This document shows positions 1 through 50,961 of a stretch of 50,961 nucleotides of DNA, piece after piece. Source of the stretch: Tannerella sp. (GTDB lineage: Bacteria; Bacteroidota; Bacteroidia; Bacteroidales; Tannerellaceae). The notes under the pieces are model-generated. The model was not told the DNA's origin. It did not search any database and saw only the letters and a program-made list of their open reading frames with translations. Position 1 is the first letter of the stretch; every line of letters starts with the position of its first letter. Location of the stretch: positions 1 to 50,961 of the forward strand of contig JAITMM010000014.1 in NCBI GenBank assembly GCA_031277335.1, given 5' to 3'. The position numbers and the translations under genes were made by a program.

Positions 1-1023
1 AAGGGCAATCCATTTATTGTCATGGAGTTCTGTCCAAATGGAGACTTGCTGCAACTTGTCAACCGGCAAGAAAACGTAGACCTTGTCAAGATCGGCAAAG
101 AAGTGCTTTACGGACTAAATGATCTGCATAGATACGGCAAAGTTCATCGTGACTTAAAGCCTGAAAATGTATTGATTAAGATGGACGGGACAGCCGTATT
201 GACCGATTTTGGCATCAGTGGCGACCGAAAGAAACGCATCACCGTCACCGATTTGTTCGGACGGCCTACAGAGATCACAGGCACAGTGATTTACATGGCG
301 CCCGAACAGGCCAAACCTAAAAACAGAGAGGTGACCGTGCTGCCGACAATGGATATCTTTGCTTTCGGAGTGATGATGTATCAGCTGATTACGGGCGTAT
401 TTCCTTTTGGGCCGTTGAACAACGAAGACGATATGGTCTTATATATAAAGAACGCGCGCGAGGGAAACTGGAACCGGCAGGAATTGGCAAAATATCGCGA
501 AGGTTCATTGTTTGTCAATGTGATATCCGGCTGTCTGAATCCTGATTTCAAACAAAGGCTGCAAACGGTTGAAAATGTATTGCAGTTGTTGCCACAATCG
601 TCAAGTCAGCCGGGTACGGACACCAATGTCCATCATGCCCCTCCGCCTGCCGTCAACGGTGTTTTGCTGCGTGTCATGCAAGGCGAAGACTACGGAGCCG
701 TCTATAAACTAAATGATTACATTGCCGGAACAAGAAAAATGATAACTGTCGGATGCAATGATCCGTTAGTAAAAAATATTCTGCCGATAACAGAAAACAT
801 GTCGCGCTATATCTCACGCAAACACTGCACATTAGAACTGTTCAGTCACAATCAGTGGATCATTCGCGACGGACAATGGGATAAGACGGCTACTAACGGA
901 TGGAAGCAGTCTTTGAACGGCACCTACGTAAACTCCACCGAAACGACACTCGCAGGAATGCCTGTCATGCCGGGAGATATCATTTCTATCGGAGATGTAA
1001 AACTAAGGGTAGAGGGGTATTAA
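1..1023 (+). CDS. Ser/Thr protein kinase with C-terminal FHA domain (5' truncated by window start)
   Basis: Frame is open from base 1 (KGNPFIVMEF...). HRDLKPENVLI, LTDFGISG and MAPEQ kinase motifs; C-terminal FHA-like SRYISRKHCTLELF...NGTYVN. Confidence 0.9.
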   Translation, partial: KGNPFIVMEFCPNGDLLQLVNRQENVDLVKIGKEVLYGLNDLHRYGKVHRDLKPENVLIKMDGTAVLTDFGISGDRKKRITVTDLFGRPTEITGTVIYMAPEQAKPKNREVTVLPTMDIFAFGVMMYQLITGVFPFGPLNNEDDMVLYIKNAREGNWNRQELAKYREGSLFVNVISGCLNPDFKQRLQTVENVLQLLPQSSSQPGTDTNVHHAPPPAVNGVLLRVMQGEDYGAVYKLNDYIAGTRKMITVGCNDPLVKNILPITENMSRYISRKHCTLELFSHNQWIIRDGQWDKTATNGWKQSLNGTYVNSTETTLAGMPVMPGDIISIGDVKLRVEGY

Positions 1024-1060
1024 ATAATGAATAATGAACAATGAATAATGAACAATGAGA
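1024..1060. repeat. Short AT-rich tandem array (AATAATGAAC/AATGAATAATGAAC units) directly after the stop codon
   Basis: aataatgaataatgaacaatgaataatgaacaatgag read directly after TAA at 1021-1023. Confidence 0.75.
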
Positions 1061-1121
1061 AGGGGGGAATATCTATTCTTATGTTAAAAAATATAATTTT
1101 AAGTATTTAATTATTAATAAT

Positions 1122-2924
1122 ATGTCAAGAGCAACACAACCTTACAGACGATCATTCGGGTCGTCACTGGGATCCGGAATGGGTTCCTTATTCGGCGGTT
1201 CGGGAAGAAAGTATTTTATTCTCGAACACAAAACAAGTTCCAAGTATCACCGAGCAGGTGAATCACAGGAAATTATTGTAGATCAAATTGAAATCGGCCG
1301 CGACCCTAAATGCCAGGTGCGATTCGATGATTCATTTACGACAGTCAGCCGGCGACATGCCGCAATCGTCAGAACGGGAGATAGATGGAAGCTGATACAA
1401 CTATCCACAACAAATCCGACATTCCTCAACGGCGTAAAAGTCGATAGCGAATGGATGCTGCAAAACGGAGACGAAATCCAGCTTGCCGTAGGCGGCCCCA
1501 AACTTGGGTTTATCACCCCGATGGGAAATAATGCGGCTGTAGGCAGCCTGAAATTGACGCGGCGATTCAATCTTTTCCGCCAGCAAGCGTTGCGTCCGTA
1601 TAAAACGGCTATCACCCTGCTGACCATCGCTTTAGTCCTGGTATTGCTCGGTTCGGTCGGCTGGGGCTATTATTCCTATCAAAAACAGGAAAAGCTGCTC
1701 GTTGAGAATGAGAGACTTGGAAAAGAATTGGACGAACTCAACAAACGTGCCGATTCAATATCCGACAAATCATCGGCCGAATATCAGGAAATTGTCAAAC
1801 AGACAGAGCAGGTGGCCACGAGACTGGCTCAAAGCAACAGTCAGCTATACGCCGAAAACAGACGCACGCGTCGTGATTTTGAAGAGCTTCAAAATCAGAT
1901 GGCTGCCGATGAAAGTGACGCATCTCCTGCCTCAGGCACTTCATCGTCAGGCAGCTCAACATCCTCAGGCTCAACTGCTGCCGGCAGAAGCAGCGGCGGG
2001 GCTGCAAGAACAGGTGCTGCCGCCGGCAATACATCTGCTTCAGCCGAATCAGGCGCCGCAGGCATCCATGGCGAAGCGCTGCAAGGCACTCGCGAAGCAG
2101 GTGAAAATACAGTCGGCAACGCGCTGCCATCAGCAAGAGACATCAATAGTTATAGTGGATATGTCTTTGCTATTCAGTTGGAAAAGACAGAAATCACTTG
2201 GCGTGGCAAGACTACGATCATTACAGAACCGCTTCCAAAACTCGTAGGGACAGGCTTTCTGATGAATGACGGACGTTTTGTCACTGCGCGTCATGTGCTT
2301 GAGCCATGGTACTATTACCATTTAAAATTGGATTATTCCATTTTTACCGTTTATTCCAATCCGACGTATCGTCTTGATATGTTGAATATGTACGCCAATA
2401 ATGGAGGTACCGTCATTGCGCATTATACGGCAGTATCAAGCTCGGGTAAAAGAATTGCTTTTAACAGTAGCTTAGCCAGGGTCAACAGGACGACGGACAG
2501 GGTTGAAAGCGCCAAAATAGGCAAAATATCGGGAGTGACGCGGAAAGCCTTGCTCGACGACACCGATTGGGCTGTGTATCAAACTCTTGAGAGAAGCGGT
2601 TTTACACATAACAGTACGCTTTCAATGAATCTCGACATCGGGACAGTGTTGTCGGTACAAGGTTATCCGTGGGGACGTGGCGCTGACGAAGCCGTGCAGG
2701 TCACGCCTATCTACTCCGTCTGCAACGTGGCAAGAAATGGATTGGACGTGAATGGCACCATCATGGTTTCAAACGACAATACGGAGCGTGGCAACGACGG
2801 CGGCCCTGTAACCGTAGTCAATGAAGAAGGTGTCTATCAGGTTGTTGGAATCCTTTCCGGCAGCACATTTGCCAAGGGACGCATTATCCCAATATCAGTC
2901 GTCTATTCGCAAGCCTCACAATAA
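1122..2924 (+). CDS. FHA domain - TM - coiled/low-complexity linker - trypsin-fold domain protein (probable pseudoprotease)
   Basis: FHA (IEIGRDPKCQVRFDDSFTTVSRRHAAI...NPTFLNGVKV); TM LLTIALVLVLLGSVGWGYYSY; S/G/A-rich linker; trypsin-like TARHVL, DDTDWAVYQ, RGNDGGPV. Confidence 0.85.
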   Translation: MSRATQPYRRSFGSSLGSGMGSLFGGSGRKYFILEHKTSSKYHRAGESQEIIVDQIEIGRDPKCQVRFDDSFTTVSRRHAAIVRTGDRWKLIQLSTTNPTFLNGVKVDSEWMLQNGDEIQLAVGGPKLGFITPMGNNAAVGSLKLTRRFNLFRQQALRPYKTAITLLTIALVLVLLGSVGWGYYSYQKQEKLLVENERLGKELDELNKRADSISDKSSAEYQEIVKQTEQVATRLAQSNSQLYAENRRTRRDFEELQNQMAADESDASPASGTSSSGSSTSSGSTAAGRSSGGAARTGAAAGNTSASAESGAAGIHGEALQGTREAGENTVGNALPSARDINSYSGYVFAIQLEKTEITWRGKTTIITEPLPKLVGTGFLMNDGRFVTARHVLEPWYYYHLKLDYSIFTVYSNPTYRLDMLNMYANNGGTVIAHYTAVSSSGKRIAFNSSLARVNRTTDRVESAKIGKISGVTRKALLDDTDWAVYQTLERSGFTHNSTLSMNLDIGTVLSVQGYPWGRGADEAVQVTPIYSVCNVARNGLDVNGTIMVSNDNTERGNDGGPVTVVNEEGVYQVVGILSGSTFAKGRIIPISVVYSQASQ

Positions 2925-2931
2925 TAATTAA

Positions 2932-4002
2932 ATGAGTGTAATTAAGATTGCTATGGCGGCCCGTTGCGAAGCGGCGGGCCGCCCAAACAATGAAGACAAT
3001 TTCCATCTGCACGACAATCTGTCAGGCAACCAATGGGGGTTCATGACAGACAAAGAAGTGACTTTGAACGAAAAAGGCGCTTTGATGGTGGTTTGTGACG
3101 GTATGGGCGGCATGAACGCAGGCGATACGGCATCAAGACTGGCCGTTGAAGCAATAAAGGAGTGGTTCGCTACTGACCGATTGACGCCTACGATCTTTGC
3201 CTCGCATGAGACCGTCATGTCATATATCGAACAGGCAATCATCGGCGCCGATTCTAAAATCAAAGAAGCCGAAAAAGACAATAATGCCCTTGAAGGCATG
3301 GGTAGCACTATAGTACTCGCATGGGTCATAGGTGATTATATTTATATCGGATGGTGTGGTGACAGTCGTGCGTATCGCTATAATCCTGCTACGGGTTTAG
3401 AACAGCTGTCGCATGACCATTCGTATGTACAGGATTTGGTGGATAGCGGGAAATTATCAAAAGAATTGGCTTTTGACCACCCCAACAACAATATCGTCAC
3501 GCGCAGTCTTGGAGATATCCGGCAAGTGGCCGAGCCATCCGTCAAATGTTTTCCTAACGGCAACGGAGACGTCATCCTTTTATGCAGCGACGGACTAAGC
3601 GGCGTCCTGCGCGACCCGGAAATAGCCAACATCATCCAAAACAATTCGCAGACGATGGAGAGTTGCCGTAACGCTTTATGGACGGAGTCCGAGAAGGCCG
3701 GATGGACTGACAACGTGACTATTGCGCTATGCCAAATCATCTCAGGCGTCGAACAGCCGAAATCGGATTTTGAACTTCCGGCTACGGGCATCAACCCTGC
3801 AAAGACTGAAACTGAGGTGATTGAGAAGATAATGAACGGCAACAGAACAGAACCTGTCAAGAAGAAAAACAACCGGTTGCTGCTAATCATTATCTTACTT
3901 TTATTGCTTGGCGCAGCTTTCGAAGCAGGCCATTATATAGTCAAAAAACGCATTTGGAATCCTCTGGATATGATTGAACAGGTGATGCCGGGCAAAAAAT
4001 AA
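2932..4002 (+). CDS. PP2C-family Ser/Thr phosphatase with C-terminal TM segment
   Basis: RPNNEDN, VVCDGMGGMNAGD, WCGDSRAYRY, LLCSDGLSG, DNVTIALCQI; C-terminal LLLIIILLLLLGAAFEAGHYIV. Confidence 0.93.
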   Translation: MSVIKIAMAARCEAAGRPNNEDNFHLHDNLSGNQWGFMTDKEVTLNEKGALMVVCDGMGGMNAGDTASRLAVEAIKEWFATDRLTPTIFASHETVMSYIEQAIIGADSKIKEAEKDNNALEGMGSTIVLAWVIGDYIYIGWCGDSRAYRYNPATGLEQLSHDHSYVQDLVDSGKLSKELAFDHPNNNIVTRSLGDIRQVAEPSVKCFPNGNGDVILLCSDGLSGVLRDPEIANIIQNNSQTMESCRNALWTESEKAGWTDNVTIALCQIISGVEQPKSDFELPATGINPAKTETEVIEKIMNGNRTEPVKKKNNRLLLIIILLLLLGAAFEAGHYIVKKRIWNPLDMIEQVMPGKK

Positions 4003-4010
4003 ATCTGATT

Positions 4011-5405
4011 ATGCTGCTTCAAGAGGACATATTGTTTGATAATCGCTATCTGCTGAAACGACTGTTGGGATGCGGCGGGTTTTCCGAAGTCTGGCTTGTG
4101 GAAGACACCAAAGTCGGCAACAAGAAGATGGCCTTGAAGATATTTGTCCCTGAAAGAGGGCTGGATGACAATGGTGTACAGCTCTTTAGCAGCGAGTTTG
4201 AATTGGTGTTCGATTTGAATCATACAAATTTGATGCGCCCGTCTCATTTCAATGTCTGCGAACGCTCGCCTTATCTCTTAATGCCTTACAGCGAGCAAGG
4301 TTCTGTCAATAAATTAGTTGGCCTGATTGCCGACGATGATGCCTGGCGATTGCTTCATGACGTGGCGTCAGGACTGGAATATTTGCACGGCCAGCATCCG
4401 CCCATTATTCACCAGGACATAAAACCCGATAATATATTGATCGATCAATCAGGTCATTATCAGATAACCGACTTCGGTATAAGCACAAAAACGCGCAGTA
4501 CGCTGCGCAAGAGCGTGGGCGAAGCAAAAATGTCAATGACAGTGGCCTATTCGCCGCCCGAACGGTTTGGCCAGCATAATGCGGCCATTCCGGCAAGTGA
4601 TATCTGGTCGCTTGGAGCCACTATGTTTGAATTGCTTACGGGAGAAATGCCATTCCATGACCATGGAGGCCTGATTCAGAAGCATGGAGCCGAAATCCCG
4701 TTGATTCATGGAGACAGGTCGTCCGATTTAATCGGAATCATCACAATGTGTCTTTCGGTAGATATCGAACAAAGGCCTACTGCAGAGCAAATTGTAACAT
4801 GGACAAATCAACATTTCAAGGGAGCAAAAATCGTTTTTGAGCAAAAAAAAATTGCTACAAAACAGAATTTACGTCAGGCGGCAACGGGAGATGTGCCAAA
4901 TCCGAGCAAATCTTCGTCGAAAAAAATGATCGGGATCGTGGCAGGTTCTGTTTTACTTATTTGTCTGGCGATTACGTTCGTTTTCGTCAAACCGGGACAA
5001 TCCGATATTGTTTCTACGAATGAACATATTGGTATTGAGATAGATAGCTCGGAAATAAACCCTGCGGCAGATACGATAAGTTCGGAAGCGGACTACGATG
5101 CTTCTTCGACGGAAATTGCGCCTATAAATCAGCCGTCTGAAGAGCGTGACAACGCTGTTAATCAGCCTCCGATAGAAGCGCGTAGCGTCCTGAATCAGCC
5201 CTTGGTCGAAACCTCAACCTCAACAAAAATCTCTCGCCTCTATGAGCATGACGAGACATTGATTTCCGAATCGGGAGAACAGTTTCAAGTCAAAGCAGGC
5301 GATTCGTTTCAAGGCGAAATGAGGCAGGACAAGATTATTCAAGGCAAGATAATCGATCAAACAGGCAAAGTGAAGCATTTAATTCTACCTAAAAAAAATA
5401 ATTGA
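4011..5405 (+). CDS. Transmembrane Ser/Thr protein kinase (paralog of the 8919 gene)
   Basis: LGCGGFSEVWLVED P-loop, ALKIF Lys, IIHQDIKPDNIL, ITDFGIS, PPERF; TM IGIVAGSVLLICLAITFVFV. Confidence 0.92.
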   Translation: MLLQEDILFDNRYLLKRLLGCGGFSEVWLVEDTKVGNKKMALKIFVPERGLDDNGVQLFSSEFELVFDLNHTNLMRPSHFNVCERSPYLLMPYSEQGSVNKLVGLIADDDAWRLLHDVASGLEYLHGQHPPIIHQDIKPDNILIDQSGHYQITDFGISTKTRSTLRKSVGEAKMSMTVAYSPPERFGQHNAAIPASDIWSLGATMFELLTGEMPFHDHGGLIQKHGAEIPLIHGDRSSDLIGIITMCLSVDIEQRPTAEQIVTWTNQHFKGAKIVFEQKKIATKQNLRQAATGDVPNPSKSSSKKMIGIVAGSVLLICLAITFVFVKPGQSDIVSTNEHIGIEIDSSEINPAADTISSEADYDASSTEIAPINQPSEERDNAVNQPPIEARSVLNQPLVETSTSTKISRLYEHDETLISESGEQFQVKAGDSFQGEMRQDKIIQGKIIDQTGKVKHLILPKKNN

Positions 5406-6529
5406 TGGGCAAGCGGTTAGTTTTTATAATGGTTTTATCTGGTTGCATGTTGTCTGCCTCTTATCCTCAGGCTTTCTCAACACGCAAGTTATCAGATATA
5501 TATCAATTATTCCCAAATATCGGTTTGCCGTTGAAAGACAGCATTTTCGGTTGTGCGCAGGTCACAACGGCCAAGTCGCTTGTGATCGGCTATAACAAGA
5601 ATAATGAAATCAACCATTTAGGCGTCTCATTATTCAGCCCCGAAAGCAAGCAGATGATAGGCATTCCGGTTTGTAATTTTATTGAGCAGACCATGCTCGT
5701 ATTGCAGTTGCAAAAGTCTTCGCAAGACGTCAGGTATAAACTTAATGAATATGGCATGCGTCTGCGAAAGAATGGATTTGATTTCGGAAGCCGGTCATTT
5801 GATTCGATAAATAATATGCTCACGGATTTGCAAAATCCGGCAGATTTCTCCTTACAAAAAGATTCAATCTATTCTGTTTTATGGCAATTTGGTGATAATC
5901 AATCATTCAGTATGTCGTTTCCTATCTCTCGCGAACAGATATTCGGGACGGACAAAATGGAATCCGACGAAAAAATAAGCGAGTCGCTTGTGCAGGACAA
6001 TTGCAGCAAAATCCTCCATCCGGAAAGTCCGGAATCAATTGCCGAAAACGAACTGTCTCTAATACAAGGCACTGATATATACAGACGTAAAGGCTTGACA
6101 CTGATAAATAACAGCGATGTCAATACAGACACGTATTATCAGCGCTCCGACAGACAATACAGTCTTGTTTTCGACACCGATCATCCAAATGAATCATTAG
6201 TCAACTTATTCCTCAACAATCAGATAGACAATTCCTTGATGTTGAAAATTTCGCATCGCAAATATGGTGGTTTCAGTCCCGCTCTGACTATTCCTCTCAA
6301 TCGTTTTATATGTCTTTTCGAGGATGAATTTACTACGTTTTGCCTGCTGCGTAAATCAAATAACGATCTGATTAATATGTCAGTAATCTTATTCAACAAA
6401 AATTTCGATTTTGTTCATCTGCTGCGTGTGTCAGCGGACCGGCAGCAATTGTTCTCTGCCGACGGCACGTTGACGGCCGACTTTTACACAAACATACCTT
6501 TTCATAATATAAAAAACTTATTTGAATGA
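5405..6529 (+). CDS. Secreted protein of unknown function
   Basis: ORF with signal-peptide-like N-terminus (RLVFIMVLSGCMLSASYPQA); ATG at 5405 overlaps the kinase stop (TGATG). Confidence 0.75.
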   Translation: MGKRLVFIMVLSGCMLSASYPQAFSTRKLSDIYQLFPNIGLPLKDSIFGCAQVTTAKSLVIGYNKNNEINHLGVSLFSPESKQMIGIPVCNFIEQTMLVLQLQKSSQDVRYKLNEYGMRLRKNGFDFGSRSFDSINNMLTDLQNPADFSLQKDSIYSVLWQFGDNQSFSMSFPISREQIFGTDKMESDEKISESLVQDNCSKILHPESPESIAENELSLIQGTDIYRRKGLTLINNSDVNTDTYYQRSDRQYSLVFDTDHPNESLVNLFLNNQIDNSLMLKISHRKYGGFSPALTIPLNRFICLFEDEFTTFCLLRKSNNDLINMSVILFNKNFDFVHLLRVSADRQQLFSADGTLTADFYTNIPFHNIKNLFE

Positions 6530-6548
6530 AAATTAATATATTAACGAT

Positions 6549-7544
6549 ATGAAACTCAATAATATCCTATTTTTGTTTTTTGCAATTTTGACGGCAATCC
6601 AACATGTAGATGCGCAATCTGAAAGATGCAAGTTAGTGATTACCGATGGACTTGGTAATGAGCAGTTAAGGCTCAGGATTGAGCAAAATGTTTCTGCATT
6701 TCTTTCTGCCTGCAATACTGCGGTCATCGATGGGAAAAAGCCTGATCTGGATAGCAAAACGACTACCGGCGATGCCAGGAAGCGTTTTTATTCGATTTGG
6801 GAAACAAGTCCGATCGGGTGCAGCGCTGCATCTGCGCTTGAACGAAAATGCCTGACACGCCCTGCGGGCGGCTATCAGATACGCGATATCCCGGTCACCA
6901 TGCTCTCAGCGCCGGAATCGGAACGTAACCAGGAAATTGTTATAAATCTGACATCCAACGGCCTCATTGACGATATTTTCATCCCAATCAGCCAATACTC
7001 CGACCTGTTAAGCGCCAATGAAGAAGCCGAAGATATAGATTTGAGAATGAGGGTATTGGATTTTGTGGAGAATTACAGAACAGCTTATAATCGCAGAGAC
7101 ATAGATTTTATTGAGACGGTCTTCAGCAACAATGCCGTCATTATCGTGGGCAAAGCAATCAAACAAAAGCCCAAATCAGACGTGGCACTTCGTTCGTCAA
7201 TTTCGACGGCTCAATTTGAATATCAGGTAAAAAACAAGCAGCAATATATTACTGCTCTGAGAAATGTATTCAAAGTAAACAAATATCTCGACGTCCGGTT
7301 CGACGAAATAACCGTGCTCCAACATGAAAATTATCCTAAGGTTTATGGCGTCACTCTGAAGCAGTTGTGGAATTCTGACGCCATTAAAAATGAAGTAGGC
7401 TATGTGTTTTTACTTATCGATTTCAGAGACGAACAGCAGCCACTGATACATGTTCGCACTTGGCAACCTGACCAATATGACGGTCGACAGTTGAAAAGAG
7501 ACGAGATTTTTCAGATCGGCAGTTTTGATTTAAATAGATTTTAA
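6549..7544 (+). CDS. Secreted protein with possible C-terminal NTF2-like fold
   Basis: Signal peptide; VENYRTAYNRRDIDFIETVFSNNAVIIVGK resembles NTF2/SnoaL-like helices; fold call is tentative. Confidence 0.7.
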   Translation: MKLNNILFLFFAILTAIQHVDAQSERCKLVITDGLGNEQLRLRIEQNVSAFLSACNTAVIDGKKPDLDSKTTTGDARKRFYSIWETSPIGCSAASALERKCLTRPAGGYQIRDIPVTMLSAPESERNQEIVINLTSNGLIDDIFIPISQYSDLLSANEEAEDIDLRMRVLDFVENYRTAYNRRDIDFIETVFSNNAVIIVGKAIKQKPKSDVALRSSISTAQFEYQVKNKQQYITALRNVFKVNKYLDVRFDEITVLQHENYPKVYGVTLKQLWNSDAIKNEVGYVFLLIDFRDEQQPLIHVRTWQPDQYDGRQLKRDEIFQIGSFDLNRF

Positions 7545-7568
7545 ACATAAAAATAATAAATAAAAGTC

Positions 7569-8879
7569 ATGAAAAAAATATTTGTATTGATTTTACTTTT
7601 TACATCGCTGTGCGTCTATGCACAGCGGAATTTAGGTTATGAAGACCGTTCAATGGATAATGCCGTGTTTGGCGGGCAAACAAATGAGGCATGTGTGACA
7701 TTTTCAGCGCCTACCAATTTGAAACCTTTGTTTTTTAGTTCAAATATACAAAAATTACCTGCAAAAATCGATACCATTGGCACGGACATCAATTACCATC
7801 TGGTTTTTGATGCAAGTAAGGGCAGAGAAAGCCGGACGATCAGCATTCGCGTTCAGGGTTTTTCTCCGCTCTCACTGTCCGTCTGGCTGACGCCCAAGAA
7901 GCAACTGAATTTTTTTCTGTATGACCCTGATTCCACGATAGTCGGCTGCTACTATCAGTTATCAAAAGAAGGCGCCGACTTTTTTGCAAAAGGGATGTAT
8001 ATGGAAGCTAAGGAAAAATATACGTCGGCCATGCAGTGTAAAACCGACTTCAAACCTGAATATGAAGCCGTTCTCAATCAAAAAATAACCATTATCGATT
8101 CAATTCTGTTCCTTAAACCGCTTGCCGATGCGAGCTTCGACCTATTGGATTATAAGACGGCTTATGATCTTTATTTTCAGATATATTCGTATAATGTAGA
8201 CGATAGGACGGTCGCGGATAGATTGACGCTTTGCTCGCAGAAAATGTATGAAAACTGTAAAATATACTTCACCAATGCCGAAAATTATCAAAAAAACGGG
8301 GAAAACGAAAAGGCTATAGAATTATACCAACGTGTTGTAGATCAGGGATGTAGTCAATCAGTCACAGCCAACCTGCGAATACAGGAAATTTATGATGCCA
8401 CTGTCATCAATAAAACGGCCACAACACTAACTTATGAATACGAAAAAGACGCCCCGATAGGATTTTCGATAGGAAAGTATAAAGACCGCAAAAGCAACGG
8501 ATATTTTACAATGCGTTTAAACTCAGAGGTTTTTGAAGCATTGAGATCAAATAACGATTCTCTGAAAAGACCTGAATTAAACATTTCTTTCGGATGGACG
8601 ATAAAAGTTGTCAAGCCGGTTTGGATATTTTTCGGACCCGGCTATACGGGCGTCGGAAAATATGAGGCTAAAGCCAATGCAAATGAAAATGACGAACTTA
8701 CATTAAAAATCAAAAGCGCCGTTTCGCCTGAAATAGGTCTTTTGGGCAAGATTGACCTTAGCGATGATGTAGGTATAGCATTTCGATACACCTTTCAATA
8801 CCGTTTTGCCTTGGAAAAGGAATCGATTGATTATATCGGCAAAATAAAACATGTGATAGGTATAGGGCTGTGTTTCTGA
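7569..8879 (+). CDS. Secreted TPR-like protein with beta-barrel-like C-terminus
   Basis: Signal peptide MKKIFVLILLFTSLCVYAQ; TPR-like FAKGMYMEAKEKYTSAM and AENYQKNGENEKAIELYQRVV; C-terminus ...IGIGLCF ends in Phe. Confidence 0.7.
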   Translation: MKKIFVLILLFTSLCVYAQRNLGYEDRSMDNAVFGGQTNEACVTFSAPTNLKPLFFSSNIQKLPAKIDTIGTDINYHLVFDASKGRESRTISIRVQGFSPLSLSVWLTPKKQLNFFLYDPDSTIVGCYYQLSKEGADFFAKGMYMEAKEKYTSAMQCKTDFKPEYEAVLNQKITIIDSILFLKPLADASFDLLDYKTAYDLYFQIYSYNVDDRTVADRLTLCSQKMYENCKIYFTNAENYQKNGENEKAIELYQRVVDQGCSQSVTANLRIQEIYDATVINKTATTLTYEYEKDAPIGFSIGKYKDRKSNGYFTMRLNSEVFEALRSNNDSLKRPELNISFGWTIKVVKPVWIFFGPGYTGVGKYEAKANANENDELTLKIKSAVSPEIGLLGKIDLSDDVGIAFRYTFQYRFALEKESIDYIGKIKHVIGIGLCF

Positions 8880-8918
8880 TATATGAATTAAATAAAATTA
8901 CTTTCGACAAATATAGTT

Positions 8919-10592
8919 ATGTTGCTTCAAGAAGATACACTTTTCGATAACCGCTATCTTTTAAAACGTTTACTGGGTTGTGGCGGATTTTCCGAAGTCT
9001 GGCTTGTGGAAGATACCAAAGTCGGCAACAAGAAGATGGCTTTGAAGGTGTATGTGCCTGAAAGAGGGCTTGATGACAACGGAGTGCAAATCTTCAGCAG
9101 CGAGTTTGAATTGGTCTTTGACCTCAATCACACCAATCTCATGCGTCCGTCGCATTTCGATGTCTGCGAACGATCTCCCTATCTGTTAATGCCTTATAGC
9201 GAGCAAGGTTCGGTCACCAGATTAGTTGGTCAAATATCCGAAGACGAAGCCTGGCAATTGCTTCACGATGTGGCGGCAGGGTTGGATTATTTGCACAGTC
9301 AGCAACCGCCCATCATTCATCAGGATATAAAACCGGATAATATACTGCTCGATCAATCAGGTCATTATCTGATATCCGACTTCGGGATCAGCACAAAAAC
9401 GCGCAGCACGCTGCGCAAAAGCATGAATGTCCCCAGATCGGGCGGCACGATGGCTTATATGCCTCCCGAACGCTTCGGAAAAGATAATTCGCCGATAAAA
9501 GCCAGCGATATATGGGCTGTCGGAGCGACTGTCTACGAACTGCTTGCCGGCGACATGCCTTTTGGCGAACATGGAGGATTGCTGCAAAAAAGCGGGTCGG
9601 AAATCCCGAATATTCCGGGAAAATGGTCGAAAGATATGGTCGAAATCGTTCATCGCTGCCTTCAGCAGGAACCTTGGAACAGACCTCTTGCTCATCAAAT
9701 TGTGGAATGGACTGACGCTCATTTTAAGGGCGAAAAAATAGTCTTCTCCACCAATAAGACAAAAAATCCGAATCGTAAGAATAAGAATATCTTTTGGATA
9801 ATCGGCGGAGGCATCGTTTTCTTAGTTGCCATAGCAGCTATTTCGTTTATTTTCTTGCTTCCACGTATCTTAAATAATAAACCGGAAACGGTCGGCATCG
9901 CCATCAACGAGGCCTCATCAACCGATGACTATGTCTCTACTCCTCAACCCTCGCCGACCGGATCCGGCGCCATCGCTGATTCGGCATTGTCTACAAACAC
10001 TGACGAACAGCTTCAACCGCAAACAAATACGCAGTCTCAACCGACTTCGCCGACGCCTGAGCGTTATAACACTCCGGCTCCCGAACCTGCCCCCGCCGCC
10101 GTTCAATCATGGATTACGGAATACGATCGTATTCTGACACTTGCGCAAGCAGCCTTTCGCAATAAGAATTTTGAACAGGCCAAGACCGAGTATAACCGCG
10201 CCTTGACACTTGCCAACCGTAATGGCGACAGGACAAAAGCTACTTTTGTGACAGGTCAGATTGACGAATGTACGAAGTTGATTGAAGAACAACGCAAAGC
10301 AGATGAAGATGCACGCCAACAAGCTATCCAACAACGTCTTGCAACATACAATACGTTTAACAATCAATTTACGCTTGGTTCCAATTTTCTGATCGTACAG
10401 GCAAAATCCAACAATCGATGGGGGATTATAAACCTGGAAGGTGAAGAAAAAGAAGCATTTACGTATTCGCAGGTATCTATCCGTCTGAAAAACAATGCTT
10501 ATGCCTTAAAAAACGAACAAGGCTGGACGGTATTTGACACTTCGGCTAATAAAGTCGCCACAAATCTTGAAAATTTAAATGATTATAGATAA
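8919..10592 (+). CDS. Transmembrane Ser/Thr protein kinase with C-terminal TPR-like and WG-repeat-like region
   Basis: Same kinase motifs as 4011 gene; TM IFWIIGGGIVFLVAIAAISFIFLL; QAAFRNKNFEQAKTEYNRAL; NNRWGIINLEGEE. Confidence 0.92.
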   Translation: MLLQEDTLFDNRYLLKRLLGCGGFSEVWLVEDTKVGNKKMALKVYVPERGLDDNGVQIFSSEFELVFDLNHTNLMRPSHFDVCERSPYLLMPYSEQGSVTRLVGQISEDEAWQLLHDVAAGLDYLHSQQPPIIHQDIKPDNILLDQSGHYLISDFGISTKTRSTLRKSMNVPRSGGTMAYMPPERFGKDNSPIKASDIWAVGATVYELLAGDMPFGEHGGLLQKSGSEIPNIPGKWSKDMVEIVHRCLQQEPWNRPLAHQIVEWTDAHFKGEKIVFSTNKTKNPNRKNKNIFWIIGGGIVFLVAIAAISFIFLLPRILNNKPETVGIAINEASSTDDYVSTPQPSPTGSGAIADSALSTNTDEQLQPQTNTQSQPTSPTPERYNTPAPEPAPAAVQSWITEYDRILTLAQAAFRNKNFEQAKTEYNRALTLANRNGDRTKATFVTGQIDECTKLIEEQRKADEDARQQAIQQRLATYNTFNNQFTLGSNFLIVQAKSNNRWGIINLEGEEKEAFTYSQVSIRLKNNAYALKNEQGWTVFDTSANKVATNLENLNDYR

Positions 10593-11971
10593 TGAAAAAA
10601 ACAAAATCAGTATTTATTTGGTTATTATGCCTTTGCTCTACGACCCTCTTTGCCCAGCAAGAGCAAACGGCAGGAGATGCTTACGCTGCGGAAGGGAATT
10701 ATGAAGGAGCATCCGTCATGTATCGTATCTGCATGGAAACCAACGAACAATGCTTGCTCAAGCTATTTAAGTTGATCTACGACAAGAAGATTGATGCTCA
10801 ATTTACCGACGAACTGTATCAGTTAATCAATCCGCCGGCTGAAAAAGGCAATGCCGAGGCGCAATATTATTTAGGCACACTCTATCTCAATGGGATTGGA
10901 GGCGTGGAACGCGATGATGCTAAGGCAGTTCAATGGTTTCAAAAAAGTGCCGAACGTGGATTTGAAAAAGCTAAAAAAGACTTGGAAAGTCCGAAATTCA
11001 TTCAAATTTCAGGCGATCAATATGCCAATGCAAATGAATATGACAAAGCTGCCGCACAATATCGGCTTTGTAAGAATACGAACGATACGTGCTTAATAAA
11101 GCTCGTCCAACTGATATATGACGAAAAAGTCAAACCGATGTCACGCAACGAACTGTTTCAACTGCTCAACCCGCTCGCCAAAAAGGGAAACGCACAAGCA
11201 CAATATTATATGGGTATGCTCTACAAAAAAGGCATCGGAGGCGTCAGGCAACATTATAACTCTGCGTCTAAATGGTTTAAACAGAGCGCCGATCAAGGAA
11301 ATATCGAAGCCCGAAATGAATTGGATTTATTGTCGAAACCGGCTGCACCCGAAAGGCAGACGGCTCAAGAGTCTTCGCGACAGACAACGCCCCGGGCAAA
11401 AGCAGACAGACCTAAAGAAGCTGAGAATAAAGTAAATGTAGTGTCAAATGCTACTACTACGGTAGTGGAAACACCTGTAAAAAAACCGGAAAATCCTCCT
11501 GTCAGGACTGTCGACAATCCTGTAACTGTTGTTGACAGCCCCGTACAGAGGACAAATCAACGCGGAAAAATAAATGAACAGCCTGCTACCGAAATAATGA
11601 ATATCGCTCCCGAAAAGCGCTCGTCCGGTTTGGGAAATACGTTGCTGATAGTTGGAGGCGTAGCCTTAGTCGGCGGTGCGGCTGCAACTTATCTGCTCCC
11701 GCCAACCGTCGAGGAAGACTGGAGCAGCAGCAATGAGACAGGCACTTACGTAGAAGTAAAGAAGCGAAATCCCATTTACCTGATTGCTGGCGGCGTTGTC
11801 GGCGGCATCTGCATCGGCACAGGCATCGTCATCAAAGCTAAGGCAAAATCGCATAATAGCCTGTTGTCTTTAGACAGTAATATTCAGCCGCTTCCATCAT
11901 CAGGTCAGCACGATATCATGCTGAATTTTATCGCGGTGTATCGCGGAGCAGGTTTAAGATTAACTTTTTAA
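10592..11971 (+). CDS. Sel1-repeat (SLR) protein with TM/beta-rich C-terminus
   Basis: AEAQYYLGTLYLNGIGGVERDDAKAVQWFQKSAERG and AQAQYYMGMLYKKGIGGVRQHYNSASKWFKQSADQG; hydrophobic segments; terminal GLRLTF. Confidence 0.85.
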   Translation: MKKTKSVFIWLLCLCSTTLFAQQEQTAGDAYAAEGNYEGASVMYRICMETNEQCLLKLFKLIYDKKIDAQFTDELYQLINPPAEKGNAEAQYYLGTLYLNGIGGVERDDAKAVQWFQKSAERGFEKAKKDLESPKFIQISGDQYANANEYDKAAAQYRLCKNTNDTCLIKLVQLIYDEKVKPMSRNELFQLLNPLAKKGNAQAQYYMGMLYKKGIGGVRQHYNSASKWFKQSADQGNIEARNELDLLSKPAAPERQTAQESSRQTTPRAKADRPKEAENKVNVVSNATTTVVETPVKKPENPPVRTVDNPVTVVDSPVQRTNQRGKINEQPATEIMNIAPEKRSSGLGNTLLIVGGVALVGGAAATYLLPPTVEEDWSSSNETGTYVEVKKRNPIYLIAGGVVGGICIGTGIVIKAKAKSHNSLLSLDSNIQPLPSSGQHDIMLNFIAVYRGAGLRLTF

Positions 11972-11982
11972 TTATTAGCTAT

Positions 11983-12948
11983 ATGAAAATCAACTTATTA
12001 TCCCGGATATTATTTCTAAAAACGCTTAATTACATCGTTTCGTTGCTTTTCTCCTGTCTTGCTTTCACAAGCTGTCTTGAGACAACATCGGAAATTCCCA
12101 TCGAACTGTCGCTCTCCGTAAAATCGTTTAATTTGCCGCCGGAGGCTGTCGAAGAGTCTTTTTCGATCTACTCCAATACAAACAGCTGGACTGTTTCGAG
12201 CAGTTCGAACAATTGGCTGACGGTGTCTCCCGCCTCCGGACAAAAGGAAGGCAATGTGACAATTAGCGCTTCAGTCAACACGGTCACAACTCCGCGTTAT
12301 GCCGTCCTGACTGTCAGAGGCACCGGCGTGCCTGACCAGGAAATCCAAGTTATGCAGGAAGCAGCCGAACCTACGTTGAGCCTGTCAAAAACAGATTTGA
12401 CTTTCGCGGCTTCCGGCGGCCAAAACACGTTCAATATCACCTCCACAGGCAACTGGACGGTCAGCAGTAATTCGCCGACATGGCTTACGGTATCTCCTAC
12501 ATCAAGTTCGGGAAATAAAACAGTCACCGTCACGGCCTTCGCCAACACAATCCAATCGCCGCGTGCCGCAGTCATCACCGTGACGGCAGGAAATCAATCG
12601 CAACGCGTCAATGTGACTCAATTGGGAAGCACTGCGCCGACAAAGGCTCAGATAAGGTTTCAAAAGGCAAAAGCTTATCCCGAATGCACACAGATGGCCA
12701 TAGTTGCCGTCAACGAAACAGACATATTATCAAACTATTACTTCGGTACGCCATCAGGTACTTCGCCATACGAAGAAATCCCTTCCGGCTCTCATATCCC
12801 GGCATTTTCCGACGGCGTAAACTGGTATTATTGTTTCAACACCACGGTCAAAACGTATAACTTCCTGGCCGGCCGCCGATATACTCTGATCTGCAACGAC
12901 AACGGATCGAGTTTTGTCTTTACCGTAAGAGATGATGGAACGTTTTAA
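11983..12948 (+). CDS. BACON-domain lipoprotein (two BACON repeats)
   Basis: LLFSCLAFTSC lipobox; two WTVSS..WLTVSP..G...T.SA repeats. Confidence 0.85.
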   Translation: MKINLLSRILFLKTLNYIVSLLFSCLAFTSCLETTSEIPIELSLSVKSFNLPPEAVEESFSIYSNTNSWTVSSSSNNWLTVSPASGQKEGNVTISASVNTVTTPRYAVLTVRGTGVPDQEIQVMQEAAEPTLSLSKTDLTFAASGGQNTFNITSTGNWTVSSNSPTWLTVSPTSSSGNKTVTVTAFANTIQSPRAAVITVTAGNQSQRVNVTQLGSTAPTKAQIRFQKAKAYPECTQMAIVAVNETDILSNYYFGTPSGTSPYEEIPSGSHIPAFSDGVNWYYCFNTTVKTYNFLAGRRYTLICNDNGSSFVFTVRDDGTF

Positions 12949-12958
12949 ATATAACATT

Positions 12959-15511
12959 ATGAGACAGAGGATATTATTATTGTGTACTGCGATTTTTTTC
13001 TCGACGCAGGTATGGGGAGAAATTAATATTCCCGCAGGCGTTGTTGCAAATCATAACATAAAGATTGATAGTGAAATAGAAATAACAGCTTACGCTAATT
13101 CGGTGATGATGACTGCGGCAGAATCGGATTTTGATGTTGTAAACAGTGTACTTGTCAATTACAACGGTACGGGTGGAAATATCGTGATACCCGGCAATTT
13201 GGGGATTATTGCTATAGGATATCAGGCTTTTCTGGGGAATCAGACGGTTACTTCGGTGGAGATTCCGCAGGGAGTAACACGTATAGAAACTTCGGCATTC
13301 AGCAGCTGCTCCAAAATGACTTCGGTCAAACTGCCTGACGGGCTAATCACAATCGGCGACAGGGCATTTTATAATTGTATTTCTCTGACTTCCATTGATA
13401 TACCAAAAAGCGTAAAAGGCATTGGCCAATGGACGTTTTTCAAATGTCCTGTGATGCGCGATGTCACAGCGCACTGGGACAAAGCGGCAGATATCCCCGA
13501 TGCACCGGCTTTTCTTGCTGTCGAATCCGCCAATGCCACGCTTCATGTTCCGGCAGGGATGAAATCAGCTTACCGGTACGCTTACGGATGGGAAGATTTC
13601 GGAGCATACATGGAAGAAAGCAGGGAAGAGATTATTTTGAATCATTGGTGTTGGTGGCTTAAACCCGGTGAAACACTTCAGCTTTCAGCAACTTCAACTT
13701 CTCAAAATCAAACTTTTACATGGAAATCAGATAATCAGACTGTGGCAACTGTAACCGGATCGGGACCAAATGCGACTGTAAAAGCTATATCACGTGGTAA
13801 TACTGTTATTCGTGTTTTTTCTCAAACCGGGAATGAAGGTCCATCATGTAGAATATTTGTTAATGATGATAATAATACATCAACTCATGGTTTTATTTCA
13901 TCTTTAAGCTATATGTACATTGGTCAAAAATACAAATTTGTTATGCAATCCGGTCCTGAAAATAAAACATTTGAGTGGATATCAAGTAATCCATCTATAG
14001 CTTCGGTTGATCAAGAAGGATTAGTAACTGCAATACGTAAAGGAACAGTTAATATTGGGATGGGCTATAATGGCTTTTTAGTAGCTTTTTATTCCGTATC
14101 AATTATAGACAAACAAACTGCCTTTAATTCATCAGATATTGAAACTTTAAAAAATTTTGTCAGACAGGATATTAATTATATTTCACTCGGTCTAAGTTCC
14201 GGTTGGGAAAATGATTCACAATGGTTTGAAAAAGTGGAAGGTGTACAATGGAAATATATCGAGAATGGTGCAAAAATGTATATTATGTATATAAATTGGA
14301 GTGGCCATAATGTAACCGGTAGGTTGGATGCTACAGGTTTTACAGCCCTTCAAAGTTTGAGTGTAAATAATACCAAAATATCAGAAATAAATGTCAGCGG
14401 TTTGCAAAACCTTAGTTATCTAGAATGTTCTAATATGGGGTTACTTAGGTATTTGGATGTAAGTAAAAATCCAAGTTTAAAGTATTTATACTGTTCGGGT
14501 AATATATTTAGTTTTAATACTTTACCAATTAAAGAAACAAAATATTCAAATTATCGGTACGCCCCTCAACTGACCGTCAACCTCCCTGCAAGCCCCGGTA
14601 AGGAAATTGACATGACTGACTATCTGCACAATAATAAAACCTTTTTCAAATGGTATCGTCAAAGTAATCTTACCACCCAATTAACTGATATCAAAGAATC
14701 AGGCGTCAAGGGAAAATTCCTTATTCCGGCAGGCTATGCCGACGCCGATTTGGTCTGCATGATGACAAACAGCGACTTTCCCGATTTCACCGGCGACAAT
14801 GCCCTGAAAGTCAGGGTGCATGTCGGCTCCAATACCGACGGAGCAATTGTTGCCGAGCAAAAATCGGACACAAATCCCGATACCGAATCAGTAGATATAA
14901 TATATGATATTCCCGACGGCGTAAACGGCTACGAAGTCACAATGCGAATCAAACTGCCCAAAGGCATCAGACCGGACGAGGCTTCATTGCAAAAAACTAT
15001 GGCACAGGGTAATTATGTATTCAGACTTATAGAAGAAGCAACAGACGGAATTTCTTCATGGTGGTTATTATCAATTTTCTACGATAACATCCCCTCTGCG
15101 CGTTCCATGCTCAGAGCCTCCGCTACGTCCGCTATTTTAAATCTCCCGTTACTCATTGACAAACAGTTGCCAAGCGGAAACTATATAGTCACTTTCAGAA
15201 ACATATTGCTGGCTTTCGATAACGGAACGCAACGCGTAGAACCGGAAATTCCAATAGTCCTCAGGATTGACCGCACAACCGCCACAGAACGTATTGATCA
15301 AACGGCGGTTCAGTCCTACATTTATAATAACAAGCTGTATATCAATAGCCCCAATGCCGAATCCATCCGTATATATTCGATTACCGGCATGTTATTGCAA
15401 ACCGCCCAAAAACCGTCAGGCGTCTTCCAAATGCCGCTTAACGGATTGAAAAACGGCATCCTTATCATCACCGGAAGCTCCGGCTGGGCACGCAAAGCAG
15501 TGAAAAATTAA
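12959..15511 (+). CDS. BspA-like LRR / Big_2 Ig-like surface protein with probable T9SS C-terminal sorting domain
   Basis: LRR_5 (IAIGYQAFLGNQTVTSVEIPQGVTRIETSAFSSCSKMTSVKLPDGL); Big_2 (WKSDNQTVATV..., WISSNPSIASVDQEGLVTAIRKGTVNI); C-terminus SIRIYSITGMLLQTAQ...GILIITGSSGWARKAVKN. MRQRIL start preferred over 12932. Confidence 0.82.
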   Translation: MRQRILLLCTAIFFSTQVWGEINIPAGVVANHNIKIDSEIEITAYANSVMMTAAESDFDVVNSVLVNYNGTGGNIVIPGNLGIIAIGYQAFLGNQTVTSVEIPQGVTRIETSAFSSCSKMTSVKLPDGLITIGDRAFYNCISLTSIDIPKSVKGIGQWTFFKCPVMRDVTAHWDKAADIPDAPAFLAVESANATLHVPAGMKSAYRYAYGWEDFGAYMEESREEIILNHWCWWLKPGETLQLSATSTSQNQTFTWKSDNQTVATVTGSGPNATVKAISRGNTVIRVFSQTGNEGPSCRIFVNDDNNTSTHGFISSLSYMYIGQKYKFVMQSGPENKTFEWISSNPSIASVDQEGLVTAIRKGTVNIGMGYNGFLVAFYSVSIIDKQTAFNSSDIETLKNFVRQDINYISLGLSSGWENDSQWFEKVEGVQWKYIENGAKMYIMYINWSGHNVTGRLDATGFTALQSLSVNNTKISEINVSGLQNLSYLECSNMGLLRYLDVSKNPSLKYLYCSGNIFSFNTLPIKETKYSNYRYAPQLTVNLPASPGKEIDMTDYLHNNKTFFKWYRQSNLTTQLTDIKESGVKGKFLIPAGYADADLVCMMTNSDFPDFTGDNALKVRVHVGSNTDGAIVAEQKSDTNPDTESVDIIYDIPDGVNGYEVTMRIKLPKGIRPDEASLQKTMAQGNYVFRLIEEATDGISSWWLLSIFYDNIPSARSMLRASATSAILNLPLLIDKQLPSGNYIVTFRNILLAFDNGTQRVEPEIPIVLRIDRTTATERIDQTAVQSYIYNNKLYINSPNAESIRIYSITGMLLQTAQKPSGVFQMPLNGLKNGILIITGSSGWARKAVKN

Positions 15512-15538
15512 ATATAACAAATTAAATATCATAAATTT

Positions 15539-16228
15539 ATGAACATTAAAAAATTAAAGTTACTATTACCGGCAACCGTGTTATCATTGTCATTCCTCGC
15601 AGGCAGTTGCAGCGACGATAACGCACCGGGCATTGAGACGAATAAAGACGGCACAATTTCCGTCATTGAAGGCAAAATTTTCAATGAACTTGATGAATCG
15701 GTGGAGATTAAGACTGTTGGAGGATGTTTATGGGACGACTGGGATAATATCTACGTCGTATCAATGGCTCCATTTGAAAATGGCGGTTTTCGGATGGAAC
15801 TTCCACCGGAAGTGACAGATGAAAGCTATTTGGAGCTACTTTACCCTGTTTTTGCAGAGATTCCGGAAATTAAGTTTTCAGACACTAAAGTAAAATATCG
15901 CGAGTTGGAAATTTTTGCCAATCGTGGTAGTGAGATTGAAATGGGCGCTTATGATGTTTATTTACAGACAGTCGACCCTGCACTGTCAAAAGTGCCGGAT
16001 AAAGGTGCTTATTGTATATTTACCTACGTCGACCGCGATGTCACCATAACCGGTAAAGTTACCTCTGAATCAGAACTTGACCCTCTCGCTGTCTCCGAAA
16101 TAGACCTTTCCCTAAAAAAAGGCTGGAACGCCGTTTACTCCGAGTTTGATTATACGTCAAAACCTGCGCGAACAAAATCCTCCACCAAAGCCCCAAGCGG
16201 CTTGAAATGGTGGGTAGATATAGATTAG
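15539..16228 (+). CDS. Lipoprotein of unknown function (paralog of next gene)
   Basis: LSFLAGSCSDD lipobox; shares DRDVTITGK...LSLKKGWN...GLKWW with next ORF. Confidence 0.75.
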   Translation: MNIKKLKLLLPATVLSLSFLAGSCSDDNAPGIETNKDGTISVIEGKIFNELDESVEIKTVGGCLWDDWDNIYVVSMAPFENGGFRMELPPEVTDESYLELLYPVFAEIPEIKFSDTKVKYRELEIFANRGSEIEMGAYDVYLQTVDPALSKVPDKGAYCIFTYVDRDVTITGKVTSESELDPLAVSEIDLSLKKGWNAVYSEFDYTSKPARTKSSTKAPSGLKWWVDID

Positions 16229-16254
16229 CTCTAACATTTTTAATTCAAATAATT

Positions 16255-16890
16255 ATGTGTATCAAAAATTTCAAATTATTATTTCCGGCAGTGTTACTGT
16301 CACTGTTGCTCTTAGCTGCCGGTTGCAGTAAGGATGACTTCTCGAATGGAATTAGCGTATCTGAAATAAACGTTAAAAATCCGGTAGGAGAATCATCAGA
16401 AAGTATTGATTTTGTAGAAGTTGAGTTTAACAACAAACAATTCATGACAGTTGATTTCATGGATAACGGTTTCACGGTCAATCTCCCGGAAACGGTTGAA
16501 GACTATTACCTGATGGATATAAAAGACGATTTTCCGAAAGGATTGAATATCAGCGATCCTCAAGCCAAGATTTGCTATCTGAGCATGGAGGGCGGCGACT
16601 ATGAGTCTGACTTAAAAGGCAATGAATTTCGAAGGCAGTACGAATACAGAAATATGGAATATAACGGCCCCGACGAAGCACCGGAAACAGAAGGTTTCTA
16701 TATTTATACAGACCGGGATGTTGCGATAACAGGCAAAACGGAAGGTGATTTTTTCACACCAATAAGTTGCAGTCTTTCATTAAAGAAAGGATGGAATCTT
16801 TATTTTTGGACAAGAGATCATACCGATGATTTCGGAAAGGAAACATATTCTCATAAAGAACCTAAGGGAATGCAATGGTGGGCGAGATAA
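16255..16890 (+). CDS. Lipoprotein of unknown function (paralog of previous gene)
   Basis: LLLLAAGCSKDD lipobox; DRDVAITGK...LSLKKGWN...GMQWW; start at 16255 preferred. Confidence 0.75.
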   Translation: MCIKNFKLLFPAVLLSLLLLAAGCSKDDFSNGISVSEINVKNPVGESSESIDFVEVEFNNKQFMTVDFMDNGFTVNLPETVEDYYLMDIKDDFPKGLNISDPQAKICYLSMEGGDYESDLKGNEFRRQYEYRNMEYNGPDEAPETEGFYIYTDRDVAITGKTEGDFFTPISCSLSLKKGWNLYFWTRDHTDDFGKETYSHKEPKGMQWWAR

Positions 16891-16925
16891 ATGGTAGAAA
16901 AATACTTATTAAATATCAATGAATT

Positions 16926-18896
16926 ATGAAACAAATAAAAAATTATCTGATTATCCTAGCAGCATTCGGATGCATGCTGCTGGCGGGATGCGAGAAAGAC
17001 GGTGACAAACAAACCGATTTCACGGACGAAGAAATCGAAGCACTGTATCAGGAGATTGAACCGCTGGCTGATGAAATTTTATTAAGTGATAAACCGGACT
17101 GGAATGAAATAGTAGAACAGTACAAGAATAGGAAAGAAATAAAAGAGATTGAGTCAAATGAGGATGGCTTAATGATTGAATTTATTAATGGTCAGATTAA
17201 TGGGTGGATACTTCCGCCACCTGTTGTGTCAGATGAAATTTTATCATCCATTGATTTAACACACCTATCAAATGCATTACAAAAACAAACCAGCATCAGA
17301 AATACTGCCCAAGATGAGAAAAAACCAAAAATTGCTTTTGTGAATTCTAATTGGTATATTGATAAATATTATCAAAAGTTTATTTTAGACATGGCAATCC
17401 CCGATTTTCAAAAAACTTGGGATGTAGAAGAAATTGGAGGTAAAAATGGTGCAAATCTTGACTTTTTTAAAAAAAGATTATCTGAATTCGATGTTGTTTT
17501 TTTACATGCTCATGGTGCTATTGCGTTAAACGGTAAATTTTGGATAGAAACAGGAGAAGAGGCAAATACCAATTTTTGGACAAATATAAAGGCAAATATT
17601 GGTATGGGTAAAATAGCTGCAATTAATCAAAAAGATTATATTGATAATAAAGAAGTTATAACAACACATGCTTTTATTTCTGGTGAAGTTATTTCTGATA
17701 ATTATTTGAACAATCCTTTCCCTAATTCTTTAATTTATTTAACATCTTGCCACGGTTTACAAAATCCCAATCAGTTTGCAAAACATTTTACTGATAATGG
17801 AGCAAAGGTGGTTGTAGGATGGAATGAAACGAATTGTATTGGTATTTTATCAGGTGCTAAGTTATTGGATGGTTTGATGCTTTCAGAAAATTTAAATTTA
17901 TCTGATGCTGTAGCCAATCTTCCAGAAAAAGATAGAATCAATGATCATCGTAATAACAGCGCTCGAAACCCACTTTGCAATCCACCTAACTCACATTATG
18001 CTGAACTTGTATTCTATCCCTCTTCCGCAGGCAACTACAAACTACCTTATGTAGACGATGGTCTTACTGATGAAATTCATAATATTATTCCCGACGAGAT
18101 TTTAGAAAAATTTAAAGGACTTGATATAGTCATAAACGGCGGTAATAATCCTCCCAATATTACAGGAAGTTATTTTATATCGCCCCTGATAATAACAAAA
18201 ACGAACTTCAACGGATCAACGTCATTAGGTCGTATGAATATGGATTTGACTTTCTCGGAGCAAAATAACACAAACCTCACTGTTAAAGTAGATTATACAA
18301 AAAGATATCTGGATTCAGGAACTTTTTTAGGAGGAGACGGTTTAGGTGCTTTTATTACAGGTGAGGGTAATAAATTTTCAGTATTTTTCGAAGCAAACGG
18401 AACGTCAAGAGGTGGTCCTTATAAAAGCGTAGAAATTATGTCTGGAGAAATTACTTCTGAAGGTATTAAGAATTGGCAACGCGCCTACATAATGACTCAA
18501 GAGAGTTCAGCTACAATCAAAGTAGGACAAGGACGCTTAAATATTGATAGTGACGGATTTTCGGAACGTACAACAGGAGGTACTCAACCTAACTGGCCGG
18601 ATAATGTAGTAGGAAGTATCGATTTTGATTTTGGAAATGTAACTGTAAACCAAAGCGCATCGGAAAATTTGAATATAAGTAACAGTGGTAATTCCATATT
18701 ATATTGGTCAACGGTTTGTCCGGATGGCTTTCGGGTAGATTCATGGTCGGGAGCAAGCGGTTCAATAGAACCTGGTAAACAAGCAAAAATAGAATTAATC
18801 TTCCGACCCACTGTTAGAAAATATTACTCCGGTACAGTAATCTTTTATACGTCAATTGGAAAATATTTGATTAATGTAAGTGGAACAGGCAAATAA
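16926..18896 (+). CDS. Lipoprotein with caspase/CHAT-like (clan CD) peptidase domain, uncharacterised middle domain and C-terminal choice-of-anchor/ASPM-like Ig domain
   Basis: LLAGCEKD lipobox; FDVVFLHAHGAI ... SLIYLTSCHGL ... GAKVVVGWNETN; C-terminus IDFDFGNVTVNQSASENLNISNSGNSILYWS...SGTVIFYTS. Confidence 0.78.
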   Translation: MKQIKNYLIILAAFGCMLLAGCEKDGDKQTDFTDEEIEALYQEIEPLADEILLSDKPDWNEIVEQYKNRKEIKEIESNEDGLMIEFINGQINGWILPPPVVSDEILSSIDLTHLSNALQKQTSIRNTAQDEKKPKIAFVNSNWYIDKYYQKFILDMAIPDFQKTWDVEEIGGKNGANLDFFKKRLSEFDVVFLHAHGAIALNGKFWIETGEEANTNFWTNIKANIGMGKIAAINQKDYIDNKEVITTHAFISGEVISDNYLNNPFPNSLIYLTSCHGLQNPNQFAKHFTDNGAKVVVGWNETNCIGILSGAKLLDGLMLSENLNLSDAVANLPEKDRINDHRNNSARNPLCNPPNSHYAELVFYPSSAGNYKLPYVDDGLTDEIHNIIPDEILEKFKGLDIVINGGNNPPNITGSYFISPLIITKTNFNGSTSLGRMNMDLTFSEQNNTNLTVKVDYTKRYLDSGTFLGGDGLGAFITGEGNKFSVFFEANGTSRGGPYKSVEIMSGEITSEGIKNWQRAYIMTQESSATIKVGQGRLNIDSDGFSERTTGGTQPNWPDNVVGSIDFDFGNVTVNQSASENLNISNSGNSILYWSTVCPDGFRVDSWSGASGSIEPGKQAKIELIFRPTVRKYYSGTVIFYTSIGKYLINVSGTGK

Positions 18897-19018
18897 TAAT
18901 TTAATAGCAAAACAAAAAAAATACTAAAATAAACGATTATTTGAACTACTAAAATACAACATACTTATTACTAATATTTTGTCTGCCCAAGGAGCAGACG
19001 TTAAACAAAATTTCTAAA

Positions 19019-19720
19019 ATGAAAAAGATTTTTTTCTGTTTTTTTACGGTAATGATGGCCGTATTGTGCATTGGACTTGTTTCGTGCAAGAAAGATGACC
19101 TCAAGGAAGTGGACGATCAAGGGCTGACCGAAGATATTCGTGACTTTATGCCCGAGGACATTATTCAAGAAGTTGAAAGGCTGGGACTGACAATTTACGG
19201 AGGTAATACGCCACCTGATATTACAGGTACTTATTTTACGTCTCCCAATATTCTTAAAGACTCAAATATTGACGATCCTTCGGATATCGGCTCTTTGCAG
19301 TTTAATGATGCAACGGTAATCTTTTCGGAACAGGACAATAAGAATCTGACGATACAGGTGTTTCAGGATCACCTGAGAGACGAGTCGGATGGCGGAAGCG
19401 GCGTAGGCGGTTATATCGTTGGTAAAGACAAGAATTTCACCGTATTTGTCAAACTTCTCGATGTGGATACTCACGGTCACGAAGCGTTGGTAGCCATGCT
19501 CTATTCCGGCACGATATCGGACGCCGGAATCATAAATCTTCATATTGCTACTATTATGATTGATGATGGAGGCGACCCTCACAATAATTTAATTAACATC
19601 GGCGGCAGCAGACTTATTTACGATCAGGACGGACTTTCGGAAAGAAAATCTTCTACAAAAAGTCTATTAAAGCAATCGGAGAACATGTTGCCCGGCATCC
19701 TTAGCATCCAAAAAAATTGA
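19019..19720 (+). CDS. Lipoprotein consisting mainly of the domain shared with the middle of the 16926 gene
   Basis: VLCIGLVSCKKDD lipobox; DQGLTEDI...GGNTPPDITGTYFTSP...FSEQDNKNLT...DGLSER matches the upstream protein. Confidence 0.78.
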   Translation: MKKIFFCFFTVMMAVLCIGLVSCKKDDLKEVDDQGLTEDIRDFMPEDIIQEVERLGLTIYGGNTPPDITGTYFTSPNILKDSNIDDPSDIGSLQFNDATVIFSEQDNKNLTIQVFQDHLRDESDGGSGVGGYIVGKDKNFTVFVKLLDVDTHGHEALVAMLYSGTISDAGIINLHIATIMIDDGGDPHNNLINIGGSRLIYDQDGLSERKSSTKSLLKQSENMLPGILSIQKN

Positions 19721-19747
19721 CCGTTTTATCGGCAATGCGTAAATAAA

Positions 19748-19779
19748 TTTGGCATTACGCTCGGCTTACACTATCTTTG
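19748..19779 (+). promoter_or_regulatory. Bacteroidetes-type promoter (TTTG-N20-TATCTTTG), copy 1
   Basis: TTTG at 19748-19751, TATCTTTG at 19772-19779; matches the TTTG/TAnnTTTG consensus. Confidence 0.7.
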
Positions 19780-19825
19780 CTTCGAAAAGCGAAGATAGGC
19801 GGCGCCTCGACAATGTACAAATAAA

Positions 19826-19857
19826 TTTGGCATTGCGCTCGGCTTGCACTATCTTTG
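19826..19857 (+). promoter_or_regulatory. Bacteroidetes-type promoter (TTTG-N20-TATCTTTG), copy 2, just upstream of the AAA-ATPase-like gene
   Basis: TTTG at 19826-19829, TATCTTTG at 19850-19857; 20 bp before ATG 19878. Confidence 0.72.
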
Positions 19858-19877
19858 CTTCGCAATTTTTGTAAGAT

Positions 19878-21587
19878 ATGGCATCCGATAATCGTAAAGC
19901 ACCACTGCCTATTGGGCACTCGTTCTTCGACCGCGTCATCGAAGACGAGTTTTATTATGTCGATAAAACGCTGTTTATCCGCGATTTGTTAGACAAGAGT
20001 GCATTGGTTACACTTTGCACACGTCCGCGTCGGTTTGGCAAAACGCTTAACCAAACCATGCTAAAGTGTTTTTTTGAAGATACGGCGCAGGTTGGAGGAA
20101 AAGATACTAAAGCGCTATTTAAAGGACTAAAGATAGAAAACGCAGGAGAGCGATATCTTCGTCATCAGGGAAAATATCCGGTTGTTTTTTTGAGTTTCAA
20201 AGGAGCCAAACGCAGTACTTTTGAAGATTCTTACTTTAACCTCAAATATGAGATAATGGAAGAATTTAAACGCCATCATTACGTTTTGGATAAATTGTCA
20301 AATGACGGTGACAGGGAAATGTTCAAGAAATTAGCATTCGGCAAAGGCACACTTGAAGAATATGCAGTATCGCTTAGATTTCTTTGCAAATGTCTGGCAA
20401 ATTACCACAATCATAAAACAGTAATCCTTATTGACGAATACGACGTCCCTTTCGAAAGTGCATGGTTTGGAGGTTTTTATCAGGATATGATTCAGTTCAT
20501 ACGTCCGCTATTTGAAGCAGCTTTAAAAGACAATCCGTTTTTGCAGATTGCCGTTATTACCGGCTGTTTGCGGATTTCCAAAGAGAGTATTTTCACAGGA
20601 TTGAACAATCTGGATATTATTTCGATACGCAGTGTTCATTACGACGAGCATTTCGGTTTCACGCAGGATGAAATGGATCGAATGCTCCAATACTACGATC
20701 TTGAAAGCAAAACACAAATAGTGAAAGACTGGTACGATGGCTATCTGTTCGGAAATAAAGAAGTATACAACCCATGGAGTTCCATCCGTGTCATCAACAA
20801 CTGGAACGTAGACAGAAACTGTCTTCCTGAACCTTTCTGGGCGAACACCAGCAGCAACGATATCGTCCGCAAACTGATAGACCGCGCAGACAGCTTTATG
20901 AAAGAAGACCTTGAAAAGCTGATGTCAGGCGCATCCATTTCAAAAAAAATTCACGAAGATATAACGTATGACGAGATAGACAAAAACCCGAAAATTCTTT
21001 GGAACTTCCTCTTTTTCACAGGTTACTTGAAAAAGATTGGCGAAGAGAAAGTAAATGATATGGGCGAAATCATATTGGAGTTGACAATTCCTAATATCGA
21101 ACTGAAATATATTTACAAAACAAAAATAAGTGAGTGGTTTGAAGAGCGTATCTCAGCCAAGAATCTCGACCGCTTTTTCAATGCCATCCTGAACGGAGAC
21201 ACTGAAACTTTTCAGGCCGAACTCTCGATGCTCCTTGCGGAAAGCATAAGCTATATGGACAGTGCAGAGAATTTCTATCATGGATTTATGACAGGTGTAT
21301 TGTCGCGTCTCGACGGATACCGTATAAAATCAAACCGTGAAAGCGGCAAAGGACGCAACGACCTGGTAATGTATGCCCTAAACTGCATGGCCGGCAAAGC
21401 TGTGATTTTTGAATTAAAGCAGGCCAAGAGTTTTCGTGAAATGCCCGACGCATGCCTTTCGGCTCTCAAACAGATTGAAGACATGGACTATGCAGCCGAA
21501 TGGAGTTACGAAGGATACGATAATATTTTAAAGTATGGTATCGCTTTCTATCGAAAAAGCTGTATGATTATGTCAAATACTAAATAG
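19878..21587 (+). CDS. AAA-ATPase-like / PD-(D/E)XK nuclease superfamily protein (DUF1703-type)
   Basis: LPIGHSFFDRVIEDEFYYVDKTLFIRDLLD...LCTRPRRFGKTLNQTML; C-terminal SGKGRNDLVMYA...AVIFELKQAK nuclease-like motif. Confidence 0.9.
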   Translation: MASDNRKAPLPIGHSFFDRVIEDEFYYVDKTLFIRDLLDKSALVTLCTRPRRFGKTLNQTMLKCFFEDTAQVGGKDTKALFKGLKIENAGERYLRHQGKYPVVFLSFKGAKRSTFEDSYFNLKYEIMEEFKRHHYVLDKLSNDGDREMFKKLAFGKGTLEEYAVSLRFLCKCLANYHNHKTVILIDEYDVPFESAWFGGFYQDMIQFIRPLFEAALKDNPFLQIAVITGCLRISKESIFTGLNNLDIISIRSVHYDEHFGFTQDEMDRMLQYYDLESKTQIVKDWYDGYLFGNKEVYNPWSSIRVINNWNVDRNCLPEPFWANTSSNDIVRKLIDRADSFMKEDLEKLMSGASISKKIHEDITYDEIDKNPKILWNFLFFTGYLKKIGEEKVNDMGEIILELTIPNIELKYIYKTKISEWFEERISAKNLDRFFNAILNGDTETFQAELSMLLAESISYMDSAENFYHGFMTGVLSRLDGYRIKSNRESGKGRNDLVMYALNCMAGKAVIFELKQAKSFREMPDACLSALKQIEDMDYAAEWSYEGYDNILKYGIAFYRKSCMIMSNTK

Positions 21588-21610
21588 TGTGATTATTAAA
21601 TTATTGAATT

Positions 21611-23308
21611 ATGAAATATGTTGTTTTTATTGTATCTGTCATGTTGACTGCTTCTATTTTTGCGCAAGGTCGCCGTAGCGGGTTGCCGTGGACTACCCGC
21701 AGTGAAGTCATCGCCCGGCAGGGGATGGTCTGTTCGTCGCATCCGTTAGCCACGCAGGTTGGGATTGATATTTTGAAGAAAGGCGGGACGGCTGTCGATG
21801 CCGCCATCGCCGTCAATGCATGTCTCGGCCTGATGGAACCCACCGGGTCAGGCGTTGGAGGAGACCTTTTTGCCATCGTATGGGACGCCAAAACCCAAAA
21901 ACTCTACGGACTCAATTCCAGCGGCCCGGCTCCGAAAAGCATCAGTATAGAAGCGCTTAAAGCGCAGGGCATCACTCAGATACCGTCTTTCGGAGCGCTA
22001 CCGGTCAGTGTGCCGGGTTGCGTGGACGGGTGGTTTGAGTTGAATAAACGGTTTGGGGCGCTGCCTATCAGCGAGTTATTGCAGCCGGCCATCGACTATG
22101 CCAATAACGGCTTTCCGCTCACCGAAGTGATAGCGCCAGGCATCAGGAGCACGGTCGCGCGGTTTGAAAAGCTGTATCCCAATATCAAAGAGACTTATAC
22201 GCCAAATGGTGAAATATGGGAAAAAGGAGACGTATACCGCAATCCGATGCTGGCCAAGACATTGAAGCTGATTGCCGAAAAGGGACGCGACGAGTTTTAC
22301 AAGGGGAGCATTGCCGCTGCCATCAGTTCGTTTATCCAGTCGCAGGGCGGATTCCTTAATTATGAGGATCTTGCTTCGTATAAAGCGGAATGGATAGATC
22401 CGGTCAGCACCAACTATCGCGGCTACGATGTATGGGAACTGCCGCCCAACGGACAGGGTATCGCCGCCCTGCAGATGCTTAACATATTGGAGCATTATGA
22501 TTTACAGAAATATGGATTCGGTTCGCCTGAACATATCCACTACTTCGTGGAAGCCAAGAAGCTGGCCTTTGAAGACCGCGCCAAATACTATGCCGACCCG
22601 CGATTCAATGAAGTTCCCGTAAACACGCTGATTAGCAAGGAATATGCGGCGGAACGCTTCAAAAACATCAACGACGGCAAAGCGGCTCAAAATCCGCAGG
22701 CGGGTGTCATCTCGAATACAAATAACACGATATACCTGACGGTCGCCGATAAGGACGGCAATATGGTATCGTTTATCCAGAGCAACTTCCGCGGCATGGG
22801 AAGCGGCATGGTGCCTCCCGGACTGGGTTTTATGCTGCAAAACCGGGGCGAACTCTTCTCACTGGACAAGAATCATGCCAATGCCTTGCTGCCCGGCAAA
22901 CGTCCGTTTCATACCATCATCCCGGCTTTTGTGACGAAAGACGGCAAGCCTTTTATGAGCTTTGGCGTGATGGGGGGCGATTTCCAGCCATTGGGGCATG
23001 TACAGATTATTCTGAATATCATTGACTTCGGCATGAATTTGCAGGAAGCCGGAGATGCGCCGCGGATCGACCATGCTGGTTCTACTTCGCCCGTCGGTGA
23101 AGCTCAGGCCGCCAATGGAGGCGATGTCATCCTCGAGAACGGCTTCCCGGCCGAGTCCGTCCGCCGGTTATTGGAAATGGGGCATCATGTCAGTTATGGC
23201 TTTGGGGAAAGCTTCGGCGGGTATCAGGCCATTCGCTACGATCCTGTCACTAAGGTTTATTACGGCGCTTCCGAAAGCCGGAAGGACGGGTGTGCTATGG
23301 GGTATTGA
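21611..23308 (+). CDS. ggt: Gamma-glutamyltransferase (secreted)
   Basis: GGTAVDAAIAVNACLGLMEPTGSGVGGDLFAIVWD; NTIYLTVADKDGNMVSFIQSN; FGVMGGDFQPLGHVQIILN. Confidence 0.93.
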   Translation: MKYVVFIVSVMLTASIFAQGRRSGLPWTTRSEVIARQGMVCSSHPLATQVGIDILKKGGTAVDAAIAVNACLGLMEPTGSGVGGDLFAIVWDAKTQKLYGLNSSGPAPKSISIEALKAQGITQIPSFGALPVSVPGCVDGWFELNKRFGALPISELLQPAIDYANNGFPLTEVIAPGIRSTVARFEKLYPNIKETYTPNGEIWEKGDVYRNPMLAKTLKLIAEKGRDEFYKGSIAAAISSFIQSQGGFLNYEDLASYKAEWIDPVSTNYRGYDVWELPPNGQGIAALQMLNILEHYDLQKYGFGSPEHIHYFVEAKKLAFEDRAKYYADPRFNEVPVNTLISKEYAAERFKNINDGKAAQNPQAGVISNTNNTIYLTVADKDGNMVSFIQSNFRGMGSGMVPPGLGFMLQNRGELFSLDKNHANALLPGKRPFHTIIPAFVTKDGKPFMSFGVMGGDFQPLGHVQIILNIIDFGMNLQEAGDAPRIDHAGSTSPVGEAQAANGGDVILENGFPAESVRRLLEMGHHVSYGFGESFGGYQAIRYDPVTKVYYGASESRKDGCAMGY

Positions 23309-23364
23309 GTTCAAAGTTCAAGGTTCAAAGTTCAAGGTTCAAGGTTCAAAGTTCAAGGTTCAAA
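23309..23364. repeat. Heptamer tandem array (GTTCAAR)x8 directly after ggt stop
   Basis: gttcaaa gttcaag gttcaaa gttcaag gttcaag gttcaaa gttcaag gttcaaa. Confidence 0.92.
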
Positions 23365-23408
23365 AATTCAATTATACAGTCGTATAATGTTTTTTATTTG
23401 CTTGTGAT

Positions 23409-23512
23409 CATCCCATAGGAATGCGTTGCACGATAGAATAATACGGCAACACAAAGAATGCATCCCATAGGGATGTGTCGCTCGGTAGAATGATACGGCA
23501 ACACAAAGGATG
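23409..23512. repeat. Two tandem 52-bp units (catcccatag...caacacaaagRatg)
   Basis: 23409-23460 and 23461-23512 align without gaps. Confidence 0.9.
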
Positions 23513-23533
23513 CATTCCGTACGGAATGCATCC
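23508..23533. repeat. Perfect 26-bp palindrome GGATGCATTCCGTACGGAATGCATCC
   Basis: Read directly; both halves are exact reverse complements. Confidence 0.95.
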
Positions 23534-23624
23534 AATTAATGTCATCTGTTTTCTACCGAGCGATGCAATCCTAACGGATTGCAATTAACGGATGTCAAAT
23601 TGGATATTCATTTGATGTTCAAAA

Positions 23625-23760
23625 TTCAGTTATTCAATTAATCAGTTATTCAATTAATCAATTATTCAGTTACTCAGTTATTCAGTTACTCAGTTACTCA
23701 GTTATTCAGTTACTCAGTTATTCAGTTACTCAGTTATTCAGTTACTCAGTTACTCAGTTA
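23625..23760. repeat. Octamer tandem array (YTCAGTTA)x17 running into the purN stop codon
   Basis: 17 consecutive 8-bp units; purN ends inside the array. Confidence 0.92.
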
Positions 23761-24316
23761 TTACCCATTCAATAACCTTCGGATAATGCTCGTACTCCAA
23801 CGCATGCACCTTATTTGCAACGTCTTCCGCCGTATCGTCAGGTAGCACGGGGCATCGCGCCCGGAAGATGATCTGTCCTTCGTCGTAATGCTCATTAATA
23901 TAATGTATGGTGATGCCGGATTCCGTTTCGCCGGCAGCCACCACCGCTTCGTGCACGCGCATCCCGTACATTCCTTGTCCGCCGTACTTGGGCAGAAGGG
24001 CCGGATGAATATTGATGATCCTGTCAGGATACGCCCTTCGGACAGGCTCGGAAATCATCTTCAGAAAACCGGCCAGCACAATCAGGTCAACTTCAAATTC
24101 CTGCAATTTTTTGACGATTTCAGTCCCTTCCGCAAATTCAGGGTTCGAAAAAGTCATCGAAGGGATGTTCAACCGATTCATGCGTGCATGGACACCGGCC
24201 TGCAGATTGTTTGATAAAGCCAAAACTACGGTAACATTCTGATTATCAGTAAAATATTTTACAATATTTTCGGCATTTGTCCCGGAACCCGAAGCAAAAA
24301 CAGCAATTTTTTTCAT
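23750..24316 (-). CDS. purN: Phosphoribosylglycinamide formyltransferase
   Basis: MKKIAVFASGSGTNAENI; INIHPALLPKYGGQGMYGMRVHEAV; ESGITIHYINEHYDEGQII. Confidence 0.95.
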   Translation of the reverse strand: MKKIAVFASGSGTNAENIVKYFTDNQNVTVVLALSNNLQAGVHARMNRLNIPSMTFSNPEFAEGTEIVKKLQEFEVDLIVLAGFLKMISEPVRRAYPDRIINIHPALLPKYGGQGMYGMRVHEAVVAAGETESGITIHYINEHYDEGQIIFRARCPVLPDDTAEDVANKVHALEYEHYPKVIEWVITE

Positions 24317-24386
24317 ATCATCATTTTCGAAAATTGCACACGAAAAGAAAAAATGTGCAATTTTTTTGATTTTTTATCCGATTTAT

Positions 24387-24418
24387 TTTCGTCGTAAGCT
24401 AAATAATTCGTTCCTTTG
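24387..24418 (+). promoter_or_regulatory. Candidate acpP promoter (TTTC-N20-TTCCTTTG)
   Basis: Two mismatches to TTTG-N19-21-TAnnTTTG; 50-80 bp upstream of acpP. Confidence 0.45.
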
Positions 24419-24469
24419 CACTGCAAAATTAAAAATAAAAGCATATTATTCACTTAAAATTTAAAAATT

Positions 24470-24706
24470 ATGTCTGACATTGCATCAAGAGTTAAAGCTA
24501 TCATCGTTGACAAATTGAGTGTTGAAGAATCCGAAGTTACAAACGAAGCGAGCTTTACGAACGATTTAGGAGCCGACTCACTTGACACGGTGGAGTTGAT
24601 TATGGAATTTGAAAAAGAATTTGATTTGTCGATTCCCGATGATCAAGCTGAAAAAATTTCTACGGTTGGCGACGCCATTGCTTACATCGAAGCAGGCGTG
24701 AAGTAA
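24470..24706 (+). CDS. acpP: Acyl carrier protein
   Basis: [41 protein letters not shown]. Confidence 0.98.
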
Positions 24707-24720
24707 ATAATCATTTGATT

Positions 24721-25977
24721 ATGAAATTAAAAAGGGTTGTAGTAACAGGTCTTGGAGCTATTACTCCATTGGGTCATACCATGCCGGAGACGTGGAACGG
24801 TCTGCTCAATGGAGTCAGTGGCGCAGGACCTATTACTCTGTTTGACGCGAGCAAATTCAAAACACGTTTCGCCTGCGAGGTGAAGGATTTTGATATCAGC
24901 CGGTATATGGACAGGAAAGAATCACGCAAACTCGACCGTTTTACCCAATTTGCGATGATTTCCGCCGACGAAGCGTTGTTGGACTCCGGCATTGATACAG
25001 AGAAAGTTAATAAAGATCGCGTAGGCGTAATCTATACGTCGGGCATCGGAGGGATTTTCACGTTTCAGGATGAAGCCATGTCCTACAAAGAGGCGATAGG
25101 GCCCAAATTCAATCCGTTTTTTATCCCGAAAATGATTGTCGACATTGCCGCCGGTCAAATTTCGATGAAATACGGGTTCAGGGGACCTAACTTTGCAACC
25201 GTCTCGGCTTGCGCTTCGTCTACCAATGCCATTTCCGATGCTTTCAATTATATCCGCTTAGGCAAATCCAATGTCATCCTGACAGGTGGCGCCGAGGCTG
25301 CGGTGACGATAGTCGGTATCGGCGGTTTCAACGCAATGAACGCACTTTCAACGCGTAACGACTCGCCAGAAACGGCATCGCGACCGTTTTGCCTGAGCCG
25401 CGACGGATTTGTATTGGGTGAGGGAGGCGTCTGCTTGGTGCTTGAAGAGATGGAACATGCCTTGGCCAGAGGCGCCAAAATCTATGCGGAAATTGCGGGA
25501 ACCGGCATGTCGGCCGACGCACATCACCTGACTGCAAGCCATCCTGACGGATTGGGCGCTAAATTGGTGATGCTCAATGCATTGGAAGACGCTGAAATGA
25601 CTCCGGAAGATATTGATTATATTAATGTACACGGGACATCAACTCCTGTAGGCGATATTTCAGAAGTAAAGGCCATCAAACATGTATTCGGTGAACAAGC
25701 CAAACATCTGAATATCAGCTCAACAAAATCAATGACCGGACATTTGCTCGGTGCAGCCGGAGCCGTCGAGGCGGCCACCTGCATCCTGGCAGTTCAAAAC
25801 GATATCATCCCCCCTACCATTAATTTTACGCAAGGAGATGAAGACCCTGAAATTGATTATTCGTTGAATTATACATTTAGTAAAGCGCAAAAAAGAGACG
25901 TAAGAGCAGCTTTGTCCAACACGTTCGGTTTTGGAGGACATAATGCCAGCGTCATCGTTAAAAAATTTGTGGAATAG
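24721..25977 (+). CDS. fabF: Beta-ketoacyl-ACP synthase II
   Basis: VVVTGLGAITPLGHT; VSACASSTNAI; NVHGTSTPVGD; KSMTGHLLGAAGAVEA. Confidence 0.97.
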   Translation: MKLKRVVVTGLGAITPLGHTMPETWNGLLNGVSGAGPITLFDASKFKTRFACEVKDFDISRYMDRKESRKLDRFTQFAMISADEALLDSGIDTEKVNKDRVGVIYTSGIGGIFTFQDEAMSYKEAIGPKFNPFFIPKMIVDIAAGQISMKYGFRGPNFATVSACASSTNAISDAFNYIRLGKSNVILTGGAEAAVTIVGIGGFNAMNALSTRNDSPETASRPFCLSRDGFVLGEGGVCLVLEEMEHALARGAKIYAEIAGTGMSADAHHLTASHPDGLGAKLVMLNALEDAEMTPEDIDYINVHGTSTPVGDISEVKAIKHVFGEQAKHLNISSTKSMTGHLLGAAGAVEAATCILAVQNDIIPPTINFTQGDEDPEIDYSLNYTFSKAQKRDVRAALSNTFGFGGHNASVIVKKFVE

Positions 25978-26809
25978 TGTGTTTGCCGGAATATATCGAG
26001 CGTTAAAGTGGAGATTTTCTAAAAAGAATGATCCTTATCCAACATTCTACCGGATACTTGGATTTTATCCTAAAAACTTGCAGCTCTATGAGTTGGCTTT
26101 CGTTCATCGCTCTTCGTCCATCGAAACAATGGACGGCAGATGGCACAATAACGAACGCCTGGAGTTTTTGGGAGACGCCGTATTGAATGCCATTGTTTCC
26201 GACATTATCTACAAAAAATATCCCGAGAAAAAAGAGGGATTTCTAACAAATACGCGCTCTAAAATAGTTCAGCGTGAGACACTTAACAAGATCGCGGTCG
26301 ATATGGGACTAAATGATCTCATCAAATTGCCGCGAATCATCAACAGTCACAACAATTATATCTACGGCAACGCGTGCGAGGCATTGATTGGAGCCGTTTA
26401 CCTGGATCAAGGCTATCGAAAATGCTTTGAGTTTGTGGAAAAACGAATCATCGAACCTTACATTTCGCTGGATAAGATTGTGCGTAAGGAAGTTAATTTC
26501 AAATCACATCTGATAGAATGGAGTCAGAAGAATAAAATGGAGGTCATGTTTGAACTTCTCGAAACAAACAGAGATGTAGATCATAATCCTGTCTTTCAGA
26601 CACATGTGACGTTGATGGGCATATCCTTAGGCAAAGGCGTAGGTTATACCAAAAAGGAATCCCAACAACTGGCAGCAAAGACTGCCATCAAACGTATTCG
26701 TAAAGACAAAGATATTCAAAGAGTTATAAATGAATTGAAAAACGTGGCCGGCGAAAAGAAAATTCATGACGTGCCCGATGACCCGGAAGATGCGGGACAT
26801 GGAAGCTGA
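25943..26809 (+). CDS. rnc: Ribonuclease III
   Basis: NNERLEFLGDAVLNAIVSD; ACEALIGAVYLDQGY; dsRBD-like C-terminus. GGAGGACATAATG start inside fabF. Confidence 0.95.
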   Translation: MPASSLKNLWNSVFAGIYRALKWRFSKKNDPYPTFYRILGFYPKNLQLYELAFVHRSSSIETMDGRWHNNERLEFLGDAVLNAIVSDIIYKKYPEKKEGFLTNTRSKIVQRETLNKIAVDMGLNDLIKLPRIINSHNNYIYGNACEALIGAVYLDQGYRKCFEFVEKRIIEPYISLDKIVRKEVNFKSHLIEWSQKNKMEVMFELLETNRDVDHNPVFQTHVTLMGISLGKGVGYTKKESQQLAAKTAIKRIRKDKDIQRVINELKNVAGEKKIHDVPDDPEDAGHGS

Positions 26810-26886
26810 GTTCAAGGTTCAATGTTCAAGGTTCAATGTTCAAAGTTCAAGGTTCAAGGTTCAAGATTCAAAGTTCAAAGTTCATT
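26810..26886. repeat. Heptamer tandem array (GTTCAAN)x11 directly after rnc stop
   Basis: gttcaag gttcaat gttcaag gttcaat gttcaaa gttcaag gttcaag gttcaag attcaaa gttcaaa gttcatt. Confidence 0.9.
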
Positions 26887-26949
26887 TTTTTTTTTCGTTT
26901 TAATTCGTAATAATTCGTAAAATTCGCAGCTACAAAATTAGCAACTACT

Positions 26950-28401
26950 ATGTATAAGACTTTAATTGCAATCATAAGTATTGTATTTTTCACAATTTCG
27001 TGCTCGTCGCCCGGCGAGCCTCCCGCGCCGGTATTGCCTGTGCCGACCGCTGAACAAATTGCATGGCACAAACTTGAGAAATATGCCTTTATCCATTTCG
27101 GACTCAACACATTCAACGACCTGGAATGGGGCTACGGCAATACACCGGCCAAGACATTCAATCCCGAAGACTTAAATTGCGACCAATGGGTGCAAATCAT
27201 CAAGGCAGCAGGACTTAACGGTGTGATCCTCACAGCTAAGCATCACGACGGATTTTGCCTGTGGCCAACGGAAACAACAGAATACAGCGTCAAAAACTCC
27301 CCGTGGAAAGGCGGCAAGGGCGATGTCGTACGCGATTTATCGGAAGCCTGCAAGCGTCATGGCCTGAAGTTTGGCCTCTATCTGTCGCCCTGGGACAGAA
27401 ATAATGCGGAATACGGCAGGCCGGAATACGTAAAAACATATCATGCCCAAATTAAGGAATTAATTTCCAACTACGGCCCTCTTTTTGAGTTTTGGTTTGA
27501 CGGTGCCAATGGCGGCTCGGGATGGTATGGCGGGGCGGACGAAACGCGCCGCATCGACGCCATCAACTATTACGACTACGAAGGCGCCGCCCAAATGATC
27601 AAATCCATGCATCCCGAAGCCATGATTTTCGGAGGAACGATGCCCACCATCAGATGGGTCGGCAACGAAAAAGGATGGGCCGGCGATACGCAATGGAGCA
27701 TCTACGACTCGGAACCGGCTCATAATTACAAGTATGCAGGCAGCCAGTGGGGCGACGAGAACGGCCCGAAGTGGCTGGGAGCCGAAGTCGACGTGTCCAT
27801 CCGTCCGGGATGGTTCTACCACGCCCGTGAAGACACGCTCGTACATTCACTCAACGAAATGATCGATTTCTATTACCGCAGCATCGGCCATAATGCCAAT
27901 CTGCTCCTGAACTTCCCCGTGGCATTGAGCGGCAGGATTCATCCGATAGACTCGGCAAGGGTCATGGACTGGGCGAACATCATCCGCAATGATCTCAAAG
28001 ACAACTTATTGGCGAATGCCACCGTCAAAGCGAGCAATTCGCGCGGCAGTGATTTCTCTGCCAACCAAACGATTGACAATGACTGGAATACCTATTGGGC
28101 AACCAAAGACGGCATCACCGCTGCCGACCTGACATTTAAGTTTCCCCAACCGACGCAATTCAGCCGCGTATTGATTCAGGAATACATCCCGCTGGGTCAA
28201 CGAGTCCGCTCCTTTGTCATTGAGACTGAGCAGAATGGCAAATGGCAAACGGTCGCGACAGCAGATTCAACTACGACAGTCGGTTATAAACGCATCGTGC
28301 GATTCGGAAAAGTAGAAGCCGATCAATTTCGCATCCGCTTCTTGGATGCCCGCGGCCCTTTGTGTATCAATAATGTAGAAGCATTTCTCGCGCCGGAATA
28401 A
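26950..28401 (+). CDS. GH29 alpha-L-fucosidase-type lipoprotein with C-terminal F5/8 type C-like domain
   Basis: FFTISCSSP lipobox; [45 protein letters not shown]-terminal discoidin-like [15 protein letters not shown]. Confidence 0.92.
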
Positions 28402-28428
28402 TGCCGTAATGATGCCCCATGAGCCGTC

Positions 28429-28449
28429 ATTGCGGACATGATCCGCAAT
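28429..28449. terminator. Hairpin ATTGCGGA-CATGA-TCCGCAAT between convergent genes (no clear U-tract)
   Basis: Perfect 8-bp stem in the intergenic gap between GH29 (+) and propeller (-) genes. Confidence 0.45.
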
Positions 28450-28506
28450 CTTATTCCTTGCAGCACCACTTATGTTCTACCTATAAATTATTGGATATTA
28501 GGGATT

Positions 28507-29862
28507 TTATTTAAGTTTGGCAACCACAATCACCGGATTGTCATCTTCCTTCAAATCTTGTAATACGGCTTTGAGCCGTTGATGGGCGGCCGGGTCTTTG
28601 ATTTGATGGGCGGCAAAATATTCTTCCGTTAGAAATTCTTTCATTTCGTAAGGCTGCCAGATGTCAATCAGTTCATTGTCCGAAGTAAGGTATCTTGGCC
28701 AAAAAGACAGGCCTCCGTCCAGGTCATTGATTAAACCGGGCATTCGGGAGACAGGGTCGGTATCCGGCATCCTCATGGAGCGACGGGCTATATCATAGAT
28801 TCCCAGTAGTTTAAAATACTCGTAATCATGTACCTGTCCCATGACGTACGCCGTCTTCTTAATCCCTTTGGGTACGGGAAAACTCGGATCGGGACATTGC
28901 GTAATGCTGAAAAAAATATGTTCAGTGGTTCCAACCATAGGATAGTCAGGAACGTTCCATATGGGAATGATAAGCCTGTCTTTGTAATTAGTATTATACC
29001 ATGCCTCATTATGTTCATAAACCTCTCTCAAATGGAGTGGAAAAGCATATTTGCCCAGGTAAAACACAAATTGGGGAATAAGTTCGTCTTTTTGATTCAG
29101 GAAAAACAATGTATCATTATGATACTCTTTCAAATAGATACGTTCTTCTATTTTAAATGGCGGTATGGAATTGTCATCGTTCCCGCCCCAGGAGCCTACC
29201 CGTTCAAAAAAAATGTGGTTGTCAAACGCCTTGATCACCTGCCCGGAGTCATTAAAAATGACAAAATTGTACGGCTCTTTACCTCTGCGGTTTGGAGTAT
29301 GACCAATAAACACATTATCACGAATATGAGTAACGCCGTCAAGACCCCATCCATGCGAGTTTTCCGGTCTTTTGATTGATCGCAGGAAAACACCATCCCA
29401 TGAGTATACAAGTAAACCACTGGTTGTCAAAAGATAAAGTGTCCGACTTTTTTCATCAATGAACATGCCGGAGATCATTGTATATTCTCCAGGGCCCTGT
29501 CCTACGCGGCCAATTTCGTTAAGAAATTGGCCGTTACGACCGAAGGCATAACAGAAAGTACGGTTTGGTCCTATTAAAAACCCTCCTCCTCCCCCTCCCT
29601 GACCCCAACAAAAAATATGCGTTGAAGTAACAATGATCTGGGATATTGATCCGACCAGAAAATCCTTGCCACCCTGTAACGGGATATATTCCAGTCCGGA
29701 GATAATCTCGCTTGCGGCAACTGCATGATAATGTCCGATTTGCTGCTCCACATCAATCACAGCAATGCCATCTTGCCGATCCAGGCTGTTCTGACTGCAA
29801 CAGCACAGGATGGGTATTAATAATAGGCAAAATTTTGTATTTATAAAAAATATCTTCATCAT
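28507..29862 (-). CDS. 6-bladed beta-propeller lipoprotein
   Basis: LLIPILCCCSQN lipobox; LEYIPLQGG, FGRNGQFLNEIGRVGQGPGEY, C-terminal DDNPVIVVAKLK; resembles 41809 gene product. Confidence 0.87.
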   Translation of the reverse strand: MMKIFFINTKFCLLLIPILCCCSQNSLDRQDGIAVIDVEQQIGHYHAVAASEIISGLEYIPLQGGKDFLVGSISQIIVTSTHIFCWGQGGGGGGFLIGPNRTFCYAFGRNGQFLNEIGRVGQGPGEYTMISGMFIDEKSRTLYLLTTSGLLVYSWDGVFLRSIKRPENSHGWGLDGVTHIRDNVFIGHTPNRRGKEPYNFVIFNDSGQVIKAFDNHIFFERVGSWGGNDDNSIPPFKIEERIYLKEYHNDTLFFLNQKDELIPQFVFYLGKYAFPLHLREVYEHNEAWYNTNYKDRLIIPIWNVPDYPMVGTTEHIFFSITQCPDPSFPVPKGIKKTAYVMGQVHDYEYFKLLGIYDIARRSMRMPDTDPVSRMPGLINDLDGGLSFWPRYLTSDNELIDIWQPYEMKEFLTEEYFAAHQIKDPAAHQRLKAVLQDLKEDDNPVIVVAKLK

Positions 29863-29887
29863 AATGGATAAATTTTCATTCTAAAAA

Positions 29888-30652
29888 CTACCGGCTAAAG
29901 ACTACCGACTTCTTAGGAACGGTAGCCATAAACTCTTTCAGATAGAACGGTTCGAAATAAGCAGTATCTGCAAATTGTTGATTACCAAAAGATTGTTCAG
30001 CCAAAGGCACCATGGCGGAGGCTAACGGATGGATATTGTCAATAAATATGGCGTTGGCAGCAGGGAGCAGCGATTGGCATTTGGCTGCGCCCGAGCCGAA
30101 AAAGCAGACAGGGCCGCGTTCCAACTCCGCCTGATACGATTGCGGCGTTAATATTTCGGCCGCAGTCGCCCGTACGGGCGTGAGCGTGGCGTCATAGATG
30201 GCCGAATAGACTTCCATCCGCCGCGCATCAAGCATTGCGCAATACAGTATATCGGATTTTTCGCGGTGACAGATTGACTGAGAAGCCAGCTCCTTATCGG
30301 TGATATTGTGCAGGTCGATGGATTTTTCGACGTGACGGATGGCCTGCGAAGCCATCAGCCGGAGCGTCTCGACGGCAATTAACGGCGTTCCCCAGCCCAT
30401 ACACAGCCCTTTGGCCATCGAAGCGCCGATACGCAAACCGGTATACGAGCCCGGCCCGCCGCTCAACGCGACGGCATCAGGCTGATAACCGGCTCCGTGC
30501 GCAACAGCAATCGCCTCCTCCGCAAAGACGCCCAACAGAGCTGCGTGGGAAAGCCCCTCGTAAGACACACGCTCAAAAACCACCTCCCCGTCCACCGACA
30601 AAGCCACCGAACAAACCGACGTCGCCGTCTCAATATGTAAAATACACGCCAT
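29888..30652 (-). CDS. tsaB: tRNA threonylcarbamoyladenosine biosynthesis protein TsaB, with atypical internal insertion
   Basis: ILHIETATSVCSVALS; VALSGGPGSYTGLRIGASMAKGLC; AMLDARRMEVYSAIYD. Confidence 0.93.
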   Translation of the reverse strand: MACILHIETATSVCSVALSVDGEVVFERVSYEGLSHAALLGVFAEEAIAVAHGAGYQPDAVALSGGPGSYTGLRIGASMAKGLCMGWGTPLIAVETLRLMASQAIRHVEKSIDLHNITDKELASQSICHREKSDILYCAMLDARRMEVYSAIYDATLTPVRATAAEILTPQSYQAELERGPVCFFGSGAAKCQSLLPAANAIFIDNIHPLASAMVPLAEQSFGNQQFADTAYFEPFYLKEFMATVPKKSVVFSR

Positions 30653-30730
30653 GTTAGAAAAAAATCATCGTTGTTTAAGCGCGTAAAAGTAGAAAAAAAA
30701 TGTATATTTGCAAAAAAATTCAAGTGGACG

Positions 30731-31603
30731 ATGATACAATCAATGACAGGGTTTGGCAAGGTGACCGTCGAACTTCCGACCAAAAAGGCAATAATAGAGA
30801 TAAAGTCGCTGAACAGCAAGCAATTGGACTTGACATCGCGCATTTCACCAGCCTACCGCGACAAGGACATTCTGATTCGCAACGAATTGCTGCAAGCGCT
30901 TGAACGCGGGAAAGTCGAAATAGTAATAACGACGGAAATAACTGAAAAAGAAGCTTCTGCCAAAATCAATCTGCCCATTTTTGAAAGTTATTACGAACAG
31001 GTCAAAACCATCGCGAAAAAACTGAATCTGAGCGAACCGGACAACTGGTTTCAGACGCTACTCCGTATGCCTGAGGTAGTTAAGACGGATTTATCCGAGA
31101 CTGACGCGGCAGAATGGGAAGCCGTGCATCAGGGACTGCAGGAGGCTATTGCTCAATTGATTGAATACAGAATGAAAGAAGGCGCCATGCTGGAACAACT
31201 GTTTGTACAAAAGATTGCAACGATCGCCGGTCTGCTTCAGCAGGTAGAACCGTATGAAAACGAGCGGATTGACAGGATAAAAGCGCGCATATCCGAAAAC
31301 AGGATGAAACTGGCAGACATCGAATACGATGCGGGGCGTCTGGAGCAGGAGATGTTTTATTATATTGAAAAATTGGATATTAACGAAGAAAAGTCGCGAT
31401 TGGACTATCATTTGAAATATTTTATCGATACATTGGGCAACGGAAGCGGTCAAGGCAAAAAACTCGGATTTATCACGCAGGAAATCGGGCGGGAAATCAA
31501 CACCTTAGGCTCGAAAAGCAACCATGTGGAAATCCAAAAGATCGTCGTCCAGATGAAAGATGAACTGGAACAGATTAAGGAACAAATTTTAAATGTGTTA
31601 TGA
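30731..31603 (+). CDS. yicC: YicC family endoribonuclease-like protein
   Basis: MIQSMTGFGKV...EIKSLNSKQLDL; C-terminal FITQEIGREINTLGSKSNHVEIQKIVVQMKDELEQIKEQILNVL. Confidence 0.95.
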   Translation: MIQSMTGFGKVTVELPTKKAIIEIKSLNSKQLDLTSRISPAYRDKDILIRNELLQALERGKVEIVITTEITEKEASAKINLPIFESYYEQVKTIAKKLNLSEPDNWFQTLLRMPEVVKTDLSETDAAEWEAVHQGLQEAIAQLIEYRMKEGAMLEQLFVQKIATIAGLLQQVEPYENERIDRIKARISENRMKLADIEYDAGRLEQEMFYYIEKLDINEEKSRLDYHLKYFIDTLGNGSGQGKKLGFITQEIGREINTLGSKSNHVEIQKIVVQMKDELEQIKEQILNVL

Positions 31604-32169
31604 ACAATAAGATTATTATTTTTTCAGGCCCTTCGGGATCGGGCAAGTCAACGATTATCAACTATATATTAAAGCAGGACTTCCCGATGCAGTTTGCCGT
31701 TTCGGCCACAAGCCGTGCGCCGCGCGGCAAAGAAAAGGATGGCGTGGAATATTATTTTATCACTCCCGAAGCGTTTAAACAAAAAATCCGGAATGACGAA
31801 TTTCTTGAATATGAGGAAGTTTACAAAGATTCGTTTTACGGCTCTCTGCGTTCCGAAGTGGAGCGGATTTTTTCAGCCGGCTGTCACGTCATTTTTGACG
31901 TGGACGTAGCAGGAGGACGCAGGCTCAAAAACATATTCGGCGAGCGGTCGATGACGGTTTTCATCAAGCCGCCTTCCATCGAAGTATTGCGTAAACGGCT
32001 GTATGGCAGACAGACAGACACGCCTGAAGTGATAGAAAGCCGATTAGCCAAAGCAGCATACGAACTGGAATTTGTCTCGCAATATGACGCCGTCGTGATC
32101 AGCGATCAACTGGAGCAGGTGCTGGCAGATACGTTGCAGTTGGTTACAGCGTTTCTCGATCGCCCATGA
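31600..32169 (+). CDS. gmk: Guanylate kinase
   Basis: IIFSGPSGSGKSTI; SATSRAPRGKEKDGVEYYFI; FDVDVAGGRRLK. Confidence 0.97.
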   Translation: MNNKIIIFSGPSGSGKSTIINYILKQDFPMQFAVSATSRAPRGKEKDGVEYYFITPEAFKQKIRNDEFLEYEEVYKDSFYGSLRSEVERIFSAGCHVIFDVDVAGGRRLKNIFGERSMTVFIKPPSIEVLRKRLYGRQTDTPEVIESRLAKAAYELEFVSQYDAVVISDQLEQVLADTLQLVTAFLDRP

Positions 32170-32738
32170 AAAAAATCGGCATCTTTTCAGGTTCTTTCAA
32201 TCCGATTCATATAGGTCATCTGGCGTTGGCCAACTGGCTGTGCGAATACGTTGCGCTGGATGAGGTCTGGTTTCTCGTAACACCACTTAATCCGTTGAAA
32301 GACAAGGATGAACTGATGGACTACGACGCACGTTTCGAGATGGTGAAGGCGGCGATTGCCGGGTATCCGAAGTTTAAGGCGAGCGATATCGAATGTTCGT
32401 TGCCCCTCCCTTCCTACACCATCGACACGCTTCAAGCTCTCCATCAAATTCATCCTAACTTCCTGTTTCATTTGATTATAGGAGCCGATAGCTGGGCATC
32501 GATTCACCTCTGGAAAGATGCGGAACAATTGATGCACGATTTTCCCATCCTTATATATCCGCGAAAAAACTACGAAGAGACTGAAACGCCGCCATATCCT
32601 CATATTCAAAAAGTTGACGCTCCATTAATAGAAGTTTCATCTTCATTTATCCGCAAAGCGCTCGACGAAGGCAAGGACATCCGTTTCTTTTTGCCGGAAA
32701 CGTCGCGGCAGCTGATAAACATTTTTGCAGGCGAATGA
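32166..32738 (+). CDS. nadD: Nicotinate-nucleotide adenylyltransferase
   Basis: GIFSGSFNPIHIGHLALANWL; IIGADSWASIHLWKDAEQL; ISSSFIR-like VSSSFIRKAL. Confidence 0.96.
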   Translation: MKKIGIFSGSFNPIHIGHLALANWLCEYVALDEVWFLVTPLNPLKDKDELMDYDARFEMVKAAIAGYPKFKASDIECSLPLPSYTIDTLQALHQIHPNFLFHLIIGADSWASIHLWKDAEQLMHDFPILIYPRKNYEETETPPYPHIQKVDAPLIEVSSSFIRKALDEGKDIRFFLPETSRQLINIFAGE

Positions 32739-32796
32739 CACAACAGACGATAAAAATCATTACTTTTGCACTTCGGTTTCCCGAAACACAGACATC

Positions 32797-33231
32797 ATGA
32801 CGGAAAAAGAGACGAAACAACTGGAAGTAGACAAGCGATATTTGCGGATGGCAGGCATCTGGGCTGAAAATTCGTATTGCAAAAGACGCAAAGTGGGCGC
32901 ATTGATTGTCAAGGACTTGATGATTATTTCGGACGGTTATAACGGAACGCCCTCGGGATTTGAAAATGTATGCGAAGACGAAAACAATGTCACAAAGCCG
33001 TATGTCATTCATGCTGAGGCAAATGCGATCACCAAGGTAGCCGCCTCGTCCAACAGCAGCAAAGGCGCGACCATCTATATCACTTCATCTCCGTGCATCG
33101 AATGTGCCAAGCTGATCATTCAGTCGGGCATCAGGCGCGTCGTTTTTTCCGACCGGTATCACACTGCGGAAGGATATGATTTACTTGTTCGTGCGGGAAT
33201 ACCGGTCGAATATATTGAAATAAAAGAATAA
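32797..33231 (+). CDS. dCMP deaminase family protein
   Basis: CKRRKVGALIVKD; VIHAEANAITK; TSSPCIECAKLIIQSGI; start at 32797 preferred over 32725. Confidence 0.92.
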   Translation: MTEKETKQLEVDKRYLRMAGIWAENSYCKRRKVGALIVKDLMIISDGYNGTPSGFENVCEDENNVTKPYVIHAEANAITKVAASSNSSKGATIYITSSPCIECAKLIIQSGIRRVVFSDRYHTAEGYDLLVRAGIPVEYIEIKE

Positions 33232-33237
33232 CAAAAA

Positions 33238-34941
33238 ATGGATAACAATACAAAAAGGACTCTCTATACTCCTATTATTATAGCGCTCTGTATATTAGCG
33301 GGTTTCTATCTCAGAGGATGCTTGGACGTCAACCACCGCGGGATGAATTTTTTCTCCAACGGCAACAAGATTGACGCCATCCTCGAAATCATCGACCAAC
33401 AATATGTAGATACCGTAAATATCAATCAGTTAGTCGAAAAGACAGCCTTCAATCTCATCAATGAACTGGATCCGCATTCCGTGCTGATTCCGGCCGAAGA
33501 TTTGCAAGCCGTCAATGAACCGCTCGAAGGATCGTTTAGCGGAATCGGGATTTCATTTAATTTCATATCGGATACGATCCTTGTACTCAACGTAATACCC
33601 GGAAGTCCGGCCGAAAAAGCCGGCATCTTGCCTTTCGACCGGATCATTACGATCAACGATTCGGTCTTTGCAGGCAGGAAATTCGGCGACAACGAAATAC
33701 AGAATAATATCAAGGGGCCTCAAAATACGAAAGTCAAGTTGGGAATCATGCGCGATGATGCTACTGACCTGATTTACTTTGATGTAACGCGCGGCGACGT
33801 GCCGAGCTTTTCAATTGAAGCATCTTATGTTGTGAGCAACAATATCGGTTATATTAAGATAAGAAACTTTGCACGAACAACTTACAACGATTTTCTCACC
33901 GCCATTGCGACGTTGAAAGACGAAGGTTGCACCAGCTTCATCATCGACTTGAGAGGCAACAGCGGCGGCATCATGGACGTGGCTATCAGGATGATCAACG
34001 AGTTTATGCCTGCAAAACGTCCCATCGTATACGCGGAAGGCAAAGCGTTCAGGCGTCAGAATTTCAGGGCAGACGGCACCGGGTCGTGTCAGGACGCACC
34101 GCTGGTGGTGTTAATCGACGAATTGTCAGGGTCGGCCAGTGAAATATTTGCAGGAGCCATCCAGGACAACGACAGGGGCATCATCATCGGTCGCCGCTCT
34201 TACGGTAAAGGATTGGTACAGGCGCCAATACCGTTAAAAGACGGCTCGGAATTGCGCCTGACGGTGGCACGATACTATACGCCTTCGGGACGATGTATCC
34301 AGAAGGCTTACGAGATGGGCAATGCGGCTGATTATGAGCAAGATCTATACAACCGTTACATGCACGGCGAATTCCTGTATGCAGACAGCATCAAGATGGT
34401 CGATTCGCTTGAATATAAGACGTTGGGAGGTCGCACGGTCTATGGTGGCGGCGGCATTATGCCCGACATCTTTATCCCGCGCGACACGAGCGGCATTACT
34501 TCATTTTATGTCAACGTGGCCAATTCCGACGTGCTGTTACAGTTCACGTTAGAGTATTCATTCCGCAACCGTAAGAAGCTTGGTTCTTTTGGGACTTATC
34601 AAGAACTGTATTCCTATCTGAAAAGCCAACGTGTTATGGATCAGTTTTTTGAATATGCAGAAAGCAAAGATATCAAAAGACGTCCGTCATCGGCCGACGT
34701 TTCTGACGGGATGCTTGAAAATAACGTATTTTCGCTGATTGTCAGAAATTTCTTCGAAAACCCCGGTTATTATCCTGTCTTACAGAAAGATGATATAGTC
34801 ATTCATCGTGCCATCAAGGTATTAAACGATGGAGAATGGAAGCCGCAAGTCTCCATCTCCGAATCTGAGATAAACAACTCATCCATAATCAAATCCGGCT
34901 TCCGATTCAAGGAATACAAAAAAATCACCGCTCTCGGATAG
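33238..34941 (+). CDS. S41 family C-terminal processing peptidase
   Basis: PDZ-like GIGISFNFI...PGSPAEKAGILPFDRI; SCQDAPLVVLIDELSGSASEIFAGAIQDNDR. Confidence 0.95.
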   Translation: MDNNTKRTLYTPIIIALCILAGFYLRGCLDVNHRGMNFFSNGNKIDAILEIIDQQYVDTVNINQLVEKTAFNLINELDPHSVLIPAEDLQAVNEPLEGSFSGIGISFNFISDTILVLNVIPGSPAEKAGILPFDRIITINDSVFAGRKFGDNEIQNNIKGPQNTKVKLGIMRDDATDLIYFDVTRGDVPSFSIEASYVVSNNIGYIKIRNFARTTYNDFLTAIATLKDEGCTSFIIDLRGNSGGIMDVAIRMINEFMPAKRPIVYAEGKAFRRQNFRADGTGSCQDAPLVVLIDELSGSASEIFAGAIQDNDRGIIIGRRSYGKGLVQAPIPLKDGSELRLTVARYYTPSGRCIQKAYEMGNAADYEQDLYNRYMHGEFLYADSIKMVDSLEYKTLGGRTVYGGGGIMPDIFIPRDTSGITSFYVNVANSDVLLQFTLEYSFRNRKKLGSFGTYQELYSYLKSQRVMDQFFEYAESKDIKRRPSSADVSDGMLENNVFSLIVRNFFENPGYYPVLQKDDIVIHRAIKVLNDGEWKPQVSISESEINNSSIIKSGFRFKEYKKITALG

Positions 34942-34959
34942 GAGCAAAAAAATAGTTTC

Positions 34960-36327
34960 ATGGCAAAATTAAAATCCGTATTTATATGTTCGCATTGCGG
35001 AGCCGATTCGCCGAAATGGATCGGAAAATGCCCTGAATGTGGCGAATGGAATACGTATGTGGAAGAAATCATCGCCAATCAGCCGGCTCAAAAGCGTGAA
35101 ATCCCGGGTTTGGCCAAACCCGACGCCCGCCCGCGGCTGTTGCGCGACGTCACCCTGCAGGAAGAAGCGCGCATCGACTTGCAGGATGGCGAACTGAATC
35201 GCGTGCTGGGAGGCGGACTTGTCAAAGGTTCGCTCGTATTGATTGGCGGCGAGCCGGGGATCGGCAAATCGACGCTGGTACTGCAAACCGTTCTTCGACT
35301 GCGTGATATGCGTATCCTGTATATTTCCGGCGAAGAAAGCGCGCAGCAGTTGAAGTTGCGCTCAGAGCGTCTGGCGGGCGGAGATGCGGACAACTGCTTT
35401 ATCCTCTGCGAGACAAACCTGGAGCAGATTTTTGTGCAGGCGCAGAACATTCAGCCCGACCTGATGATTGTAGATTCCATTCAGACGGTCTTTACCGAAC
35501 GTGCCGAGTCGTCGCCCGGCAGCATCTCGCAGGTGCGCGAATGTAGCGCTTCCATCCTCAAATATGCCAAGGAAACAGGGACGCCCGTGCTGCTGATCGG
35601 GCATATCAACAAGGAAGGCAATATTGCCGGGCCGAAAGTGCTGGAACATATTGTGGACACGGTTTTGCAGTTTGAAGGCGACCGTCATTATATGTACCGC
35701 ATCATGCGGAGCATCAAGAATCGTTTTGGAAGCACTTCTGAATTAGGGATTTACGAAATGCGCTCCGACGGTTTGCGCGAAGTGAGCAACCCTTCGGAGT
35801 TATTGCTGACGCAGAATCACGAGGGGCTGAGCGGTGTGGCCATTGCCGCCGCGATAGAAGGCGTCAGGCCGTTTCTGATTGAGACACAGGCGCTGGTGAG
35901 TTCGGCCGTCTACGGGATGCCGCAGCGGAGCGCCACGGGATTTGATATCAGGCGGATGAATATGCTGCTGGCCGTCCTCGAAAAGCGCGCAGGTTTCAAA
36001 CTGGCGCAAAAGGATGTCTTTCTGAATATTGCAGGCGGGTTGAAGGTGAATGACCCGGCGATGGATCTGTCGGTGACGGCGGCCGTGCTGTCGTCCAGCT
36101 TCGACATGGCCATCGAACGCCATATCTGCATGACCGGCGAGGTGGGGCTGTCAGGCGAAATACGCCCCGTCAACCGCATCGAACAACGCATCCAGGAAGC
36201 GGAGAAATTGGGTTTCAAGCGGATCATCATCCCGCAGATGAAAGGCCTCGAAAGCCTTCATACACAAATCAAAATCCATCAGGTCAGGAAAATAGAAGAA
36301 GCTTTTAGAATACTATTCGAAAATTAA
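34960..36327 (+). CDS. radA: DNA repair protein RadA
   Basis: FICSHCGADSPKWIGKCPECGEWNT; GGEPGIGKSTL; KNRFGSTSELGIYEM. Confidence 0.97.
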   Translation: MAKLKSVFICSHCGADSPKWIGKCPECGEWNTYVEEIIANQPAQKREIPGLAKPDARPRLLRDVTLQEEARIDLQDGELNRVLGGGLVKGSLVLIGGEPGIGKSTLVLQTVLRLRDMRILYISGEESAQQLKLRSERLAGGDADNCFILCETNLEQIFVQAQNIQPDLMIVDSIQTVFTERAESSPGSISQVRECSASILKYAKETGTPVLLIGHINKEGNIAGPKVLEHIVDTVLQFEGDRHYMYRIMRSIKNRFGSTSELGIYEMRSDGLREVSNPSELLLTQNHEGLSGVAIAAAIEGVRPFLIETQALVSSAVYGMPQRSATGFDIRRMNMLLAVLEKRAGFKLAQKDVFLNIAGGLKVNDPAMDLSVTAAVLSSSFDMAIERHICMTGEVGLSGEIRPVNRIEQRIQEAEKLGFKRIIIPQMKGLESLHTQIKIHQVRKIEEAFRILFEN

Positions 36328-36354
36328 CAAATTCAAGGATTCAAAGATTCAAAA

Positions 36355-36495
36355 ATGCGATTCTAACGGATTGCAATTAACGGCTATCATTTTGATATTC
36401 ATTTGATGTTCTAAATTCAGTTATTCATTTAATCAATTATTCCATTACTCAGTTATTCAGTTATTCAGTTATTCAGTTATTCAGTTACTCAGTTA
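36355..36495. repeat. Second copy of the 23563-23760 interspersed element, with octamer array (YTCAGTTA)x10 at 36416-36495
   Basis: atgcgattctaacggattgcaattaacgg...gatattcatttgatgttctaaattcagtta... aligns to 23563 onward. Confidence 0.88.
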
Positions 36496-36502
36496 TTATC
36501 TT

Positions 36503-38128
36503 ATGCTCAAAGACCTACAACTCCGACTTTTGCCCGACGAGGCTGCCAATGAAGATTCGCTTCGGCGCGTCGTCTGTCGCGAGTTGGGAGAGGATCCCGA
36601 AACGGTAAAAGCCGTGCGTATCCTGAAACGCTCGATTGACGCGCGTCAGCGTGTGATTTATATCAATCTCACCTTGCGCGTCTTTATCAATGAAATGCCT
36701 GATACACTTGAATATCCGATTATTTCCTATCCCGATGTGTCAGGCGGCAGACCTGTCATCGTCGTGGGCGCCGGTCCGGCCGGCCTGTTTGCCGCGCTCA
36801 GGCTGATTGAACTGGGCTTGCGTCCTGTCGTCGTCGAGCGCGGGAAAAATGTGCACGACCGCAGGAGAGATATCGCCAAAATCAGCACCAACCATCTCGT
36901 CAACCCCGAATCGAACTATTGCTTCGGCGAAGGCGGAGCAGGTGCTTTCTCTGACGGCAAACTGTATACGCGCAGCACGAAAAGAGGCTCCGTCGAACGT
37001 ATCCTGCAGATTTTCTGCCAACACGGCGCCAACCCTTCCATCCTGTGGGACGTCCACCCGCATATCGGGACGGACAAACTCCCGCGCATCATCGAAAAGA
37101 TGCGCAACCAAATCATCGCATCCGGCGGCGAAGTACATTTCGAAACGTGCATGAAAAGCCTGATTATCAAGGATAACAAAGTGATCGGCATCGAGTCGCA
37201 GCAAGGCGAAATTTTTCATGGCCCGGTGATCCTGGCTACGGGACATTCGGCACGCGATGTATACGAATGGCTTCACAGTCAACAGATACCGATCGAAATA
37301 CAGGGAATAGCCGTCGGCGTGCGGCTCGAACATCCGCAAGCGCTGATTGACCGCATTCGCTATCACCGTCCCGAAGGACGCGGCGAATACTTGCCGCCCG
37401 CCGAATACAGGTTTGTCACCCGTGCCCGTGACCGCGGCGTCTATTCTTTCTGCATGTGCCCCGGCGGCATTGTCGTGCCGGCAGCTTCCGGCCCCAATCA
37501 GCTGGTAGTAAACGGCATGTCATCTTCATTCCGCAGTTCCAAATGGGCAAATGCCGGCATGGTCGTCGAGTTACTGCCTGAAGACCTCCGGTCTAAAGAA
37601 CTTCAAATCAATCGCGGCAGCACTGAAAGCCGATTCAATACTGAAAGCCGAATAAATAAGGACGACGCCTCCCCGCTGCGCATGATGCACTTTCAAGCGC
37701 AGTTGGAAAAAATCTGCCGGCAGCAGGGCGGCATGACGCAAGTGGCTCCCGCCCAGCGAATGACCGATTTCATAAAGCATCAACAATCGTCCGACCTGCC
37801 CCCATCGTCCTACGCACCGGGGTTATTGTCCTTGCCGTTTCATGCCTGGATGCCACCCTTTCTGACAAAGCGTTTGGAGGAGGCATTTCATCAATTCGAC
37901 AGCGTCTCCAAAGGGTTCCTTACCCGCGAAGCCATCCTGATCGGCCTTGAATCACGCACCTCCGCACCCGTCAGAATCCTCCGTGACAAAGAGACCTTGC
38001 AGCACGTCACTCTAAAAGGCCTTTACCCCTGCGGCGAAGGCGCCGGCTACGCAGGCGGCATTATCTCCGCCGCCATCGATGGAGAATTATGCGCCGAGCG
38101 CGTAGCGAGCCTGCGAAGCAATCAATAA
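36503..38128 (+). CDS. FAD-dependent oxidoreductase/dehydrogenase family protein
   Basis: VIVVGAGPAGLFAALRLIELGLRPVVVERG; NYCFGEGGAGAFSDGKLYTR; PCGEGAGYAGGIISAAIDG. Confidence 0.92.
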   Translation: MLKDLQLRLLPDEAANEDSLRRVVCRELGEDPETVKAVRILKRSIDARQRVIYINLTLRVFINEMPDTLEYPIISYPDVSGGRPVIVVGAGPAGLFAALRLIELGLRPVVVERGKNVHDRRRDIAKISTNHLVNPESNYCFGEGGAGAFSDGKLYTRSTKRGSVERILQIFCQHGANPSILWDVHPHIGTDKLPRIIEKMRNQIIASGGEVHFETCMKSLIIKDNKVIGIESQQGEIFHGPVILATGHSARDVYEWLHSQQIPIEIQGIAVGVRLEHPQALIDRIRYHRPEGRGEYLPPAEYRFVTRARDRGVYSFCMCPGGIVVPAASGPNQLVVNGMSSSFRSSKWANAGMVVELLPEDLRSKELQINRGSTESRFNTESRINKDDASPLRMMHFQAQLEKICRQQGGMTQVAPAQRMTDFIKHQQSSDLPPSSYAPGLLSLPFHAWMPPFLTKRLEEAFHQFDSVSKGFLTREAILIGLESRTSAPVRILRDKETLQHVTLKGLYPCGEGAGYAGGIISAAIDGELCAERVASLRSNQ

Positions 38129-38215
38129 ACGTCAGAATTTTTATTAATAATTTTTCTGTTCCGTTAATAAATCATATCTCAGTATAAAAATAGAAACTTA
38201 TTATAAAATAATCAA

Positions 38216-41200
38216 ATGAAATTCTTTATTTTATTACTCTGTATTTTGCCGTTCGCATCATTCGGACAACGGACAGCCAGCGGTCAAATCACTGATGCTG
38301 AGGATAAAACTCCTGTGCAGGGTGTTACGGTTTTTCTTTCCAATACGTCAGTGGCCGATATGACAGACGCCGACGGTCGTTATCGGCTTGAGATACCGGG
38401 CGAAGGGAGTTATCAGCTTACAGTCTCACATGTGGGATATCAAGCTGTATATAAAGATATTGAAGCAGGAACGGCTTCTTTTGTATTTGATGTGGCTTTG
38501 CAACCTCGCGAGATGGACGAAGTGGTGATAGCTAAAAAAATCAAATTCAGGCAGCGTGATATAAATTTGTTTTGGCAGACCGTACTGGGAGAAAAACCGA
38601 CGGAACGGAGAATATGGGTTCAGAATCCGGAAGCCGTTTATTATTACTACAACGCCGACACCCGCAAACTGACAGTGACGTGCCGCGAACCGCTGCAAAT
38701 ATTTAATTACGAATTGGGATATCATATTCAATATATCCTGAAAAATTTTACTCACGATTACGGTACGGACGTCACCGAATTTAGCCAGCAGTTCTTTTTC
38801 TCAGAATTGGAACCGGAAAATCTTAAACAGAAAAACGAATGGGAGAACAGAAGACGCGAAGTATATAGGATATCGGCTGAAAAATTTTACAAATCTCTGT
38901 ATAACAACTCCATGACTGAGGACGGTTTCGTCTTGGCCGATTTGCGCAAAAGTGTTGAAATTAACAAATCCTACGAGATCACCGTGTTGGACCCTGCCGT
39001 CCTGCTGTCGCCCGCGGCGCCCGACGGAAGCAGAACATTGAATTTCGCCGGCCGACAGATTTTACTGATTTGCTACGGCCGTCCTGTGACGGAAATGGAT
39101 TTGCAGCATCTCAATACATTAGATGTAAGAGATATTATTAAAAATCAACGTCTTATGATTGACATGTTGCAGGGAGAATCTATACGCATCTATCCCGACG
39201 GCACTTATGCAGACCTGCTGGAAGTGCTGCCTGTCAATTTATTGTCTACCATTATGTCACTTAACCGCAGATTGCCAACCGAATATTTGCCTGAAGCACT
39301 TTCCATTGCCATGTCGGAGATGGAAAAAGAAAAGACAGCCGTGCTTGATAGTGTATCACAACGTATTGCTACACAGCTTTATGAATATCCGCAGGAAAAA
39401 ATACACCTGCATACTGACCGCGATGTTTATGTGCCCGGAGAAAAGATATGGTTCAAGGCGTATCTTGTCGATGCGGCCACTCATCAGCGTTCGGATATCA
39501 GCCGGTATATATTTGTGGAGCTTGTCAGTCCTGACGATTCACTTGTCAACCGTGTGATGATCCGACCCGAGAACGGGATGTTTTTCGGATATCTACCGAT
39601 CACCGAGCGCGTGCCCGACGGCTATTATACGCTGCGAAGCTATACGCGGTATATGGAAAATAGCGGAGAGGATTATTTTTTCAGGAAAAATATCAGGATT
39701 GGAAATATTGGCAATCTCCTATCATTAGTTGATACAATAAACAACGAAAGGAATGATATGATTTTAAACGATTTCGATGTGTCATTTTTCCCTGAAGGCG
39801 GAAATTTGGTAGAAGGCGTATTGAGTCGGGTGGCATTGAAGGCATTGCGGAGCGATGGGACTACGGAAAGCATATCCGGAAAAATAGTCGACGAAAACGG
39901 TATCGTAATAACTGATGTACAGACATTTTATGCCGGAATGGGTGTTTTTTCAATTACACCTGAACGCGGAAAGAAATATTCTTTGCAATGCAGTAACACT
40001 GCAAATTGTGAAAAACGTTTCGAACTGCCGCAGGCAAATGCCCGTGCCTATGCGTTGACAGCAATTCAGGATGATGAAACCATCTCGGTCGGCATCCTGA
40101 AAAATCCGCTCAGCCCTGATATTCCAGGCTATCTGATGGCCCATTGCCGAGGCAAAATCATCTATTTCGATGTCTTGAATAGCGATGACCGGGCTGTCGA
40201 CCTTATTACGGACGATTTGCCTGCAGGCATTATCCATTTAATCCTTTTCGACCGGCAGTTGAATCCGCTCAGCGAACGGCTTGTTTTCAATAAAAACGAT
40301 AAAGACATGGCACAGGCGGAATGGAACACCGATAAAGCCTCGTATGAACAGCGTGAGCATGTCCTGGTGACTCTGTCCCTTACGGGGTTGCAGGAAAATC
40401 TACAGGAAGGCGATTTGTCGGTGGCCGTCACGGACGACAGGGATTTGACAGCCGATGCCTCTGCAACCGTCGCATCCACCCTGTTGCTTTCTTCCGAACT
40501 GAAAGGGAATATTGAGAACCCGGCTTGGTATTTAAATGAAAATCCTGATGCGCAACGAGCATTAGACCTTTTGATGATGACCCATGGCTGGAGAAGATAT
40601 GACATGCCGGCAGTCGCCGGGGGAAAGCTCGAAAATCCTTCCATCGCCCCGCAGACAGGTCAGGAAATATCCGGCACGGTCAAGCGTTCGGGGCTGTTCG
40701 GACGGTCAAGTGCGCTGGTAAACAGCGAAGTTTCCATTTTGTCGCAGCAAGGTAATTTTGCTATTGTATCAACGGATCTGGACGGGAGATTCAAGTATCG
40801 TGATATCGAGTTTCCCGACAGTACGATGTTCTTTATTCAGTCTCTGAGCGACCGTGGCGCCAATCGCACAGAGATCGTGCTTGACGGAGAATTGTTTCCG
40901 CCGCCGGTGCACGTTCCTATATTAGAGACGTTGCGCGCAACGTCTCTACAAGACGAAGATGCATTTATCGGCAAGGCGGAACAACGGGCAAAGTATGATG
41001 AAGATATGTGGTCAATAAATCTGAGCGAAGTGGAGGTCACAGCGCGCAGAATGGCAAGTAGAGAAGAGCCTCGCCTCAAATATGAACTGAATAAAGGCTC
41101 GGATGCTACTGTCCGTAGAGAGGCAATTGCGAAAGTTCGCTATACCCATATTGCTGATTATTTGAGTACCGTTCCCGGCGTTCGCGTTTCGACTGATCCT

Positions 41201-41740
41201 CTCGACCCTCGCGCCAGACGAATAAATATCAGAGGAGCAAGCTCTTACTCCTTGTCTACAGAGCCTTTGATTATAATCGATGGAGTAGCTGTTTCCGGAA
41301 TGGGGGCAGGAGAAGACCCTTTGGCATCTATGCCTGTTGAAATGGTGGAGAGCATTGACGTGTTCTCGGGCGGAAGCGCTTCGGCATTTGGCGCCCGTGG
41401 AGCCAACGGAGTGATAAGCATCACCACCGTAAGAGGATTTTCCGACAGCGACAGATTGACAGGGACAACAACGAATAATTTGGTCTACTCCCCGTTGGGT
41501 TATCAAAAGCCTATCGAGTTTTATGCCCCGAAATACGATTCGCCCGATGCAAAAAATTCAACCATTCCCGACTTCCGGACTACGATTTTCTGGAAGCCTG
41601 ACATTATTTTCAACGGCGAGGAAGAAGTGAGCTTCGATTTCTATACTGCCGATTTCCCGACTACCTATTCCGTTGTGATTGAAGGATTAACGGCAGACGG
41701 AAAAATCATCAGACAGGTCGAAAAAATTGAAGTAAAATAA
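38216..41740 (+). CDS. Large carboxypeptidase-regulatory / MG2-like / TonB-plug domain protein without an evident beta-barrel
   Basis: GQITDAEDKTPVQGVTVFLSNTSVADMTDADGRY; HTDRDVYVPGEKIWFKAYLVDA; plug IADYLSTVPGVRV...INIRGASSY...PLIIIDGVAV...GANGVISITT. Confidence 0.87.
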   Translation: MKFFILLLCILPFASFGQRTASGQITDAEDKTPVQGVTVFLSNTSVADMTDADGRYRLEIPGEGSYQLTVSHVGYQAVYKDIEAGTASFVFDVALQPREMDEVVIAKKIKFRQRDINLFWQTVLGEKPTERRIWVQNPEAVYYYYNADTRKLTVTCREPLQIFNYELGYHIQYILKNFTHDYGTDVTEFSQQFFFSELEPENLKQKNEWENRRREVYRISAEKFYKSLYNNSMTEDGFVLADLRKSVEINKSYEITVLDPAVLLSPAAPDGSRTLNFAGRQILLICYGRPVTEMDLQHLNTLDVRDIIKNQRLMIDMLQGESIRIYPDGTYADLLEVLPVNLLSTIMSLNRRLPTEYLPEALSIAMSEMEKEKTAVLDSVSQRIATQLYEYPQEKIHLHTDRDVYVPGEKIWFKAYLVDAATHQRSDISRYIFVELVSPDDSLVNRVMIRPENGMFFGYLPITERVPDGYYTLRSYTRYMENSGEDYFFRKNIRIGNIGNLLSLVDTINNERNDMILNDFDVSFFPEGGNLVEGVLSRVALKALRSDGTTESISGKIVDENGIVITDVQTFYAGMGVFSITPERGKKYSLQCSNTANCEKRFELPQANARAYALTAIQDDETISVGILKNPLSPDIPGYLMAHCRGKIIYFDVLNSDDRAVDLITDDLPAGIIHLILFDRQLNPLSERLVFNKNDKDMAQAEWNTDKASYEQREHVLVTLSLTGLQENLQEGDLSVAVTDDRDLTADASATVASTLLLSSELKGNIENPAWYLNENPDAQRALDLLMMTHGWRRYDMPAVAGGKLENPSIAPQTGQEISGTVKRSGLFGRSSALVNSEVSILSQQGNFAIVSTDLDGRFKYRDIEFPDSTMFFIQSLSDRGANRTEIVLDGELFPPPVHVPILETLRATSLQDEDAFIGKAEQRAKYDEDMWSINLSEVEVTARRMASREEPRLKYELNKGSDATVRREAIAKVRYTHIADYLSTVPGVRVSTDPLDPRARRINIRGASSYSLSTEPLIIIDGVAVSGMGAGEDPLASMPVEMVESIDVFSGGSASAFGARGANGVISITTVRGFSDSDRLTGTTTNNLVYSPLGYQKPIEFYAPKYDSPDAKNSTIPDFRTTIFWKPDIIFNGEEEVSFDFYTADFPTTYSVVIEGLTADGKIIRQVEKIEVK
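40923..40948. repeat. Perfect 26-bp palindrome TAGAGACGTTGCGCGCAACGTCTCTA inside CDS
   Basis: Read directly; encodes LETLRATSLQ in frame. Confidence 0.95.
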
Positions 41741-41808
41741 TATAACAGTTGACGTTCTGTCTGAAAATGTTTTAAATTACACAGTGGAAATATAGTTTAT
41801 TAAAAAAA

Positions 41809-43128
41809 ATGAAACGGACGACGATTACTCTTTTAAAAATCGGACTGCTTGCATGCATTTCATTATTTGGATGTCGTAAAGAAAGCAGGGATAAACCGGA
41901 CGGTTTGGCGGTTATTGATATCATTAATAATCTCGGAAAATATCAGACGATCCCTGTCAGTGAATTTGTGTCTGAATTGGAATATATTCCGTTAGAGACC
42001 GACCTTGAATGTTTGATCGGAGAAAATATAAGAGACCTTATCGTTACTACAACGCACATCTTTATTGTTAGTGATAATTATTGTTACGCATTTGGTCGTG
42101 ATGGCAAATTTCTCAACCGGATAGGAAGAATTGGAAACGGGCCGGGAGAATATCAAGTAATAGGCAATTTGTCAGTCGATGAACAAAACAAAACCCTCTT
42201 TTTTGAAAACTTTCGAAACGTGTTTGAATATTCTTGGGATGGCGTTTTTCAAAAATCAATCCCTATACCCGAAAACACGAATAAAAGTCCTCTTGGTGAT
42301 GTTTCTTTTGTACGAAATAATCTGTTTATAGGTCATAATCATAATCATGTTGGTAATGAACCATATAATTTTCTCCTGTTTGATACACTCGGTCAGGTTG
42401 TCAAATCTTTTGAAAACCATGTGAAAATAAATCATACCAAGCCAAGTTATTTTATTGCAGAGCGCGCCATTAAACCGTTTCGAATGTCGGAAAGTATTTT
42501 TGTAAAAGAAAATTCAAATGATACATTATACTATTTAAACAAATATAATGAGATGATTGCCGGTTACATATTTGATTTAGGCAACTTTGGATACTCAATA
42601 CAAAAAAGACTTAATGCAAATCAACGGGATTATAAAGAAACAATAAAAGGAGGATTAATTCATATCCCTAATTATAATATGCCGATAGTTGGCACTCCCC
42701 GGTATCTCTTTTTTAGTTTTACTGCAGAGGAAGTACCAAAAAACATTCCTTTTCCCGCAAAAAGAGTTCGCATTCCTGTTATTCCTCCCGGCTTCAAAGT
42801 TACAGGACGTATTGATAGTCATAGTGTAGTTGGTATTTATTTTTTTGAGAATCAAATTACCCGGTTATTAGATGCCGATCACATTTCTCTTATACCCGGT
42901 CTCATGAATGATGTGGATGGTGGCCTGTCTTTTTGGCCAAGATATTATAGCTCGGACAACGAATTGATAGATATCTGGCAATCTTATGACATGAAAGAAT
43001 TTTTGACGGACAAATATTTTGCTTCCCACGAAATAAAAAATCCCCAAGCCCATAAAAAACTGAAAGAATTGTTGAATAAGATAAGTGCAGCAGACAATCC
43101 GGTGGTCGTCATAGGCAAGATGAAATAA
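41809..43128 (+). CDS. 6-bladed beta-propeller lipoprotein (paralog 1 of the right-end cluster)
   Basis: LACISLFGC lipobox; LEYIPLETD; FGRDGKFLNRIGRIGNGPGEY; C-terminal ADNPVVVIGKMK. Confidence 0.88.
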   Translation: MKRTTITLLKIGLLACISLFGCRKESRDKPDGLAVIDIINNLGKYQTIPVSEFVSELEYIPLETDLECLIGENIRDLIVTTTHIFIVSDNYCYAFGRDGKFLNRIGRIGNGPGEYQVIGNLSVDEQNKTLFFENFRNVFEYSWDGVFQKSIPIPENTNKSPLGDVSFVRNNLFIGHNHNHVGNEPYNFLLFDTLGQVVKSFENHVKINHTKPSYFIAERAIKPFRMSESIFVKENSNDTLYYLNKYNEMIAGYIFDLGNFGYSIQKRLNANQRDYKETIKGGLIHIPNYNMPIVGTPRYLFFSFTAEEVPKNIPFPAKRVRIPVIPPGFKVTGRIDSHSVVGIYFFENQITRLLDADHISLIPGLMNDVDGGLSFWPRYYSSDNELIDIWQSYDMKEFLTDKYFASHEIKNPQAHKKLKELLNKISAADNPVVVIGKMK

Positions 43129-43304
43129 AAAAATACCAAAAGAATTGTTTTTTGAAAAAAAGATTATAAATTTGCAATGTTAAACCGGCAAAGCATCACT
43201 TTAAGACAGTCTGGTTTTGGTCTACAAACGGGAAACAGTATACTTATTATCAATAAAAATGTTTTAATTCTCTATATAAAAAGCAATAATAAACATTATA
43301 GACT

Positions 43305-44456
43305 ATGCTTAAAAATATATTTAATTTTCTTATTTATAGTACAATATGTCTTTCACTTATCGGATGTAAGGCAAAGATAGACAAAGAGAATCAATTTATT
43401 CAGATTGATGTAAACGCTTCTTCTACCGAAAAGGCGATTAATTTGTCAGAAATTGCTGATATTGAATATTTGCAACTGGATTTCAATGATGAATTTCTGT
43501 TTAATGAACCGCCTGAAAATATTACGGACAGTAAGTTGATAATTCATCAGTTGAATGGAGATATTCTTGTTTTTTTAAGATCGGGAAAGCCTCTGTCAAA
43601 ATTCAACCATACGGGTAATGGACCCGGAGAATATGCCTCTATCACGGGCAAATGTTTCTACGATGAAGCTGCGGACGAGATTTATGTTAGAACTTGGAAT
43701 AAATTGATGGTTTACTCATTATCAGGGCTGTACAGACGGGAGATACCATTGTTGGAAGAAGATGGAGCCTCCATCACTAACATTGTAGTTTTTGATTCGG
43801 AGACCTTATTGCTTCATGACGAGAATGTTGTGTATGCGTCTCCCTTTGTATTGATTTCCAAACAAGACGGTAGCGTTTTGGAAACAGTAAATCTTCCTGT
43901 ATATAAAAGGTTGATTTTAAAAGTATTAACAGACGAATGGGAGGGTGGCAAAGCTTATGCAGGACTGCCTCTTACGAATATTTTAAGATACAATAACGGA
44001 TATTTGCTGAGTGATTTTTCCAATGATACGATTTATTTCTTTTCCCGGGAAAAAGTACTTTCGCCAATAATGGTAAGAAAACCTGAAGTACAGTCAATGA
44101 ATCCGGTAATTGCATTGCATGGATTTGTCGAAGCCGGGAATTATGAATTTATGTTTACTACAAAAGTACAGCTTGAAAACAAAAGACTGCCAAGAAAATA
44201 CCTGATGCGTGACAAAACGACAGGCTCGATGTTTGTCCCTGCAATCACTTTTGACGACTATCGGGGAAAGGTTGTTGATATTTCTCCTTTTACGGTATTA
44301 AACACAACTGATAGCAAATTGGGGGTTATCGTGCTAAGTATGACAGAATTAAAGGATGCTAACCTGGAAAACAAACTGAGTGGCAGATTAAAAGAGTTGG
44401 TAGACAATTCGGACGAGGAAGGAAACGATATCTATATGTTATTGCATTTCAAGTAG
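43305..44456 (+). CDS. 6-bladed beta-propeller lipoprotein (paralog 2)
   Basis: STICLSLIGCKAK lipobox; ADIEYLQLD; FNHTGNGPGEYASITG. Confidence 0.85.
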   Translation: MLKNIFNFLIYSTICLSLIGCKAKIDKENQFIQIDVNASSTEKAINLSEIADIEYLQLDFNDEFLFNEPPENITDSKLIIHQLNGDILVFLRSGKPLSKFNHTGNGPGEYASITGKCFYDEAADEIYVRTWNKLMVYSLSGLYRREIPLLEEDGASITNIVVFDSETLLLHDENVVYASPFVLISKQDGSVLETVNLPVYKRLILKVLTDEWEGGKAYAGLPLTNILRYNNGYLLSDFSNDTIYFFSREKVLSPIMVRKPEVQSMNPVIALHGFVEAGNYEFMFTTKVQLENKRLPRKYLMRDKTTGSMFVPAITFDDYRGKVVDISPFTVLNTTDSKLGVIVLSMTELKDANLENKLSGRLKELVDNSDEEGNDIYMLLHFK

Positions 44457-44589
44457 ATTAATCTAACTGACGCATATATTTCGGAGTACGAACAATCTCT
44501 TCATATCGACGCCGAGCTATGTGTATTTGACGAAAACAGACAGAAATTAACGTACGGTATCTTGAAAGGAGTAATACTATATGAAAAAA

Positions 44590-44621
44590 GTTGGATTATC
44601 AAGTAACAATATCTATCTTTG
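44590..44621 (+). promoter_or_regulatory. Candidate Bacteroidetes promoter (GTTG-N20-TATCTTTG)
   Basis: GTTG 44590-44593, TATCTTTG 44614-44621, upstream of the 44656 gene. Confidence 0.5.
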
Positions 44622-44655
44622 CATATTATTAAAAGATATATTAAAATAATTTTTC

Positions 44656-45879
44656 ATGAATAAAAAAGGTCTTGTTTTATTGATGTTATTAATTTTGACG
44701 GTCAGCCAAGTTATAAGTCCTCAATCAGGTACTGAAAATCTGCCGGTCATTGATTTGTCAAAAACATATCCCAAAAAGGAGAAAAATCTACGTGATGTTG
44801 CAGATTTTGAATACATCCCTTTAGAAACAACCGATGATGTTTTATTGGGCAATAGAGCTGTTCTTTCAGATGTTTCAGACAACTATATTCTTATACATGA
44901 CTGGGAACGTGGTGATATATTTGTCTTCAATCGAGCTGGGAAAATAATATCCCATTTCAATCATAAAGGACAGAGCGGACGAGAATATCAAATGATTGCC
45001 GGTGTATCATCCAACTCGATCGGAACTATTTTAGATGAAAAAAATGAGGAAATTTTTGTTTGTTCCTATTCCATTCAGGTTTATTCGCTGAGCGGAGAAC
45101 ACAAACGTACTTTACCGGTAAACACGATAAAGTATAATTCTAAAGTTTTCAATTTTGATGATGAAACCCTGCTTTTATACGAAGATTTCATTTTTAATCC
45201 TGCCAATAAAAGCAAATCTAAAACAAATCCATACAGTCTGATATCAAAAAAAGACGGAAGTGTGACGGCAGTTTTGGATATTCATTTACCTAAACGGGTT
45301 TCTACAAAAGTATTTCAAGAACTTGAGAATGGCAAAGTATGGAATTCTATTAATATTTTCCCGTCAAACATGCATTACGGTAAAGATTTTGTCATTGCAG
45401 ACACGTCATCCGACACGCTATACATTTTAACACAAGACCGTAAGCTAAAGCCTTTGTTAGCCAGAAAGCCGTCAGTCCATGCTTCAACCGACCCAATGCT
45501 TATCTGGTCACCCATATTGACAACCGATAAATTTATAATTTTCTGTATAATTCCTATAAAGCTTCAGTTGGCAGGTAGTCGCGAAGGCGGTGACGGTGGA
45601 AAAGCTGCGACATATATGTATGAGTTCGAAACCGGCGAAATAAGTGACACATCGTTTTTAGATTTAGATGTAGTAAGAAACATGAATAGAAGATGGAATA
45701 AGGATTGGAATATTGGACAAACTCCTCGCATTTCTAAAAATATGACAGCCCAACTGATTTGGCCAATGTATATTATCAATGCATTTAAGGCTAAGCAATT
45801 AACAAAGGATATGAATAAGTTTGCGAAAACACTTAACGAAGATGATAATCCGATAGTAAGAATTGTTAAATTTAAGTAA
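44656..45879 (+). CDS. 6-bladed beta-propeller protein (paralog 3)
   Basis: Signal peptide; FEYIPLETTDDVLLG; FNHKGQSGREYQMIAG; C-terminal DDNPIVRIVKFK. Confidence 0.86.
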   Translation: MNKKGLVLLMLLILTVSQVISPQSGTENLPVIDLSKTYPKKEKNLRDVADFEYIPLETTDDVLLGNRAVLSDVSDNYILIHDWERGDIFVFNRAGKIISHFNHKGQSGREYQMIAGVSSNSIGTILDEKNEEIFVCSYSIQVYSLSGEHKRTLPVNTIKYNSKVFNFDDETLLLYEDFIFNPANKSKSKTNPYSLISKKDGSVTAVLDIHLPKRVSTKVFQELENGKVWNSINIFPSNMHYGKDFVIADTSSDTLYILTQDRKLKPLLARKPSVHASTDPMLIWSPILTTDKFIIFCIIPIKLQLAGSREGGDGGKAATYMYEFETGEISDTSFLDLDVVRNMNRRWNKDWNIGQTPRISKNMTAQLIWPMYIINAFKAKQLTKDMNKFAKTLNEDDNPIVRIVKFK

Positions 45880-46033
45880 ATATTGAGTTGCATGAAATCT
45901 TTTTTTCAAATAGAGACGTATTTATCGAGCGAAATAACATTAAAACGAATGTCCATTGAAATGAACACTGTATATCATAATTTATTTTTATCATATCAAA
46001 AAAAAGAACACTAAAATATAAAAGACTGAATTT

Positions 46034-47299
46034 ATGAAAAGGTTATTTTTTATTTTTTTGATTATTCCTATACTGTTTTGTCAATGCAATGCCAACAGTT
46101 CAAACCACTCGGATGAAAAAAATAAATTATCAATTGAGTCGTTTGAAAATAAAAAAATCGGAGAAGAATCCGGTGAGATTGAAGAAATACCCATTTATAC
46201 TACAGATGCACCGGTAAACAATAATTTGTCTGAAATTGCGTCAAACATTGATTTTGTATGGCTGGATTTTGATCCCCCTTTGAATGATTTTCATATTAGC
46301 AGTGTTGAACTGAGTGAAGACAATATCTTTCTGGCGTCAGCAGGCGATATAAAATCTTACGACATGGATGGAAAGTTCATACAACATATAGGTCGAAGCG
46401 GCATGGGGCCTCAAGAATACATAAATATTTCCTTTCCTTTGCAATTGGACCGCTCAAAACAGTTAATATATGCCTCGGATTTAAACAGGCAAAGAGTAGT
46501 TGTTTATCGTTATAATGGAACATTCGTGCAATCATTTCAATTGATTAACGGAGCGCTTGCAATAATTGATTCATCGATGATCGCTTTACGACAGAGTCTT
46601 TATGACAGACAGCTAAAACCTGCGCCCTTAATCAAATTTATCACTCACGATGGAAAAGTATTGAAAACAATATGGAGTAAAAATTATCCTATATCCCAAA
46701 TGACAAGATTATTAGGCCCCGATATGAGTCCTTTGTGGAGTTTTAAAAACAGGTTTTATTATCTTGAATATGGGACAGATACTATTTTTAACATAATGAG
46801 TAATTCTTTATTACCTGCACGTATATTAACCGGCGAGTTAAAACTGTCCTTAAATGAACATTATTTGGAAAAAACCGGCAATAAATTACGTTTATCTACC
46901 CCTATTCAGCGATTTAATGCTGGAATTTTTGAATCGAACCGTATAATGATTTTTAGACTAAGCAATGATTATGAGCGATTTTTCATCGTCTATAATAAAG
47001 ATATTCAATCGCTACACAGAACACGACATGAAAATCCGCTTCAATCGCCAAGAGGGGATGTCAAATGGCATGATTTTTTTGTTGATGATATGATTTCGGG
47101 ATTGAACTTCAATCCTCAATATCAAAGTATGGACAAGGCTATAGCACTTATCCCTGCCGCAGAGATTTGCAAAAAGAGGCAGGAAATTTTGGATTTTATA
47201 GCAAAGCACCCCAGCGACCAATCAACTTCCTTAAAACAGATAGTTGAGAATTTTACTGAGGATCATAATTCGTTAATGATGATGGTAACATTTAAATAA
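46034..47299 (+). CDS. 6-bladed beta-propeller lipoprotein (paralog 4)
   Basis: LIIPILFCQCNANSS lipobox; YDMDGKFIQHIGRSGMGPQEYINI; C-terminal EDHNSLMMMVTFK. Confidence 0.85.
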   Translation: MKRLFFIFLIIPILFCQCNANSSNHSDEKNKLSIESFENKKIGEESGEIEEIPIYTTDAPVNNNLSEIASNIDFVWLDFDPPLNDFHISSVELSEDNIFLASAGDIKSYDMDGKFIQHIGRSGMGPQEYINISFPLQLDRSKQLIYASDLNRQRVVVYRYNGTFVQSFQLINGALAIIDSSMIALRQSLYDRQLKPAPLIKFITHDGKVLKTIWSKNYPISQMTRLLGPDMSPLWSFKNRFYYLEYGTDTIFNIMSNSLLPARILTGELKLSLNEHYLEKTGNKLRLSTPIQRFNAGIFESNRIMIFRLSNDYERFFIVYNKDIQSLHRTRHENPLQSPRGDVKWHDFFVDDMISGLNFNPQYQSMDKAIALIPAAEICKKRQEILDFIAKHPSDQSTSLKQIVENFTEDHNSLMMMVTFK

Positions 47300-47433
47300 C
47301 AATAAGATATGACAAAAAACTTCATCGGCATGCAAGGCATGTTAAAACTTTTTAACGAATCATTATAAAAAAAACGGGTTTTAGTAAAAAATTCTTATAT
47401 GGAATTGATAGTTTTTAACCATTTAAATTGCAA

Positions 47434-47495
47434 TGTACGAAAGTACGCTGATGGTAAGATGGGTATGGGAGAAGTCTCTCATACCTTCTTCCATC
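47434..47495 (+). promoter_or_regulatory. Predicted structured 5' leader: GTAC-GAAA-GTAC mini-hairpin followed by a long hairpin
   Basis: 47462-47472 GGTATGGGAGA versus 47475-47485 TCTCTCATACC (10/11 pairs, 2-nt loop), outer GATGG/CCATC. Confidence 0.4.
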
Positions 47496-47526
47496 TCATT
47501 TGTGTGATAAATAAAAAACAAAACCA

Positions 47527-48741
47527 ATGAAATATCCCAACTATCTAATGTTGATCAGTTTTAAACTGAAGTTCAAATATTTATTGATTTGCTGCATGTT
47601 ATGCCTGTCGCGCTATCATTTCGCTCAGGAAGTGACTAAAATTACGGTCAACCCTTTGGATTTGCGCCAGGGAAATTATACGCTGAGTGATTTGGCCGAA
47701 TCAATTGAATATATCCCGTTGGAAACGAACGATAAATGCTTAATCGGGTCCATATATTATTTCGATATATCTGAAAATTATATTATTGTATATTGCCCCC
47801 AGACTTTGAATCTCTACCTGTTTGATAGAAATGGACACTTTATCAGCCAGATAGGTAAACATGGGGAAGGCCCTCAAGATTATCTGGGCTATTCCATCTC
47901 ATGCCTTTTAATTGATGAAAAGAGAAACAGAATTATCGTTCATGACAAACATCAATGCAAGCAATTGGTTTTTGATTTGAGAGGCAGATTTGTAAGTTCC
48001 GTGACGATGGATGAAAAAACAGGAACCGGTCATTATGAGCGATTATATAATGATTTGTTTTTCATCTACACTAATAATTATAATGGAAATATGCCGTTTG
48101 TTTATGAAATCAGGGACATCAATTTGCAATTGATGTCAGAGAATATCAAAACGGTTTATTTCAAAAGAGGACAGGGTGTCAGTATGATAGGAACCCCAAG
48201 GCATTACCTCTATAATAATAAAATTCAATGGAAGGAAACATCACTCAACGATACAATCTATACCGTCGAAAATGATTGTTCCTTCAAGCCCAAATATGTG
48301 GTGAACGCGGGCAAACATGAAGTAACCCCCGAACTAAGTGCAACGCCGGACATTTTCAAGTTCCGGCAAAGAATGCGGGAATATGTCAATTTTGATTTGT
48401 TTTTTGAAACACAGGATAAATTGCTTATTTCATACATCTTCGGCAACCGAAAGTATTATTATTGTTATTATGATAAAAATGATCAAGCGCTGCTCTATTT
48501 CAAGTCGGACAAGGGAATTCCGAACGATTATGACGGAGGATTGGATTTCTGGCCGACGCGTCAGGATAACAATACGCTGTATGCGTTTTACGACGCCTAT
48601 TTATTCACCGAACATCTTTCCGGCATGAAAAAAGAAGGACTTAAAGGAAATCCTAAAGATATAAAGTCATTTAAAAAAATGATGCAAATTCTTGACCCGG
48701 AAGACAATCCTGTTTTAATGATAGTGAAATTAAAAGAATAA
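47527..48741 (+). CDS. 6-bladed beta-propeller protein (paralog 5)
   Basis: IEYIPLETNDKCLIGSI; FDRNGHFISQIGKHGEGPQDY; C-terminal EDNPVLMIVKLKE. Confidence 0.87.
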   Translation: MKYPNYLMLISFKLKFKYLLICCMLCLSRYHFAQEVTKITVNPLDLRQGNYTLSDLAESIEYIPLETNDKCLIGSIYYFDISENYIIVYCPQTLNLYLFDRNGHFISQIGKHGEGPQDYLGYSISCLLIDEKRNRIIVHDKHQCKQLVFDLRGRFVSSVTMDEKTGTGHYERLYNDLFFIYTNNYNGNMPFVYEIRDINLQLMSENIKTVYFKRGQGVSMIGTPRHYLYNNKIQWKETSLNDTIYTVENDCSFKPKYVVNAGKHEVTPELSATPDIFKFRQRMREYVNFDLFFETQDKLLISYIFGNRKYYYCYYDKNDQALLYFKSDKGIPNDYDGGLDFWPTRQDNNTLYAFYDAYLFTEHLSGMKKEGLKGNPKDIKSFKKMMQILDPEDNPVLMIVKLKE

Positions 48742-48756
48742 CTGAGCATCAGGCAA

Positions 48757-49602
48757 ATGAATGTAACATCAATTATTTTTTTAATTTACTGGAGTGGAAA
48801 TCTACCATGGTATTTTCCTTACTTTCTACATTCCTGTCGTTTTAATCCAACTATAGATTTTCTGATTTTTACCGATAACTACGATCCCAATCTTGAAGTT
48901 CCCCAAAATGTAAAAATAGTATCCAGTTCGATTGATCGGTTCAAAACAGATGCTTATAAAAAAATGGGATTTGAGATTGCGGCAGAATCAGGTTATAAAC
49001 TGTGTGATTTCAAGCCGGCTTACGGCCTAATCTTTTCCGATTACATTAAGGATTACAATTTCTGGGGCTATTGCGATATAGATGTGATTTTCGGTAACAT
49101 CCGGTCTTTTATGACGGATGAACTGCTAAACGAGTACGATGTGATCAGTGCCCGTCATGATTATCTGACAGGCTGTTTTGCCCTGTATCGCAATAATAAG
49201 TATATGCGGGAGTTATTCAAACAAAGTAAAGACTACCGTAAAGTCTTTACTGATCCACGTAACTTTTTCTTTGACGAAACAAATTTTGCATTTGATGAAT
49301 TTGCAAAAGGATTGCATTACAGCCAAATAAAAACTGATGTTGAAAGCATGACACATGTCGTAAGAAGATTACAGGAAGAAAATAAACTGAAAGCGTATTT
49401 CGAGTTTCAGATTGTTGAAGGTTTTGCCGGTAATATGCTTTGGAAAAAAGGGTCATTAATCTACCGTAAAGAATTTGAAGCGTTGCTCTATCATCTTGTA
49501 CGATTTAAACGCAAATACTCGGAACCAATTGATTTATATCAAAAAATACCGGATGAATTTCGGATTGGAAAGAAAAAAATATACTACAAGAAAAAATTAT
49601 GA
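48757..49602 (+). CDS. DUF6625-like (putative glycosyltransferase) protein
   Basis: IIFLIYWSGNLPWYFPYFLHSCRFNPTIDFLIFTDN; KLCDFKPAYGLIFSDYIKDYNFWGYCDIDVIFGNIRSF (DxD-like DID). Confidence 0.8.
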   Translation: MNVTSIIFLIYWSGNLPWYFPYFLHSCRFNPTIDFLIFTDNYDPNLEVPQNVKIVSSSIDRFKTDAYKKMGFEIAAESGYKLCDFKPAYGLIFSDYIKDYNFWGYCDIDVIFGNIRSFMTDELLNEYDVISARHDYLTGCFALYRNNKYMRELFKQSKDYRKVFTDPRNFFFDETNFAFDEFAKGLHYSQIKTDVESMTHVVRRLQEENKLKAYFEFQIVEGFAGNMLWKKGSLIYRKEFEALLYHLVRFKRKYSEPIDLYQKIPDEFRIGKKKIYYKKKL

Positions 49603-49801
49603 TATATATTCCTATCTTATCGTTTTGCATTTCATGAAGGAACAGTATTTATTAAATCCTGAAATTATTGGAAGCCGTATTCGCATGGTCATTACTTCAA
49701 TTTATCCTTAACGATCAATTTTAAAAAACCACGAATTAACTTATTTTTTTAATTTGTACATTTGTTTTCAAAAAAAACAATATCTTTGAGGCTGTTATAA
49801 A

Positions 49802-50961
49802 ATGATTCAAATGCTGAAATCCTTTCCCCACTTTCGCCAACTTGATGCAATGGACTGCGGGCCGACGTGCCTAAGGATGATTGCGAAGCATTACGGGCGC
49901 AACTATACGCTGCAAACGCTTCGTGAGAAGGCGTTTATAACGCGTGAAGGGGTGTCGATGCTGGGGATAAGTGAGGCGGCCGAATCCATAGGGTTTCGTA
50001 CGACGGGGGTTAAGATTACGCTGGAGCAGTTGAAAAAGGAAGTGCCGCTGCCGTGTATACTGCACTGGAATCAGAATCATTTTGTGGTATTATATGACCT
50101 CACCCCACGCCCTCTCCGAAAGAAAGGGGGATTTCATATTGCTGACCCGGCATCAACATTGGTGACATTTACGGAAGAAGAGTTTAAACGCTGCTGGCTT
50201 AGTTCCAAGACTGATGATAAGGATACGGGAACTGCTTTGCTGCTGGAGCCGGGGCCTTCATTTTATGAAATGGAAGACGAGAAAAGGCAGCAGAGACAAG
50301 GCATTTCATTTTTCTTTCGATACCTGACACCGTATAAAAAGGAACTTATCCAGTTGATACTTGGGATGATAACTGCAAGTATATTGCAGTTAATCATGCC
50401 GTTCCTGACGCAGTCGCTGGTGGACACAGGGATAAGGGACAGCAACCTCGGCTTTATCACGCTGGTGCTGATTGCTCAACTGATCGTGTTCCTGGCACGC
50501 ATGTCGACAGACTTTATTCGTAGCTGGATACTGCTGCACGTCAACACGCGCATCAACATAGCGCTGATATCAGACTTTCTGGCCAAACTTATGCGGCTGC
50601 CGCTCAAATTCTTCGACACCAAGATGGTAGGCGACATCATGCAGCGCATCGGCGACCACAGGCGCATCGAGACGTTCCTGACGGGGTCCTCCATCAATAC
50701 GCTGTTTTCGTTTGTCAACTTTATCGTCTTCGGCATTGTGCTGGGGTACTACAGCCTGCCAATTTTGGGACTGTTCCTGCTTGGCAACGGCATATATGTG
50801 GCCTGGGTACTGGCCTTTATGCGCTACAGGCGCGAACTCGATATCCGCCGATTCTCGCAGTCGGCCGGCGAGCAGAGTAATCTTTTTCAGATGATTACAG
50901 GCATGCAGGAGATAAAACTCAACAACTGCGAGACGGAGAAACGCTGGCAGTGGGAACGCAT
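49802..50961 (+). CDS. C39 peptidase domain-containing ABC transporter (3' truncated by window end)
   Basis: Own translation: FRQLDAMDCGPTCLRMIAKHYG (C39 Cys motif), NHFVVL His, ADPA Asp; then ABC TM region. Not in ORF track because it has no stop in the window. Confidence 0.92.
   Translation, partial: MIQMLKSFPHFRQLDAMDCGPTCLRMIAKHYGRNYTLQTLREKAFITREGVSMLGISEAAESIGFRTTGVKITLEQLKKEVPLPCILHWNQNHFVVLYDLTPRPLRKKGGFHIADPASTLVTFTEEEFKRCWLSSKTDDKDTGTALLLEPGPSFYEMEDEKRQQRQGISFFFRYLTPYKKELIQLILGMITASILQLIMPFLTQSLVDTGIRDSNLGFITLVLIAQLIVFLARMSTDFIRSWILLHVNTRINIALISDFLAKLMRLPLKFFDTKMVGDIMQRIGDHRRIETFLTGSSINTLFSFVNFIVFGIVLGYYSLPILGLFLLGNGIYVAWVLAFMRYRRELDIRRFSQSAGEQSNLFQMITGMQEIKLNNCETEKRWQWER

Follow-up and report, generated by a model that had tools for sequence, protein, structure and literature searches.

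Anatomy of the predicted lipoprotein

The window (the whole stretch of DNA that we analyzed, 50,961 nucleotides) is an entire contig, G000:C109, of a Tannerella sp. genome that is assembled in 284 contigs. It encodes a 656-amino-acid protein whose features are listed in Table 1. A sequence-only reading of this DNA had described the product as a surface-anchored caspase- or CHAT-like peptidase and had pointed to a lipobox, an uncharacterized middle domain, and a C-terminal Ig-like domain. We found each of these parts. The lipobox, LAGC, ends at Cys22 and follows a signal peptide. The middle domain, with the motif GGNxPP, has no match in Pfam or the PDB. The C-terminal domain passes the Pfam cutoff as HYDIN_VesB_CFA65-like_Ig (PF22544), and choice-of-anchor D remains below its own cutoff. 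The two candidate active-site motifs also lie where they had been placed. The stretch with the His motif, FDVVFLHAHGAI, and the stretch with the Cys motif, SLIYLTSCHGL, are both in this open reading frame, and GAKVVVGWNET is located after the Cys275 motif. The codon at 17511-17513 is CAT (His196) and that at 17748-17750 is TGC (Cys275), with a spacing of 79 residues.

Table 1. Coordinates of the putative protease gene, its domains and residues, and associated genes. Positions are those of the window unless a locus is named.
Feature	Position	Strand	Description
Target open reading frame	16926-18896	+	656 aa; N terminus MKQIKNYLIILAAFGCMLLAGCEKDGDKQ
Signal peptide with lipobox LAGC	16926..16991	+	Predicted lipidated Cys22, codon 16989-16991; mature start CEKDGD
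N-terminal module, aa 31-98	17016..17219	+	Alignment and predicted secondary structure: helices, then strands
CHAT-like clan CD peptidase core, aa 132-375	17319..18050	+	Conservation, profile, and fold evidence
His196-Gly197, putative catalytic His and adjoining Gly	17511..17516	+	Invariant in 25/25; directly after a predicted strand
Cys275, putative nucleophile	17748..17750	+	Invariant in 25/25; two residues past a predicted strand
GGNxPP domain, aa 376-551	18051..18578	+	Also in free-standing lipoproteins and in an alpha/beta hydrolase fusion
ASH/HYDIN-type Ig-like domain, aa 567-642	18624..18851	+	PF22544, 26.7 bits (cutoff, 25.5)
Downstream lipoprotein, free-standing GGNxPP paralogue	19019..19720	+	39% identity
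Small putative beta-barrel gene	L148 5960-6535		
Small putative beta-barrel gene	L151 5662-6234		
Small putative beta-barrel gene	L153 804-1478		
Small putative beta-barrel gene	L082 4738-5256		

A lipobox is present in the window protein and in many of its relatives, and four relatives (L130, L132, L134, and L136) have a signal peptide without a lipobox. The lipoprotein export signal of Capnocytophaga is C-X-K-(D/E)2-X (PMC5080379). Signals of the SDDDD/SDDFE type are also known from surface lipoproteins of Bacteroidota. Residues +2 to +6 of the window protein are EKDGD: the K at +3 and the D at +4 agree with the Capnocytophaga signal, and +5 is a G. The mature start is thus one residue off the optimal Capnocytophaga signal, which it resembles without a full match. 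The mature start of the relative L058, C-D-K-D-D-E, fits this signal. The lipobox and the residues resembling an export signal suggest that the window protein is likely to be surface anchored.

Ahead of the core, every one of the 24 members whose N terminus aligns has a short alpha-beta module with the pattern V..V....l.I.f.nG. Some clan CD enzymes are kept inactive by their N-terminal region (PMC4357240). Because the module accompanies the core and N-terminal inhibition occurs in some clan CD enzymes, it is reasonable to guess that this module is a prodomain, and we regard that role as possible.

Conservation and fold of the core

We gathered homologues by whole-genome searches, beginning with the window protein and continuing with successively larger alignments. 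Profile searches of Bacteroidota genomes gave 24 further members, which share 14 to 30% identity with the window core. Homologues come from the same genus and family (L008, L010, L021, L023, L024, and L025), from the rest of the order (L056, L058-L062, and L064), and from farther out in the phylum (L127-L136 and L146), and the set as a whole covers several families of the order as well as other classes of the phylum. They are uncommon. At a loose cutoff, 11 of 125 genomes of the window's own family had a homologue, as did a few percent of genomes in wider samples once CHAT proteins that the profile also drew in were removed. A scan of genome contigs with the window core alone returned zero relatives, and a scan with a three-member alignment returned three, in Tannerella sp. 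metagenome assemblies. We found no relatives of the core in the viral contigs scanned and, by single-sequence search, no relative of the window protein in phage and plasmid records.

When seven core sequences were aligned, G, H, G, T, C, G, and I were invariant. With fourteen cores, invariance was left only at H196, G197, and C275. With 25 diverse cores, none of these three residues varied and every other column had at least one deviation, as one would expect of a catalytic dyad and its neighboring glycine. In the definition of clan CD, the dyad residues lie where strands 3 and 4 end and a Gly adjoins the His; the structural conservation of this Gly extends to every family of the clan (PMC4357240). 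Consistently with this definition, the predicted strands of the core end right before these residues: in models of both the window protein and the relative L082, a predicted strand leads directly into the His, and a strand ends about two residues ahead of the Cys. Full conservation of H, G, and C alone in 25 diverse homologues takes the motif match beyond chance. The invariance of exactly H-G and C makes it very probable that this is a real, exported cysteine protease.

The homologues L130, L132, L134, and L136 are closely related exported proteins of 505 to 519 aa from one other family of the phylum, and the residues around their Cys, SCHGADPGALPGMPTW, are the same in all four. The homologue L057 (1747-2616, in genome G664) has one in-frame TAG shortly past the catalytic-Cys motif; this may reflect a decayed gene, a sequence error, or recoding.

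Single-sequence searches with the core found no match in Pfam, NCBIfam, or the PDB, and a PDB sequence search with the profile found no clan CD entry. The Pfam CHAT model (PF12770; cutoff, 24 bits) had no match above its cutoff: the window protein had no match at all, and one of nine members matched with an E value of 0.32. We compared the family profile with four textbook CHAT domains, which were kept out of the query, using hhalign. The match had a probability of 96 to 97%, with E values of 2e-10 to 3e-9 that are those of single comparisons and not of a database search. In this alignment, the His and the Cys of the two sides fall into the same columns. When these two residues and the Gly were masked, the match was still 89% (E value, 2e-6). 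Reversed, methyltransferase, PurN, and hydrolase profiles, which served as controls, gave nothing, and with the two larger alignments the CHAT match surpassed the controls by several orders of magnitude.

Caspase C14 (PF00656) reached 77% and 43% in two alignments, with a receiver-domain control at 20 to 69% (45 to 69% over its first 55 columns). Because this control scores as well as C14, we did not count a caspase link by profile. Neither gingipain C25 (PF01364; hhalign, 1.0%) nor clostripain C11 (PF03415; hhalign, 0.1%) had a Pfam match. The window's own genome has no CHAT, C14, or C11 match, and its single C25 protein is a separate gene (G000:C242). Of the relatives that the sequence-only reading had named, caspase C14 and gingipain C25 are not the closest; of the three profiles named for comparison, PF12770 alone was positive, with the dyad aligned, PF00656 stayed at control level, and PF01364 was negative. 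From these profiles, the core is best described as a CHAT-related branch of clan CD that falls outside CHAT by Pfam's own cutoff, and by these tests it is not a caspase, a gingipain, or a clostripain.

The model of window residues 22-377, built from a shallow alignment of four rows, had a pLDDT of 44 and a pTM of 0.46. In a PDB fold search with this model, separase ranked second (probability, 0.91) and nothing fell below an E value of 0.001; with a pLDDT of 44, this search is weak. The model of the L082 core had a pLDDT of 58 and a pTM of 0.65. Its four best Foldseek matches in the PDB were the four chains of the SAVED-CHAT structure 8tl0, with E values of 9e-5 to 8e-4, a probability of 1.00, and modest TM scores (0.40 to 0.45 by query length). 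Lower-ranked matches were a mix of caspases and NagZ-type hydrolases. The NagZ-type matches span only about 77 columns, and we took them as generic alpha/beta similarity. Clan CD peptidases have a six-stranded caspase-hemoglobinase sheet, and the fold comparison that the sequence-only reading had proposed addressed this by proxy, with CHAT at the top for L082; the window's own model was too poor for it. The proposal of a clan CD, CHAT-like core held up, on the H-G/C invariance, the controlled CHAT profile match, the predicted strands, and the fold search of a relative.

Variable modules and neighboring genes

The modules downstream of the core differ among members. The window protein has the GGNxPP and Ig-like domains, L058 has GGNxPP, L008 has Laminin_G_3 and Big_2, L056 and L061 have Fib_succ_major, and L062 has choice-of-anchor L. 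L082 and L064 have DUF2135-like and PKD-like modules, respectively, each below the cutoff. The GGNxPP domain is also found as free lipoproteins, one of which is encoded by the next gene in the window (19019-19720). Its association with the core recurs in three other genomes (G860, G023, and G008). The two are fused in L058. They are apparently fused in G023, in a gene that seems split across two contig ends, and in G008 a GGNxPP gene lies two genes from the core on the same short contig. We also observed a lipoprotein (L003, 445-2046) that combines a GGNxPP domain with a DUF915/lipase-like alpha/beta hydrolase carrying a GHSMGG motif.

The 17 kb upstream of the target gene include kinase, FHA, and PP2C genes, and trypsin-like genes are also found upstream; the position of the enzyme beside kinase, phosphatase, and pseudoprotease genes had been called a strong lead. 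This lead was not supported: in nine related loci, some of them on short contigs, we saw no such genes beside the homologues. PADLOC models had no match to the window protein. With no conserved neighborhood in related loci and no PADLOC match, we rejected a kinase or defense partnership. The L082 and L084 loci have a common set of neighbors that is absent from the window.

Other genes at these loci are described here in their own right. The FHA protein at 1122-2924 has a trypsin-like C-terminal domain in which the Ser motif GNSGGP has become GNDGGP (Ser to Asp), and a His and an Asp look kept. It is probably a pseudoprotease, with kinases and a PP2C phosphatase as neighbors. Two overlapping genes (15539-16228 and 16207-16890) immediately before the putative protease gene encode paralogous lipoproteins (31% identity; E value, 7e-17) without a Pfam family. 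In several relatives, small genes of about 170 to 230 aa that look by eye like beta-barrel outer-membrane proteins lie beside the protease gene (Table 1).

Proposed function and relation to known peptidases

We propose that the target is probably an exported clan CD cysteine endopeptidase that is anchored by a lipid and has a CHAT-related catalytic domain. According to this model, the protein would be cleaved by signal peptidase II and held in the outer membrane by the lipid on Cys22, probably turned to the cell exterior. The N-terminal module may act as a prodomain. His196, helped by Gly197, and Cys275 would form a dyad at the ends of neighboring parallel strands and cleave peptide bonds; conservation, structure prediction, and the fold match support these two residues as the catalytic dyad. 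The GGNxPP and Ig-like domains may serve in cell-surface retention or in binding of a partner or substrate; relatives carry other surface modules at the same place. The most likely job would be limited cleavage of surface or neighboring-cell proteins and not intracellular death or defense. Several points count against our reading: the core lacks a sequence match in Pfam, NCBIfam, or the PDB, the window model is poor, the His-Cys spacing exceeds that of the CHAT proteins compared, some relatives have no lipobox, and the mature start deviates by one residue from the optimal signal.

We weighed three other explanations. The fold may be CHAT-like while its Cys-His dyad serves a transpeptidase or ligase, or the protein may mainly bind. 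Clan CD folds do include transpeptidases, such as the C25-type T9SS sortase PorU, and legumain-like ligases, and the relatives carry many accessory surface modules. However, the perfectly conserved dyad and Gly argue for catalysis, and we saw no second conserved active-site set; we consider this explanation unlikely. Less probable still is a cell-death or phage-defense protease that acts like cytosolic CHAT on a partner substrate encoded nearby, possibly under kinase/phosphatase control. The core is closest to CHAT, the kinase, FHA, and PP2C genes lie upstream, and those kinases match defense-kinase models, as such kinases commonly do. These points are set against an export signal, the lack of a PADLOC match, nine related loci (some short) without a conserved kinase or candidate substrate neighbor, and the absence of any relative among phage or plasmid records.

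The protein might also be a pseudoenzyme or a likeness by chance, with HG and SC arising coincidentally in an ordinary lipoprotein domain of the alpha/beta type. Short motifs by themselves are common, the single-sequence searches were empty, and the receiver-domain control reached 45 to 69% over its first 55 columns. Against this, exactly the dyad and Gly are invariant in 25/25 cores, the CHAT match is orders above the controls, and the fold search of L082 agrees. Conservation largely refutes such a chance likeness, which we give only a very slight probability.

CHAT proteases have mostly been described as effectors inside the cell, with ties to defense and signaling. C11 and C25 peptidases matter in gut and oral Bacteroidales, in toxin activation and surface processing. 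If our proposal of a surface endopeptidase is true, an exported, lipid-anchored CHAT-related branch extends across Bacteroidota, invisible to Pfam and NCBIfam, and would form a peptidase family beside C11 and C25. More tentatively, with somewhat less than even confidence, we suggest a hitherto unrecognized, phylum-wide family of surface CHAT-type proteases with a prodomain and swappable modules that might act in protein processing or in cell-cell contests. A limited literature search found no description of such a family, which is not proof of absence. The prediction for His196 and Cys275 concerns two residues and is simple and testable.

At the surface of Bacteroidales, C11 lipoproteins activate pore-forming toxins by cleaving them (PMC11169675), which gives a precedent for the role that we propose. 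Like fragipain, DpnA, and DpnB, the target would be a lipid-anchored clan CD protease on the Bacteroidales surface (PMC11169675), but neither it (0.1% by hhalign) nor its own genome matches C11. The C25 gingipains and PorU are likewise exported Bacteroidota proteins with an HG and C dyad, but their profile match to the target is 1.0%. The C14 caspases, metacaspases, and orthocaspases share the clan CD fold, and caspases are frequent among the lower-ranked fold matches of L082; in contrast, their profile link is at the level of the receiver-domain control, and the genome has no C14 match. CHAT (PF12770; TPR-CHAT and SAVED-CHAT) is the best profile and fold match of the target core, with the same order of strand-HG and strand-[S/A]C and the putative dyad aligned. 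The target differs in its longer His-Cys segment (79 residues versus 47 in L065, one of the CHAT proteins compared), in lying below Pfam detection, in having its own N-terminal module, and in lacking a TPR or SAVED domain. Finally, CHAT proteins are cytosolic sensor fusions, whereas the target is a predicted exported lipoprotein.
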